This document shows positions 1 through 43,529 of a stretch of DNA of 43,529 bases, one piece after another. The notes beneath the pieces are model-generated. The model did no database searches, had not been told where the DNA came from, and saw only the letters and a list, made by a program, of their open reading frames with translations. Made by a program: the position numbers and the translations under genes. The stretch comes from Xanthomonas euvesicatoria pv. euvesicatoria (GTDB taxonomy: Bacteria > Pseudomonadota > Gammaproteobacteria > Xanthomonadales > Xanthomonadaceae): NCBI RefSeq assembly GCF_020880415.1, contig NZ_JAJIUJ010000047.1, forward strand, positions 1 through 43,529, given 5' to 3'. Position 1 is the stretch's first letter. Each line of letters opens with the position of its first letter.

Positions 1-1
1 C

Positions 2-1861
2 TCGCAGCAGCTGGCCAACCAGGGCCGCGAAGCGGTGTCCGGCGACGCCAAGGCGTTTGCCGCATTCAAGGAAACCAAGGGCCGTATCGACAGCACGGTC
101 AGCGAACTGGATGGCCGTTACGGCCAGGAAAGCTCGATCGCCAGCTCGATGGCGCAACTCAAGGCGACCTGGGTACCGCTGAGCAAAAACGCCGATCAGG
201 TCATCGCCAGCGAACCGGCGGTGCTCGGTCTGGCCGGCAACGCCGAACGCTTCTCCGGCAGCGTGCCGCAGCTGCAGGCGCAGTTGAACGAAGTGGTGCG
301 CGCGATGACGGTCAGCGGCGCGCCTGCCTCGCAGATCTACAACACGCTGCAGCAGGTGGTGGTCGCCGGCACCATGGCACGCCGGGTCACGGAAATGCGC
401 GCCGGTGGCGCCAATGCGGCCGCCTCGGGCGACGCACTGGCACGCGACTCGGTGGTGTTCACGCAGATGCTGGAAGGCCTGCGCACGGGCAACGAAGAAC
501 TCGGCATCGCCGCGGTGCGCAACCCGGCCGCGTTGTCGGCGCTGGAGCAGTCGCAGGCGCAGTGGACGACGATGAAGAAAGACGTCGACGCCATCCTCGC
601 CAGCTCGCGCAACCTGTTCGCCGCACAGTCCTCGGCCGCCGCGCTGACGGCCGGCTCCGGCAAGATGCTCGAAGACAGCAAGAAGCTGTTCGATGCGTTT
701 TCGGCGTTCGGTTCGGTGCGCGACACGCGCCTGTTCCCGAACTTCTGGCTGGGCGTGGTGTCCGGCCTGGTCGCGCTGCTGGCGATCATCGGCTTCGTGT
801 GGAGCTCGGTGCGCGTGCGGACCCGCGAGCAGGACGTGCGCTACCAGTCGCAGGTGGAATTCAACAGCCGCAACCAGCAGGCGATTATGCGGTTGCTGGA
901 CGAAATCAGCTCGCTCGGTGAGGGCGACCTGACCGTGAAGGCCTCGGTGACCGAGGACATGACCGGCGCCATCGCGGACGCGATCAATTACGCCGTGGAC
1001 GAACTGCGCCACCTGGTGACCACCATCAACGACACCTCCGCGAAGGTGGCCGTGTCGACCCAGGAAACCCAGGCCACGGCCATGCAATTGGCCGAAGCGG
1101 CCGGCCAGCAGGCCAACCAGATCACCACTGCCTCCGAGCGCATCAGCGAAATCGCGGCCAGCATCGAACAGGTGTCGCGCAACTCCACCGAGTCAGCCGA
1201 AGTGGCGCAGCGCTCGGTGGTCATCGCCGCCGAGGGTGCCGGCGTGGTGCGCGAGACGATTCAGGGCATGGACCAGATCCGCGACCAGATCCAAGAAACC
1301 TCCAAGCGCATCAAGCGGCTGGGCGAATCCTCCCAGGAAATCGGCTCGATCGTGGAACTGATCAACGACATTTCCGAGCAGACCAACATCCTGGCGCTCA
1401 ACGCCGCGGTGCAGGCGGCGTCGGCCGGCGAAGCCGGTCGCGGTTTCGCTGTGGTGGCCGACGAAGTGCAGCGCCTGGCAGAACGCACCTCCAGTGCGAC
1501 CCGACGCATCGAAGGTCTGGTGCAGACCATTCAGGCCGATACCAACGAAGCGGTCAGTTCGATGGAACAGACCACCTCTGAAGTGGTGTCCGGTGCGCGC
1601 CTGGCCGAAGACGCCGGCACCGCGCTGACCGAAATCGAGCGCGTGTCCAACGCCTTGAACAACCTGATCAAGAACATCTCCATCGCTGCGCACCAGCAGT
1701 CGGCCGCGGCGACGGATATCACACAGACCATGGGCGTGATCCGTCAGATCACCAGCCAGACATCGCAGGGTGCGGAGCAGACGGCCGAATCGATCGGCAA
1801 CCTGGCTCAGCTCGCTGCCGATCTGCGCCGTTCGGTCGCCGACTTCAAGCTGCCGGCGTGA
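2..1861 (+). CDS. pilJ: PilJ, type IV pilus methyl-accepting chemotaxis protein (5' partial)
   Basis: Transmembrane chemoreceptor of the type IV pilus Chp pathway, signalling through a CheA-like kinase to control twitching. The reading frame is open from the first complete codon at nt 2, so the start and first membrane helix lie upstream; 619 residues are visible. The visible order is a periplasmic helical sensing part, a membrane helix at about nt 730-805 (WLGVVSGLVALLAIIGF), a HAMP-like region, then a long coiled-coil signalling domain. The kinase-contact hairpin tip is clear at nt 1369-1485 (ISEQTNILALNAAVQAA, then GRGFAVVADEV). The tip reads AAVQAASAGE where many receptors have AAIEAARAGE. 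The next gene is chpA, 113 bp on. Identification rests on receptor architecture plus position directly before a ChpA-type kinase. Confidence 0.93.
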   Translation, partial: SQQLANQGREAVSGDAKAFAAFKETKGRIDSTVSELDGRYGQESSIASSMAQLKATWVPLSKNADQVIASEPAVLGLAGNAERFSGSVPQLQAQLNEVVRAMTVSGAPASQIYNTLQQVVVAGTMARRVTEMRAGGANAAASGDALARDSVVFTQMLEGLRTGNEELGIAAVRNPAALSALEQSQAQWTTMKKDVDAILASSRNLFAAQSSAAALTAGSGKMLEDSKKLFDAFSAFGSVRDTRLFPNFWLGVVSGLVALLAIIGFVWSSVRVRTREQDVRYQSQVEFNSRNQQAIMRLLDEISSLGEGDLTVKASVTEDMTGAIADAINYAVDELRHLVTTINDTSAKVAVSTQETQATAMQLAEAAGQQANQITTASERISEIAASIEQVSRNSTESAEVAQRSVVIAAEGAGVVRETIQGMDQIRDQIQETSKRIKRLGESSQEIGSIVELINDISEQTNILALNAAVQAASAGEAGRGFAVVADEVQRLAERTSSATRRIEGLVQTIQADTNEAVSSMEQTTSEVVSGARLAEDAGTALTEIERVSNALNNLIKNISIAAHQQSAAATDITQTMGVIRQITSQTSQGAEQTAESIGNLAQLAADLRRSVADFKLPA

Positions 1862-1974
1862 CCACGACGCGGAACGGGAAAGGATCAGCAGATGGCGCGT
1901 AGTAGCGTTACGTCGATGCAGGAAGTGACCGGTTGCCGCGCTGGCGGCGAGTCGGTCGTAGTCAGGGGGCTGCA

Positions 1975-4900
1975 ATGAGCGCGCTTCGCGATGCGATGAG
2001 TCACGCCGCACTGGGCTGGGTCAAGCCAGAGCTGGACGAGACGTTGCGCCAGGCGCGCAACGAGATCGAGTACTTTGCCGAAGAACCGTCCGACACCAGT
2101 CGGATGCGGTTCTGCGCCGGCTACCTGCACCAGGTGCAGGGCACGCTGCGCATGGTCGAGTTGTATGCGCCGGCGATGGTGGCCGAAGAGCTCGAGCTGC
2201 TGGCCCAGGCCGTGCAGGCAGGGGAGGTCGCCGACCGCGATGAGGCCTGCGCGATGCTGATGCGCGGCACCGTGCTGCTGCCCGATTACCTGGAGCGCTT
2301 GCAGAACGGGCATCGCGACATTCCGATCGTGTTGCTGCCGCTGCTCAATGAAATCCGTGCCACCCGTGGCCAGCCGGGTCTGAGCGAAAGCGTGCTGTTC
2401 GCGTTCGACCCGCAGGCCGGTGTTGCCACCGAGGCCGAGCTGGATCACGCGCGCGGCAGTCTGAGCGGACGCAATCGCGAGTTGCTTGACACCGTCGGCA
2501 ATGCGGTCAAGGAAGAATTGCTGCGCGTGAAAGACGCGCTGGACCTGCATCTGCGCACCGGCGGCAAGATCGGCGAGCTGCAGACCCAGGTCAACGATCT
2601 GGGCAGTGTTGCCGACACCCTCGGCATGATGGGCTTGGGCGTGGCGCGCAGCGTCGTCGTGCAGCAGCGCGATGCGTTGGCGCGTGTGGTCGATGGCCAG
2701 ACCCAGATGGACGAAAGCGTGCTGCTGGACATTGCCGGCGCGCTGCTGTACGTGGATGCCTCGCTAGACGATCAGGTCGCCAGCCTCGGCGCCGACCCGG
2801 GCGACGGTACCGAAGTCAGCAACAGTGCCAACTCCTCGGAAGTACGCCGCACGGTCGATGTGCTGGCGCAAGAGGCGATCGCCAACTTCGGAGCGGCGCG
2901 CGAACATTTCGTCGCCTTCATCGAAACCAACTGGGACCACGCGCGTCTGGCCGAGGTGCCGCACCTGCTCGGCGAAGTCGGCGGTGCGTTGCGCATTCTC
3001 GAGCTGCCGCAGGCCGCCGATTATCTGGAAGGCGTGCGTCGCTACGTCGATCTGGAATTGATCGGCAAGCAGCGCGTGCCCAGCGGACGCCAGCTGGATA
3101 CCCTGGCCGATGCGATGGCCAGCCTGGAGTACTACCTGGAAGCCCTGCGCGAGCGCCGTCCCGGCCGCGAAGAGATTCTGGATATCACCCGCAACAGCCT
3201 GGAAACGTTGCGTTACTGGCCGCTGCCGTCGGGCCAGCCGTCCGATTTGCCGGTCGGCACGGACCAGCCGGGCAGCGCGGCCGAGCCGCAGCCGGTGGCC
3301 GCCCCGCCGTTGCAGCACGCCGACACGCCGCAGGCCGCCAACGATGCGTCTTTGCCGTCGCTGGAATGGGCGAACGAAACCGTCGTCGAGACGCCGTTCG
3401 CTGCCAGCGTGGTGCACGACACCGGCGCTGCCGCGACCGATACGGTGTTCTCCTTCGACCCGGTCGCCGCCGAAGAAACCGTGTCCGGCCAGTCGCAAGT
3501 GCCGTTCACCGTGGCGCCGCTGGATCTTTCGGACGACGGCGCGCAGGCGCCTGGCGACTGGCATCTGGAAACCACGGAGCAGGCCGCGCCGATCGCCACC
3601 TCTGCGTTCGACCCGGTGTCGGCCGAGCAGGATGGCAACGAGGTCGCGCAGGTCAGCTACACGGTGGATCTGAGCGCGCTGGAGCAGGAGCACGCCGCCG
3701 AGCCGGTGCTTGCGGAGGACGCGCCGCTGCAGATCGAGCAGATCGACCTGCCGGGCGACGCCGATCAGACCGAAGCGCCGTTGGAGTTCATCGCCGAGAA
3801 CGCAACGCGTCGCGCGCAGACCAGCATCGAAGACGCCTTCTCGCCGCCGCCGAGTCCGCCGCAGGAATTGGACGACCCGTTCGTCGAGCCGGTGCAGGAG
3901 CCGCAGGACGTCCCGTCCGAAGCGGCATCCGGGCCGGTTGCCCCGCGCGTGCAACAGGCAGTGGTCAGCGAATTCGAGCTGGACGACGCCTCCGCTGCGT
4001 TCCTGGCCCAGCTCGATGCAGCAGCCGCGCAGTTCGACGTGGAGCGCCCGCAGGCGCCGGCACCGGCCGCCGATGCGCACACCGCGCAGGCAAGCTCTGA
4101 ACCGGTGTCCAGCGAACGCGCTCAGGAGGCTGCCGATGCCGGCATTTTCGGCGGCTTCGGCGACAGCGATATCGACGACGATATCCGCGACGTGTTCCTG
4201 GAAGAATTCGACGAAGAGTTGGTCAACCTGGGGCAGCTGTTGCCGGTGTGGCGCGCCGCGCCCACCAACCCGGAAGCCCTGCGCCCGATCCGCCGCGTCT
4301 TCCACACCCTGAAGGGCAGTGGGCGTCTGGTTGGCGCCAGCGTGCTCGGCGAGTTCAGCTGGAAGATCGAGAGCATGCTTAACCGCGTGCTCGATAATTC
4401 GCGGCCGGCCAGCCCGGCGGTCGTGTCGATGGTCGAACTGGCCTACGAGGTGTTGCCGCAATTCAACGCCGCGCTGCGCGACCAGGGCCGCATCAGCGCC
4501 GATCTGCCTGAAATCCAGGGCATTGCCGAGCGCGTTGCTGCTGGCGAAGAGGTCTATTACGTGCCCGCAGCCGCGGCACCGGTGGCCGAGGCCGTGGCGA
4601 TTCCGGCGGCAGCCGCAGGCGTGTTCGTCGCCAGCGGCGGAACGCCGGCTTCGGTGGACAGCGTGCTGCGCGAGATCCTGGAAGCCGAGGTCGCCACGCA
4701 TCTGGACACGGTGAACGGGTGGCTGCACGCCAGCCAGGCCGAGCCGCAGTTGGCGACCGAAGACGTGCTGCGCGCCGTGCACACGATGAGTGGCGCGTTC
4801 GCGATGACCGACGTGCCGGAAATCACCTTGGTGACGACGCCGGCCGAAAGCTACGTCAAGCGCTTGCTGGCCGCCTCGGTCACACCGTCGGCGGAAGGGC

Positions 4901-7900
4901 TCGAAGCACTCACCGCCACCGCTGCTGCGATTGCCACCACGGTGACCGCGCTGCGTGCCGATGCGCCGTTGATTCCGTCGTTCGCACCGTTGACCGAGCG
5001 CTTGCGCACGCTGGTGGACAGCTTGCCGGAAGCGCAGTGGCCGCCGCAGGTGTTCCTGGACGAGCTGGACGATGTCGACGCCCCGAGCGCTACGGTAGAC
5101 GGCAGCGATGCCTCGATCGAACTGACCGGTGCGCAGGATTTGTCGCAGTACCTGGATGCCGGCGCGCTACCGTCCGACGCCCCCGCATCGGCGCAAGATG
5201 CCGAAGACGCGCAGCTGCAGCCGGACGATGTGCCGATTGCCGTGGACGAGCTGGCCGAAGCCGAAGCCGAGCATGAGTCGGCACTCGCACTGGACGCGCC
5301 TGCACCGCATGCGGTCGACGATGCCGGTCATGCCGCCGTGCACGAAGATGTCCACGCCTCTGCCGAGTCCGTGCCTGCATCGAGCGACGACGCGCTGGTA
5401 CCGGTTGGTGATTCCGAGCTTGCCGATGCGCTGCACGACGATGCTGCGCCAGCCGAAGGGGCAGACCGGGCCGCATCGCAGGGCATCGACGCACACGACC
5501 TGCCGGCCGACGAGCCGCTGGTTGAAGCCGAGGCCTGGGATGCCACCGAACTGCAGCATGCGCAGACCGCACCGCACGATCACGTACCGGGCGAGCACGC
5601 GGCAGAGGTGCCCAGTGATGCATCTGCTGAGCGTGTGTCCGGCGAGCACGACGCCGACGCCACCAGCACGCACGCCGACAACATTGCGGTAGACGAGCTG
5701 GCCGATGCGGAAGCTGCCTTGGGCGATGCGCAGACGCTGGCTGCAGCCGATGCCGAGCAGACAGTGGACACGCACGCACAGCAGGCGCCCGCGCACGACG
5801 AGCAAGTTGCAGCGGGCGCTGACGAGGCGGTCAAGAGCATCGAAGCGCTGGAGGCCGTGCACGCCGACGCAGCGTCGGCTGATGACGCCAATGCAACGAC
5901 CGCGGAAGACTGGACCCCGGAAACCGCAGCGCTGGACAGCGTGTCGTCCGATCAGTCTGGCCATGCCGACACGCAGGAATACGCGGGCGAGCAGTCGGTA
6001 GACCAGGCGGCGCAGCACGGCGAGGCAGCGTTGCCGCATGCCGGCGAGCCGTATGCGGGCGAACAGCAACCGCTGGAAGAAGCCGCGCAGCTGGGCGAGC
6101 ATGCAGAGCTGGAAGCGCAACCATCTTCGAATCAGCAGATGGATTCGGGCGATGACGCGCCTGCCGATGCGCAGCCGCACGTCCACGAGCAAGTGCCGTC
6201 TGACCAGCACGTCGACGCCGGTGAGCAGCTGCAAACGCACGCGCATTCCGACGAACATGCCAGCGACGCAGAGCACGCGACGGAACACCTGGACGCCGAA
6301 GCCACGCATACCGAAGCGCAGCATTCCGACGCCGAGCATGTGGCTGCCGAGCAGACCGAAGCGGCGCATTCCGATGCCGAGCATGCAGACGCCGACCGAG
6401 TTGACGCCGCACAGGCCGGTGCCGACGTCCTGCCCGATCACACTGTCGAATCGGTGCAGGCATTCGAAATGGCGCATGCGGCCGATCAGGTGGAAGAGAC
6501 CGGCGATCCGCAATCGGATACCGCGCCGGAGCTGCACGACACGCAGGCTGTCACCTCCGACGACGCGGCGCAGGCCGATGAGCAGGCCGCAGTCGATGCG
6601 TTTGCCGTGTCCGATCACGCCGATCATGCCGCGCACGCAGATCAGTTCGAAAGCGCAGGACACGCCGCGCACGCGGAACCAACGCAAGCCAGCGACCACG
6701 CCGGTGCCGATCAGCATGCCGACGACTCCGCAGATCAGCACGCAACCGACCGCAGCGCCGACGAGCCGGAAGACACCACCACCGCTGCGTTCAGCGCCCC
6801 AGTCGAAGATGCGGCGCGTGCCGGTGCGGCCAGCAACGATATCGGCGCGGCATTCGATGCCGGCCCGCTGAACTTCGATCAACTCGACGGCGAGCTGGTC
6901 GACATCTTCGTCGAAGAAGGTCGCGACCTGCTGGACCATTGCGACGGCCTGATCGCCCGCATGCGCGAAGTGCCGGGAGACCGCGATGTCCTCAATGGAC
7001 TGCAGCGCGATCTGCACACGCTCAAGGGCGGTGCGCGCATGGCCGGCATCAACGCCATCGGCGATCTGGGTCATGCGATCGAATCGCTGCTCGAAGCCGT
7101 GGCGGCCAACCGTACCGACATCGATCGCGACGACGTGCGTCTGTTCGAGCGTGGCTTCGACCGCCTGCATCAGTTGCTGACCCGCACCGGCATGCACCGT
7201 GCGGTGACGATGCCGACCGATCTGGTGGAAGCCTTCGAAACCCGTACCCGTGGCCGCAATGCCGCACCGCCTAGCGACGCCGATGTCCGCGCGATCGCCA
7301 AGGCGTCGGTGGAACCGGCGCCGCTGTCCGCCCCGGTTCCGGTGGAAGGCCAGGCCGAAGAAGACTTCCTGCCGCGCGTGCAGCAGGAGCAGGTGCGCGT
7401 GCGCGCCGACCTGCTCGACCGCCTGGTCAACCACGCCGGCGAAGTGGCGATCTACCGCTCGCGCCTGGAGCAGCAGCTGGGCGCGTTCCGCGGCGCCATG
7501 GGCGAACTGGATCGCACCAACGCCCGTCTGCGCGACCAGTTGCGACGTCTGGATCTGGAAACCGAAGCGCAGATCGTGGCGCGTTATCAGCGCGAACAGG
7601 ACCAGGGCGATCGCACCTTCGATCCGCTGGAACTGGACCGCTTCTCCACCCTGCAGCAGCTCAGCCGCGCGCTGAACGAATCGGCAGCCGACTTGGGCGG
7701 CTTGCAGGGTGTGCTGGAAGATCTGTCGCGTCAGTACGACGGCTTGCTGCAACAGCAGTCGCGCGTCAGTTCGGAGCTGCAGGACGGCCTGATGCGCGCG
7801 CGCATGGTGCCGTTCGACGGTCTGGTGCCGCGTTTGCGTCGTGTGGTGCGTCAGGCAGCCAGCGACACCGGCAAGCAGGTGCACCTGGTGCTGGAAGGCA

Positions 7901-9192
7901 CCCAGGGCGAACTGGATCGCAACGTGCTCGATCGCATGGTCGCGCCGCTGGAACACATGCTGCGCAACTCGGTGGCGCACGGGCTGGAAACGCCCGAGCA
8001 ACGCCGCGACGCAGGCAAGCCGGAAGAAGGCAGCATTGCGATCCGTCTGCGCCGCGAAGGCTCGGAAATCGTGCTGGAAGTGGCCGACGACGGCGCCGGG
8101 CTGGATCGCGAGGCGATCCGTCGCCGTGGCGAGGAGCGCGGCCTGATCGAACCGGGCCAGGAGCTGAGCGAGGCCGAACTCGATAACCTGATTTTCGCTT
8201 CCGGCTTCAGCACCTCCGAGCAGGTCAGCCAGTTGGCCGGCCGTGGCGTGGGCATGGACGTAGTGCGCAACGAAGTGCGTCAGCTCGGCGGCTCGGTGGA
8301 TATCCACTCGGTACGCGGGCAGGGCGCCACGTTCACCTTGCGTCTGCCGCAAACGCTTGCGGTCACCCAGGCGGTGTTCGTGCGCATCGGCGAAACGACG
8401 TTCGCGGTGCCGGTGGGCTCGGTCAGCGGTATCGGCCGCATCTCGCGCGCCCGTTACGAGTCGGGCGAGGGCGGGTATCACTACGCCGGCGAAGAGTACG
8501 TGCTGCACGACCTCGGCTCGTTGGTCGGCCAGGCCGCCGCGCGTGCCGATGGCCAGGCGCAGGTGCCGTTGCTGTTGGTGCGTGCGGGCGACCTGCGTGC
8601 CGCGGTGGCCATCGATCAGGTGCTGGGCAATCGCGAAGTCGTGGTCAAGCCGGTGGGCCTGCAGATCGCCTCGGTGCCGGGCATCTACGGCGCCACCATC
8701 ACCGGCGATGGCCGCGTGGTGGTGATCCTGGACGTCGCCCCGCTGGTGCGTCGTTTCCTGGCCCAGCCGGCGCGGCCGTCGCTGGAAACACAGGCCGAAG
8801 CACAGCGCCAGGTGCCATTGGTGATGGTGGTCGACGATTCGCTGACCATGCGCAAGGTCACCAGCCGTGTGCTGGAACGCCACAACCTGGACGTCACGAC
8901 CGCACGCGACGGTGTCGAGGCGCTGGAACTGCTCGAAGAGCGCGTGCCCGACCTGATGCTGCTGGATATCGAAATGCCGCGCATGGACGGCTACGAGCTG
9001 GCCACCGCGATGCGGGCCGACCCGCGCTTCAAGGCGGTGCCGATCGTGATGATCACCTCGCGCAGTGGCGAGAAGCATCGCCAGCGCGCCTTCGAGATCG
9101 GCGTGCAGCGTTACCTGGGCAAGCCTTACCAAGAGTTGGATCTGATGCGAAACGTGTATGACCTGCTGGGGATCGCCCGTGTCCGAGACTAA
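1975..9192 (+). CDS. chpA: ChpA/PilL, giant CheA-like hybrid histidine kinase of the type IV pilus chemosensory system
   Basis: Central kinase of the Chp pathway; it should autophosphorylate and pass phosphate to PilG/PilH-type regulators to control pilus extension and retraction. ATG at 1975 follows a G-rich Shine-Dalgarno (CAGGGGG); the frame is open further upstream but without a better start. Product 2405 residues. In order: N-terminal Hpt-like helical bundles; Hpt with HTLKGSGR (His777); a degenerate Hpt with HTMSGAFAM (His936); a low-complexity Asp/Ala/Glu/His-rich stretch at about 1064-1608; Hpt with HTLKGGARMAG (His1681); dimerisation domain from about 1801; HATPase_c with N box (LRNSVAHGLE, about 1995), DDGAG (about 2038) and GRGVGMD (about 2089); CheW domain from about 2131; C-terminal receiver about 2281-2402 with phospho-acceptor Asp2331 (LLDIEMPRMDG). 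The 3' end overlaps chpB. Confidence 0.95.
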   Translation: MSALRDAMSHAALGWVKPELDETLRQARNEIEYFAEEPSDTSRMRFCAGYLHQVQGTLRMVELYAPAMVAEELELLAQAVQAGEVADRDEACAMLMRGTVLLPDYLERLQNGHRDIPIVLLPLLNEIRATRGQPGLSESVLFAFDPQAGVATEAELDHARGSLSGRNRELLDTVGNAVKEELLRVKDALDLHLRTGGKIGELQTQVNDLGSVADTLGMMGLGVARSVVVQQRDALARVVDGQTQMDESVLLDIAGALLYVDASLDDQVASLGADPGDGTEVSNSANSSEVRRTVDVLAQEAIANFGAAREHFVAFIETNWDHARLAEVPHLLGEVGGALRILELPQAADYLEGVRRYVDLELIGKQRVPSGRQLDTLADAMASLEYYLEALRERRPGREEILDITRNSLETLRYWPLPSGQPSDLPVGTDQPGSAAEPQPVAAPPLQHADTPQAANDASLPSLEWANETVVETPFAASVVHDTGAAATDTVFSFDPVAAEETVSGQSQVPFTVAPLDLSDDGAQAPGDWHLETTEQAAPIATSAFDPVSAEQDGNEVAQVSYTVDLSALEQEHAAEPVLAEDAPLQIEQIDLPGDADQTEAPLEFIAENATRRAQTSIEDAFSPPPSPPQELDDPFVEPVQEPQDVPSEAASGPVAPRVQQAVVSEFELDDASAAFLAQLDAAAAQFDVERPQAPAPAADAHTAQASSEPVSSERAQEAADAGIFGGFGDSDIDDDIRDVFLEEFDEELVNLGQLLPVWRAAPTNPEALRPIRRVFHTLKGSGRLVGASVLGEFSWKIESMLNRVLDNSRPASPAVVSMVELAYEVLPQFNAALRDQGRISADLPEIQGIAERVAAGEEVYYVPAAAAPVAEAVAIPAAAAGVFVASGGTPASVDSVLREILEAEVATHLDTVNGWLHASQAEPQLATEDVLRAVHTMSGAFAMTDVPEITLVTTPAESYVKRLLAASVTPSAEGLEALTATAAAIATTVTALRADAPLIPSFAPLTERLRTLVDSLPEAQWPPQVFLDELDDVDAPSATVDGSDASIELTGAQDLSQYLDAGALPSDAPASAQDAEDAQLQPDDVPIAVDELAEAEAEHESALALDAPAPHAVDDAGHAAVHEDVHASAESVPASSDDALVPVGDSELADALHDDAAPAEGADRAASQGIDAHDLPADEPLVEAEAWDATELQHAQTAPHDHVPGEHAAEVPSDASAERVSGEHDADATSTHADNIAVDELADAEAALGDAQTLAAADAEQTVDTHAQQAPAHDEQVAAGADEAVKSIEALEAVHADAASADDANATTAEDWTPETAALDSVSSDQSGHADTQEYAGEQSVDQAAQHGEAALPHAGEPYAGEQQPLEEAAQLGEHAELEAQPSSNQQMDSGDDAPADAQPHVHEQVPSDQHVDAGEQLQTHAHSDEHASDAEHATEHLDAEATHTEAQHSDAEHVAAEQTEAAHSDAEHADADRVDAAQAGADVLPDHTVESVQAFEMAHAADQVEETGDPQSDTAPELHDTQAVTSDDAAQADEQAAVDAFAVSDHADHAAHADQFESAGHAAHAEPTQASDHAGADQHADDSADQHATDRSADEPEDTTTAAFSAPVEDAARAGAASNDIGAAFDAGPLNFDQLDGELVDIFVEEGRDLLDHCDGLIARMREVPGDRDVLNGLQRDLHTLKGGARMAGINAIGDLGHAIESLLEAVAANRTDIDRDDVRLFERGFDRLHQLLTRTGMHRAVTMPTDLVEAFETRTRGRNAAPPSDADVRAIAKASVEPAPLSAPVPVEGQAEEDFLPRVQQEQVRVRADLLDRLVNHAGEVAIYRSRLEQQLGAFRGAMGELDRTNARLRDQLRRLDLETEAQIVARYQREQDQGDRTFDPLELDRFSTLQQLSRALNESAADLGGLQGVLEDLSRQYDGLLQQQSRVSSELQDGLMRARMVPFDGLVPRLRRVVRQAASDTGKQVHLVLEGTQGELDRNVLDRMVAPLEHMLRNSVAHGLETPEQRRDAGKPEEGSIAIRLRREGSEIVLEVADDGAGLDREAIRRRGEERGLIEPGQELSEAELDNLIFASGFSTSEQVSQLAGRGVGMDVVRNEVRQLGGSVDIHSVRGQGATFTLRLPQTLAVTQAVFVRIGETTFAVPVGSVSGIGRISRARYESGEGGYHYAGEEYVLHDLGSLVGQAAARADGQAQVPLLLVRAGDLRAAVAIDQVLGNREVVVKPVGLQIASVPGIYGATITGDGRVVVILDVAPLVRRFLAQPARPSLETQAEAQRQVPLVMVVDDSLTMRKVTSRVLERHNLDVTTARDGVEALELLEERVPDLMLLDIEMPRMDGYELATAMRADPRFKAVPIVMITSRSGEKHRQRAFEIGVQRYLGKPYQELDLMRNVYDLLGIARVRD
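5164..6798 (+). repeat. Low-complexity Asp/Ala/Glu/His-rich coding repeat inside chpA
   Basis: About 545 codons between the third and last Hpt modules of ChpA encode an almost purely acidic/Ala/His sequence with very few aromatic or bulky hydrophobic residues. Degenerate short units recur, such as HSDAEH, ADAEH, DEHAS and HADQ. At DNA level the motif GCGCATTCCGA recurs around nt 6241-6370. It stays in frame and links well-conserved domains. I infer a disordered, expansion-prone spacer that sets the distance between Hpt domains and the kinase core; its length probably differs between strains. Confidence 0.85.
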
Positions 9193-10387
9193 TGGCGCAA
9201 TGGGAACTCCGGTTGCTTTGCTGGGTCGTCCCGGTCAGGCGCGCGAGCGCCTGCGCGAGGCGCTTGGCCTGGCCGGCGCGCAGGTGGTGCTGGAAGACGA
9301 GCCAGCGGCGGTCGACGTGCAGATGCTGCGCGACGCCGAGCCGGTGGCCGTGCTGGTCGCACTCGAACCGTCGATCGAAGACGCGCTCGAAGCGCTGGAG
9401 CCGGCCTTCAACATGCCCGGCGTCACCGTGATCTTCGACGAGGCCGAACTGACGGTGCGCCGCGAGGGCTGGGAAGCGCAGCGCTGGGTGCGCCATCTGG
9501 CCGCCAAGCTACACGGCCACGCCGACGTGCTGCCGCCGGGCACCGAAAGCGAGCCCTCGCTGCAGCCCGAGCCCGGCCTGACGCTGGCACCGCAGCAGCA
9601 TTCGGACCTGCAACTGGATCAACACCTGGAAGCGGCCGCGCACGCGTTCGACAGCGTGCCCGGCGATGCCTTGTTCGCGCATGCCTCCATGCAGGAGGCG
9701 GCACCGGCCGCTGTGGAAAAGCCGGGGCTGGCGCTGGGCGATTCCAGCACCTGGGGCCTGGTGGACGAGGTGGCCGTGGTGGTGCGCCCGCGCGCCGAAC
9801 CCGATGTGGCGGCCCTGTCCACCGGCGGCTTGTCGCTGGTGGATCTGGAGCACAACGGCAGCGTCACCGGCGCTGTGCTGGTCGTCGCTGGCATCGGTGG
9901 GCCGGATGCGATCCGTCGCCTGCTGGCCGCCTTGCCGCCGGAATTCCCGCGTGCGGTGCTGGTGCGCATGACCCTGGATGGCGGCCAGTACGGCAACTTG
10001 GTGCGGCAGATGGGGCGCGTGTCTGCGTTGCCGGTCGAACTGGGTGAAGCGGGGCAGGTGGTCGCACCAGGCAAGGTGTATGTGCTCTCCGACGAGGTCG
10101 GCGTGCAACAGCATGCCGGCGCGCTGGCGTTCGTGGCACCGGCCGATCCGGCCGGGCTGATCGGCGCGCTGCCGCCGGCCGACAGTGCGGTGCTGATGCT
10201 CAGCGGTGCCAACGAGGCGCTGGTGGAGGCATCGCTGGCATTGGCCGAGCAAGGCGGCTGGTTGGCCGGGCAATCCACCGACGGCTGTTACGACCCGGCC
10301 GCCGCCGCGCGTCTGGCGCGGCAAGGCATTCTGACCGGCGACCCTGCGCAGTTGGCGCAGGCGCTGGCGCAGCGTTGGCCGGCATAA
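9179..10387 (+). CDS. chpB: ChpB, CheB-like protein lacking the methylesterase catalytic residues
   Basis: Holds the chpB position after chpA and keeps the CheB methylesterase fold signature, but probably not the activity. GTG at 9179 overlaps the chpA end by 14 bp and has GGGG about 8 nt upstream; an in-frame ATG at 9200 is the alternative but lacks a clear Shine-Dalgarno. Product 402 residues. There is no receiver Asp signature in the first 130 residues, and a variable linker follows. The C-terminal half aligns by eye with CheB. The GASTGG serine loop reads VAGIGGPDAI, with Gly238 where the nucleophile Ser belongs. The QHM histidine is replaced by Arg263 (LVRM). The GMGxDG aspartate loop reads LSGANEAL (Asn345, no Asp). 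I infer a pseudo-enzyme with a structural or regulatory role. Confidence 0.85.
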   Translation: MSETNGAMGTPVALLGRPGQARERLREALGLAGAQVVLEDEPAAVDVQMLRDAEPVAVLVALEPSIEDALEALEPAFNMPGVTVIFDEAELTVRREGWEAQRWVRHLAAKLHGHADVLPPGTESEPSLQPEPGLTLAPQQHSDLQLDQHLEAAAHAFDSVPGDALFAHASMQEAAPAAVEKPGLALGDSSTWGLVDEVAVVVRPRAEPDVAALSTGGLSLVDLEHNGSVTGAVLVVAGIGGPDAIRRLLAALPPEFPRAVLVRMTLDGGQYGNLVRQMGRVSALPVELGEAGQVVAPGKVYVLSDEVGVQQHAGALAFVAPADPAGLIGALPPADSAVLMLSGANEALVEASLALAEQGGWLAGQSTDGCYDPAAAARLARQGILTGDPAQLAQALAQRWPA

Positions 10388-10420
10388 GCCGGGCGCTCCC
10401 ATTCGAATCGGAATCATGCG

Positions 10421-10897
10421 ATGAGCTACGCCAATAACGACGAAATCCGCGGCGTCCTGATCCAGGCCGGTAGCGAGCGCGTGCTGCTGCCGAACGCAAC
10501 GGTGGCCGAGGTGATGTCGCGGGTGGCGGTCGAGCCGCTGCCCGACATGCCGCGCTGGGTGGTCGGGCGCATCGACTGGTACGGCTGGAAGGTGCCGCTG
10601 CTGTCGTTCGCGCGCCTCAGCGGCATGGGCGATGAACCCACCGCGGTCAACAACAAGGTCATCGTGTTGAAGGCGCTGGGTGGCAACCCGGCATTGCCGT
10701 ATTTCGCGCTGCTGACCGCCTCGTTCCCGCAGCTGATTTCGGTGCCGCGCGATGGCCTGCTGGCCGATGCCTCGGAAGATGCGCTGCCCGACGGTGTGCA
10801 CATGCGCGTGCTGCTGGGCGAGCAAAGCGCGCTGTTGCCGAACCTGGACGCCATCGAAGCGCAGGTCGGCCAGGCGCTCGCGGTCGCTGCCGCCTGA
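10421..10897 (+). CDS. chpC: ChpC, CheW-like coupling protein
   Basis: Small CheW-domain protein of 158 residues, last gene of the chp cluster. CheW-type proteins link chemoreceptors to the CheA-like kinase; ChpC is the accessory coupler of the Chp pathway. The sequence shows the expected beta-rich pattern: RGVLIQAGSERVLLPNATVAEV at the N terminus, then a RIDWYGWKVPLLSF strand pair like the GxxxxRGxxxPV region of CheW. There are no enzymatic motifs. ATG at 10421 begins 33 bp after the chpB stop, so the genes are probably co-transcribed. A hairpin at 10944-10985 follows. Confidence 0.88.
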   Translation: MSYANNDEIRGVLIQAGSERVLLPNATVAEVMSRVAVEPLPDMPRWVVGRIDWYGWKVPLLSFARLSGMGDEPTAVNNKVIVLKALGGNPALPYFALLTASFPQLISVPRDGLLADASEDALPDGVHMRVLLGEQSALLPNLDAIEAQVGQALAVAAA

Positions 10898-10943
10898 GAG
10901 CGGGAGGCCGCCTGCTGTGCTTGGCGTCAGGCGGGTGCAGTGG

Positions 10944-10985
10944 CCCTGTGCAGCTGGGCTGCCGCGCACCGAGCGATGCACAGGG
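10944..10985 (+). terminator. Inverted repeat after chpC, candidate transcription end
   Basis: A perfect 9-bp stem (CCCTGTGCA / TGCACAGGG) encloses a 24-nt GC-rich loop, 46 bp downstream of the chpC stop. There is no T tract, so it is not a canonical intrinsic terminator. It may mark the end of the pil-chp transcript or protect its 3' end. Confidence 0.4.
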
Positions 10986-11127
10986 AGGATGTTGCTGACT
11001 GTCGGGCGTTCCATCTCACGCACTGGATGACGCCCTGCTTTGGAAACGGCTTGCGGAGCATGATCGGTATGCATCAGCCGGATGCACCTGGCAGCAAGAT
11101 GACACGCGTGATTGAGGCGTGGCCGCC

Positions 11128-11751
11128 ATGAGTCTTCCGCTGTTTGCGCCGATCCGCCGCGCCGACGGCGTGGTGCTGTGCGATCTGGCCGTGGTCGATC
11201 CGGCTGCAATGGCCGACTACCACACGCGCAACCGCGCTCATCTGGCCGATGCGATGCCGCTGCGGCCGCCCGCGTTCTACACCGTCGAAGGCTGGCGCCG
11301 CCTGTGCATGGCATACCGCGGCGCGATCCCTGGCGAGCGCGAGTTGCAACTGGTCGTGTTGCAGGGCGAGCAGGTGATCGGCACCACCGGGTTCACGCAG
11401 ATCCAGCGCGGCGCCTTCCAGGCGTGCCACATGGGCTATGGCCTGGACGCGGCGCAGCAGGGACGGGGTTTGATCCAGTGGGCAGCCACGCAAGGGATCG
11501 CTTTTGCCTTCGGCCAGCTCGGCCTGCACCGGGTGATGGCGCAATACGTTCCGGAGAATCTGCGCAGTGCGCGCGTGCTGCGGCGGCTGGGTTTTCAGAT
11601 CGAAGGCTATGCGCGGCGCTATCTGCAGTTGAATGGCCACTGGCGCGATCACGTGCTCACCAGCAGATTGCGCGACGACGGCACGCCTGGCGAAGGCGCG
11701 GTGGATGATGAGCCGGGTTCAGGGCGCAGCGCTCGAGAGCTCAAGCCGTAA
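11128..11751 (+). CDS. GNAT family N-acetyltransferase (RimJ/RimL-like)
   Basis: Predicted cytoplasmic acetyl-CoA-dependent acetyltransferase of the family that modifies ribosomal-protein N termini and small molecules; the substrate cannot be read from the sequence. ATG at 11128 has TGAGG about 10 nt upstream; a GTG at 11119 would sit on top of that site. Product 207 residues. The fold is recognisable from the strand and acetyl-CoA loop (GTTGFTQIQRGAFQACHMGYGL, then QQGRGL where Q/RxxGxG/A is expected) and the late block (GLHRVMAQYVPENLRSARVLRRLGFQIEGYARRYLQLNGHWRDH), the ribosomal-protein acetyltransferase pattern. Its 3' end overlaps by 33 bp the end of the convergent minus-strand gene. Confidence 0.85.
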   Translation: MSLPLFAPIRRADGVVLCDLAVVDPAAMADYHTRNRAHLADAMPLRPPAFYTVEGWRRLCMAYRGAIPGERELQLVVLQGEQVIGTTGFTQIQRGAFQACHMGYGLDAAQQGRGLIQWAATQGIAFAFGQLGLHRVMAQYVPENLRSARVLRRLGFQIEGYARRYLQLNGHWRDHVLTSRLRDDGTPGEGAVDDEPGSGRSARELKP

Positions 11752-13530
11752 TTCATCGGCGGCTAGCGTGCTGTCTTGCGCAAGCTCGATCTGCGTTGGC
11801 CGGCCACGTTGTTTGAGTTGATCGCGCAACTGCGCCGCCCAGGTCTGCACGGCCGCTGCATTCGGCGTGGCAGCCAGAATGCGGATCGTTATCGGTGTCT
11901 GCGTGTTCCCGGAAGCAGCACGGTCCGCCAGCCAATCGCTTGGTGGTGTGGAAAGTTTCAGTGATACAACGCGGTGTGTCTGCTCGCGCGTGTTTGTCTC
12001 GCGCTGTTGCTGTGCCTGCTGTGTCGCAATGCGGGTGGCCGAGGTGGACGACCAGCTGTCGCGAGACGCTGCGGGCTGCGGCTTGCCGGCCTGCGGTTCC
12101 GGTCTTGGTGCAGGTGCAGCTGTTGGCGCGGCACGCGAGGTGTTGCGCGATATCACTAGCTCGGTGGTCGCAGGTGCGTTGGCGGCCATGCGTTCGATCC
12201 GCAACGATGGATCCTGCGACGGTGCCGGCAACGCCGGCAACGCCGGCAACACCGACAATTCCGCAGCCACCGCGGGCGCCGCAGGCGCTGGCGCACGCTC
12301 GGTGGGTCGCGGGGCAGGTGCGCTGTTATCTATGTCTGCCGCGGGCGCACCACTGGCCTGTACATCGTCGTTGTTCGCGGTGATGGGGGCGGGCGGTGGG
12401 GGCGGCGCCATCGCGACGTGCGCATCGTCTTGCGTCGGCTCCGGCACCGTTGGCGGTTGGGTGGACGTCATCCCGGTGGGGCGCGCGGAAGCTGGAGGCG
12501 TCACCACACGTGCAGGCAGGGGCGCGCTGACCGGGGCCGTCATGGCGGCTGGCGCGAGCTCCTGCAGTGAAGGTGCCGGCTGCCTCTCCACCTGCTGCGC
12601 GGAAGTGGGTTTGTCGGCGGATGCGAAGGCAGGTCGCTGCGCAACATCTTGGACGCTGCCTTCTGAGGCACGATCTGCTCCGTCTGCCGCAGCGGGGCGC
12701 GCGGGAACTCTTCCCGATTCGGCTGCCGCAGGGACCGCCGCAGCCTGTGTGAGCGCATCCGGCACCGGTCGACTGGCCTGCCATTGCAGGCCGACGCCAA
12801 CGGCCAGCGTGACCGACGCGGCGAGCGCCAGAGGCGGCATCCAGCGCAGGCGTCGGGCACTGCGTCGAACAGGCGCTGGGCCGATGCCCGATGGCGCCCG
12901 TGTAGGGGCTTGCATTGACGAAGCAGCCGATGCCGGGGTTGAACCCTGCGTCGAAGTTGAAGCAGCAGCGGCATGAAAAGCGGGAGCGTCAGAAGAATCC
13001 GGAATCGAGCCGGCTCCCTGAGCCGAAGATCTGCCGGCATCGGCGAGCGAGGAAAGCGGCACTGGGTTGGATGTGCCAGCCGAGGCCGCTGCAGGCACGG
13101 ATCCAGCCACCGATTCAGGGTTCGACCTACCTGTCACGGCAGGCGCAGCAGGCATGACCGGCACAGCATCGGCAGCATTGCGCATCTGTTGCGCAATCCA
13201 TTCGCGTGCAGCCTCGCTCAATGGCGCGCCCAGTGTGTGGTCGGCGGTGTCGCCTTGCGCAAGACGTGCCTGCACGGCCGCGCGTTGTGCAGCCTGCGTC
13301 TGTTCGGCTTGCGCTGCTGCGGCAGCAAACAGGCTGGCCATGGTGGCAGGCGCTTCAAACTGCAAGGTGTCCTGTGTCGCGGTCGCTGCAGCGCGCTCGG
13401 CTTCTGCCTCTTGCGCGGCGTGTGCAAACCAGGCATCCATCGACGCGGGCGGGGCATGCAGCGGCAGCGCACGCAGCAAGGCAGCAAGGCCATCATGCCC
13501 GGCAAGGAAACGATCGAAGGACGTGCTCAC
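11719..13530 (-). CDS. Single-pass Ala/Pro-rich membrane protein, putative partner (anti-sigma-like) of the adjacent sigma factor
   Basis: Unrecognised protein of 603 residues. The ATG at 13530 overlaps the end of the sigma factor gene by 4 bp (ATGA), implying translational coupling. An N-terminal cytoplasmic region rich in Ala and acidic residues contains a helical segment (EAAREWIAQQMRNAAD). One membrane helix follows at about residues 232-252 (WMPPLALAASVTLAVGVGL) after an Arg-rich stretch, giving N-in topology. A long disordered Ala/Pro/Thr-rich periplasmic region follows, then a more ordered C-terminal block (PITIRILAATPNAAAVQTWAAQL). This topology and position fit a membrane anti-sigma factor. 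However, no ZAS zinc motif or other anti-sigma signature is visible, so the role is inference. Confidence 0.6.
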   Translation of the reverse strand: MSTSFDRFLAGHDGLAALLRALPLHAPPASMDAWFAHAAQEAEAERAAATATQDTLQFEAPATMASLFAAAAAQAEQTQAAQRAAVQARLAQGDTADHTLGAPLSEAAREWIAQQMRNAADAVPVMPAAPAVTGRSNPESVAGSVPAAASAGTSNPVPLSSLADAGRSSAQGAGSIPDSSDAPAFHAAAASTSTQGSTPASAASSMQAPTRAPSGIGPAPVRRSARRLRWMPPLALAASVTLAVGVGLQWQASRPVPDALTQAAAVPAAAESGRVPARPAAADGADRASEGSVQDVAQRPAFASADKPTSAQQVERQPAPSLQELAPAAMTAPVSAPLPARVVTPPASARPTGMTSTQPPTVPEPTQDDAHVAMAPPPPPAPITANNDDVQASGAPAADIDNSAPAPRPTERAPAPAAPAVAAELSVLPALPALPAPSQDPSLRIERMAANAPATTELVISRNTSRAAPTAAPAPRPEPQAGKPQPAASRDSWSSTSATRIATQQAQQQRETNTREQTHRVVSLKLSTPPSDWLADRAASGNTQTPITIRILAATPNAAAVQTWAAQLRDQLKQRGRPTQIELAQDSTLAADELRLELSSAAP

Positions 13531-14129
13531 GGCGCGGCCTCCAGGCTCACGCGCAGCTTTGCGAAGGCGTAGCGCAGCCGGCTCTTGACCGTCTCGAAGC
13601 CTTCGCCGATCACATGCGCGATCTCTTCGACGCCCAGCTCGGCAAAGAAGCGCAGCACCACCACTTCCCGTTGCGCATCCGGCAGTGCCATCAGTGCGGC
13701 ACGCACGCGATGTTGTTGCTGGCCGAGCATGGCCAGGCGCTCGGCGCTCAGATCGTCGTCGGGCAACTGCAGATGCACATCGTCCAGCGCCACCGAGGTG
13801 GCGTGGTATGCGCTGCGCCGGGTGTCGCGCCAGGCATTGCGGCCGATCTGGAACAGAAAGCTGGTGAAGGCGGCCTGCCCGGGGCGATAGTCGCTACAGC
13901 GGGTCATCAGCTTGACCCAGGTTTTCTGCGCCAGGTCTTCGGCCTCGCTCAGATTGCCTTCGCACAACCAGGCCAGGAAGTTGAACAAGGCGCGGTTATG
14001 GCGCTTGAACAATTCGGTCGCCGGTTGTTCGACAAAGCCATTGGCGACGAGGAGCATGAGCTCCTCGTCGGGAAGATGCGCAAGATCGGCAGGATGCATG
14101 CGCTCAGTATAGGCAGGCGCTGCGCGCAT
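13527..14129 (-). CDS. ECF-type sigma-70 family RNA polymerase sigma factor
   Basis: Alternative sigma factor of up to 200 residues. Region 2 is clear (FKRHNRALFNFLAWLCEGN, then AEDLAQKTWVKLM, then FTSFLFQIGRNAWRDTRR). Region 4 is a helix-turn-helix (LMALPDAQREVVVLRFFAE, then GVEEIAHVIGEGFETVKSRL). The longest start at 14129 overlaps the stop of the upstream vWA gene as TGATG; an internal ATG at 14099 (MHPADLAHLPDEEL) is the alternative, and comparison with related genomes would settle it. The gene is the middle of a tightly packed minus-strand trio with the vWA lipoprotein before and a membrane protein after, both overlapping it. The regulon is unknown; I infer an envelope-linked signal. Confidence 0.9.
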   Translation of the reverse strand: MRAAPAYTERMHPADLAHLPDEELMLLVANGFVEQPATELFKRHNRALFNFLAWLCEGNLSEAEDLAQKTWVKLMTRCSDYRPGQAAFTSFLFQIGRNAWRDTRRSAYHATSVALDDVHLQLPDDDLSAERLAMLGQQQHRVRAALMALPDAQREVVVLRFFAELGVEEIAHVIGEGFETVKSRLRYAFAKLRVSLEAAP

Positions 14130-15937
14130 CAGTCGGTGTCGGCGAGTGGCCGGGTGCTCAGTGCGTCGGCCTGCTGCACCAGTTGCAGGAAGTCGGCGCG
14201 ATAGCCGAAACGGTCGCTGCCCAGGCTGCCGGCGGCCAGGGCGCGCACCTGCGGGTAATCCCAGCCCCGCAGCTGGTTGCCGCCACGCAGGCGCTGCCCG
14301 AAACCGGCCACCGCTGCAGAAAAACGGAAGGCATCGCTGGTGGCATTCAGTGCCTTGCGTTGACTGCTGCGTACCACCGTGTCCAGCAACTGGCTGCGCT
14401 GTGCATCGGGCCGCTTGTAGCGCAGTTTGACGTGCGCCAGCTCGCCGTTGAGGGGCCGTGCCTGCGTACGCTGTGCGGCGCTTGCGTAGCGCAGCGGGTC
14501 GACCGATGCGGTGCCGTCGGCCGGGGTGATTTCGTACAAGGCGGTGACGGTATGGCCGGCGCCGATGTCGCCCGCATCGACCTGATCGTTGTTGAAGTCC
14601 TCATCGCGCAGCGCACGGTTTTCGTAGCCGATCAGGCGATATTCCTTGACGGTGTTCGGATTGAATTCGACCTGGATCTTGACGTCGCGCGCGATGGTCG
14701 CCAGCGTGGCGCCCAGCTCGTGGGTGAGCACCTTGCGCGCTTCCAGCGCGGTGTCGATGTAGGCGTAGGCACCGTCGCCGGCATCGGCCAACTGCTCCAT
14801 CAGGTTGTCGTTGTAGTTGCCGGTACCGAAGCCGAGCGTGGACAGTGCGATACCGGAGCGGCGCTTTTCGGCCACCATGCCCTTGAGCTGATCGAAGTTG
14901 GTGACGCCGACATTGAAGTCGCCATCGGTGGCGAGCAGGATGCGATTGATGCCACCACGCAGATAGCCTTGCTGCGCGGCTTTGTAGGCGAGCTCGATCC
15001 CGCTGGCGCCGGCGGTGGACCCGCCCGATTGCAAGGCATCGATGGCTTCGACGATGCGCCCCTGCTGATCGCCCGGCGTGGGCGGCAGCACCACCGATGT
15101 GTTGCCGGCGTAAGTCACCAGCGTGATGCGATCTTGCGCGCGCAGCTGGCGCACCAGCAGCTTGAGCGAGGATTGCAGTAACGGCAGCTTGTCCGGCGCG
15201 TCCATCGAGCCGGAGACGTCGACCAGAAAGACCAGGTTGGCGGGCGGTAGATCGGCGGTGGCGATGTCGCGGCCGGCGATGCCTACGCGCAGCAGCAGGC
15301 TGTCCTTGTTCCATGGTGTAGTCGCCAGTTCGGTACGCACGGCGAAGGGTTGGCCATTGGTCGGCGCCGGGTCGTCGTAGCGGAAATAGTTGATCAATTC
15401 TTCCACGCGGACGGCATCCGCTGGTGGCAGGCTGCCTGCGTTGAGGAACCGCCGCACATTGCTGTAGCTGCCGGTGTCGACGTCGATATTGAAGGTGGAG
15501 ATCGGGTGTTGCGCGGCTTGTACGATGGCGTTGTCGTCGATGTGTTGGTAGCGCTCGCGGTCTTGGGCAGGCGCGGGTGCCACTGGCGGCATCGGCATTC
15601 GGCTATCGAGAACCGGGCGATGGGCCATCAGCATCGCTGCCGGTGCCTGACGTGACAGGTGGCTGGCGCTGACCGGGGCCGGCATCGCTTCGATGGGGGG
15701 CGACGGCGGGCTAGGCGCCGATGGCGCTTGCAGTGCATGCGCGGGGGCAGGTGCTGCGAGCTGCGCTTGCGGCCTGACTTCAGGGAGCGCGTCGGTCTGG
15801 TTAGCTGGCTGCGGTGGCTGCGCTGTCGCGGGTGGTGGTGCGGACTCGCTGCGTGATGGTTCGTGCGGCGGTGCAGTGGGTTCGTGCGAGCAGGCGCCCA
15901 GCAACAAGGCGAGCGCAATCAGGCTGTGACGTGACAT
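14129..15937 (-). CDS. von Willebrand factor A domain lipoprotein, YfbK-like
   Basis: Predicted lipoprotein of 602 residues. The N terminus is a type II signal (SLIALALLLGACSHEP) with lipobox LGAC, giving a mature N-terminal Cys; a Pro/Ala-rich linker follows. The core starts with the YfbK N-terminal block (ISTFNIDVDTGSYSNVRRFL). The vWA domain carries a complete metal-binding MIDAS motif DVSGSM (Asp240, Ser242, Ser244), and a YfbK-type C-terminal domain follows. vWA domains of this type bind protein partners through a metal ion; no enzymatic activity is expected. The stop codon overlaps the sigma factor start (TGATG), so the two are probably one transcript. A role in signal perception for that sigma factor is inference. 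Confidence 0.85.
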   Translation of the reverse strand: MSRHSLIALALLLGACSHEPTAPPHEPSRSESAPPPATAQPPQPANQTDALPEVRPQAQLAAPAPAHALQAPSAPSPPSPPIEAMPAPVSASHLSRQAPAAMLMAHRPVLDSRMPMPPVAPAPAQDRERYQHIDDNAIVQAAQHPISTFNIDVDTGSYSNVRRFLNAGSLPPADAVRVEELINYFRYDDPAPTNGQPFAVRTELATTPWNKDSLLLRVGIAGRDIATADLPPANLVFLVDVSGSMDAPDKLPLLQSSLKLLVRQLRAQDRITLVTYAGNTSVVLPPTPGDQQGRIVEAIDALQSGGSTAGASGIELAYKAAQQGYLRGGINRILLATDGDFNVGVTNFDQLKGMVAEKRRSGIALSTLGFGTGNYNDNLMEQLADAGDGAYAYIDTALEARKVLTHELGATLATIARDVKIQVEFNPNTVKEYRLIGYENRALRDEDFNNDQVDAGDIGAGHTVTALYEITPADGTASVDPLRYASAAQRTQARPLNGELAHVKLRYKRPDAQRSQLLDTVVRSSQRKALNATSDAFRFSAAVAGFGQRLRGGNQLRGWDYPQVRALAAGSLGSDRFGYRADFLQLVQQADALSTRPLADTD

Positions 15938-16445
15938 GGGAATCCTTTGCGTGGCGAGGTGGGATGGATGGACAACCGGACAGCCCGAGGTCGCCGTGCA
16001 CTGCGCCTCTGTCAGTGAAACGGGCGAGTGCGGCGAATGGGGTTAACCGGTCGGAAAACTTTTTTTGCCGGCCATGCCTGGGCTGCGGCGGTGCCGCCGG
16101 ACCTCACTCCCAACCGTCTGACGACAGGGAGCCTCTCGCTCCGACGGAGCTGGCGCGAAGCGCGGATGCTGGGCGACGAAGGGGAAGGCCCAGGCTGGCT
16201 CGTCCGTTGGTCCAGCCCCGAGCCAAGCGTGGCTGCGCATCGCATCGTCCGTCGCTTGCCGCCAGCCACATCCATGCATCGGATGCGCAGCGGCCGAGAC
16301 AGGGTTAGCCCAGCCAAGCAAGGGTTGTGCACGGATCCGCATGCGACAACACCGCAAGAAGGTTTATCCGCACGTCATGCTGTCGCATGATGGAAGGCTG
16401 GTACCGCACTGCGCGGCCGCCCGTTTCCGTCATGGAGTCATCCGC
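15938..16445 (+). other. 508-bp divergent intergenic region
   Basis: Lies between the minus-strand vWA gene and the plus-strand glycosylasparaginase gene, so it must hold promoters in both directions. Short open frames across it on both strands have no recognisable protein features and no good start sites. Visible elements are an 8-bp palindrome GGTTAACC near 16042 followed by a T-rich patch at about 16059-16068, and GGAG ahead of the 16446 start. I could not assign a specific promoter. Confidence 0.5.
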
Positions 16446-17510
16446 ATGCTTCAACGTCGTCACTTCCTCAAGAGCGCCACGCTGGGCGCGATTGCGTCCG
16501 GGTTGGCCGGCTGGGGCGCCCGCGCGCAAGCCGCGGCAGGCGCCACGCCGGGCGCGCGGCCGACGGCGCTGCCGCGTGGAGCGGCGCGGGTGATTTCCAC
16601 CTGGGATTTTGGCGTTGCCGCCAATCAGGAAGCCTGGAAGATTCTCAGCAGCGGCGGTCTTGCGCTGGATGCGGTGGAGGCCGGCGTGCGAGTGCCGGAA
16701 GCGGACCCGAGCAATCCCACCGTCGGCCTGGGCGGTTATCCGGACCGCGATGGCCGGGTCACCCTGGACGCCTGCATCATGGACCACCTGGGCAATTGCG
16801 GCGCGGTGGCATCGCTGGAAGACGTGGTGCACGCCATTTCGGTGGCGCGTGCGGTGATGGAGAAAACGCCGCACGTGATGTTGGTAGGCGATGGTGCGCG
16901 TCAATTCGCCTTCGAACAGGGGTTTCCGAAAACTAAGCTGTTGACCCCAAGCTCCGAAGCGGCCTGGAAAGAGTGGTTGAAGACTTCCAAGTATTCGCCA
17001 GAAGCCAATGTCGAAAATCGTGCCTGGCGCGATGCCAAGTTGCCCGGCGGCAAGGACAATCACGACACCATCGGCATGCTGGCGCTGGATACGCACGGCA
17101 ATCTATCCGGTGCATGCACCACCAGCGGCATGGCGTGGAAAATGCACGGCCGCGTGGGCGACAGCCCGATCATTGGTGCGGGCCTGTACGTGGACAACGA
17201 AGTGGGCGGTGCGACCTCGACTGGTGTGGGCGAGGAGGTGATCCGCAACGTCGGCAGTTTTGCGGTGGTGGAAATGATGCGGCAGGGCAAGTCGCCGGCC
17301 GATGCCTGCCGCGAGGTGGTGATGCGGCTGATCCGTCGCAAGCCGGAGCTGACGCGCACATTGCAGGTCGGCTTTCTGGCAATGAACAAGCGCGGCGAAG
17401 TGGGTGCGTTCGCGATCCAGAAGGGCTTCAGTTACGCGGTGTGCGACGCGCAGCGGCAGGATCTGCTGGTGCCTGGGCAGAGCCATTACACCAGCGAGCC
17501 GGCGGCATGA
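16446..17510 (+). CDS. N4-(beta-N-acetylglucosaminyl)-L-asparaginase (glycosylasparaginase), Tat-exported
   Basis: Ntn-hydrolase that cleaves the GlcNAc-Asn bond left after N-glycan and protein breakdown, giving aspartate and an aminosugar. ATG at 16446 has GGAG about 10 nt upstream and starts a twin-arginine signal (QRRHFLK, hydrophobic stretch, ARAQA), so the 354-residue precursor should fold before export to the periplasm. The autocleavage site is visible as HDTIGM: Thr208 would become the N-terminal nucleophile of the beta subunit. The following family blocks (GACTTSGMAWKMHGRVGDSPIIG, then GLYVDNEVG and TGVGE) match the glycosylasparaginase substrate pocket. Length is typical. The stop overlaps the cutC start. 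The nix N-glycan cluster begins about 8 kb downstream, which suggests the enzyme finishes that pathway. Confidence 0.9.
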   Translation: MLQRRHFLKSATLGAIASGLAGWGARAQAAAGATPGARPTALPRGAARVISTWDFGVAANQEAWKILSSGGLALDAVEAGVRVPEADPSNPTVGLGGYPDRDGRVTLDACIMDHLGNCGAVASLEDVVHAISVARAVMEKTPHVMLVGDGARQFAFEQGFPKTKLLTPSSEAAWKEWLKTSKYSPEANVENRAWRDAKLPGGKDNHDTIGMLALDTHGNLSGACTTSGMAWKMHGRVGDSPIIGAGLYVDNEVGGATSTGVGEEVIRNVGSFAVVEMMRQGKSPADACREVVMRLIRRKPELTRTLQVGFLAMNKRGEVGAFAIQKGFSYAVCDAQRQDLLVPGQSHYTSEPAA

Positions 17511-18238
17511 GCGCGTTCGGGTTGGAGGTGGCTGCCGATTCGGTGGCCTCGGCATTGGCCGCGCAAGCAGGCGGTGCAATGCGCGTGGAGCTGTGCGGCG
17601 GGCTGGATGGCGGTGGGCTGACACCATCGTTCGGCACGTTGGCGGTGGTGCGCGAGCGTTTGCGGATTCCGTTGTATGTGCTGATTCGTCCGCGCGTGGG
17701 CGACTTCGTGTTCGACGCTGCAGAAGTCGAGGTGATGCGCCGCGATGTGGAGCAGTGCGTGCGGCTTGGTTGCGATGGCGTGGTCCTTGGCGCGCTGGAC
17801 CGGCATGGGCAGGTCGATCTGGCGACAATGCGCGTGTTGATGCAGGCAGCAGGGTCGTTGGGGGTGACGTTTCATCGTGCGATCGATGTCAGTGCCGATC
17901 CGTCGCGTGTGCTGGAGGATGCGATCGCGCTGGGGTGCGAGCGGGTGCTGACCTCGGGTGCACGTGCGAGTGCGCTGGAGGGAGTCGACACCATTGCCGC
18001 GTTGGTGCGGCAGGCAGCCGGGCGCATCGGCATCATGCCCGGTGCCGGGCTTTCCGAGCACAACATCCGCACCCTGCGGCAGCACACCGGCGCCCACGAA
18101 TTCCATGCGTCGGCGCGTGGCGTGATCGCCGCCCAGGTGCCGTCGCCGCACCCGTATATCCGCGATCTGGGCGGCGACTACCAACGGACCGATACCGCGC
18201 GGGTACAACGGATGGTAGACGCGTTGCAACAGGCGTGA
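17507..18238 (+). CDS. cutC: CutC family protein (copper homeostasis annotation)
   Basis: TIM-barrel protein of 243 residues, cytoplasmic (no signal). The ATG at 17507 overlaps the asparaginase stop (ATGA), so expression is translationally coupled. Recognised from the N-terminal LEVAADSVASALAAQAGGAM-type strand followed by RVELCGGLDGGGLTPS, then IPLYVLIRPRVGDFVF, GVVLGALDRHGQVD, VTFHRAIDVSADP, RVLTSGARASALEG, GIMPGAGLSEHNI and EFHASARG, all CutC barrel strands. CutC was linked to copper tolerance in E. coli, but the biochemical role is unsettled. Coupling to an aminosugar-releasing enzyme raises the possibility of a sugar-related function here, which is inference. Confidence 0.93.
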   Translation: MSAFGLEVAADSVASALAAQAGGAMRVELCGGLDGGGLTPSFGTLAVVRERLRIPLYVLIRPRVGDFVFDAAEVEVMRRDVEQCVRLGCDGVVLGALDRHGQVDLATMRVLMQAAGSLGVTFHRAIDVSADPSRVLEDAIALGCERVLTSGARASALEGVDTIAALVRQAAGRIGIMPGAGLSEHNIRTLRQHTGAHEFHASARGVIAAQVPSPHPYIRDLGGDYQRTDTARVQRMVDALQQA

Positions 18239-18243
18239 AACGC

Positions 18244-18286
18244 GCGCAACGCCCCGTTCGCCAGGGAGGCGCTGCCCGCGTTGCGC
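18244..18286. terminator. Inverted repeat between convergent cutC and xopL
   Basis: GCGCAACG and CGTTGCGC form a perfect 8-bp stem around a 27-nt GC-rich loop in the 101-bp gap between the two stops. No T tract is present in either direction, so a bidirectional terminator is only a suggestion. Confidence 0.3.
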
Positions 18287-18339
18287 AGGCACGCTGAGGG
18301 CGATGCTCGATGGGCTGCTGCGCCTGTCGCGTTGGCTCT

Positions 18340-20322
18340 CTACTGATGGCCTGAAGGTTCCGGGCTTGTCTGCTGTTCGCTATCAGAGTCGTCGCTGACC
18401 TGCTCGGGAATGTGCACAGCGAGCTCGGGAAAGCGCGCGCGGTCTTGCGGGTGTGCGTGGACGATCAGCTCACGGGTCTTCCACATCTGCACTGCCTTGG
18501 CCAATGTCGCTACGTCGAGCGGGCTTCCTTCGTGATAAACGAACTGCCCGAGATGATCGACGATGCCCAGGTGTGCGCTCTTCTGCGCCTTCCAGTTGCT
18601 GACGTTCGTGTAGTGGCGGGCGAGGCCTTCCTCGCTCGGGTCTTCGATTCTGGGGGATGGGCCTGCCATGTCGCTTACCCGTTGCAGGAACTCAAGATCC
18701 CTGCTTTCTGCCAGCATGTCCCGCAATGCCGGAACTTGGCCGAAGGTGGTGACATCGGTAGGGCGTTTTCCTGGGAGATAGGATGGAGCACCTTCCAGAA
18801 AGGGATTTCTTTCTTCATCGATGACCGTGCTCAGCATGGCCTGTGCGGTGTCTTCGATGCGTTCGAGCGCAGCGGTAAGAAGCAGTTCGCTGGCGGTCGC
18901 CGAAGAGGATGGCCCGGCGCGGTCGCCGGCAGCAGAGGGCGAGAGAGCTGGGGTGGTCGGTCCGGTCCGCCCTGGTTCGGCGGGGCGCGCAACTGGACGA
19001 TGCTGGTCGAGCTGCGCTTGGAGATGCGGCGGCACCAGGATGATGCAATTGGCAGGTAATTGGGCGATCAACGAGGGCAGTCTGGAAAGGTTGACGCAAC
19101 CTCGCAGATCGAGTTTTTCCAGCTGCGTCAGGCGGTGAATGTCCAGTGGCAGCGTGAGCAGGTTGCTGCAGTCTTTCAGAATCAGTCGCTTCAGTGGCGC
19201 ACGGCCGCCGAAAATCGGCGGATAGTTGCGCAGCGCGGTACAGCCCCGCAAATCAAGCTCCTCCAACTTTGGCAGGTGATGGATGGCCGGGCCAAGGGCG
19301 GACAGCGGCGAGTTGCGTATCTTCAGGCTTTTCAGATTTTGCAGGTTGGCGATGGACGCCGGAAGCGATCTGATCCCGGTCCATTCCAGCCGTAGGCTCT
19401 GCAGGTTGACCAAGCCCTGGTGCTCGCCGGATGCATCGGTGCTTGCCAGGGGTTCGGGAAGTTCCGTCAATTCCGGGCAGGCGCGGATGGAGAGCTCGCG
19501 TAATCGGTTGAGGCTTGCGATGGATGCCGGTAGCGCGCGAAGCGGATTGCGTGCGAGCGTGAGTGTTTCCAGGCCCGCAAATTGCTGCATGGTGTCCGGG
19601 AGCTCCATCAACCCTGCCGCGTCGATCGTCATGTGCTGCAGATGCGAAAGACGGAATGCCTGGTCGGGAAATTGCGGCAGCGGAACTGAGCGCAGCTCCA
19701 GCGCGACCCGGCCCGGTTGGGTTGCGTCCTCCAGCAGGTCGGCTGTCGCCTTCAGCGCCCGGCCTGTGCGAGTCTCGATCTGCGGGTTGTTGCTGTTGGC
19801 CTGGCGCCATGCGCTGTGCCAGCGATTGCGATCTGCGTTGTAGTGGCGTTGCCATTGCGACAGCACGTCGTGGTACGGGCGCAGCGCTGTGGAGCGCCGT
19901 AAGGGTGAAGCGCCCACGGGCGGTGGCATACGGGGGCGCACCGGCCGCAAGTGTTGCGAGTCGGTGGTGACGGAGTGGAAGCGAGCGCGTTCTATGTCGC
20001 TGAGCTGTGGCAATTGCGGCATCCGCAAAGGATGTCCAGCCGCCTCGTTCATCCGCGCGGCGCTGCCGGATCCGCCGTAGGGAAGCGGGCGGGCGGAGGT
20101 GGTTGGCCGGCGAGAGGTCTCGGCAGCGGCAGGCATTGCTGGCGGTCGCCCGGACCGATCGCCAGGCACATATCTGGTCAGTCCGCCGAGCATGCCGGTA
20201 GGGCGCTCGGGCGCGGGGTGTGCGGGTGGGGCAGTGCGCGCGGGCGCATCCGCATTGGACGTAGTCTGCTCCCGCAGTCCGAAAGGCGTGCCCGGCGGGC
20301 GTGGTTGATCGACGCGTCGCAT
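18340..20322 (-). CDS. xopL: XopL, type III effector with LRR domain and E3 ubiquitin ligase XL-box
   Basis: Effector injected into plant cells by the Hrp type III system; XopL is known to suppress plant immunity and to act as an E3 ubiquitin ligase through a fold unlike RING, HECT or U-box. Product 660 residues, the length of the characterised X. euvesicatoria protein. The N-terminal 140 residues are Pro/Arg/Ser-rich, typical of a secretion region. About residues 180-450 hold leucine-rich repeats (LPDTMQQFAGLETLTLARNP, LPASIASLNRLRELSI and so on). A linker and the C-terminal XL-box follow. His584-Leu585-Gly586, the residues mutated to abolish ligase activity in the literature, are present at exactly those positions. 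ATG at 20322 follows GAGGA. A PIP box lies 71 bp upstream, so HrpX control is expected. Confidence 0.97.
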   Translation of the reverse strand: MRRVDQPRPPGTPFGLREQTTSNADAPARTAPPAHPAPERPTGMLGGLTRYVPGDRSGRPPAMPAAAETSRRPTTSARPLPYGGSGSAARMNEAAGHPLRMPQLPQLSDIERARFHSVTTDSQHLRPVRPRMPPPVGASPLRRSTALRPYHDVLSQWQRHYNADRNRWHSAWRQANSNNPQIETRTGRALKATADLLEDATQPGRVALELRSVPLPQFPDQAFRLSHLQHMTIDAAGLMELPDTMQQFAGLETLTLARNPLRALPASIASLNRLRELSIRACPELTELPEPLASTDASGEHQGLVNLQSLRLEWTGIRSLPASIANLQNLKSLKIRNSPLSALGPAIHHLPKLEELDLRGCTALRNYPPIFGGRAPLKRLILKDCSNLLTLPLDIHRLTQLEKLDLRGCVNLSRLPSLIAQLPANCIILVPPHLQAQLDQHRPVARPAEPGRTGPTTPALSPSAAGDRAGPSSSATASELLLTAALERIEDTAQAMLSTVIDEERNPFLEGAPSYLPGKRPTDVTTFGQVPALRDMLAESRDLEFLQRVSDMAGPSPRIEDPSEEGLARHYTNVSNWKAQKSAHLGIVDHLGQFVYHEGSPLDVATLAKAVQMWKTRELIVHAHPQDRARFPELAVHIPEQVSDDSDSEQQTSPEPSGHQ

Positions 20323-20352
20323 CGCATTCCTCGTCTTGGCTGTCGCTCAACG

Positions 20353-20417
20353 ACGATGATTGGCACGCAACGCGATGGGCGAATCCCGAAGGGCGAAGCC
20401 ATCGTCATCATGACGAA
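20353..20417 (-). promoter_or_regulatory. PIP box and -10-like element of xopL
   Basis: On the minus strand TTCGT-N15-TTCGC spans 20417-20393, a perfect match to the plant-inducible-promoter box (TTCGB-N15-TTCGB) bound by HrpX. A YANNNT-type -10 (CATCGT, 20358-20353) lies 34 nt downstream, slightly beyond the usual 30-32. The box overlaps the last codons of the upstream sialidase-like gene (stop at 20408). Confidence 0.85.
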
Positions 20418-21568
20418 GGATCAGCCGCGTGGCCGCATGCCGTTGTGCAGCGCTCAGACAGCGTTGCGGGGGCGGGCGCCTGGCAGGTGCTGCATGCGCC
20501 GAACCGCGTGGGATCGAGCACCACATGCTTGATCCGTCGCCGCTTCCAGGTGTAGCTGACATGCACCAACCCATCGCGGGTCTGGATCACAGCCGGATAA
20601 GAAAATTCATCATGGGCGCTGTCTTCCAGCGTCAGCACGCGTTGCCAGTGCACGCCATCGTTGGAGACGGCAACGGCCAGCGTACCGCGGCCGTCCCACC
20701 AATCCTTGCCGGCAATGGCGGGGTTGTAGACCAGTAACGCACGGCCGTCGCGCAGCATCACCGCGTCGGTGCCCGAGTTCGGGTTTTCCACGTCCAGCAA
20801 GTGCATGGGCTGCCAATGCAGGCCGCCATCGAGCGAGAACGTGCTGAAAAGCTTGTTTTGCTGGCTGCGGCCCAACGCCTGCAGACGGCCATCCGGATAT
20901 AGCAGCAGGCTGGGCTGGATCGCACCGATCGCCTTCGCATCGTTGAGCGGCATGCCGCGTTGCCAGTGCGCGCCGTCGTCGTCGCTCCATTCCAGGTGGG
21001 CGCGCCAGCCGCGGTCTTCGCTGCTGCTGGGCGCCAGGATGCGGCCGTTCGGCAATTGCACCGGCTTGTTCTTGATCGGCCCGAGAATGCCGTCGGGCAA
21101 CCGCTGCGGTGGCGACCAGTGCGCGCCATCGTCGGTGGAAAGCAGACGCAGCCCCCACCATTGGCGCGGATTGGGTCCGAGCTTGTAGTACAGCTGCACC
21201 GGCCCGGTGGTCGATTGGAATAACACCGGATTCCAGGCCGGCACTGCAACGCCATCGACGCCTGCGTGCGCGCCATCGGCAATGCGGCGTGGTGTCTGCC
21301 ATTGCTGCGGGCCGCGCTGAGCCAGCCAGATGCCGACATCGGCCGCACCTTCGTGCTCGCCGCCGAACCAGGCGGCCAACAGGCGACCATCGCGCGTTTC
21401 CAGCAAGGTGGACGCGTGTGCTTGCGGGGTAGGAGCCCGGTCGGCGATGAACTCGCTGAGCACGATCGGCGAGGGCGGCGACGCAGGCGATTGGGCTTGG
21501 GCAGCAACTACACCCAGGCTTGCAGCAAGGCTCGCAACGAGGCGGCTCAGCAGGCGTGGCGGATGCAT
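20408..21568 (-). CDS. Secreted sialidase-like (BNR repeat) protein
   Basis: Predicted exported beta-propeller glycosidase-like protein of 386 residues. A Sec signal peptide (LLSRLVASLAASLGVVAAQAQ) opens it. Four Asp-boxes (SxDxGxxW) are visible: STDDGAHW, SDDDGAHW, SLDGGLHW and SNDGVHW. This is the pattern of sialidases and related BNR proteins. An early catalytic-type block reads TLLETRDGRLLAAWFGGEHEG. No clear FRIP arginine motif is seen, so true exo-sialidase activity is uncertain; plants have little sialic acid, so another substrate is possible. The C-terminal tail is Cys-rich (ACSTCQ, then RCTTACG). It lies directly upstream of xopL on the same strand, and its last bases form part of the xopL PIP box. 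Confidence 0.8.
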   Translation of the reverse strand: MHPPRLLSRLVASLAASLGVVAAQAQSPASPPSPIVLSEFIADRAPTPQAHASTLLETRDGRLLAAWFGGEHEGAADVGIWLAQRGPQQWQTPRRIADGAHAGVDGVAVPAWNPVLFQSTTGPVQLYYKLGPNPRQWWGLRLLSTDDGAHWSPPQRLPDGILGPIKNKPVQLPNGRILAPSSSEDRGWRAHLEWSDDDGAHWQRGMPLNDAKAIGAIQPSLLLYPDGRLQALGRSQQNKLFSTFSLDGGLHWQPMHLLDVENPNSGTDAVMLRDGRALLVYNPAIAGKDWWDGRGTLAVAVSNDGVHWQRVLTLEDSAHDEFSYPAVIQTRDGLVHVSYTWKRRRIKHVVLDPTRFGACSTCQAPAPATLSERCTTACGHAADPSS

Positions 21569-21961
21569 CGTGGTCCGGTCCTGTGCGAGTTTGAAAGACC
21601 TTTTTATTATCTCTTAAATACCACGTGGTCCGTCCTTCGGGCGGCTTGGTCGAATTGCACTGCCAGACGTACAGCGATGTGGCCGCTCTGCGTCGGCCTC
21701 TACTGGCTGGTGGCGCTTGGCCTGGCTGGACGCGACTATGCGCACGCGCGCACGATCACACTGATGTTGCGACGTGCGCTGAAGCGTGGCGATGCGAGGG
21801 TCGAGTTGCGCGCGGGCCGGCCGCTATCGGGATGGCATCGCGAGCGTGGTGTAGCGGTTTGTCAGCGGGGCGTTGCGGTGACATGACCGCGATGCGTTGT
21901 TAGCGCCGCTGGGCCGGTACAACGCAGACCGCCGTGCATCCATTCACTCAGGAGTGCATTG
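21569..21961. other. 393-bp divergent intergenic region with palindrome ACCACGTGGT
   Basis: Separates the minus-strand sialidase-like gene from plus-strand rebB. An AT-rich patch at about 21598-21620 on the minus strand (TATTTAA, then GATAATAAAAAGG) is a plausible promoter for the sialidase-like gene. A perfect 10-bp palindrome ACCACGTGGT at 21620-21629 abuts it and looks like an operator. The rest shows no convincing gene; rebB has AGGAG 8 nt before its ATG. No PIP box was found here. Confidence 0.5.
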
Positions 21962-22291
21962 ATGGCTTTTCCAACCGCAGTCAATCCGCAGATCACCGAT
22001 GCCGTCACCCAGGCCAACGTCAAGGTCGTTGGCGAAGCGCCAGCGTTTGCGATGGGTTCGATTTACCAAAGCGTGGCCCATTCGGCCGGCATCCTGTTTC
22101 AGAATGCCCTCGCTGCACAACAGCAGCAAACCCCCTTGGCGCAGGCGGCCAACAACCAAGGCGTGATGCAGACCTACGGTGTCGATACCGGCGCTTGCGC
22201 GGCAGATGTCGAGAACGTTGCGCAAGGCGGTGCCGCAGACACTCTGAACAGTCTGCTCACCGTGCTCACCTCGTTCGACACTGCAAAGTAA
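21962..22291 (+). CDS. rebB: RebB family R-body (killing trait) protein
   Basis: Small protein of 109 residues matching the RebB / 'killing trait' family, whose members polymerise into R-bodies, coiled protein ribbons that unroll and can puncture membranes. The typical N-terminal block is plain: MAFPTAVNPQITDAVTQAN, then KVVGEAPAFAMGSIYQSVAHS. A Gln-rich segment and an Ala-rich C terminus follow. ATG at 21962 has AGGAG 8 nt upstream; a TTG three bases earlier is less likely. Reb clusters usually hold several rebB paralogues plus regulators; here only one copy is visible. Reb proteins in Azorhizobium harm host plant cells, so a virulence role is conceivable but unproven. Confidence 0.85.
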   Translation: MAFPTAVNPQITDAVTQANVKVVGEAPAFAMGSIYQSVAHSAGILFQNALAAQQQQTPLAQAANNQGVMQTYGVDTGACAADVENVAQGGAADTLNSLLTVLTSFDTAK

Positions 22292-22296
22292 CCGCC

Positions 22297-22326
22297 CATG
22301 GCGACAGCGTCACGGCTGTCGCCATG
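22297..22326. terminator. Hairpin between convergent rebB and the 66-residue ORF
   Basis: Perfect 11-bp inverted repeat CATGGCGACAG / CTGTCGCCATG with an 8-nt loop, starting 6 bp after the rebB stop and lying before the end of the convergent gene. Strong GC-rich stem; the plus strand continues CTTGCCTGT, without a clear T run. Likely a shared transcription end point. Confidence 0.6.
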
Positions 22327-22348
22327 CTTGCCTGTGCAAATACCTCGC

Positions 22349-22549
22349 TCAGGCCGCGTTCTCGTCGCGCGCTTGCGGCGGCAGCAGCGTTTGCGGCTTC
22401 TTGGCCGATTCGGTCTGGCACAGGAACGTCATCAGGTGTGCGGCTTCGGCACTGCCCATGGGCTTGCTGTGGATCTGCTCGGCGAAGGCGTTCTGGGTGT
22501 GCTCGGCAACGGCGGGAACGGACTCTTGTGCAACGGTGGACGACGACAT
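22349..22549 (-). CDS. 66-residue hypothetical protein convergent with rebB
   Basis: I do not recognise a family. The start is chosen at 22549 because CCAGGAG lies 7-8 nt upstream on the minus strand; the longer frame to 22591 would start ahead of that site. The 66-residue product begins MSSSTVAQESVPAVAEHTQ, is polar, has no signal peptide or membrane segment, and ends in a Pro/Gln/Glu-rich tail (LLPPQARDENAA). The central part (AFAEQIHSKPMG, then EAAHLMTFLCQTE) looks helical. It faces rebB across a hairpin. Its size and place suggest an accessory of the R-body gene, but no sequence evidence shows that. Confidence 0.55.
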   Translation of the reverse strand: MSSSTVAQESVPAVAEHTQNAFAEQIHSKPMGSAEAAHLMTFLCQTESAKKPQTLLPPQARDENAA

Positions 22550-23046
22550 GCAACGCTCCTGGAACCTGCAATCAAGCCGTCTACGTCGCAAGCAAGCGCA
22601 TCCGTAACGGAGTCAGCCGGTGATATTGCCTGGAATCTGTGCCGTCCGATACCTCGACGGTATGCGGGCGGCGCAGCGGCACCGGACGTTCTGATAACGG
22701 CGGCTGCGGCCAGGTCTAAAGCGCCATCGGCAGAAAACTGTTCCGGCGGTTATTTCTGATTGCGCAACCGGGCCGGGGGCGTTGTGCAAGAACGCGGCGG
22801 CTCGACAGCAGCATCCGTGCCCGCGCCTGTGTGGCGCAGTGCCAACTCCGCCAGCCCATCGGTGCGACGTCTTACATCTTGCCCATCCGGCGTGGAGCTA
22901 CCCAATGGCCGGCTTTCTCCGGGATAAATCGCGCCACGCGTGGTTGGGCCGGAGAGTTCGTTTACGGAATCGCGTATTCGTCGCAACAAGACTGGCTGGA
23001 GAGGACAGGCGCACCATCGCCGCTTCGCACCGGTTGGAGTTTGCTC
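22550..23046. other. 497-bp intergenic region holding the xopK promoter
   Basis: Lies between the divergent 66-residue ORF and xopK. The proximal third holds the PIP box and -10 of xopK. The distal part (about 22600-22900) has open frames on both strands but no recognisable protein and no start with a good Shine-Dalgarno; I see no gene in it. Confidence 0.5.
22957..23017 (+). promoter_or_regulatory. Perfect PIP box plus -10 of xopK
   Basis: TTCGT at 22957-22961, 15 nt, then TTCGT at 22977-22981 form an exact PIP box. After exactly 30 nt comes CACCAT (23012-23017), matching the YANNNT -10 rule for HrpX-dependent promoters. The predicted transcription start is about 23024, leaving a leader of about 23 nt that contains TTGGAG before the ATG at 23047. 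Confidence 0.93.
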
Positions 23047-25713
23047 ATGCGTGTCCAACGATCCACTGCACAGCACCTTGTCACAGGCGATTCTGCGGCC
23101 GTTGAAACGCCGCCCGCAGCGGAATCGCCGCAAGATCGACAGGGTTGGCCACTTGGGTTGAAAGTGCTGCAGACCCGGCCACTGCGCAGACGCACACGCC
23201 GCGATGAGAGCGAGCGACAAGCGCACCACGGAGATGCCAATGCCCGGGTTGCCGAAGCGGAGACCGCCTATGACGTCTTCGTGGTCGCCAAGTACGTGGC
23301 CGACCCCTTGCATGGAACCGCGGACAAAACGGCCGAATTGATCAACGACATTCCCCGCCGCGGCGAACCTGAGCAGTCCGCGGACGCTGGGGACTCGGCG
23401 CATCCACCCGAGCACTCACCGGCCGAGCATGCAGCGGCACCGGATGGCCACCACCTGCCACACCCACCGCAGAGCGCACATCCCGCACAGCCGCACGCTG
23501 CAGATGCCCCGCATGCGCCGACGCCTGAAGGGCACCATGGGCCACACGCCGACGCCGGGCATCCGGCGGATCCGCACGTGGTTGGGCATGCAGCGGAGGA
23601 CGGCGTCCTGCACGCCCTTGCCGAGGAAGGCGCGCCGGCAGGCACATTCGATCTGGCGATGAGCCTGGGCATCAGCGGCGCGATGCTGCCGCTGTCGAGT
23701 CTTGCGATCTATGCTGCGTACAAGGAAACCCGCGAAGTTGCCGAGCAACGCACGCACTTGCGGCAGCAGGAACGCCGCCTGCGCGCGGAGCAGGCGACAC
23801 TGCAATCCGCCTTGGGCACGACAGCGCCGGCAGGCGCTGCAAATGCTTACGCGCATGCACTGGGCGAGGCGATCGAGACCAACGCCTACCTGCAGCGGCG
23901 AAATACGCGGGACGGCGCCATTGCCGCAACCTCCATGGCCTCGGCTGGGGTGATCTTCACCAAGGCAGCGAGCGAACTCGGCATTCAGGGCGGGCTGGCA
24001 ATCGCCAGCAAGAGCGCAAATGCGGCGGGCCTGGTGGGCCACAGTGCCGCGGCCGCAGGTGCGGCCTCTGCGGCGGGCATCGCCGGCAGCTTCGTGCTCG
24101 CGCCGTTGGCGAGCGTGGCGGCCACCGCATTGGGGGGCACCTTCCTGCACCAGTCGCGTCGGGAAAGGACGCGTGTTGCCGTGGATGTCGGCAGGGTCCA
24201 GCGCTTCCTGCAAGATCTCGAACCTGGTGAACTCAGTCTTGGCGCACAGCGCTACCAGCACTTTGTGAACACCAAGTTGGGCAAGTACGACCGCTTTGCG
24301 CATCGGTTCAACCAGTGGAACAAGGGCTTTGTCGTGGGTGGAGTCACCTACACCGCCAGTACGTTGACCAAGGTCGGCGTCAGCGCGGCCGTTGTTGCCG
24401 GCGCCACGGTGGCCGCCCCGGTGGGCACCGGCCTGATCATCGGCGCAGGCCTGCTCGGTGCGGCCACGATGGGCGTCGGCAGCCATCAGTTCCTGCTGGC
24501 GCACGGCAAGCAGAAGCGCTATCGCAGGTACCAGACCGAGGACATGCCCGGCGTCGATCGCGCGCTGCTGGCGGTGGCGGATCTGTTGCCTGCACGCGAG
24601 GCGGAGGGTGCGCCATCCCGGGAAGCGCCCAACGTCGCCGACCAGTTGCCGCCAACCGCGGTGGACGTTGCACTGACGCCAGTGGCGGAGGAAGCGGAGG
24701 CGAGCGATGAAGACGATATCGTTGCAGAACCCGATCCCGGCCTGGAGGCGAAGCATCGCCAAGGCGCCTCTGCCGCAGGTGATGCGCAACCGGCAATGCC
24801 GGAACCCGCCGCTTCGACTGCCGACAGGTCGGGCGCAACAGCAGCAGATGACGTGGTGCCCCACCATGGATTCGAGTTGCGGAGCGCGCTCTACGCGTGC
24901 ATCGACGGGCAGGAAAAGGCGCTGGACGCGTTTGTGCAGGCCGGTGCCGACGACCTGCAGAAATTGCATCCGGCCAAGCCGCGCTCGACGGATCAGGGCA
25001 AGGGCTCGGGTCGACCGGCACCTGCGGCGCCGCTGGGCCGGCGCATCAATGCAGCCCTGCGCGCTGCAGCGAACTATGGACGCGCGGTATTGACCGGCAA
25101 GCCGCAGGAGGCGCGAGGCAAGGCGATGCGCAGCCATGCCAAGCACAGCGCGGTGCTGACCGAAACCGCGCTTGCGCAGTGGCTGCAAACGCCCGGCTCG
25201 GTGAAGTCGCAGATTGCCTACATGCAATGCTGCCTCGAACTGCAGAAAAAGTATCTCGACGCCAAGCTCAGCGCGCAGGCGGACCTTCCGCAGCCCGACG
25301 TGCACGATGATCCGCATTCTCATGACCAAACGCCGGTGGCGACGGTCGATCAGGCTTCGGAACGTTTACTGGCGCAATTGCACCAGGTGCGCACGCGCGA
25401 CGCCACCCAGCAGCGCGCGATCAGCCTGATGCTGCAGGAACTGGAGATGGCCGAGCGGGAACTGGCGAGCCCAGATGTGCGAAGCCAGGCGCGCGCCGCC
25501 GCCAGGATGCCCGGTTTGCAGCAGCGCCTGATCCGGGTGCTGACCTCGAACGCGATCGTGCCGCAAGAAGGCGTTGCAGGGTTCGCCCGGTTCTGCATGA
25601 AACAGGCCCGTCAGCACACCACCCATGTGCGCGGCACGCTGCTGGCGACCGAAGTCCAGGCAGCACGCATCCGCGAACAGGCGGCTGCCGTGGCCCCTGC
25701 GTCCACGGCCTGA
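23047..25713 (+). CDS. xopK: XopK, putative type III effector (E3 ubiquitin ligase family in Xoo)
   Basis: Large protein of 888 residues controlled by a perfect PIP box. I identify it as XopK from size, remembered synteny (xopK lies between xopL and the nix GH35 gene in related genomes) and HrpX-type promoter. Rice-pathogen XopK is reported to ubiquitinate and degrade the receptor kinase OsSERK2. ATG at 23047 follows TTGGAG; the frame is open 216 bp upstream, but that part contains the PIP box and cannot be coding. Visible parts: basic N terminus (RPLRRRTRRDE), a His/Pro/Ala-rich segment at about 120-185, hydrophobic helices at about 195-220, 315-375 and 425-480 (Gly/Ala-rich, membrane-like), an acidic linker, and a helical C-terminal third. 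No RING or HECT motif is seen. Confidence 0.82.
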   Translation: MRVQRSTAQHLVTGDSAAVETPPAAESPQDRQGWPLGLKVLQTRPLRRRTRRDESERQAHHGDANARVAEAETAYDVFVVAKYVADPLHGTADKTAELINDIPRRGEPEQSADAGDSAHPPEHSPAEHAAAPDGHHLPHPPQSAHPAQPHAADAPHAPTPEGHHGPHADAGHPADPHVVGHAAEDGVLHALAEEGAPAGTFDLAMSLGISGAMLPLSSLAIYAAYKETREVAEQRTHLRQQERRLRAEQATLQSALGTTAPAGAANAYAHALGEAIETNAYLQRRNTRDGAIAATSMASAGVIFTKAASELGIQGGLAIASKSANAAGLVGHSAAAAGAASAAGIAGSFVLAPLASVAATALGGTFLHQSRRERTRVAVDVGRVQRFLQDLEPGELSLGAQRYQHFVNTKLGKYDRFAHRFNQWNKGFVVGGVTYTASTLTKVGVSAAVVAGATVAAPVGTGLIIGAGLLGAATMGVGSHQFLLAHGKQKRYRRYQTEDMPGVDRALLAVADLLPAREAEGAPSREAPNVADQLPPTAVDVALTPVAEEAEASDEDDIVAEPDPGLEAKHRQGASAAGDAQPAMPEPAASTADRSGATAADDVVPHHGFELRSALYACIDGQEKALDAFVQAGADDLQKLHPAKPRSTDQGKGSGRPAPAAPLGRRINAALRAAANYGRAVLTGKPQEARGKAMRSHAKHSAVLTETALAQWLQTPGSVKSQIAYMQCCLELQKKYLDAKLSAQADLPQPDVHDDPHSHDQTPVATVDQASERLLAQLHQVRTRDATQQRAISLMLQELEMAERELASPDVRSQARAAARMPGLQQRLIRVLTSNAIVPQEGVAGFARFCMKQARQHTTHVRGTLLATEVQAARIREQAAAVAPASTA

Positions 25714-25714
25714 T

Positions 25715-25750
25715 GGCGGCTGTGCGAGCGAGCACGCGTCTGCAGCCGCC
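25715..25750. terminator. Hairpin between convergent xopK and nixL
   Basis: GGCGGCTG (25715-25722) pairs with CAGCCGCC (25743-25750) around a 20-nt loop, within the 46-bp gap between the two stop codons. No T tract is visible; probably a shared end of transcription. Confidence 0.4.
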
Positions 25751-25759
25751 TTGCAAGAC

Positions 25760-27595
25760 TCACTCTTTCGGCGTGAGCCATACCTGCTGCTTCAGGCCGC
25801 GCACGCTGGGGGTGGCGACATCGTCCAGGTCGAAGACCACCACCGTGTTGTCACCCTTGCGCTGGAACGGCGCGGGGAAATACAGCGCGGTCTGCGGGCC
25901 GATGTTCCAGTGGCGGCCCAGGTTGACGCCGTTGGCCCAGGCAAAGCCCTTGCCGAAGGCGCGCATGTCCAGATAGGTGTCGGTCGGCGTGCCGATGCGC
26001 AGGGCGCCGCGGTGAAACGCCGGGCCTTGCACTGCCTTGCGGGTCCAGCCGCGGATGCTGTCGGGCGTGCGCATCGGCAGCGGGAAGGCCTGCCAGCCGG
26101 TGAGCTGCTGGTTGTCCAGTAGCACCGGGTCCACCAGCCCGGCGCGGCCGTCGGCCATGCGCGTGCCGTAATTGATGCGGCCGCTGTTTTCGACCAGCAC
26201 ATCCAGGGTGTGCTGGCCTGCAGGAATCTCCACCTCGAGCGACACCTGCTGCAAACGCCGCTCAACGCTGCCGACCGGCCGTTGATCCACGTACACGCGT
26301 GCCACATCGCGCACGTCGCCCAGATACAGCGGGCCCTTGCGCGGGCCAGTGACCGTGGTGCGGTAGAGGATGTAGCCATAATCCTGGCCGAACTGTTCCA
26401 TCGGCTGCGGGGTGTCGATGGCGATCGGCGCGGGCAGGTTGTCCCAGAGCGAGGCCGATTCGCGCAGCGGCGTGGCCGGCAGCGTGGCGGTGGCGATCGG
26501 TGCCGGTAATGCGGGCGGTTGCACGCCGGTCACGCGGGCGATGGCATCGCGCATCAACGCGAATTTGGGCGTGGGGTGGCCGGCTTCGTCGAGGATGGCG
26601 TCGTAGTCGTAACTGGTGGTCTGCGGCGCGTAATGGTCGCTGGGATTGTTCTGGAAATTGGCGCCATTCATGAAGCCGAAACTGGTGCCGCCGATGAACA
26701 TGTAGAGATTGGCCGAGTGGCCCTGGCGCAGGATCCACTCGAACTCCTCGGCCTGTTGCCTGGCATCGGTGGCGGCATGCGGCTTGCCCCAGTGGTCGAA
26801 CCACCCGGCCCAGTATTCGCCAACCATGCGCGGTTGATCGGGGCGGAACTTGATCAGTTTGTCGAATGCGCTCTTGGCCTCGCCGGGTGCGAAGTTCACC
26901 ACCGCCAGGGTGTCTGGCAAGGTGCCGTTGGCGAGCATGTCGGCGCCATCGGAGGTGAACAGCAAGGCCTTGTCGAAGCCAGCCTTGACGTACATGGCGC
27001 GGTTGTCGGCCATGTAGGCGTGATCGTCGGCGTAGGAGCCGTATTCGTTCTCGACCTGCACGGCGATGATCGGCCCGCCGTTATGGTTGAGCAGCGGCTG
27101 CACCTGTTTGGCCAACGCATCCAGATAGGACTGGCTGGCGGCGAGAAAGCGCGGATCGCGGCTGCGGACGCGAATATTGCCCTTGCCGAACAACCAGGCC
27201 GGGTAGCCGCCGGCTTCCCACTCCGCACAGGCGTAAGGGCCGGGCCGCAGGATGACGTTGAGGCCCTGCGCGGCGGCTTCGCGCACGAACGCGGCCACAT
27301 CGTTGTTGCCGGAAAAATCGAACTGGCCTTGCTGCGGTTCCACCAGATTCCAGAACACGTAGGTTTCTACGGTGTTCAAGCCCAGGGCACGCGCTTTTTG
27401 CAGGCGGTCTTTCCAGTAGGCGCGCGGAATGCGCTGGAAATGGATGGCGCCGGAGAGCAGCTGGTACGGCTTGCCGTCGCGCACGAATTGCGTGCCCTGC
27501 ATGCCGAAGGCGGGCCAGGGCTTGGGTGTGGTAGCGGCGGCGGGTAGCGCGAGCGCCAGGGCCAGAACCAGGGGAGCAAGAGTGGTACGCAGCAT
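25760..27595 (-). CDS. nixL: NixL, GH35 beta-galactosidase
   Basis: Exported exo-beta-galactosidase of glycoside hydrolase family 35, expected to remove terminal galactose from complex plant N-glycan antennae before deeper trimming. ATG at 27595 begins a Sec signal (TLAPLVLALALALPAAA); the frame is open upstream but only through intergenic repeats. Product 611 residues. Catalytic residues are visible: acid/base Glu184 in VENEYGSY and nucleophile Glu260 in MVGEYWAGWFDHWG. The N-terminal GH35 block (LLSGAIHFQRIPRAYW, then GLNTVETYVFWNL) and the C-terminal jelly-roll (GWQAFPLPM, then GFAWANGVNLGRHWNIGPQ) are typical. It is last in the minus-strand nix series, 309 bp after nixK, and may have its own promoter. 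Confidence 0.92.
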   Translation of the reverse strand: MLRTTLAPLVLALALALPAAATTPKPWPAFGMQGTQFVRDGKPYQLLSGAIHFQRIPRAYWKDRLQKARALGLNTVETYVFWNLVEPQQGQFDFSGNNDVAAFVREAAAQGLNVILRPGPYACAEWEAGGYPAWLFGKGNIRVRSRDPRFLAASQSYLDALAKQVQPLLNHNGGPIIAVQVENEYGSYADDHAYMADNRAMYVKAGFDKALLFTSDGADMLANGTLPDTLAVVNFAPGEAKSAFDKLIKFRPDQPRMVGEYWAGWFDHWGKPHAATDARQQAEEFEWILRQGHSANLYMFIGGTSFGFMNGANFQNNPSDHYAPQTTSYDYDAILDEAGHPTPKFALMRDAIARVTGVQPPALPAPIATATLPATPLRESASLWDNLPAPIAIDTPQPMEQFGQDYGYILYRTTVTGPRKGPLYLGDVRDVARVYVDQRPVGSVERRLQQVSLEVEIPAGQHTLDVLVENSGRINYGTRMADGRAGLVDPVLLDNQQLTGWQAFPLPMRTPDSIRGWTRKAVQGPAFHRGALRIGTPTDTYLDMRAFGKGFAWANGVNLGRHWNIGPQTALYFPAPFQRKGDNTVVVFDLDDVATPSVRGLKQQVWLTPKE

Positions 27596-27904
27596 GGAGG
27601 TCTCGATGTAGGTGGGCCGGTGGTGCGGGTGGATGGCAGGCGGCGGTGTTTGCGTTCTGCCCTCATCCGCCCTGCGGGCACCTTCTCCCGCTTGCGGGAG
27701 AAGGAAGAGCACGCCCGCTTGCGGGAGAAGGAAGAGCAACGCCCGCTTGCGGGAGAAGGGAAGAGCAATCCCCGCCTGCGGAATGAGAAAGCAACTTCCA
27801 CTGGCGAATGAACAAGCGATCCCTGTTTGCGTACACGGGAAAGGGCGTTCCCCATTCGCGCAGCAAGAACCGAACGCGCCGCTCGTGCAAGCGACGTACT
27901 GGCA
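27596..27904. other. 309-bp nixK-nixL intergenic region
   Basis: Contains the repeat array at 27660-27791 and otherwise no gene-like frame. Any nixL promoter must lie in the part next to 27595; I see no clear -10/-35 pair. Confidence 0.5.
27660..27791. repeat. Palindromic dispersed repeat with tandem copies
   Basis: Starts with a 27-bp unit CCCTCATCCGCCC..., then the perfect palindrome CCTTCTCCCGC-TT-GCGGGAGAAGG (27681-27704). The core CCCGCTTGCGGGAGAAGG is repeated at about 27714 and 27742 with the spacer AAGAGCA between copies, and a decayed fourth copy (CCCGCCTGCGGAATGAGAA) follows. The first 27 bp recur at 30286-30312 with one mismatch. This is a REP-like intergenic family common in Xanthomonas. 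Confidence 0.8.
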
Positions 27905-30247
27905 TTACGCGAACGACGGTGGCAGATCCTTCTTGTCTGCGCCGAAGGCCGGGTTAGGCTTGGGCCCCATCGCAAACTCCAGCGTGCCGCCGGCGGCGAG
28001 CTCGGTGTGACGTAGCCAGGCGCGGGTGAGCGATTTGCCGTTGAAGGTCAGCGACTGCACATAGACGTTCTGCGCGCTGTTGTCCTTGGCCACGATGCGC
28101 AGCGTGCGGCCATTGCCCACGTCCAGCGTGGCACGCTTGAACAAGGGGCTGCCCACGATGTAGTTGCCGCTGACCGGGTCCACCGCATACAGCCCCAGTG
28201 CACTGAGCACGAACCAGGCGCTCATCTGCCCGCAGTCTTCGTTGCCGGACAGGCCGTTGCGCGCGTCGTGATACTGCTCGCGCAGCAACCGGCGCACCAT
28301 TGCCTGGGTCTTGTACGGCTGGCCGGCATAGGCGAACAGATACGCCACATGGTGGCTGGGCTCGTTGCCATGCGCGTACTGGCCGACCATGCCGTCGATA
28401 TCCGGCGGTGCATCGGCGGGCAGTTCGGAACTGGTGGAAAACAGCTCGTCCAGCTTGGCGACGAAACCGTCGCGGCCGCCGTACAACTCCATGTAGCCGT
28501 ACAGATCGTGCTGGTTGAGGAAGGTGGCCTGCCAGGCGTTGGATTCGGTGAAATCGCGCCACTTGGCGATGTGGCCCATGCCGCGCGGGTCGAACGGTGT
28601 GGCCCAGCTGCCGTCGGCAAGCCGTGCCTGCACGAAGCCGCTGTCGCGATTGAACACGTTGCGGTAGTTGCGCGAGCGTTCGCGCAATGTGCGTGCATCG
28701 GCGCTGGCGCCTGCGGCTTGTGCCAGGTGTGCGCAGGCCCAGTCGTCGTAGGCGTATTCGAGCGTGCGGCTGACCGATTCGTCTACCTTGTCGGCGGGGA
28801 TGTAACCGAGCCTGCGGTACTCGCCCAGGCCGTGGGTGGTGTCGTCCATCGCACGTTTGCGGTACGCCGGCCAGGCGGCCTTGTAGTCGATCCCGGTAAA
28901 GCCCTTGGCATGCGCCTCGGCCAGCACCACGGCGGAGTGATAGCCGATCATGCAGCCGGTCTCCACGCCCTGCAGCGGCCAGATGCCCACGCCGTCCGGG
29001 CATTCGTTGGCGCCGCGCACCAGGCATTGCACCAAGTCCGGCACGCGCTCGGGCTGGGCCAGCGTGAGCAGTGGATGGGCGGCGCGGTAGGTGTCCCACA
29101 GCGAGTAGGTGCTGTAGTTGTTGTAGCCCTTCGGCGCGGTGTGGATCTGCAGGTCCATGCCGCGGTAGCGGTTGTCCACATCGGAGAACAGCGTGGGCGC
29201 CAGCAGGCTGTGATACAGGCCGGTGTAGAAGATGCGCCGTTGCGCGTCGTCATCGCTGTCGATGCGCACGCGGGCTAGTTCCTTTTCCCAGGCAGCGACC
29301 GCTTGCGCATGCACGCGCGCGAAGTCGAAGTCCGGCAATTCGGCGTCCAGATTGGCCAATGCATTGTCGGCGCTGACGGCCGAGATGCCGACCTTGATCA
29401 GCAGCGGGGCATCGGCGGCATCGGGGTAATGCAACGCGGCCTTGAGGTGGGTGCCGTCGGTGCTGCGCGTGCCGGCGGCCAGCGGTTGGTCTTCGTTGTA
29501 CAGCTGCACGTGCTTGAACGGGCGCGACAGGCGCATGGCGAAATAGATGTAGCGGCCCTTGGCCCATTGGTAGACGCGGCGTCCACCGGTGAGGGTGCGT
29601 TCGTCGACCACGCGCAGCTGCGCATCGCTCACGCGGGTGGCGATTTCCGGCTTGTCCTGCATGCCGTGGCACAGGTCGAGCAACACGTGCGCGGGTTTGC
29701 CCTTGGGGAAGTGATAGCGGTGCAGGCCGGCCCGCGCGGTGGCGGTGAGTTCGGCATGCACGCCGCTGTCCTTGAGGCGCACGCGGTAGTAACCGGGCGA
29801 TGCGGCTTCGTCGGCGTGGTCGTAGCGCGAGCGGTAGCCGGCATCCGGGGTGTCGAGCGGGCCGGGCACCAGTTTGACCTCGCCGGTGGCGGGCACCAGC
29901 AGGACGTCCAGCATGTCGCCGATGCCGGTGCCGGACAGGTGCGTGTGCGAGAAGCCCATGATCGAGCCATCGGACTCGTGATACCCCGAACACGAATCCC
30001 ACACCGCGTTATAGGTGTCCGGGCTGAGCTGCACCATGCCGAACGGCAGCGTGGCGCCGGGGAAGGTATGGCCGTGGCCGCCGGTGCCGATGAACACATC
30101 CACATGCCGGGTGAGGTCGGCGCGGGCACGCGCGTCGGCCGGAAGCGCGTAATTGCCGGCGCGCGCGCGCGCCCGGCCGGGCAGACCGACGCTGCCGAAC
30201 AGGGCTGCGGCGATGGCGCCTTGGAGAAAATCGCGTCGTGTTGCCAT
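27905..30247 (-). CDS. nixK: NixK, GH92 alpha-mannosidase
   Basis: Calcium-dependent exo-alpha-mannosidase of family GH92. In X. campestris NixK removes the alpha-1,3-mannose of the N-glycan core, the step needed before the xylosidase and GH125 enzyme can act. ATG at 30247 starts a twin-arginine signal (TRRDFLQ, then GAIAAALFGSVGLPG), so it should be folded before export. Product 780 residues. Family blocks are clear: DVFIGTGGHGHTFPGA near the N terminus, SGYHESDGSIMGFSHTHLSG, and late GNEDCGQMSAWFVLSALGLY. Length fits GH92. It follows nixJ by 106 bp, a gap containing a dispersed repeat, so transcription could be joint or separate. Confidence 0.93.
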   Translation of the reverse strand: MATRRDFLQGAIAAALFGSVGLPGRARARAGNYALPADARARADLTRHVDVFIGTGGHGHTFPGATLPFGMVQLSPDTYNAVWDSCSGYHESDGSIMGFSHTHLSGTGIGDMLDVLLVPATGEVKLVPGPLDTPDAGYRSRYDHADEAASPGYYRVRLKDSGVHAELTATARAGLHRYHFPKGKPAHVLLDLCHGMQDKPEIATRVSDAQLRVVDERTLTGGRRVYQWAKGRYIYFAMRLSRPFKHVQLYNEDQPLAAGTRSTDGTHLKAALHYPDAADAPLLIKVGISAVSADNALANLDAELPDFDFARVHAQAVAAWEKELARVRIDSDDDAQRRIFYTGLYHSLLAPTLFSDVDNRYRGMDLQIHTAPKGYNNYSTYSLWDTYRAAHPLLTLAQPERVPDLVQCLVRGANECPDGVGIWPLQGVETGCMIGYHSAVVLAEAHAKGFTGIDYKAAWPAYRKRAMDDTTHGLGEYRRLGYIPADKVDESVSRTLEYAYDDWACAHLAQAAGASADARTLRERSRNYRNVFNRDSGFVQARLADGSWATPFDPRGMGHIAKWRDFTESNAWQATFLNQHDLYGYMELYGGRDGFVAKLDELFSTSSELPADAPPDIDGMVGQYAHGNEPSHHVAYLFAYAGQPYKTQAMVRRLLREQYHDARNGLSGNEDCGQMSAWFVLSALGLYAVDPVSGNYIVGSPLFKRATLDVGNGRTLRIVAKDNSAQNVYVQSLTFNGKSLTRAWLRHTELAAGGTLEFAMGPKPNPAFGADKKDLPPSFA

Positions 30248-30285
30248 GTGTGTGATCTCTGATGTCGCGAGGTGGGTGCGCCGTA

Positions 30286-30312
30286 CCCTCATCCGCCCTT
30301 CGGGCACCTTCT
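30286..30312. repeat. Second copy of the dispersed intergenic repeat
   Basis: Identical to 27660-27686 except one base (CGCCCTTCGGG versus CGCCCTGCGGG). It is followed by an unrelated palindrome-like tail rather than the tandem GCGGGAGAAGG units. It lies in the nixJ-nixK gap. Confidence 0.75.
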
Positions 30313-30353
30313 TCCCATGAAGGGGGCCGAGGTCCCGATGGGGGAAAGGAAGG

Positions 30354-31817
30354 TCAGGCGCTGCGCAGCAGCTGGGGTTTGCGTTGATGCAGGTCGATGA
30401 TCAGTTCGCCGAACAAGGTATTGGCCCAGGCGAACCAGTCGCGGGTGAAGGTGCTCGGGTTGTCCTTGTCGAAGGCCTCGTGCATGAAGCCGGTGCCGGC
30501 ATGCGTGGTTTTCAACCATTGCAGGCATTGGCGCAGTTGCGCGTCGTCGTCGCTGACCAGCGCGTACTGAATGATCGACATCGGCCAGATCGTGCCCATG
30601 CCGCTGTGCGGGCTGCCGACGCCTTCGGCCGCTTTGCCGCGCGAGAAATACGGGTTGCGTTCGCTCCAGGCCAGCTGGCGCGTGCGCAGGAACACCGGGT
30701 CGGCGCGATCGCAGCAGCCCAGGTAGGCCAGGCTGAGCAGGCCGGGCGCATTGGCGTCGTCGATGAATAACTGGTTACCGAAGCCGTCCACTTCGAAGGC
30801 CCAGTACGCCTGCCCGTCGGCATCGCGCTGCTGGCCGAACTGGCGGGTGGCGGTTTCCACTTCGTCGGCCAGCGCGGTGCACTCGGCGGCGAAGGCGGTG
30901 TCGCGATGCAAGGCCGTGCTCATCGTGGCCAGCTGCCGCAGCGAGGTGACTGCGAACAGGTTGGCCGGCACGAACAACGGAAACACGCAGGCATCGTCGG
31001 AGGGGCGGAACATCGAGTGGATCATGCCGTTGGGCTTGGTCGGCTGGCCGTAGCCTTCCAGCACCAGGGTTTCGGTGGCCAGTGGCGAGGGCCGCTGGAA
31101 CACGTACGGGCCGCGGTTGTCCTTGCGCTGCTGCTCGCGGAAGGTCTTGACCACCACGTGCATTGCCGCGCGCCAGTCGTCGTCGAACGGTGCGGTGTCG
31201 CCGGTGGCGCGCCAGTATTCGTGCGCAATGCGGATGGGGTAGCACAGCGAATCCACTTCCCACTTGCGCTCGCCCACGCCCGGCTTCATTTCGGTGATGT
31301 CGTTGAGCGACCACTTCAGGCGCTGGGTCTGGCCGTCGGGCAGGAACGCGTTGGCATAGGGGTCGAGCGTGATGCACGCAGCCTGGCGCTGGATCAGGCC
31401 ATGGAACATGCGCCGCAACGCCGGGTCGCGCCTGGCCAGCGGCACGTACGGGTGCACCTGTGCGGACGAGTCGCGCAGCCACATCGCGTGGATGTCGCCG
31501 GTGATGACGAAGGTGTCCGGCTTGCCGTTGCGGGTGCCGGTTTCCACGGTGGTGTCGAGCGTGTTGGGGTAGCAGTTCTCGAACAGCCAGGCCAGTTCGG
31601 GGTCGGCGATGCGCGCCTTGATCTGCGCGATCTGCTGCTCGACCGCCTTGCTGACGAAGCGGCGCTGCGCCCTGGGCGGACGCTTGCTGACAAAGCGGCC
31701 GGTTGCACTGGACGAGCCGGTGGCGGGCGCGGCCGCGAACGCGGGCAGGGCGCTGGCCAGCAAGCCGGCACCGGCGCTAGCGCCGAGCAACTGAAGGATG
31801 TCGCGGCGGGTATGCAT
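30354..31817 (-). CDS. nixJ: NixJ, GH125 exo-alpha-1,6-mannosidase
   Basis: Inverting family GH125 mannosidase; in X. campestris NixJ removes the alpha-1,6-mannose after the xylose has been cut. The ATG at 31817 has GGAG and AGG just upstream and begins a Tat-type signal (TRRDILQLLG, then GLLASALPAFAAA). Product 487 residues. The hallmark block FVITGDIHAMWLRDSSAQVHPY follows at about residue 95, then the LDPYANAF substrate region and an (alpha/alpha)6-type C-terminal half (GTIWPMSIIQYAL, HEAFDKDNPSTFTRDWFAWAN). The frame continues 318 bp upstream without a signal peptide, so the longer start is rejected. It is separated from nixI by 476 bp, suggesting its own promoter. Confidence 0.93.
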   Translation of the reverse strand: MHTRRDILQLLGASAGAGLLASALPAFAAAPATGSSSATGRFVSKRPPRAQRRFVSKAVEQQIAQIKARIADPELAWLFENCYPNTLDTTVETGTRNGKPDTFVITGDIHAMWLRDSSAQVHPYVPLARRDPALRRMFHGLIQRQAACITLDPYANAFLPDGQTQRLKWSLNDITEMKPGVGERKWEVDSLCYPIRIAHEYWRATGDTAPFDDDWRAAMHVVVKTFREQQRKDNRGPYVFQRPSPLATETLVLEGYGQPTKPNGMIHSMFRPSDDACVFPLFVPANLFAVTSLRQLATMSTALHRDTAFAAECTALADEVETATRQFGQQRDADGQAYWAFEVDGFGNQLFIDDANAPGLLSLAYLGCCDRADPVFLRTRQLAWSERNPYFSRGKAAEGVGSPHSGMGTIWPMSIIQYALVSDDDAQLRQCLQWLKTTHAGTGFMHEAFDKDNPSTFTRDWFAWANTLFGELIIDLHQRKPQLLRSA

Positions 31818-32293
31818 GACCTGGAACTCCTTGGATGTCGACAGCAGGCCCGCACGCCAGTGCCGCTCCAGAGCCGCGCGACCTGCCGGCTGAGGATGAG
31901 ACCTATGCATGACCAATTCCCGATGACCATACAACGTGTGCGCCGAATGTGCATAGTGCGGTCGCACAATTCGTTGCCGCATGTGGACTATTCGATGGCG
32001 CAGTCGCGGGCCGGTCCGCGGTCTGCCCTTCTGGATGCGGGCCGCAAACCGCCTTCGACAACGCCACGCTGGGCACCACGACCTCCGGCCTGCAGCCCGC
32101 ACGTCGGCACTCGTCCGGCCGCCCTCCAGCGGCATCGTCAGTGCCGATCAACACGCCGACAAGGGCGCGTAGGCATGCACGTCGCTGCCTCCGGCAGCAT
32201 GGTGCCTCGTCGACACGCCATCGACACCCGCGCCGCTGTTGTCCACCTGCTCCGGCATGGCCGGCGACTGCGTGCGTCAGCGCGATGCGGCGC
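31818..32293. other. 476-bp nixI-nixJ intergenic region
   Basis: No gene-like frame on either strand. A short palindrome GTGCG-GT-CGCAC at 31956-31967, about 140 bp before the nixJ start, and moderate A/T-rich sequence around 31905-31995 make this the likely place for a nixJ promoter and operator. I could not match a known regulator site. Confidence 0.45.
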
Positions 32294-34963
32294 CTACTTC
32301 GGCAACGGCGAACGCCCCTGGATCGAAAACGGCGCGGTATTGCCGGCCGCGCCGGTACCCGGCTGCCCGCCGCCGACGAACAACGTGTAGTTGCCGGCTT
32401 CCACCGCGCGCTGCCCGCTGCGATCCACGTCGCTCAACGCGCGTGCATCCAGGTTGAAGGTCAGCGTGCGTTGCTCGCCCGCTGCAAGATGCACGCGCTG
32501 AAAACCGACCAGGCTGCGCAACGGGGACTGCGGACGGTCCGGATATTGCAGATACACCTGCGCCACTTCGTCGCCGGCACGTGCACCGGTATTGCGCACG
32601 GTCGTGGTTACCTGCAGCGAACTGCCGGCTTGCAGCGTGGTGGTGGACAGCTGCGGCGCGTCATAGGCAAAGCGGGTGTAGCTCAGGCCATAGCCGAACG
32701 CAAACAGCGGCTCGCCCTTGAAGTAACGGTAGGTGCGGCCCTTCATGTCGTAGCTGACGTAGGCCGGCAGGTCCTTGGTGGAGCGGTAGAAGGTCACCGG
32801 CAGGCGACCGCCGGGATTGTCGTCGCCGGCCAGCATGCGCGCGATCGCGGTGCCGCCGGACTGGCCCGGGTACCACGCGGCCACGATCGCATCGGCATGC
32901 GTCTTGGCCCAGTTCAAGGCCACCGCGCTGCCGCTCATCAGCACCACCACCAGCGGTTTGCCGGACGCCTTTGCCCGTTCGAGCAGCGCTTGCTGCGGGG
33001 CGGGCAGGGCGATGTCGTTGCGGTCGCCACCGTCGAAGCCGGGAACATCGATCCGCAACTCTTCGCCTTCCACATCCGGCGACAGGCCAACGAAGGCGAC
33101 CACAGCGTCTGCCTGTGCCACGGCCTGCTCGGCTTCGGCCAGTTGCGCGGCGGCAGGAGCCAGCCATTCCAGGCGCACGCCCTGATCCTGGCCGCGATGC
33201 TCCATTTCCAGGCGAATCTTGCGTGGGCGGGTGTCGTCGAAATGCAGCACGGTTTCCACGCTCCGGCCGTCGGCGTTGTGCATGCCGGCCGGCACGTGCT
33301 TGTCTTCGGCGTTGCCGGCAACCACCAGCTTGTCGTCGATATACAGGCGTACCGGGTCGTGCCCGCTGCAGTCGAAGCAACGCGCCACGCGCACTGCCAG
33401 GGTGGAATCGCCAGCGCTGGGTGGCAGCAGCTCGCCGCTCCAGCGCACGGCATAGCGGTCGGCCGGTACGCCCTTTGCCGGGGCGACCTGATCCCAGTTG
33501 AAGCTCACCGTGCGGTCCTGCCGCACCACGCGTGCAGCACCGCTCATGTCGACGTTGTCGAAATATTCGCCACGCAGTCCCGGCTTGCCATCGCTGCGCA
33601 GTGCCGTCTCCGGGATCATGCCGGGCACGCCGGCAGCCAACGGTGCGCCTTGTGCGTAGCTCACCTGCTGCGCACCGAAGCGCTGACGCAGGCCCAGCAG
33701 CGGCGTCACCGGCGCGGACGAGGTGCCCTGGTAGTTGGCCTCCAATGCAGCCAATGCGTCCGCATTCGGGCCGATCACCGCCAGCCGCGTGCCGGCCTTG
33801 AGCGGCAACGTGTTGGCATCGTTCTTCAGCAGCACGATCGACTCGGCGGCCGCCTGCAAGGCCAGCGCACGATGCGCCGCGTTGTCCACGTCCTTCGCGC
33901 CGAGCCGCGCGTACGGGTCCTTGCGCGGGGCCTCCAGCTCGCCCAGGCGGTAGCGGGCGGCAAACAGGCGCACCAGCGATTGGTCGAGCAAGGCTTCGTC
34001 CACTTCGCCGCGCGCGATCGCCGTGCCGAGTTCGCGATAGGCATGCCCGCAGTTGAGATCGTGCCCGGCCTTGAGCGCGGCGGCCGACGAGCCGGCGTTG
34101 TCCGGGCGGAAATAATGGAACTGGGTCATGTCGTCGACCGCATCGCAATCGGACACCACAAAGCCCTTGAAGCCCCAGTCGCCGCGCACGCGGCCGTTGA
34201 GCAACCAGTCGGCGGCGCACGCCGGGGTGCCGTGCAGCGAGTTGTACGCACACATCACCGAGCCGGCCTGGCCTTCGACGATGGCAGCGCGGAAGGCTGG
34301 CGTATAGGTCGCTTCCACATCGCGTGGCGAGACATCCACATCGAAGCCATGCCGGCCCGGCTCGGGGCCGCTGTGCACCGCGATGTGCTTGGGCGTGGCG
34401 ATCGTGCGTGGATGGTTGAGGTCCTCGCCCTGCAGGCCGCGGATAAAGCCCACCGCCATCTGCCCGGTGAGAAACGGATCTTCGCCGTAGGTTTCCATGC
34501 CACGGCCCCAGCGCGGGTCGCGGAAGATGTTGATGTTGGGCGACCAGATGGTAAGACCGGCGTAGCGTTTATGGTCCTTGCCCGGACCACCGGCCTGGTT
34601 AAACTTGGCGCGCGCTTCGGTGGACACCACCGTGCCCACCTGCTGCATCAGGCGGGTATTCCAGCTCGCCGCCAGGCCAATCGACTGCGGAAACACCGTG
34701 GCGTAGCCGTTGCGCGCGATGCCGTGCAGGCCTTCGCTCCACCACTCGTAGGCGGGGATGCCCAGGCGCGGAATCGCCGGTGCATCGTTCATGGCCTGGG
34801 CCACTTTTTCTTCGCGGCTCATTTGCGCGACCAGGGCGGCGGCGCGCTGTTCGGGCGTTGCATCGGTGTTTTTTGCGGCCACTGCCGGTGCAGCGATGAG
34901 CGGCAGGGCCAGGCTCACACTGAGTGCAGCGGCAAGACGGCACGGAAAGACGGACAACGACAT
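32294..34963 (-). CDS. nixI: NixI, GH3 beta-xylosidase with PA14 domain
   Basis: Exported GH3 enzyme of 889 residues. NixI of X. campestris removes the plant-specific core beta-1,2-xylose after NixK has acted. ATG at 34963 follows AGGAG and starts a Sec signal (LAAALSVSLALPLIAAPAVAA). Domain order: GH3 N-terminal barrel with nucleophile Asp272 in FVVSDCDAVDD and substrate motif GPEPGRHGFDVDVS; GH3 C-terminal sandwich (ESIVLLKNDANTLPL); a PA14 insert at about residues 455-610 (LRGEYFDNVDMSGAAR, then VRLYIDDKLVV); return to the sandwich (KPLVVVLMSGSAVALNW); and a C-terminal fibronectin III-like domain. The gap to nixH is 208 bp with a hairpin; nixJ follows after 476 bp. Confidence 0.93.
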   Translation of the reverse strand: MSLSVFPCRLAAALSVSLALPLIAAPAVAAKNTDATPEQRAAALVAQMSREEKVAQAMNDAPAIPRLGIPAYEWWSEGLHGIARNGYATVFPQSIGLAASWNTRLMQQVGTVVSTEARAKFNQAGGPGKDHKRYAGLTIWSPNINIFRDPRWGRGMETYGEDPFLTGQMAVGFIRGLQGEDLNHPRTIATPKHIAVHSGPEPGRHGFDVDVSPRDVEATYTPAFRAAIVEGQAGSVMCAYNSLHGTPACAADWLLNGRVRGDWGFKGFVVSDCDAVDDMTQFHYFRPDNAGSSAAALKAGHDLNCGHAYRELGTAIARGEVDEALLDQSLVRLFAARYRLGELEAPRKDPYARLGAKDVDNAAHRALALQAAAESIVLLKNDANTLPLKAGTRLAVIGPNADALAALEANYQGTSSAPVTPLLGLRQRFGAQQVSYAQGAPLAAGVPGMIPETALRSDGKPGLRGEYFDNVDMSGAARVVRQDRTVSFNWDQVAPAKGVPADRYAVRWSGELLPPSAGDSTLAVRVARCFDCSGHDPVRLYIDDKLVVAGNAEDKHVPAGMHNADGRSVETVLHFDDTRPRKIRLEMEHRGQDQGVRLEWLAPAAAQLAEAEQAVAQADAVVAFVGLSPDVEGEELRIDVPGFDGGDRNDIALPAPQQALLERAKASGKPLVVVLMSGSAVALNWAKTHADAIVAAWYPGQSGGTAIARMLAGDDNPGGRLPVTFYRSTKDLPAYVSYDMKGRTYRYFKGEPLFAFGYGLSYTRFAYDAPQLSTTTLQAGSSLQVTTTVRNTGARAGDEVAQVYLQYPDRPQSPLRSLVGFQRVHLAAGEQRTLTFNLDARALSDVDRSGQRAVEAGNYTLFVGGGQPGTGAAGNTAPFSIQGRSPLPK

Positions 34964-35013
34964 CGGTTCACTCCTGCGCGGCGGCCATGGCCGTCACGCG
35001 TTGCGCTTGGGTC

Positions 35014-35034
35014 GCCCGCAGTGATGCTGCGGGC
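35014..35034 (-). terminator. Small perfect hairpin between nixH and nixI
   Basis: GCCCGCAG / CTGCGGGC form an 8-bp stem with a 5-nt loop in the 208-bp gap. There is no U tract on the minus-strand transcript, so it is either a weak terminator for nixH or an mRNA-processing or stability element upstream of nixI. Confidence 0.4.
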
Positions 35035-35171
35035 AGTGGTCATTACAAATCGCTGACTGCCTTGCGTGCGATGCATTGCATGGAGCCGTCAGCGCTACAT
35101 GCGGTCTTCGCGGATAAAGCAGCGTGCTTACGCGCGTGCTGCGTCGTCTGCTGAGACCTGTTCCTGGCGGT

Positions 35172-37853
35172 TTACTTTGCTTCGGCAGGCTCCGGCGGCG
35201 CGCCAGCCAGCGTGGCGGCCAGGTCGCGCACCTGCAGCGTGGATTGCAACTGCGCCAGTGCCGCCTTGCTGCTCACCCGCACGGTCAGTGGCTCACCCGG
35301 CAGCAGGTCGAAGGCGTTGTCCGACAGCGTGGCATCCACATCGCCGAACGACAGCCACACCTCGCGCGCCAGCGTGTTGCTGGTCAGGGTGAGTGCGTAG
35401 CCATCGCCATCGGTACGCCACTGGCTGTCGATCTTCGCGGCCGGCAATGCAAGCTGCTTGGCCGGCGCGAAGAACACCACCTCGCGCGAGAGCAACGTGT
35501 CGCCGTCGAGCAGCTCGAACACCGCGTAGGTGCGCTTGGGATCGGCGCTGCCCAGCAATTGCTTGTCGCTAAAGTTGCCCACCTGCAGGCTGCTCAGCGG
35601 TTTGACGCTGGCCTTTTCTTCGCGCTTGCTCAGCACCTTGCCATCCATGCCCATCACTCGCATGCGCCAGCGCGCTGCCAGCGGGGTGGTGCGGTCGGAG
35701 ACCAGCGACACCTCGGTCTGGCCCTTGTCGTTGCGCAATGCGGCGATCATTTCCGGCGCGTAGAAGCGCCGTGCGTGGTAATGCAGCGCCTTCCAGCGGC
35801 CGTAGTAATCCACGCTGGACCACGACGCGCCCGGCCACACATCGTTGAGCTGCCAGTACAGCGAACCCATCGACTGCGGGCGAGAGGCACGCAGATGCGA
35901 AGCGGCGATGTTGATGCCTTCGGCCTGCATCAGCTGGCTCAGGTAGACGAAGCTGTCGAAATCCTTGGGCTCGCCGAATTCGCGGCGGATGTACAGCATC
36001 AGCCGCTTGTTGCCGTTGCCCTTGTCGAACTTCTGATGCACGCGCATCACCGGCGATTCCGGATCCATGTCGCCGGGCTCGGCAAACGCCCGCACGGTGC
36101 GCATGTCCGGGAACGACTGCAGGCCATATTCGGACATGAAACGCGGGGTGACGTTGAGATATTCGGTAACCGGCAGGGCAGGGCCGCCCCACACCTTCCA
36201 GTAATGCATGTCGCCATCGTCGGTCTGGTCGGCCGCGCCATCGAAATCGGTGCCCGGCGAGGTGGCCCAGTACGGCACGTCGCTATCGTAGGTGGCCACC
36301 ACTTCACGGAATACGGTGCCGAACAAGGTGGTCATGCCGCGTTCGATGCGGGCGCGTTCTTCCGCGTCCACCGACTGCTTGAACTTGACCCGGTCGCCCC
36401 AGTTTTCCCAGCCGGTCTGCACTTCGTTGTTGCCGCACCACAACACGATGCTGGGGTGATCGCGCAGCCGCTTGACCTGTTCGATCGCCTCCTGCCGGGT
36501 GTTCTCGCGGAACTCCACGTCGTACGGCGGCACCGCGCCGCCGAACATGAAGTCCTGCCAGATCATGATGCCAAGCTCGTCGGCGACGTCGTAAAAATAG
36601 TCGTCCTGGTAATGCCCGCCGCCCCACATGCGCAGCATGTTCATGTTGGCATCGCGCGCGTCCTGCAAGGTGCTGCGCATGCGCGCGTGCGTGACACGTG
36701 CGGGGAAGGCATCCAGCGGAATCAGGTTGGCCCCCTTGGCGAAGATCGGGATGCCGTTGATCACGATCTCCATGCTCTTGCCGTACTGGTCTTTTTCGCG
36801 GCGCAGCTCCACCGAGCGCAGGCCGGTGACCCGCTTGATCTGCTGGCTGTCGCCATCGGCATCACGCACGTTGGCCACGAAGGTGTAGCGGTCCTGCGCA
36901 CCGTAGCCGGCCGGGAACCAGCGCTTGGGCTTGGCGATGCGCACCGCCAGGTCGATGCGGTTCTGGCCCGGGTCGACGACCGCGTCCTGGGTGAACTGGC
37001 CGACTTTTTGCCCATCCGGGCCCAGTACATCCAGCGTCACCTGCACCGGCCCGCTGCGGCCGGCCTGCAGTTCCAGCTGCGCCTGCAATTGCGCGCTATC
37101 GGCATCCACGCGTTGCTGGGCGATATGCAGCCCATTTACCCGCACGGCGTCCCACGCTTCCACGCGCACATCCTTCCAGATGCCGGCATTGACCATGCGC
37201 GGGCCCCAATCCCAACCGAAGTTGTACGGCGCCTTGCGCACGTAGGTAGAGCTGTGGCGTGCCTCCGGCTCGTCCCCGAACGCCGAATCGTAGGCGCCCG
37301 GCAGCGCATACGGTTGCTTGGCCAGCCACGGCTGGATCTTCTTGATCGGCGAATACAGCTTGACCTCGAGCACGTTATCGCCACGCTTGAGCAAGGATTT
37401 CGCATCCACGCGCCACTGCCGGAACATGTTGTCGGCGCTGAGCAGCTGCTTGCCATTGAGGGTGACCTCGGCAAACGTGTCCAGGCCGTCGAACACCAGC
37501 TCGACATGTTCGCGCTTGAGTGTGGCCGCATCGACATTGAAACGGGTCTGGTACTGCCAATCGCTCAGGCCCGCCCACTGGATCTTGCCTTCGTTATCGC
37601 GATAGAACGGGTCGGGCACGATCTTGGCGGCGATCAGGTCGGTCTGCACCGCACCGGGCACCTGCGCCGGCAGCCACGCCGCTGCCTTCGGATACGTCTT
37701 GCCCTGCTCCTGACCCGGCACCAGCCGCACCTGCCAGCCGCTGTCCAGATTCACTGCCGTCGGCGGTGCTGCCCAGGCCTGCGAGATAGCGAAGGCCAGG
37801 GCAAGCCCGAGACGGGCGGGGGCGGGAACAAAACGATGACGGGACAGGGGCAT
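35172..37853 (-). CDS. nixH: NixH, GH2 beta-mannosidase
   Basis: Exported exo-beta-mannosidase expected to remove the innermost beta-1,4-mannose from the chitobiose core. Product 893 residues with a Sec signal (LGLALAFAISQAWA). The N-terminal GH2 sugar-binding sandwich shows VQTDLIAAKIVPDPFYRDNE and FNVDAATLKREHVELVFDGLDT. The catalytic barrel has acid/base Glu477 in WCGNNEVQTGWENW and nucleophile Glu575 in RFMSEYGLQSFPDM, both in mannosidase-type contexts. A C-terminal beta domain completes it. It lies 21 bp before nixG's stop-to-start order on the minus strand (nixG follows directly), so nixH and nixG are almost certainly co-transcribed... here nixG is upstream and nixH downstream. Assignment is firm at family level; the gene name follows the order known from X. 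campestris. Confidence 0.92.
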   Translation of the reverse strand: MPLSRHRFVPAPARLGLALAFAISQAWAAPPTAVNLDSGWQVRLVPGQEQGKTYPKAAAWLPAQVPGAVQTDLIAAKIVPDPFYRDNEGKIQWAGLSDWQYQTRFNVDAATLKREHVELVFDGLDTFAEVTLNGKQLLSADNMFRQWRVDAKSLLKRGDNVLEVKLYSPIKKIQPWLAKQPYALPGAYDSAFGDEPEARHSSTYVRKAPYNFGWDWGPRMVNAGIWKDVRVEAWDAVRVNGLHIAQQRVDADSAQLQAQLELQAGRSGPVQVTLDVLGPDGQKVGQFTQDAVVDPGQNRIDLAVRIAKPKRWFPAGYGAQDRYTFVANVRDADGDSQQIKRVTGLRSVELRREKDQYGKSMEIVINGIPIFAKGANLIPLDAFPARVTHARMRSTLQDARDANMNMLRMWGGGHYQDDYFYDVADELGIMIWQDFMFGGAVPPYDVEFRENTRQEAIEQVKRLRDHPSIVLWCGNNEVQTGWENWGDRVKFKQSVDAEERARIERGMTTLFGTVFREVVATYDSDVPYWATSPGTDFDGAADQTDDGDMHYWKVWGGPALPVTEYLNVTPRFMSEYGLQSFPDMRTVRAFAEPGDMDPESPVMRVHQKFDKGNGNKRLMLYIRREFGEPKDFDSFVYLSQLMQAEGINIAASHLRASRPQSMGSLYWQLNDVWPGASWSSVDYYGRWKALHYHARRFYAPEMIAALRNDKGQTEVSLVSDRTTPLAARWRMRVMGMDGKVLSKREEKASVKPLSSLQVGNFSDKQLLGSADPKRTYAVFELLDGDTLLSREVVFFAPAKQLALPAAKIDSQWRTDGDGYALTLTSNTLAREVWLSFGDVDATLSDNAFDLLPGEPLTVRVSSKAALAQLQSTLQVRDLAATLAGAPPEPAEAK

Positions 37854-37874
37854 GCGTGACTCTCCTAGGGTGGC

Positions 37875-40325
37875 TCAGCGCGTGGCGGCGGGGGGCGCCT
37901 GCGCAGTGGTTTCAATCAGTTGGACGGCGCCGATGGCATACAGGGGGCCGCGGATCGGCGCGGTGAAGCGCAGGCAGAGATCGTGGATGCCGGTGCGTGC
38001 AGGCAGTGCGGTTTCCAGGGTGAATTGTTCGCCCAGGGTGTCGCTGCGCGGCAGCTGCACGCTGGCGATCAGATCGCCGTCGCAGCCCAGACGCACTTCC
38101 AGCTCACCGCCGCGGGTTTTGGCCGGGTATTGCACGACCTTGGATTGCTCGTGCGCCAGGCCGAAGTTGTTGGGCAGGCGTGCGGCGTCGATGCGGATTG
38201 CGCCGATACCGTCCAGCCGTGCCTGCGGATACAGGCGGCAGGCATGGAACAGGTCGACGTTGTACACCGGCGTGTCGGCGCCGGTCATCTCCGGCAGCAG
38301 CGGCAGCCGCAAGCCGAGCGCGCCGGTTTCGACGCAGTGCTGCAGTCCCTGCGTATCCACCCGCAACAAACTGGCGCGATCGAAGGTACGGCTGCGCGTG
38401 GCCGCCAGCGGCGTGCCGTTCGCATCGAACGCCGTGGCCTTGACCGTGGTCGGCAATCGAATCGTCAACGGCGCGCTGTAGCGCGGCGATGCCGGCGTGG
38501 GCTCGCTGCCGTCGATGGTGTAGTGCAGCGTGCCCGCGCCGGCTTGCGTGCTCAGTGTCACCTTGGCCGGCCCGCCGGCGAGCACCGGATTGGGTCCGCC
38601 TTCCAGCGCGATATCGGCAGCGAAGGCGCCGTCGCTGTAATCGATGCCCAGCGCCTTGTAGCGCTGCAGCTGCGCCGGCATGCGGGCCAGAAAGCTGTTC
38701 CAGTTGCGCGCTGCCGGCGGCGACCAGGTCACTTCCGCTATTGCAGATAACCGCGGGAACAAGGCGTGATCCACATGCCACTGCGAGGGGATGTATTCGG
38801 ACCACAACGCGCCTTGTGCGCCCAGTACATGCCTGGCCTGTTCGGCGCTGAGCTCGGCCGGTACCGGGCCGAATGCGTAGACCTTCGACAGCGGCAACAC
38901 CGTGAGGCGACCGTTCGGTTCGTCACTGCGCGTGGTCTGCAGGTTGTCCAGATACAGCCAGTCGCCCGGCGCCAGCACCACATCATGGCCTTGCTGTGCT
39001 GCAATCACCGCGCCTTCGATGCCGCGCCACGACATCACCGACGCACTGGCCGGCACGCCGCCTTCCAGAATTTCATCCCAGCCGATCATGCGCCGGCCGT
39101 GCTGGGTGAGGTAGGCCGCCAGCTGTTCGTTGAACCAGCCCTGCATCGCATGCGCGTCCTTGACCCCGAGCTTGCGCATCTGCGCGCGCACCGCCGGCGA
39201 GGCTTCCCATTGATCCTTCACCGCCTCATCGCCACCGATGTGGATGTAGGTCGATGGGAACAAGGTCAGCACTTCGTCCAGCACGTTGGTGATGAAGGTC
39301 AGGCTACGTTCGCTGGTGTTGAACAGGTACGGGTTGACGCCCCAGTCCACGCCCACCTGCGTGCGTGCGCCGGGTACGCCCACGTCTTCGGGGTAGGCGG
39401 CAACGGCTGCCTGCGCATGGCCGGGCATGTCCAGTTCCGGCAGCACCGTGATATGCAGGCGCGCCGCATAGGCGACGATCTCGCTGATCTGTTCCTGGGT
39501 GTAGAAGCCGCCATAACGCTGCGGCGTGCCGTGCTGGCCGGCGCCGGGCGGTGTGCGCCATGCGCCTACCTCGGTGAGCTTGGGATAGCGCTTGATCTCG
39601 ATGCGCCAGCCCTGGTCATCGGTGAGATGCCAATGCAGCACGTTGAGCTTGTGCAGGGCCATCGTATCGAGCACATGCTTGACCGTGTCCACGTCATGGA
39701 AATGCCGGGCCACATCCAGGTGCTGGCCGCGCCAGCTGAAACGCGGCCAGTCGCGAATCGCCACCGCCGGCAGCTGGACCTCGCCCTTGCGTGCATCCGG
39801 TGTCATCAATTGCCAGGCGCTGATTGCGCCGTACAACAAGCCGGCGCCATCGCGCGCGGCGATGCGCACGCCCCTGGCGTCGGCCTCCAGGCTGTAGCCT
39901 TCCTTGTGCGCTACCGGCGCCTGCGCGCTGCGCTCCAGGCGGATGCTGCCCGGCGATGCGCTGGCTTCGGCGCGCACTTCCAACCGCAGCCCGCGTGTGC
40001 GTTGCAGCAAATCGGCCAGATGTTCGGCACTGCGGCGTGCATCGGCATCGCCGGGCACGATCGAAATCACCGTGCCGGCGCCCACCGTGAAGCTGCCGCT
40101 ACCGCGTTTGACCTCGACTGCTGCGGGAATCAGTGGCAACGGGGTACCCGCAGTGTCTGCGGTTGCGGCAGCAGGTGCGCCGGCGGTGGCAGCGGCCGGC
40201 GAGGTGCCTGGTGCACGTTGACCGCAGCCGGCCAGCGACACTGCTGCGAACGCAAGCGCAAGCAGGCGCGAGGAGAACGGCGCGACGGCTGTCAGGCGTG
40301 CGGTGGGTGCGGAGTTCGACGTCAT
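37875..40325 (-). CDS. nixG: NixG, GH20 beta-N-acetylhexosaminidase lipoprotein
   Basis: Retaining exo-beta-hexosaminidase that frees terminal GlcNAc from N-glycan antennae or core by substrate-assisted catalysis. ATG at 40325 starts a lipoprotein signal with lipobox LAGC (LALAFAAVSLAGCGQ), so the 816-residue product should be lipid-anchored. Domain order: GH20b N-terminal domain (AAVEVKRGSGSFTVGAG, RSAEHLADLLQRTRG); catalytic barrel from about residue 195 (RFSWRGQHLDVARHF, then KLNVLHWHLTDDQGWRIEI); catalytic Asp366-Glu367 pair in HIGGDEAVKDQW; and a C-terminal FN3-like and carbohydrate-binding-like tail. The frame upstream of 40325 lacks a signal and is rejected. nixH follows after 21 bp. 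Confidence 0.93.
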   Translation of the reverse strand: MTSNSAPTARLTAVAPFSSRLLALAFAAVSLAGCGQRAPGTSPAAATAGAPAAATADTAGTPLPLIPAAVEVKRGSGSFTVGAGTVISIVPGDADARRSAEHLADLLQRTRGLRLEVRAEASASPGSIRLERSAQAPVAHKEGYSLEADARGVRIAARDGAGLLYGAISAWQLMTPDARKGEVQLPAVAIRDWPRFSWRGQHLDVARHFHDVDTVKHVLDTMALHKLNVLHWHLTDDQGWRIEIKRYPKLTEVGAWRTPPGAGQHGTPQRYGGFYTQEQISEIVAYAARLHITVLPELDMPGHAQAAVAAYPEDVGVPGARTQVGVDWGVNPYLFNTSERSLTFITNVLDEVLTLFPSTYIHIGGDEAVKDQWEASPAVRAQMRKLGVKDAHAMQGWFNEQLAAYLTQHGRRMIGWDEILEGGVPASASVMSWRGIEGAVIAAQQGHDVVLAPGDWLYLDNLQTTRSDEPNGRLTVLPLSKVYAFGPVPAELSAEQARHVLGAQGALWSEYIPSQWHVDHALFPRLSAIAEVTWSPPAARNWNSFLARMPAQLQRYKALGIDYSDGAFAADIALEGGPNPVLAGGPAKVTLSTQAGAGTLHYTIDGSEPTPASPRYSAPLTIRLPTTVKATAFDANGTPLAATRSRTFDRASLLRVDTQGLQHCVETGALGLRLPLLPEMTGADTPVYNVDLFHACRLYPQARLDGIGAIRIDAARLPNNFGLAHEQSKVVQYPAKTRGGELEVRLGCDGDLIASVQLPRSDTLGEQFTLETALPARTGIHDLCLRFTAPIRGPLYAIGAVQLIETTAQAPPAATR

Positions 40326-40477
40326 GCAATCACATCCCGGTATGGCGGCGGTACACGGCAGCCACGCACAGTAGCAAAGCCGTATCGGAAGACGCAGTGA
40401 CTGGCGCACGCTTGGTCCCGCTGCGCAGCGTGGGCACCGCGTGGTCATGCGATCACGTCAGGGGCGTCGGTCGCTGC

Positions 40478-40549
40478 AAAACGGGCGCGGGCAACGCTGG
40501 AATCGGAATGCAGCCACGCAGTCCGATTCCTTGCACCAGCCGTGCCCGC
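40478..40549 (-). terminator. Long hairpin with T run after nixF
   Basis: An extended imperfect stem lies between the nixF stop (40583) and the nixG start. The outer pair is GCGGGCA / TGCCCGC (40487-40493 and 40543-40549), then CTGG / CCAG, then a perfect 9-bp inner stem GGAATCGGA / TCCGATTCC (40499-40507 and 40522-40530). On the minus strand it is followed by GCCCGTTTT. This is the best intrinsic-terminator candidate in the cluster and would separate nixEF from nixGH. Confidence 0.6.
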
Positions 40550-40582
40550 CTGATCGCTGTGCCATCGTAGCGTCGGCTGCGC

Positions 40583-41638
40583 TTAGCGCTGCGCGGTCGG
40601 TAGCTCGTCCCACACCTTCGGGTCTTCGGCGCCCAGCACCCAGCAGCTGAAGCCTTCCAGGCCGTATTGCTTGGTCAGCTCGTAACGTGCCTTGAAGCTG
40701 CGTGCGTCCGGGCGGAACACCCACTCACGCATGTCGTCGCGGTAGAAGTAGAACCACGATTCCTGCTCGACCGGATCCCACTGCACGGTGGCGTTCTGTT
40801 CGATCGCCAGCGGGAAGGATTCGTCGGCATCGATGTAGGTTGCCGAAATATTCGACGCCTCGGTGCCGTCTTCCTTGACCGGATTGCCGGTGTACCAGCG
40901 GTAGCCGTAGGTGGCGATCCCCAGCGACAGCTTGTCCTTGGGCACCTGGGTGATGGCGTAATCCAGGTGCTTCTTCATCCACACCATGCCATCGACCGGG
41001 CCTGGCGTGGTCCAGCGCGTGTGCTGGTCATAGGTCATCAGGCTGACCAGATCCACCGCCTGGCCCAGCGCCTTGAGGTCATATGCGCCGCGCCAGTATT
41101 CCCACATCCACTTGGAGAACTGACCGCCTTCGGCATAGCCCGGTGCATTCGGCACCATGGCGACCGACATCTTGAAACCGGCTTTATGCAGCGCGTCGGC
41201 GGTCTGCTTGACCATCAACGTGTAGGCGTCGCGGTCGGTCCAGGCGATGTTTTCAAAATCGAACTGGAAACCGTAGTACTTGTGCTGTTTGCCATGGGTC
41301 AGCAGCGATTCGATCATGCGCTTCTTGGCGGCTTCGTCGTGCATCAGCTTGTGGAAGCCGTCGCGCCCGGTGGTCATCGACAGGATCGGCATCACCCGCA
41401 GGTTCTTCTGCTTGGCGATGTCGTACAGGTACATGTTGGGCGTGCCGTTGACCAGGCCGTTCTGGTCCACGCCGTACCAGGTCGGCACCACCACGTCGAT
41501 CTTGTCGACATTGGCCAGGAACGAGTTGGTCGATTTCTGCGTGTTCATCAGATAGAACAACGCCGTGGGGGTTTTTGCCAGGGCCGGCGCGCACACCAGC
41601 GCCAGCGCCAGCAGGATCCAGGTCAATCGCTTGCTCAT
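40583..41638 (-). CDS. nixF: NixF, GH18 endo-beta-N-acetylglucosaminidase/chitinase-like
   Basis: Family GH18 TIM-barrel enzyme of 351 residues with a Sec signal (RLTWILLALALVCAPALA). In an N-glycan cluster it is expected to cleave within the GlcNAc-GlcNAc chitobiose core. The GH18 active-site strand is visible as YYGFQFDFENI. Asp127 and acid Glu129 are kept, but the first Asp of the usual DGxDxDxE is replaced by a GFQFDFE pattern, as in ENGase-like and spore-hydrolase-like GH18 branches. Later barrel motifs are MTYDQH (the MxYD substrate motif) and GFSCWVLGAED. ATG at 41638 lies 14 bp after the nixE stop, so nixE and nixF form one transcript. Confidence 0.9.
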   Translation of the reverse strand: MSKRLTWILLALALVCAPALAKTPTALFYLMNTQKSTNSFLANVDKIDVVVPTWYGVDQNGLVNGTPNMYLYDIAKQKNLRVMPILSMTTGRDGFHKLMHDEAAKKRMIESLLTHGKQHKYYGFQFDFENIAWTDRDAYTLMVKQTADALHKAGFKMSVAMVPNAPGYAEGGQFSKWMWEYWRGAYDLKALGQAVDLVSLMTYDQHTRWTTPGPVDGMVWMKKHLDYAITQVPKDKLSLGIATYGYRWYTGNPVKEDGTEASNISATYIDADESFPLAIEQNATVQWDPVEQESWFYFYRDDMREWVFRPDARSFKARYELTKQYGLEGFSCWVLGAEDPKVWDELPTAQR

Positions 41639-41652
41639 GAAAACAGCATCCG

Positions 41653-43341
41653 TCAGGGGGTGGAGGAAGAAGAAAGATCGATGCGCAGCACGTAGGCGTG
41701 CTCGCCGACCGGCTTGGCCGGCAGGCGCAGATGCAGGCCGTCAGCCTGCTGCTCGAACGGCACCTTCTTGCCGTTGGCCAGCAGCGTCACGCCGCGCACG
41801 CCGTCGGCCGCTGTGAGCGAGCGGATCACCGCCTTGCCGCCGGCCGGCCAGCCGAGTTCGATCGCATACAGCGCGCCATCGCGCGTGGTGAAGCGGAAAT
41901 CCTCGGCGGTGTAGGGCTTGGTCTTGACGTCCTGGAAGGTGCCGCCGACCACCTCGGTCGGGCCTTCGCCATACACGCGCCAGGGCTTGCTGTCGTAGAT
42001 CGCGCTGCCGTTGGTCTTGAGCCAACGCCCGATCGAAAGCAGGATGCCGCGCTCGGTATCCGGAATCGAGCCATCCGCGCGCGGGCCGATGTTGAGCATC
42101 AGGTTGCCGTTCTTGGCCACCACGTCGGCCAGCATGTGGATGATGAAGGTCGGCGACTTGTAGGTGTCGTTTTCGATGTAACCCCACGAGGCATTGCTCA
42201 CCGAGGTGTCGGTCTGCCAATGGGTGGGATGGATGCCGGTGAGCTGACCGCGCTCGATATCCAGCGTGCCGGCACCTTCGGGAAATGCGCCGAGCTTGTA
42301 GTTCACCACCACGCCGCGATCGGCTTCGGTGCGCGCCGCGCCCTGGTTGTAGTAATACGCCAGCATCGTCGGCAGGCTGCGACGGAAAGTGGGGTGCGCG
42401 ATCCACCAATCGAAATAGATCAGGTCCGGCTGATAGGTGTCGATCAATTCGGTAGTGCGGGCCAACCAATCGTCCAGCCAGGCCTGCGATACCGGCGTCC
42501 AGTCGTTGGCCACATCAGCATCGTCCTTGCCCGGCAAACGCACTTGCGCCGGGCCGTAAAGCGCGGCATAGCGCGGATCGTTGACGTCCGAATCGAACGT
42601 GCGCCCGCCGTCGAAGAACCAGTTGTGTTCCGCGCGATGCGATGACAAGCCGAAGTGCAGTCCCTGCGCGCGAATCGCCTTGGACAACTCGCCCAACAGG
42701 TCGCGCTTGGGACCCATCTTCATCGCGGTCCAGTCGGACAACTTGGAGTCGTACAGCGCGAAGCCGTCGTGGTGCTCGGCCACCGGCACCACATAGCGCG
42801 CGCCGGAGGCGCGGAACAGCTTGGCCCAACCATTGGGATCGAACTTGGGCGCGGTGAACTTGGGAATCAGATCTTTGTAGCCGGAGCTCGCCTGCGGCCC
42901 GTAGGTGGCCACGTGATGGGTAAATTCCTTGGAGCCTTGCAGATACATGTTGCGCGAATACCACTCGCTGCCGAATGCCGGCACCGAGAACACGCCCCAA
43001 TGGATGAAGATGCCGAACTTGGCGTTGTCGTACCACGCCGGCGATTGATAGGCCTTCAGCGCCGCCCAGTCGGGGCGGAACGGGCCCTTGCGTGCGCCGG
43101 CTTCGGCTTCGCGCACCAGACGCTCGCGTTCGGGCGCGTAGGCGGCGGTGGCATCGAGCCACTGCTGATCGATCGCTTCTGGGCTCAGCGTGGTGGCCGT
43201 CGGGGCGGTCGGCGATTGCGCCGCATTGACCTGGAGCGCCGGCAGCGCGAGCAGTAGAGCGAACGCAAGCATTCGACTCCTGGGTGCAGCTCCGGCGTGG
43301 CGGCGGGATGGAGCCGCGAACTGGCGGCTATCGGTCGTCAT
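41653..43341 (-). CDS. nixE: NixE, GH29 alpha-L-fucosidase
   Basis: Exported retaining alpha-fucosidase of family GH29, expected to remove the plant core alpha-1,3-fucose or antenna fucose. ATG at 43341 has AGGAG 10 nt upstream; the ATG at 43371 has none. Product 562 residues with a Sec signal (RMLAFALLLALPALQVNA) after a basic stretch. The GH29 barrel is unmistakable: WYDNAKFGIFIHWGVFSVPAF, then FRASGARYVVPVAEHHDGFALYDS, and nucleophile Asp311 in LIYFDWW. Then come NGNLMLNIGPRADGSIP and a C-terminal beta-sandwich. It is the first nix gene on the strand in this window; promoter and any upstream transporter genes lie towards or beyond the window end. Confidence 0.93.
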   Translation of the reverse strand: MTTDSRQFAAPSRRHAGAAPRSRMLAFALLLALPALQVNAAQSPTAPTATTLSPEAIDQQWLDATAAYAPERERLVREAEAGARKGPFRPDWAALKAYQSPAWYDNAKFGIFIHWGVFSVPAFGSEWYSRNMYLQGSKEFTHHVATYGPQASSGYKDLIPKFTAPKFDPNGWAKLFRASGARYVVPVAEHHDGFALYDSKLSDWTAMKMGPKRDLLGELSKAIRAQGLHFGLSSHRAEHNWFFDGGRTFDSDVNDPRYAALYGPAQVRLPGKDDADVANDWTPVSQAWLDDWLARTTELIDTYQPDLIYFDWWIAHPTFRRSLPTMLAYYYNQGAARTEADRGVVVNYKLGAFPEGAGTLDIERGQLTGIHPTHWQTDTSVSNASWGYIENDTYKSPTFIIHMLADVVAKNGNLMLNIGPRADGSIPDTERGILLSIGRWLKTNGSAIYDSKPWRVYGEGPTEVVGGTFQDVKTKPYTAEDFRFTTRDGALYAIELGWPAGGKAVIRSLTAADGVRGVTLLANGKKVPFEQQADGLHLRLPAKPVGEHAYVLRIDLSSSSTP

Positions 43342-43449
43342 GGGAACTGCACTCCTGTAAGCGAAACGCATCGGTCATGTTGCGGCCGCGCGTGGATGGC
43401 AAAAGCGGACCTGGCCATGCTCCCTCAGCTGCGAAGGGGCGTGGCCAGT

Positions 43450-43462
43450 ACCACTCCTTGGT
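43450..43462. promoter_or_regulatory. Imperfect palindrome upstream of nixE (candidate operator)
   Basis: ACCA-N5-TGGT at 43450-43462, about 110 bp upstream of the nixE start. The nix genes respond to GlcNAc in X. campestris, so an operator is expected in this region. The site is short and could be chance; I do not recall the regulator consensus well enough to match it. Confidence 0.25.
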
Positions 43463-43470
43463 GCAACGAC

Positions 43471-43508
43471 GACCTGCCGCTGTTTACAGCGGGCAGGTCA
43501 AAAAAAAG
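43471..43508. other. Stem-loop adjoining an A tract at the window end
   Basis: GACCTGC-CGCTG pairs with CAGCG-GGCAGGTC (one bulged base, 4-nt loop TTTA) at 43471-43499 and is followed on the plus strand by eight or more A residues. On neither strand is the stem followed by a T run, so it is not a standard terminator for either direction. Confidence 0.45.
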
Positions 43509-43529
43509 CGCGCCACCGTGGAGGGTCGG

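What the first reader, a model, noticed from the sequence alone, without database searches (positions are those of the whole stretch)
9179..10387. ChpB has lost all three methylesterase catalytic residues
CheB-type catalysis needs Ser (GASTGG), His (QHM) and Asp (GMGxDG). Aligned by eye, this protein has Gly238, Arg263 and an Asp-free loop LSGANEAL (Asn345) at those places while keeping the surrounding fold. It also has no clear receiver domain. This is a pseudo-methylesterase kept in frame in an otherwise intact operon, so it has probably taken on a structural or regulatory role.
Basis: partly seen in the sequence, partly recalled or inferred. Interest (0 to 1): 0.72.

Follow-up and report, generated by a model that had tools for sequence, protein, structure and literature searches.

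The report
Dead methylesterase kept after partner loss
In the pilus-steering genes of Xanthomonas and most sampled relatives in its family, the methyl-adding partner enzyme PilK is absent from the operon and ChpB, annotated as the methyl-removing enzyme, lacks its catalytic residues yet is conserved, so it likely now works as a non-catalytic part of the pilus-steering machinery.

Summary
The finding holds, with corrections, and is larger than one gene. The window's ChpB has a receiver-like N-domain and a CheB-fold C-domain (predicted). A P-x-I-D loop is also gone. In the window's family, 31 of 31 PilK-less loci that encode ChpB, and 80 of 80 named loci, carry Gly for Ser. The operon is not otherwise intact: PilK, the methyltransferase, is missing. 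Across 103 PilJ-ChpA loci, all 35 PilK-bearing loci with a readable ChpB have the triad; the 67 PilK-less loci split into 48 degenerate, 6 intact, 11 without chpB and 2 cut by contig ends. Of 149 family genomes, 50 have a ChpB match but no CheR match. N- and C-domain evolve under purifying selection (median dN/dS 0.04 and 0.12). Best reading: a pseudo-methylesterase that docks by its N-domain and binds PilJ without demethylating it (docking and binding inferred). Against it: PilJ keeps its first methylation motif, and six PilK-less ChpBs keep the triad. Published Xylella chpB deletion reduces twitching, but no Xylella sequence was checked. Verdict: real; new variant of a known kind.

The parts
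9179..10387 (+). chpB: CheB-fold protein without catalytic triad, 402 codons (start GTG 9179; ATG 9200 is an alternative start, cf. 395-aa database entries)
9206..9523 (+). receiver-like N-domain, residues 10-115
9485..9508 (+). W-x-R-x-L-x-x-K motif, residues 103-110, shared with triad-intact ChpBs
   Evidence: W/R/L/K in 31, 31, 30, 31 of 31 degenerate family loci and 37, 33, 36, 39 of 41 intact ones
9863..10384 (+). CheB-fold C-domain, residues 229-402
9890..9892 (+). codon of Gly238, at the catalytic Ser place
9971..9973 (+). codon of Thr265, at the catalytic His place
10217..10219 (+). codon of Ala347, at the catalytic Asp place
10283..10294 (+). G-C-Y-D, residues 369-372; Cys370 conserved in both groups, Asp372 only in the degenerate family set
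2..1861 (+). pilJ receptor, cut by the contig start
1862..1932 (+). pilJ-chpA gap; pilK lies at this junction in PilK-bearing relatives and is absent here
1933..9192 (+). chpA: kinase with Hpt, HATPase, CheW and receiver domains
10421..10897 (+). chpC: CheW-domain protein

Best explanation
This ChpB lacks the catalytic Ser, His and Asp of CheB methylesterases, in a pilus chemosensory operon without the methyltransferase gene pilK, and it likely works as a non-catalytic subunit of that system: its receiver-like N-domain would dock it at the signalling array and its CheB-type C-domain is predicted to bind the PilJ receptor without demethylating it. Shown here: residue replacement, loop loss, absence of PilK, confinement of triad decay to PilK-less loci in the sample, and purifying selection. 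Inferred: that PilK was lost first, so esterase activity had no substrate and decayed, while a binding function that ChpB already had was kept; the W-x-R-x-L-x-x-K motif shared with triad-intact ChpBs would belong to that older function. Untested: docking to PilG, ChpA or PilJ, and the effect on kinase output and pole choice.
For: Triad lost: alignments to solved CheBs; Gly at the Ser column in 31 of 31 degenerate family loci (26 genera) and 80 of 80 named loci. Loop: Q277-S342 spacing median 65 against 77 residues; P-x-[ILV]-[DN] in 0 of 31 against 41 of 41. PilK: no CheR hit in 80 of 80 named loci, 79 with PilJ in view. Of 103 PilJ-ChpA loci, 36 with PilK: 35 intact, 0 degenerate, 1 cut; 67 without: 48 degenerate, 6 intact, 11 without chpB, 2 cut. 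On the tree the triad label needs 4 changes and the PilK label 6. None of the genome's four CheRs groups with PilK. 50 of 149 family genomes have a ChpB match and no CheR match. Kept as a protein: median dN/dS 0.041 N-domain, 0.116 C-domain (231 pairs from 22 Xanthomonas loci). Fold kept in the model. Outside evidence, passages only: P. aeruginosa ChpB is polar and PilG-dependent (PMC12632253); chpB deletion reduces twitching in Xylella (PMC9956873).
Against: No biochemistry. Six PilK-less loci keep the triad (L123, L124, L125, L249, L251, L266), three of them in genomes without a CheR match. PilJ keeps the Q-E pair of its first predicted methylation motif in the 11 PilK-less rows shown that reach it, so the receptor shows no matching change. 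The loci are related: only 3 independent pairs on well-supported branches, not significant. The Xylella ChpB sequence was not seen, so the link from the deletion phenotype to a dead ChpB is inference. Binding to PilJ or PilG was not tested.
Confidence: 0.6

Rival explanations
1. PilJ is still methylated and demethylated by CheR and CheB proteins of the genome's other chemosensory systems, and ChpB regulates or blocks that traffic.
For: The window's genome has four CheR matches and four CheB-family matches besides ChpB. PilJ keeps its first methylation motif.
Against: None of the four CheRs groups with PilK. 50 of 149 family genomes have a ChpB match and no CheR match; nine of them were read at the locus and all nine are degenerate (L045, L049, L054, L055, L057, L243, L245, L246, L300).
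Confidence: 0.15
2. ChpB keeps or has gained another enzyme activity at a rebuilt site, for instance with Cys370 or Asp345-type residues.
For: Cys370 is invariant in 31 of 31 degenerate family loci; many family members have an Asp two residues before the old Asp place (LSGSDP, LSGADP); the C-domain is under purifying selection.
Against: Cys370 is also present in 93% of triad-intact ChpBs, so it is not new. Position 345 is Asn in the window and not fixed in the family. No new set of fixed reactive residues stands out; the switched fixed positions are G238, L341, D372 and A375.
Confidence: 0.1
3. ChpB is a decaying remnant without function.
For: Triad and a loop are lost; 11 PilK-less loci have lost chpB altogether, one of them in the window's family (L281).
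Against: ChpB match in 147 of 149 family genomes; dN/dS well below 1; invariant residues across 26 genera; published twitching defect of a Xylella chpB deletion (PMC9956873, passages).
Confidence: 0.07
4. A residual glutamine deamidase role on PilJ, which needs no CheR, keeps ChpB.
For: It could explain the six triad-intact, PilK-less ChpBs; PilJ keeps a Gln in its first motif. That CheB can deamidate is recalled general knowledge (the name of PDB 6ymz, protein-glutamate methylesterase/protein-glutamine glutaminase, agrees).
Against: It would need the same Ser, which is Gly in 31 of 31 and 80 of 80 loci of the window's family set.
Confidence: 0.05

Closest known systems
ChpB of Pseudomonas aeruginosa Pil-Chp (papers read as passages; its sequence was not fetched)
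   Same: Same place and system: CheB homologue of Pil-Chp beside PilJ, ChpA, ChpC; described as not thought to be phosphorylated (PMC12632253).
   [quoted passage not shown]). Here PilK and the triad are absent.
CheB methylesterases of solved structure (3sft, 1chd, 1a2o, 6ymz)
   Different: Ser, His and Asp replaced; the P-x-[ILV]-[DN] stretch of triad-intact ChpBs is missing; no phospho-acceptor Asp in the N-domain.
Triad-intact ChpBs of PilK-bearing relatives (e.g. L241, L285, L292 in the same family)
   Same: Same gene order, same N-domain motif.
   Different: Triad intact and PilK present.
Pil-Chp of Lysobacter capsici AZ78 and Xylella fastidiosa
   Same: pilGHIJ-chpABC without pilK reported for L. 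capsici (PMC4960238, passages); Xylella genes named are pilGHIJL and chpBC, 'pilk' not found in the text (PMC9956873, passages).
   Different: In the passages seen neither paper speaks of the ChpB active site; neither sequence was examined here by name.

Membership tests
CheB methylesterase | CheB_methylest domain above the curated cut-off | tested here: met
   43 bits against 24, residues 233-312
CheB methylesterase | CheB fold of the C-domain | tested here: met
CheB methylesterase | catalytic Ser | tested here: not met
   Gly238
CheB methylesterase | catalytic His | tested here: not met
   Thr265
CheB methylesterase | catalytic Asp | tested here: not met
   Ala347
CheB methylesterase | phosphorylatable receiver domain | tested here: not met
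   receiver-like model, but Ala61 at the acceptor place and no Pfam receiver hit
CheB methylesterase | demethylates receptors | not testable with these tools
   needs biochemistry
ChpB of Pil-Chp systems | gene between chpA and the CheW-domain gene chpC, with pilJ upstream | tested here: met
ChpB of Pil-Chp systems | N-domain with W-x-R-x-L-x-x-K (motif defined here) | tested here: met
   residues 103-110
ChpB of Pil-Chp systems | partner methyltransferase PilK | tested here: not met
   no CheR in the window's locus; the genome's four CheR matches fall outside the PilK group

The most novel reading that the evidence does not exclude
Most of a bacterial family has swapped covalent receptor adaptation for a non-covalent one: after the methyltransferase was lost, the dead methylesterase became a receptor-binding adaptation and polarity factor that sets PilJ sensitivity by occupancy instead of methyl marks.
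Probability: 0.2. Interest if true: 0.85.

Novelty: new variant of a known kind. Interest (0 to 1): 0.6.

Why it matters
Receptor methylation is the textbook adaptation arm of chemosensory systems, and this ChpB group carries database names such as CheB, ChpB (putative protein-glutamate methylesterase) or protein-glutamate methylesterase. The sequences indicate that this name is wrong for the sampled PilK-less members of the family, that methyltransferase loss is the setting in which the esterase decays, and that ChpB likely has a second function that can be studied free of catalysis. It makes testable what adaptation proteins do beyond catalysis, and how pilus-based movement is steered without a dedicated methylation pair.

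Tried and rejected
Rejected: pseudogene (no inner stop; low dN/dS). Rejected: one of the genome's CheRs being a moved PilK. Tried without support: matching decay of PilJ methylation motifs; the strict first motif is found in 10 of 12 PilK-less and 9 of 11 PilK-bearing rows shown (L040 is cut before it, L041 has the Q-E pair in a broken motif; only 23 of the aligned rows were printed). Not reached: a test corrected for kinship (3 independent pairs on starred branches, triad going the same way in 2.0 on average and never the other way). Not obtained: dN/dS of ChpA (script stopped with an error at that step; not repeated). Not obtained: a Xylella ChpB by name; searches show none among the best 120, 80 and 120 rows they print, out of more matches, so this says nothing about absence. 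Structural comparison gives ranges, not residue pairs, so the positions rest on sequence alignments.

Rows dropped. Eight of the 20 class-level loci (L138, L142, L144, L145, L147, L149, L150, L153) were set aside because they are other chemosensory loci or have no ChpA. Nine more without both a PilJ and a ChpA frame fell out (L267, L268, L270, L274, L280, L283, L293, L295, L297), which leaves 103. In these, L250, L269 and L291 are cut by a contig end before chpB could be read. The class-level loci had been chosen by their match to ChpB, so they under-represent loci without ChpB; the order-level ones were chosen partly by ChpB and partly by PilJ. The 80 named loci were left out of the 103 and of the tree.

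Literature: no paper on a degenerate ChpB or CheB of this kind was seen in nine searches of the held open-access library; papers were seen as listings, or as passages for PMC12632253, PMC10896506, PMC9956873, PMC3927602, PMC7029496 and PMC4960238. The primary paper on P. aeruginosa ChpB localisation and PilJ methylation (PMC12129077) is not held, so I rely on the review's words.

Full report
What is in the window. ChpB is an unbroken 402-codon frame at 9179-10387 between chpA and chpC. The window is G000:C68:1-43529 of a 5.31 Mb genome in 121 contigs. Its ChpB is 98% identical to that of Xanthomonas phaseoli ATCC 49119, so the source is close to that group. PilJ is cut by the contig start.

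How wide it is. A match to this ChpB is found in 147 of 149 genomes of the family (E at most 0.001). In 31 PilK-less family loci with ChpB, from 26 genera, the Ser column is Gly in all 31, the His column is His in 4 and the Asp column is Asp in 2. In the 80 named loci (Xanthomonas, Stenotrophomonas, Pseudoxanthomonas and a few others) it is Gly in 80, His in none and Asp in 1. Only Ser-to-Gly is fixed. Seven further family loci, from four genera, have PilK and an intact triad (L241, L242, L285, L287, L289, L290, L292), so the change happened inside the family; on the tree its PilK-less members (33 rows) form one group with support 100.

The partner. No CheR was found in 80 of 80 named loci, 79 of which show PilJ. 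Of the 36, 35 have a readable ChpB and all 35 have Ser-His-Asp; one (L250) is cut. Of the 67, 48 have a degenerate ChpB, 6 an intact one, 11 none, and 2 (L269, L291) are cut. Fisher's exact test on the 89 loci with ChpB gives p about 6e-19, but the loci are related: the PilK label needs 6 changes and the triad label 4, and only 3 independent pairs stand on well-supported branches, too few for significance. Outside the window's family the degenerate ChpBs decayed differently: 14 of 17 lost the Ser, and 3 kept a Ser but lost the His, or His and Asp (L118, L121, L252). This favours separate events. Six intact ChpBs without PilK and no degenerate ChpB with PilK fit an order in which PilK goes first; that order is inferred.

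Is any methylation left? The window's genome has four CheR matches, none of which groups with PilK. In the family 52 of 149 genomes have no CheR match. The two genomes without a ChpB match (G011, G029) are listed among those 52, which leaves 50 with a ChpB match and no CheR match. Nine of these were read at the locus and all nine are degenerate (L045, L049, L054, L055, L057, L243, L245, L246, L300; for G093, the genome of L243, the lack of CheR is read from its absence among the 97 listed matches). A CheR-independent deamidase role could explain the six intact, PilK-less ChpBs, three of whose genomes (G451, G464, G513) have no CheR match; it cannot easily explain those with Gly for Ser. PilJ keeps the Q-E pair of its first predicted methylation motif, a result that does not favour my reading.

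Selection. In 22 Xanthomonas loci (231 pairs) median dN/dS is 0.041 for the N-domain, 0.116 for the C-domain, 0.273 for the linker, and 0.017 for the C-terminal part of PilJ. The gene is maintained as a protein, less tightly than PilJ. Positions fixed in the degenerate family set but different in intact ChpBs are G238, L341, D372 and A375; the floor G240-G241-P242, Q277, S342-G343, G359, Q365 and C370 is shared.

How it likely works. Published work, read as passages: P. aeruginosa ChpB is polar in a PilG-dependent way, and with PilK is needed for PilJ methylation and directed movement (PMC12632253; PMC10896506). Xylella chpB deletion significantly reduces twitching and leaves natural competence unchanged (PMC9956873). 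L. capsici lacks a pilK ortholog (PMC4960238). Put together, ChpB likely has a docking function separate from catalysis, and in PilK-less lineages that function would be what selection keeps. Binding of PilJ by the C-domain is my inference from the retained fold and shared conserved positions.

Known or new. PilK absence was noted in print for one Lysobacter species. The degenerate ChpB, its tie to PilK loss and its conservation through the family were not seen in nine literature searches. I file it as a new variant of a known kind: a ChpB by place and build, not a methylesterase by its defining residues.

Noticed in passing
L222 (JAHREJ010000001.1): A record titled Bacillus subtilis SK7B5 carries a Stenotrophomonas-like chp locus; likely mislabelled or contaminated.
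   Followed up: no
L155 and L168: The chpA open frame is short in X. phaseoli ATCC 49119 (8416-10011) and X. arboricola NL_P126 (6820-10011), against about 7 kb in the other 20 Xanthomonas loci listed: frameshift or assembly error.
   Followed up: no
L263, L271, L272, L276, L277, L278, L281, L294, L296, L298, L299: Eleven PilK-less loci lack chpB as well; a CheW-domain frame follows or overlaps the end of chpA.
   Followed up: partly
L123, L124, L125, L249, L251, L266: ChpB with an intact triad but no PilK in the locus; three of the six genomes have no CheR match, which would suit a deamidase-only ChpB.
   Followed up: partly
L115, L241, L242, L285, L289 and others of the order: Many ChpBs of the order sit in frames of about 600-860 aa, against 316-400 aa in most class-level PilK-bearing loci, with a long stretch between the two domains of unknown role.
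   Followed up: no
window 11719-15937: Downstream on the minus strand lie three adjoining frames: 603 aa (11719-13530), 200 aa that reads like a small sigma factor (13527-14129) and 602 aa (14129-15937); identified by eye only.
   Followed up: no
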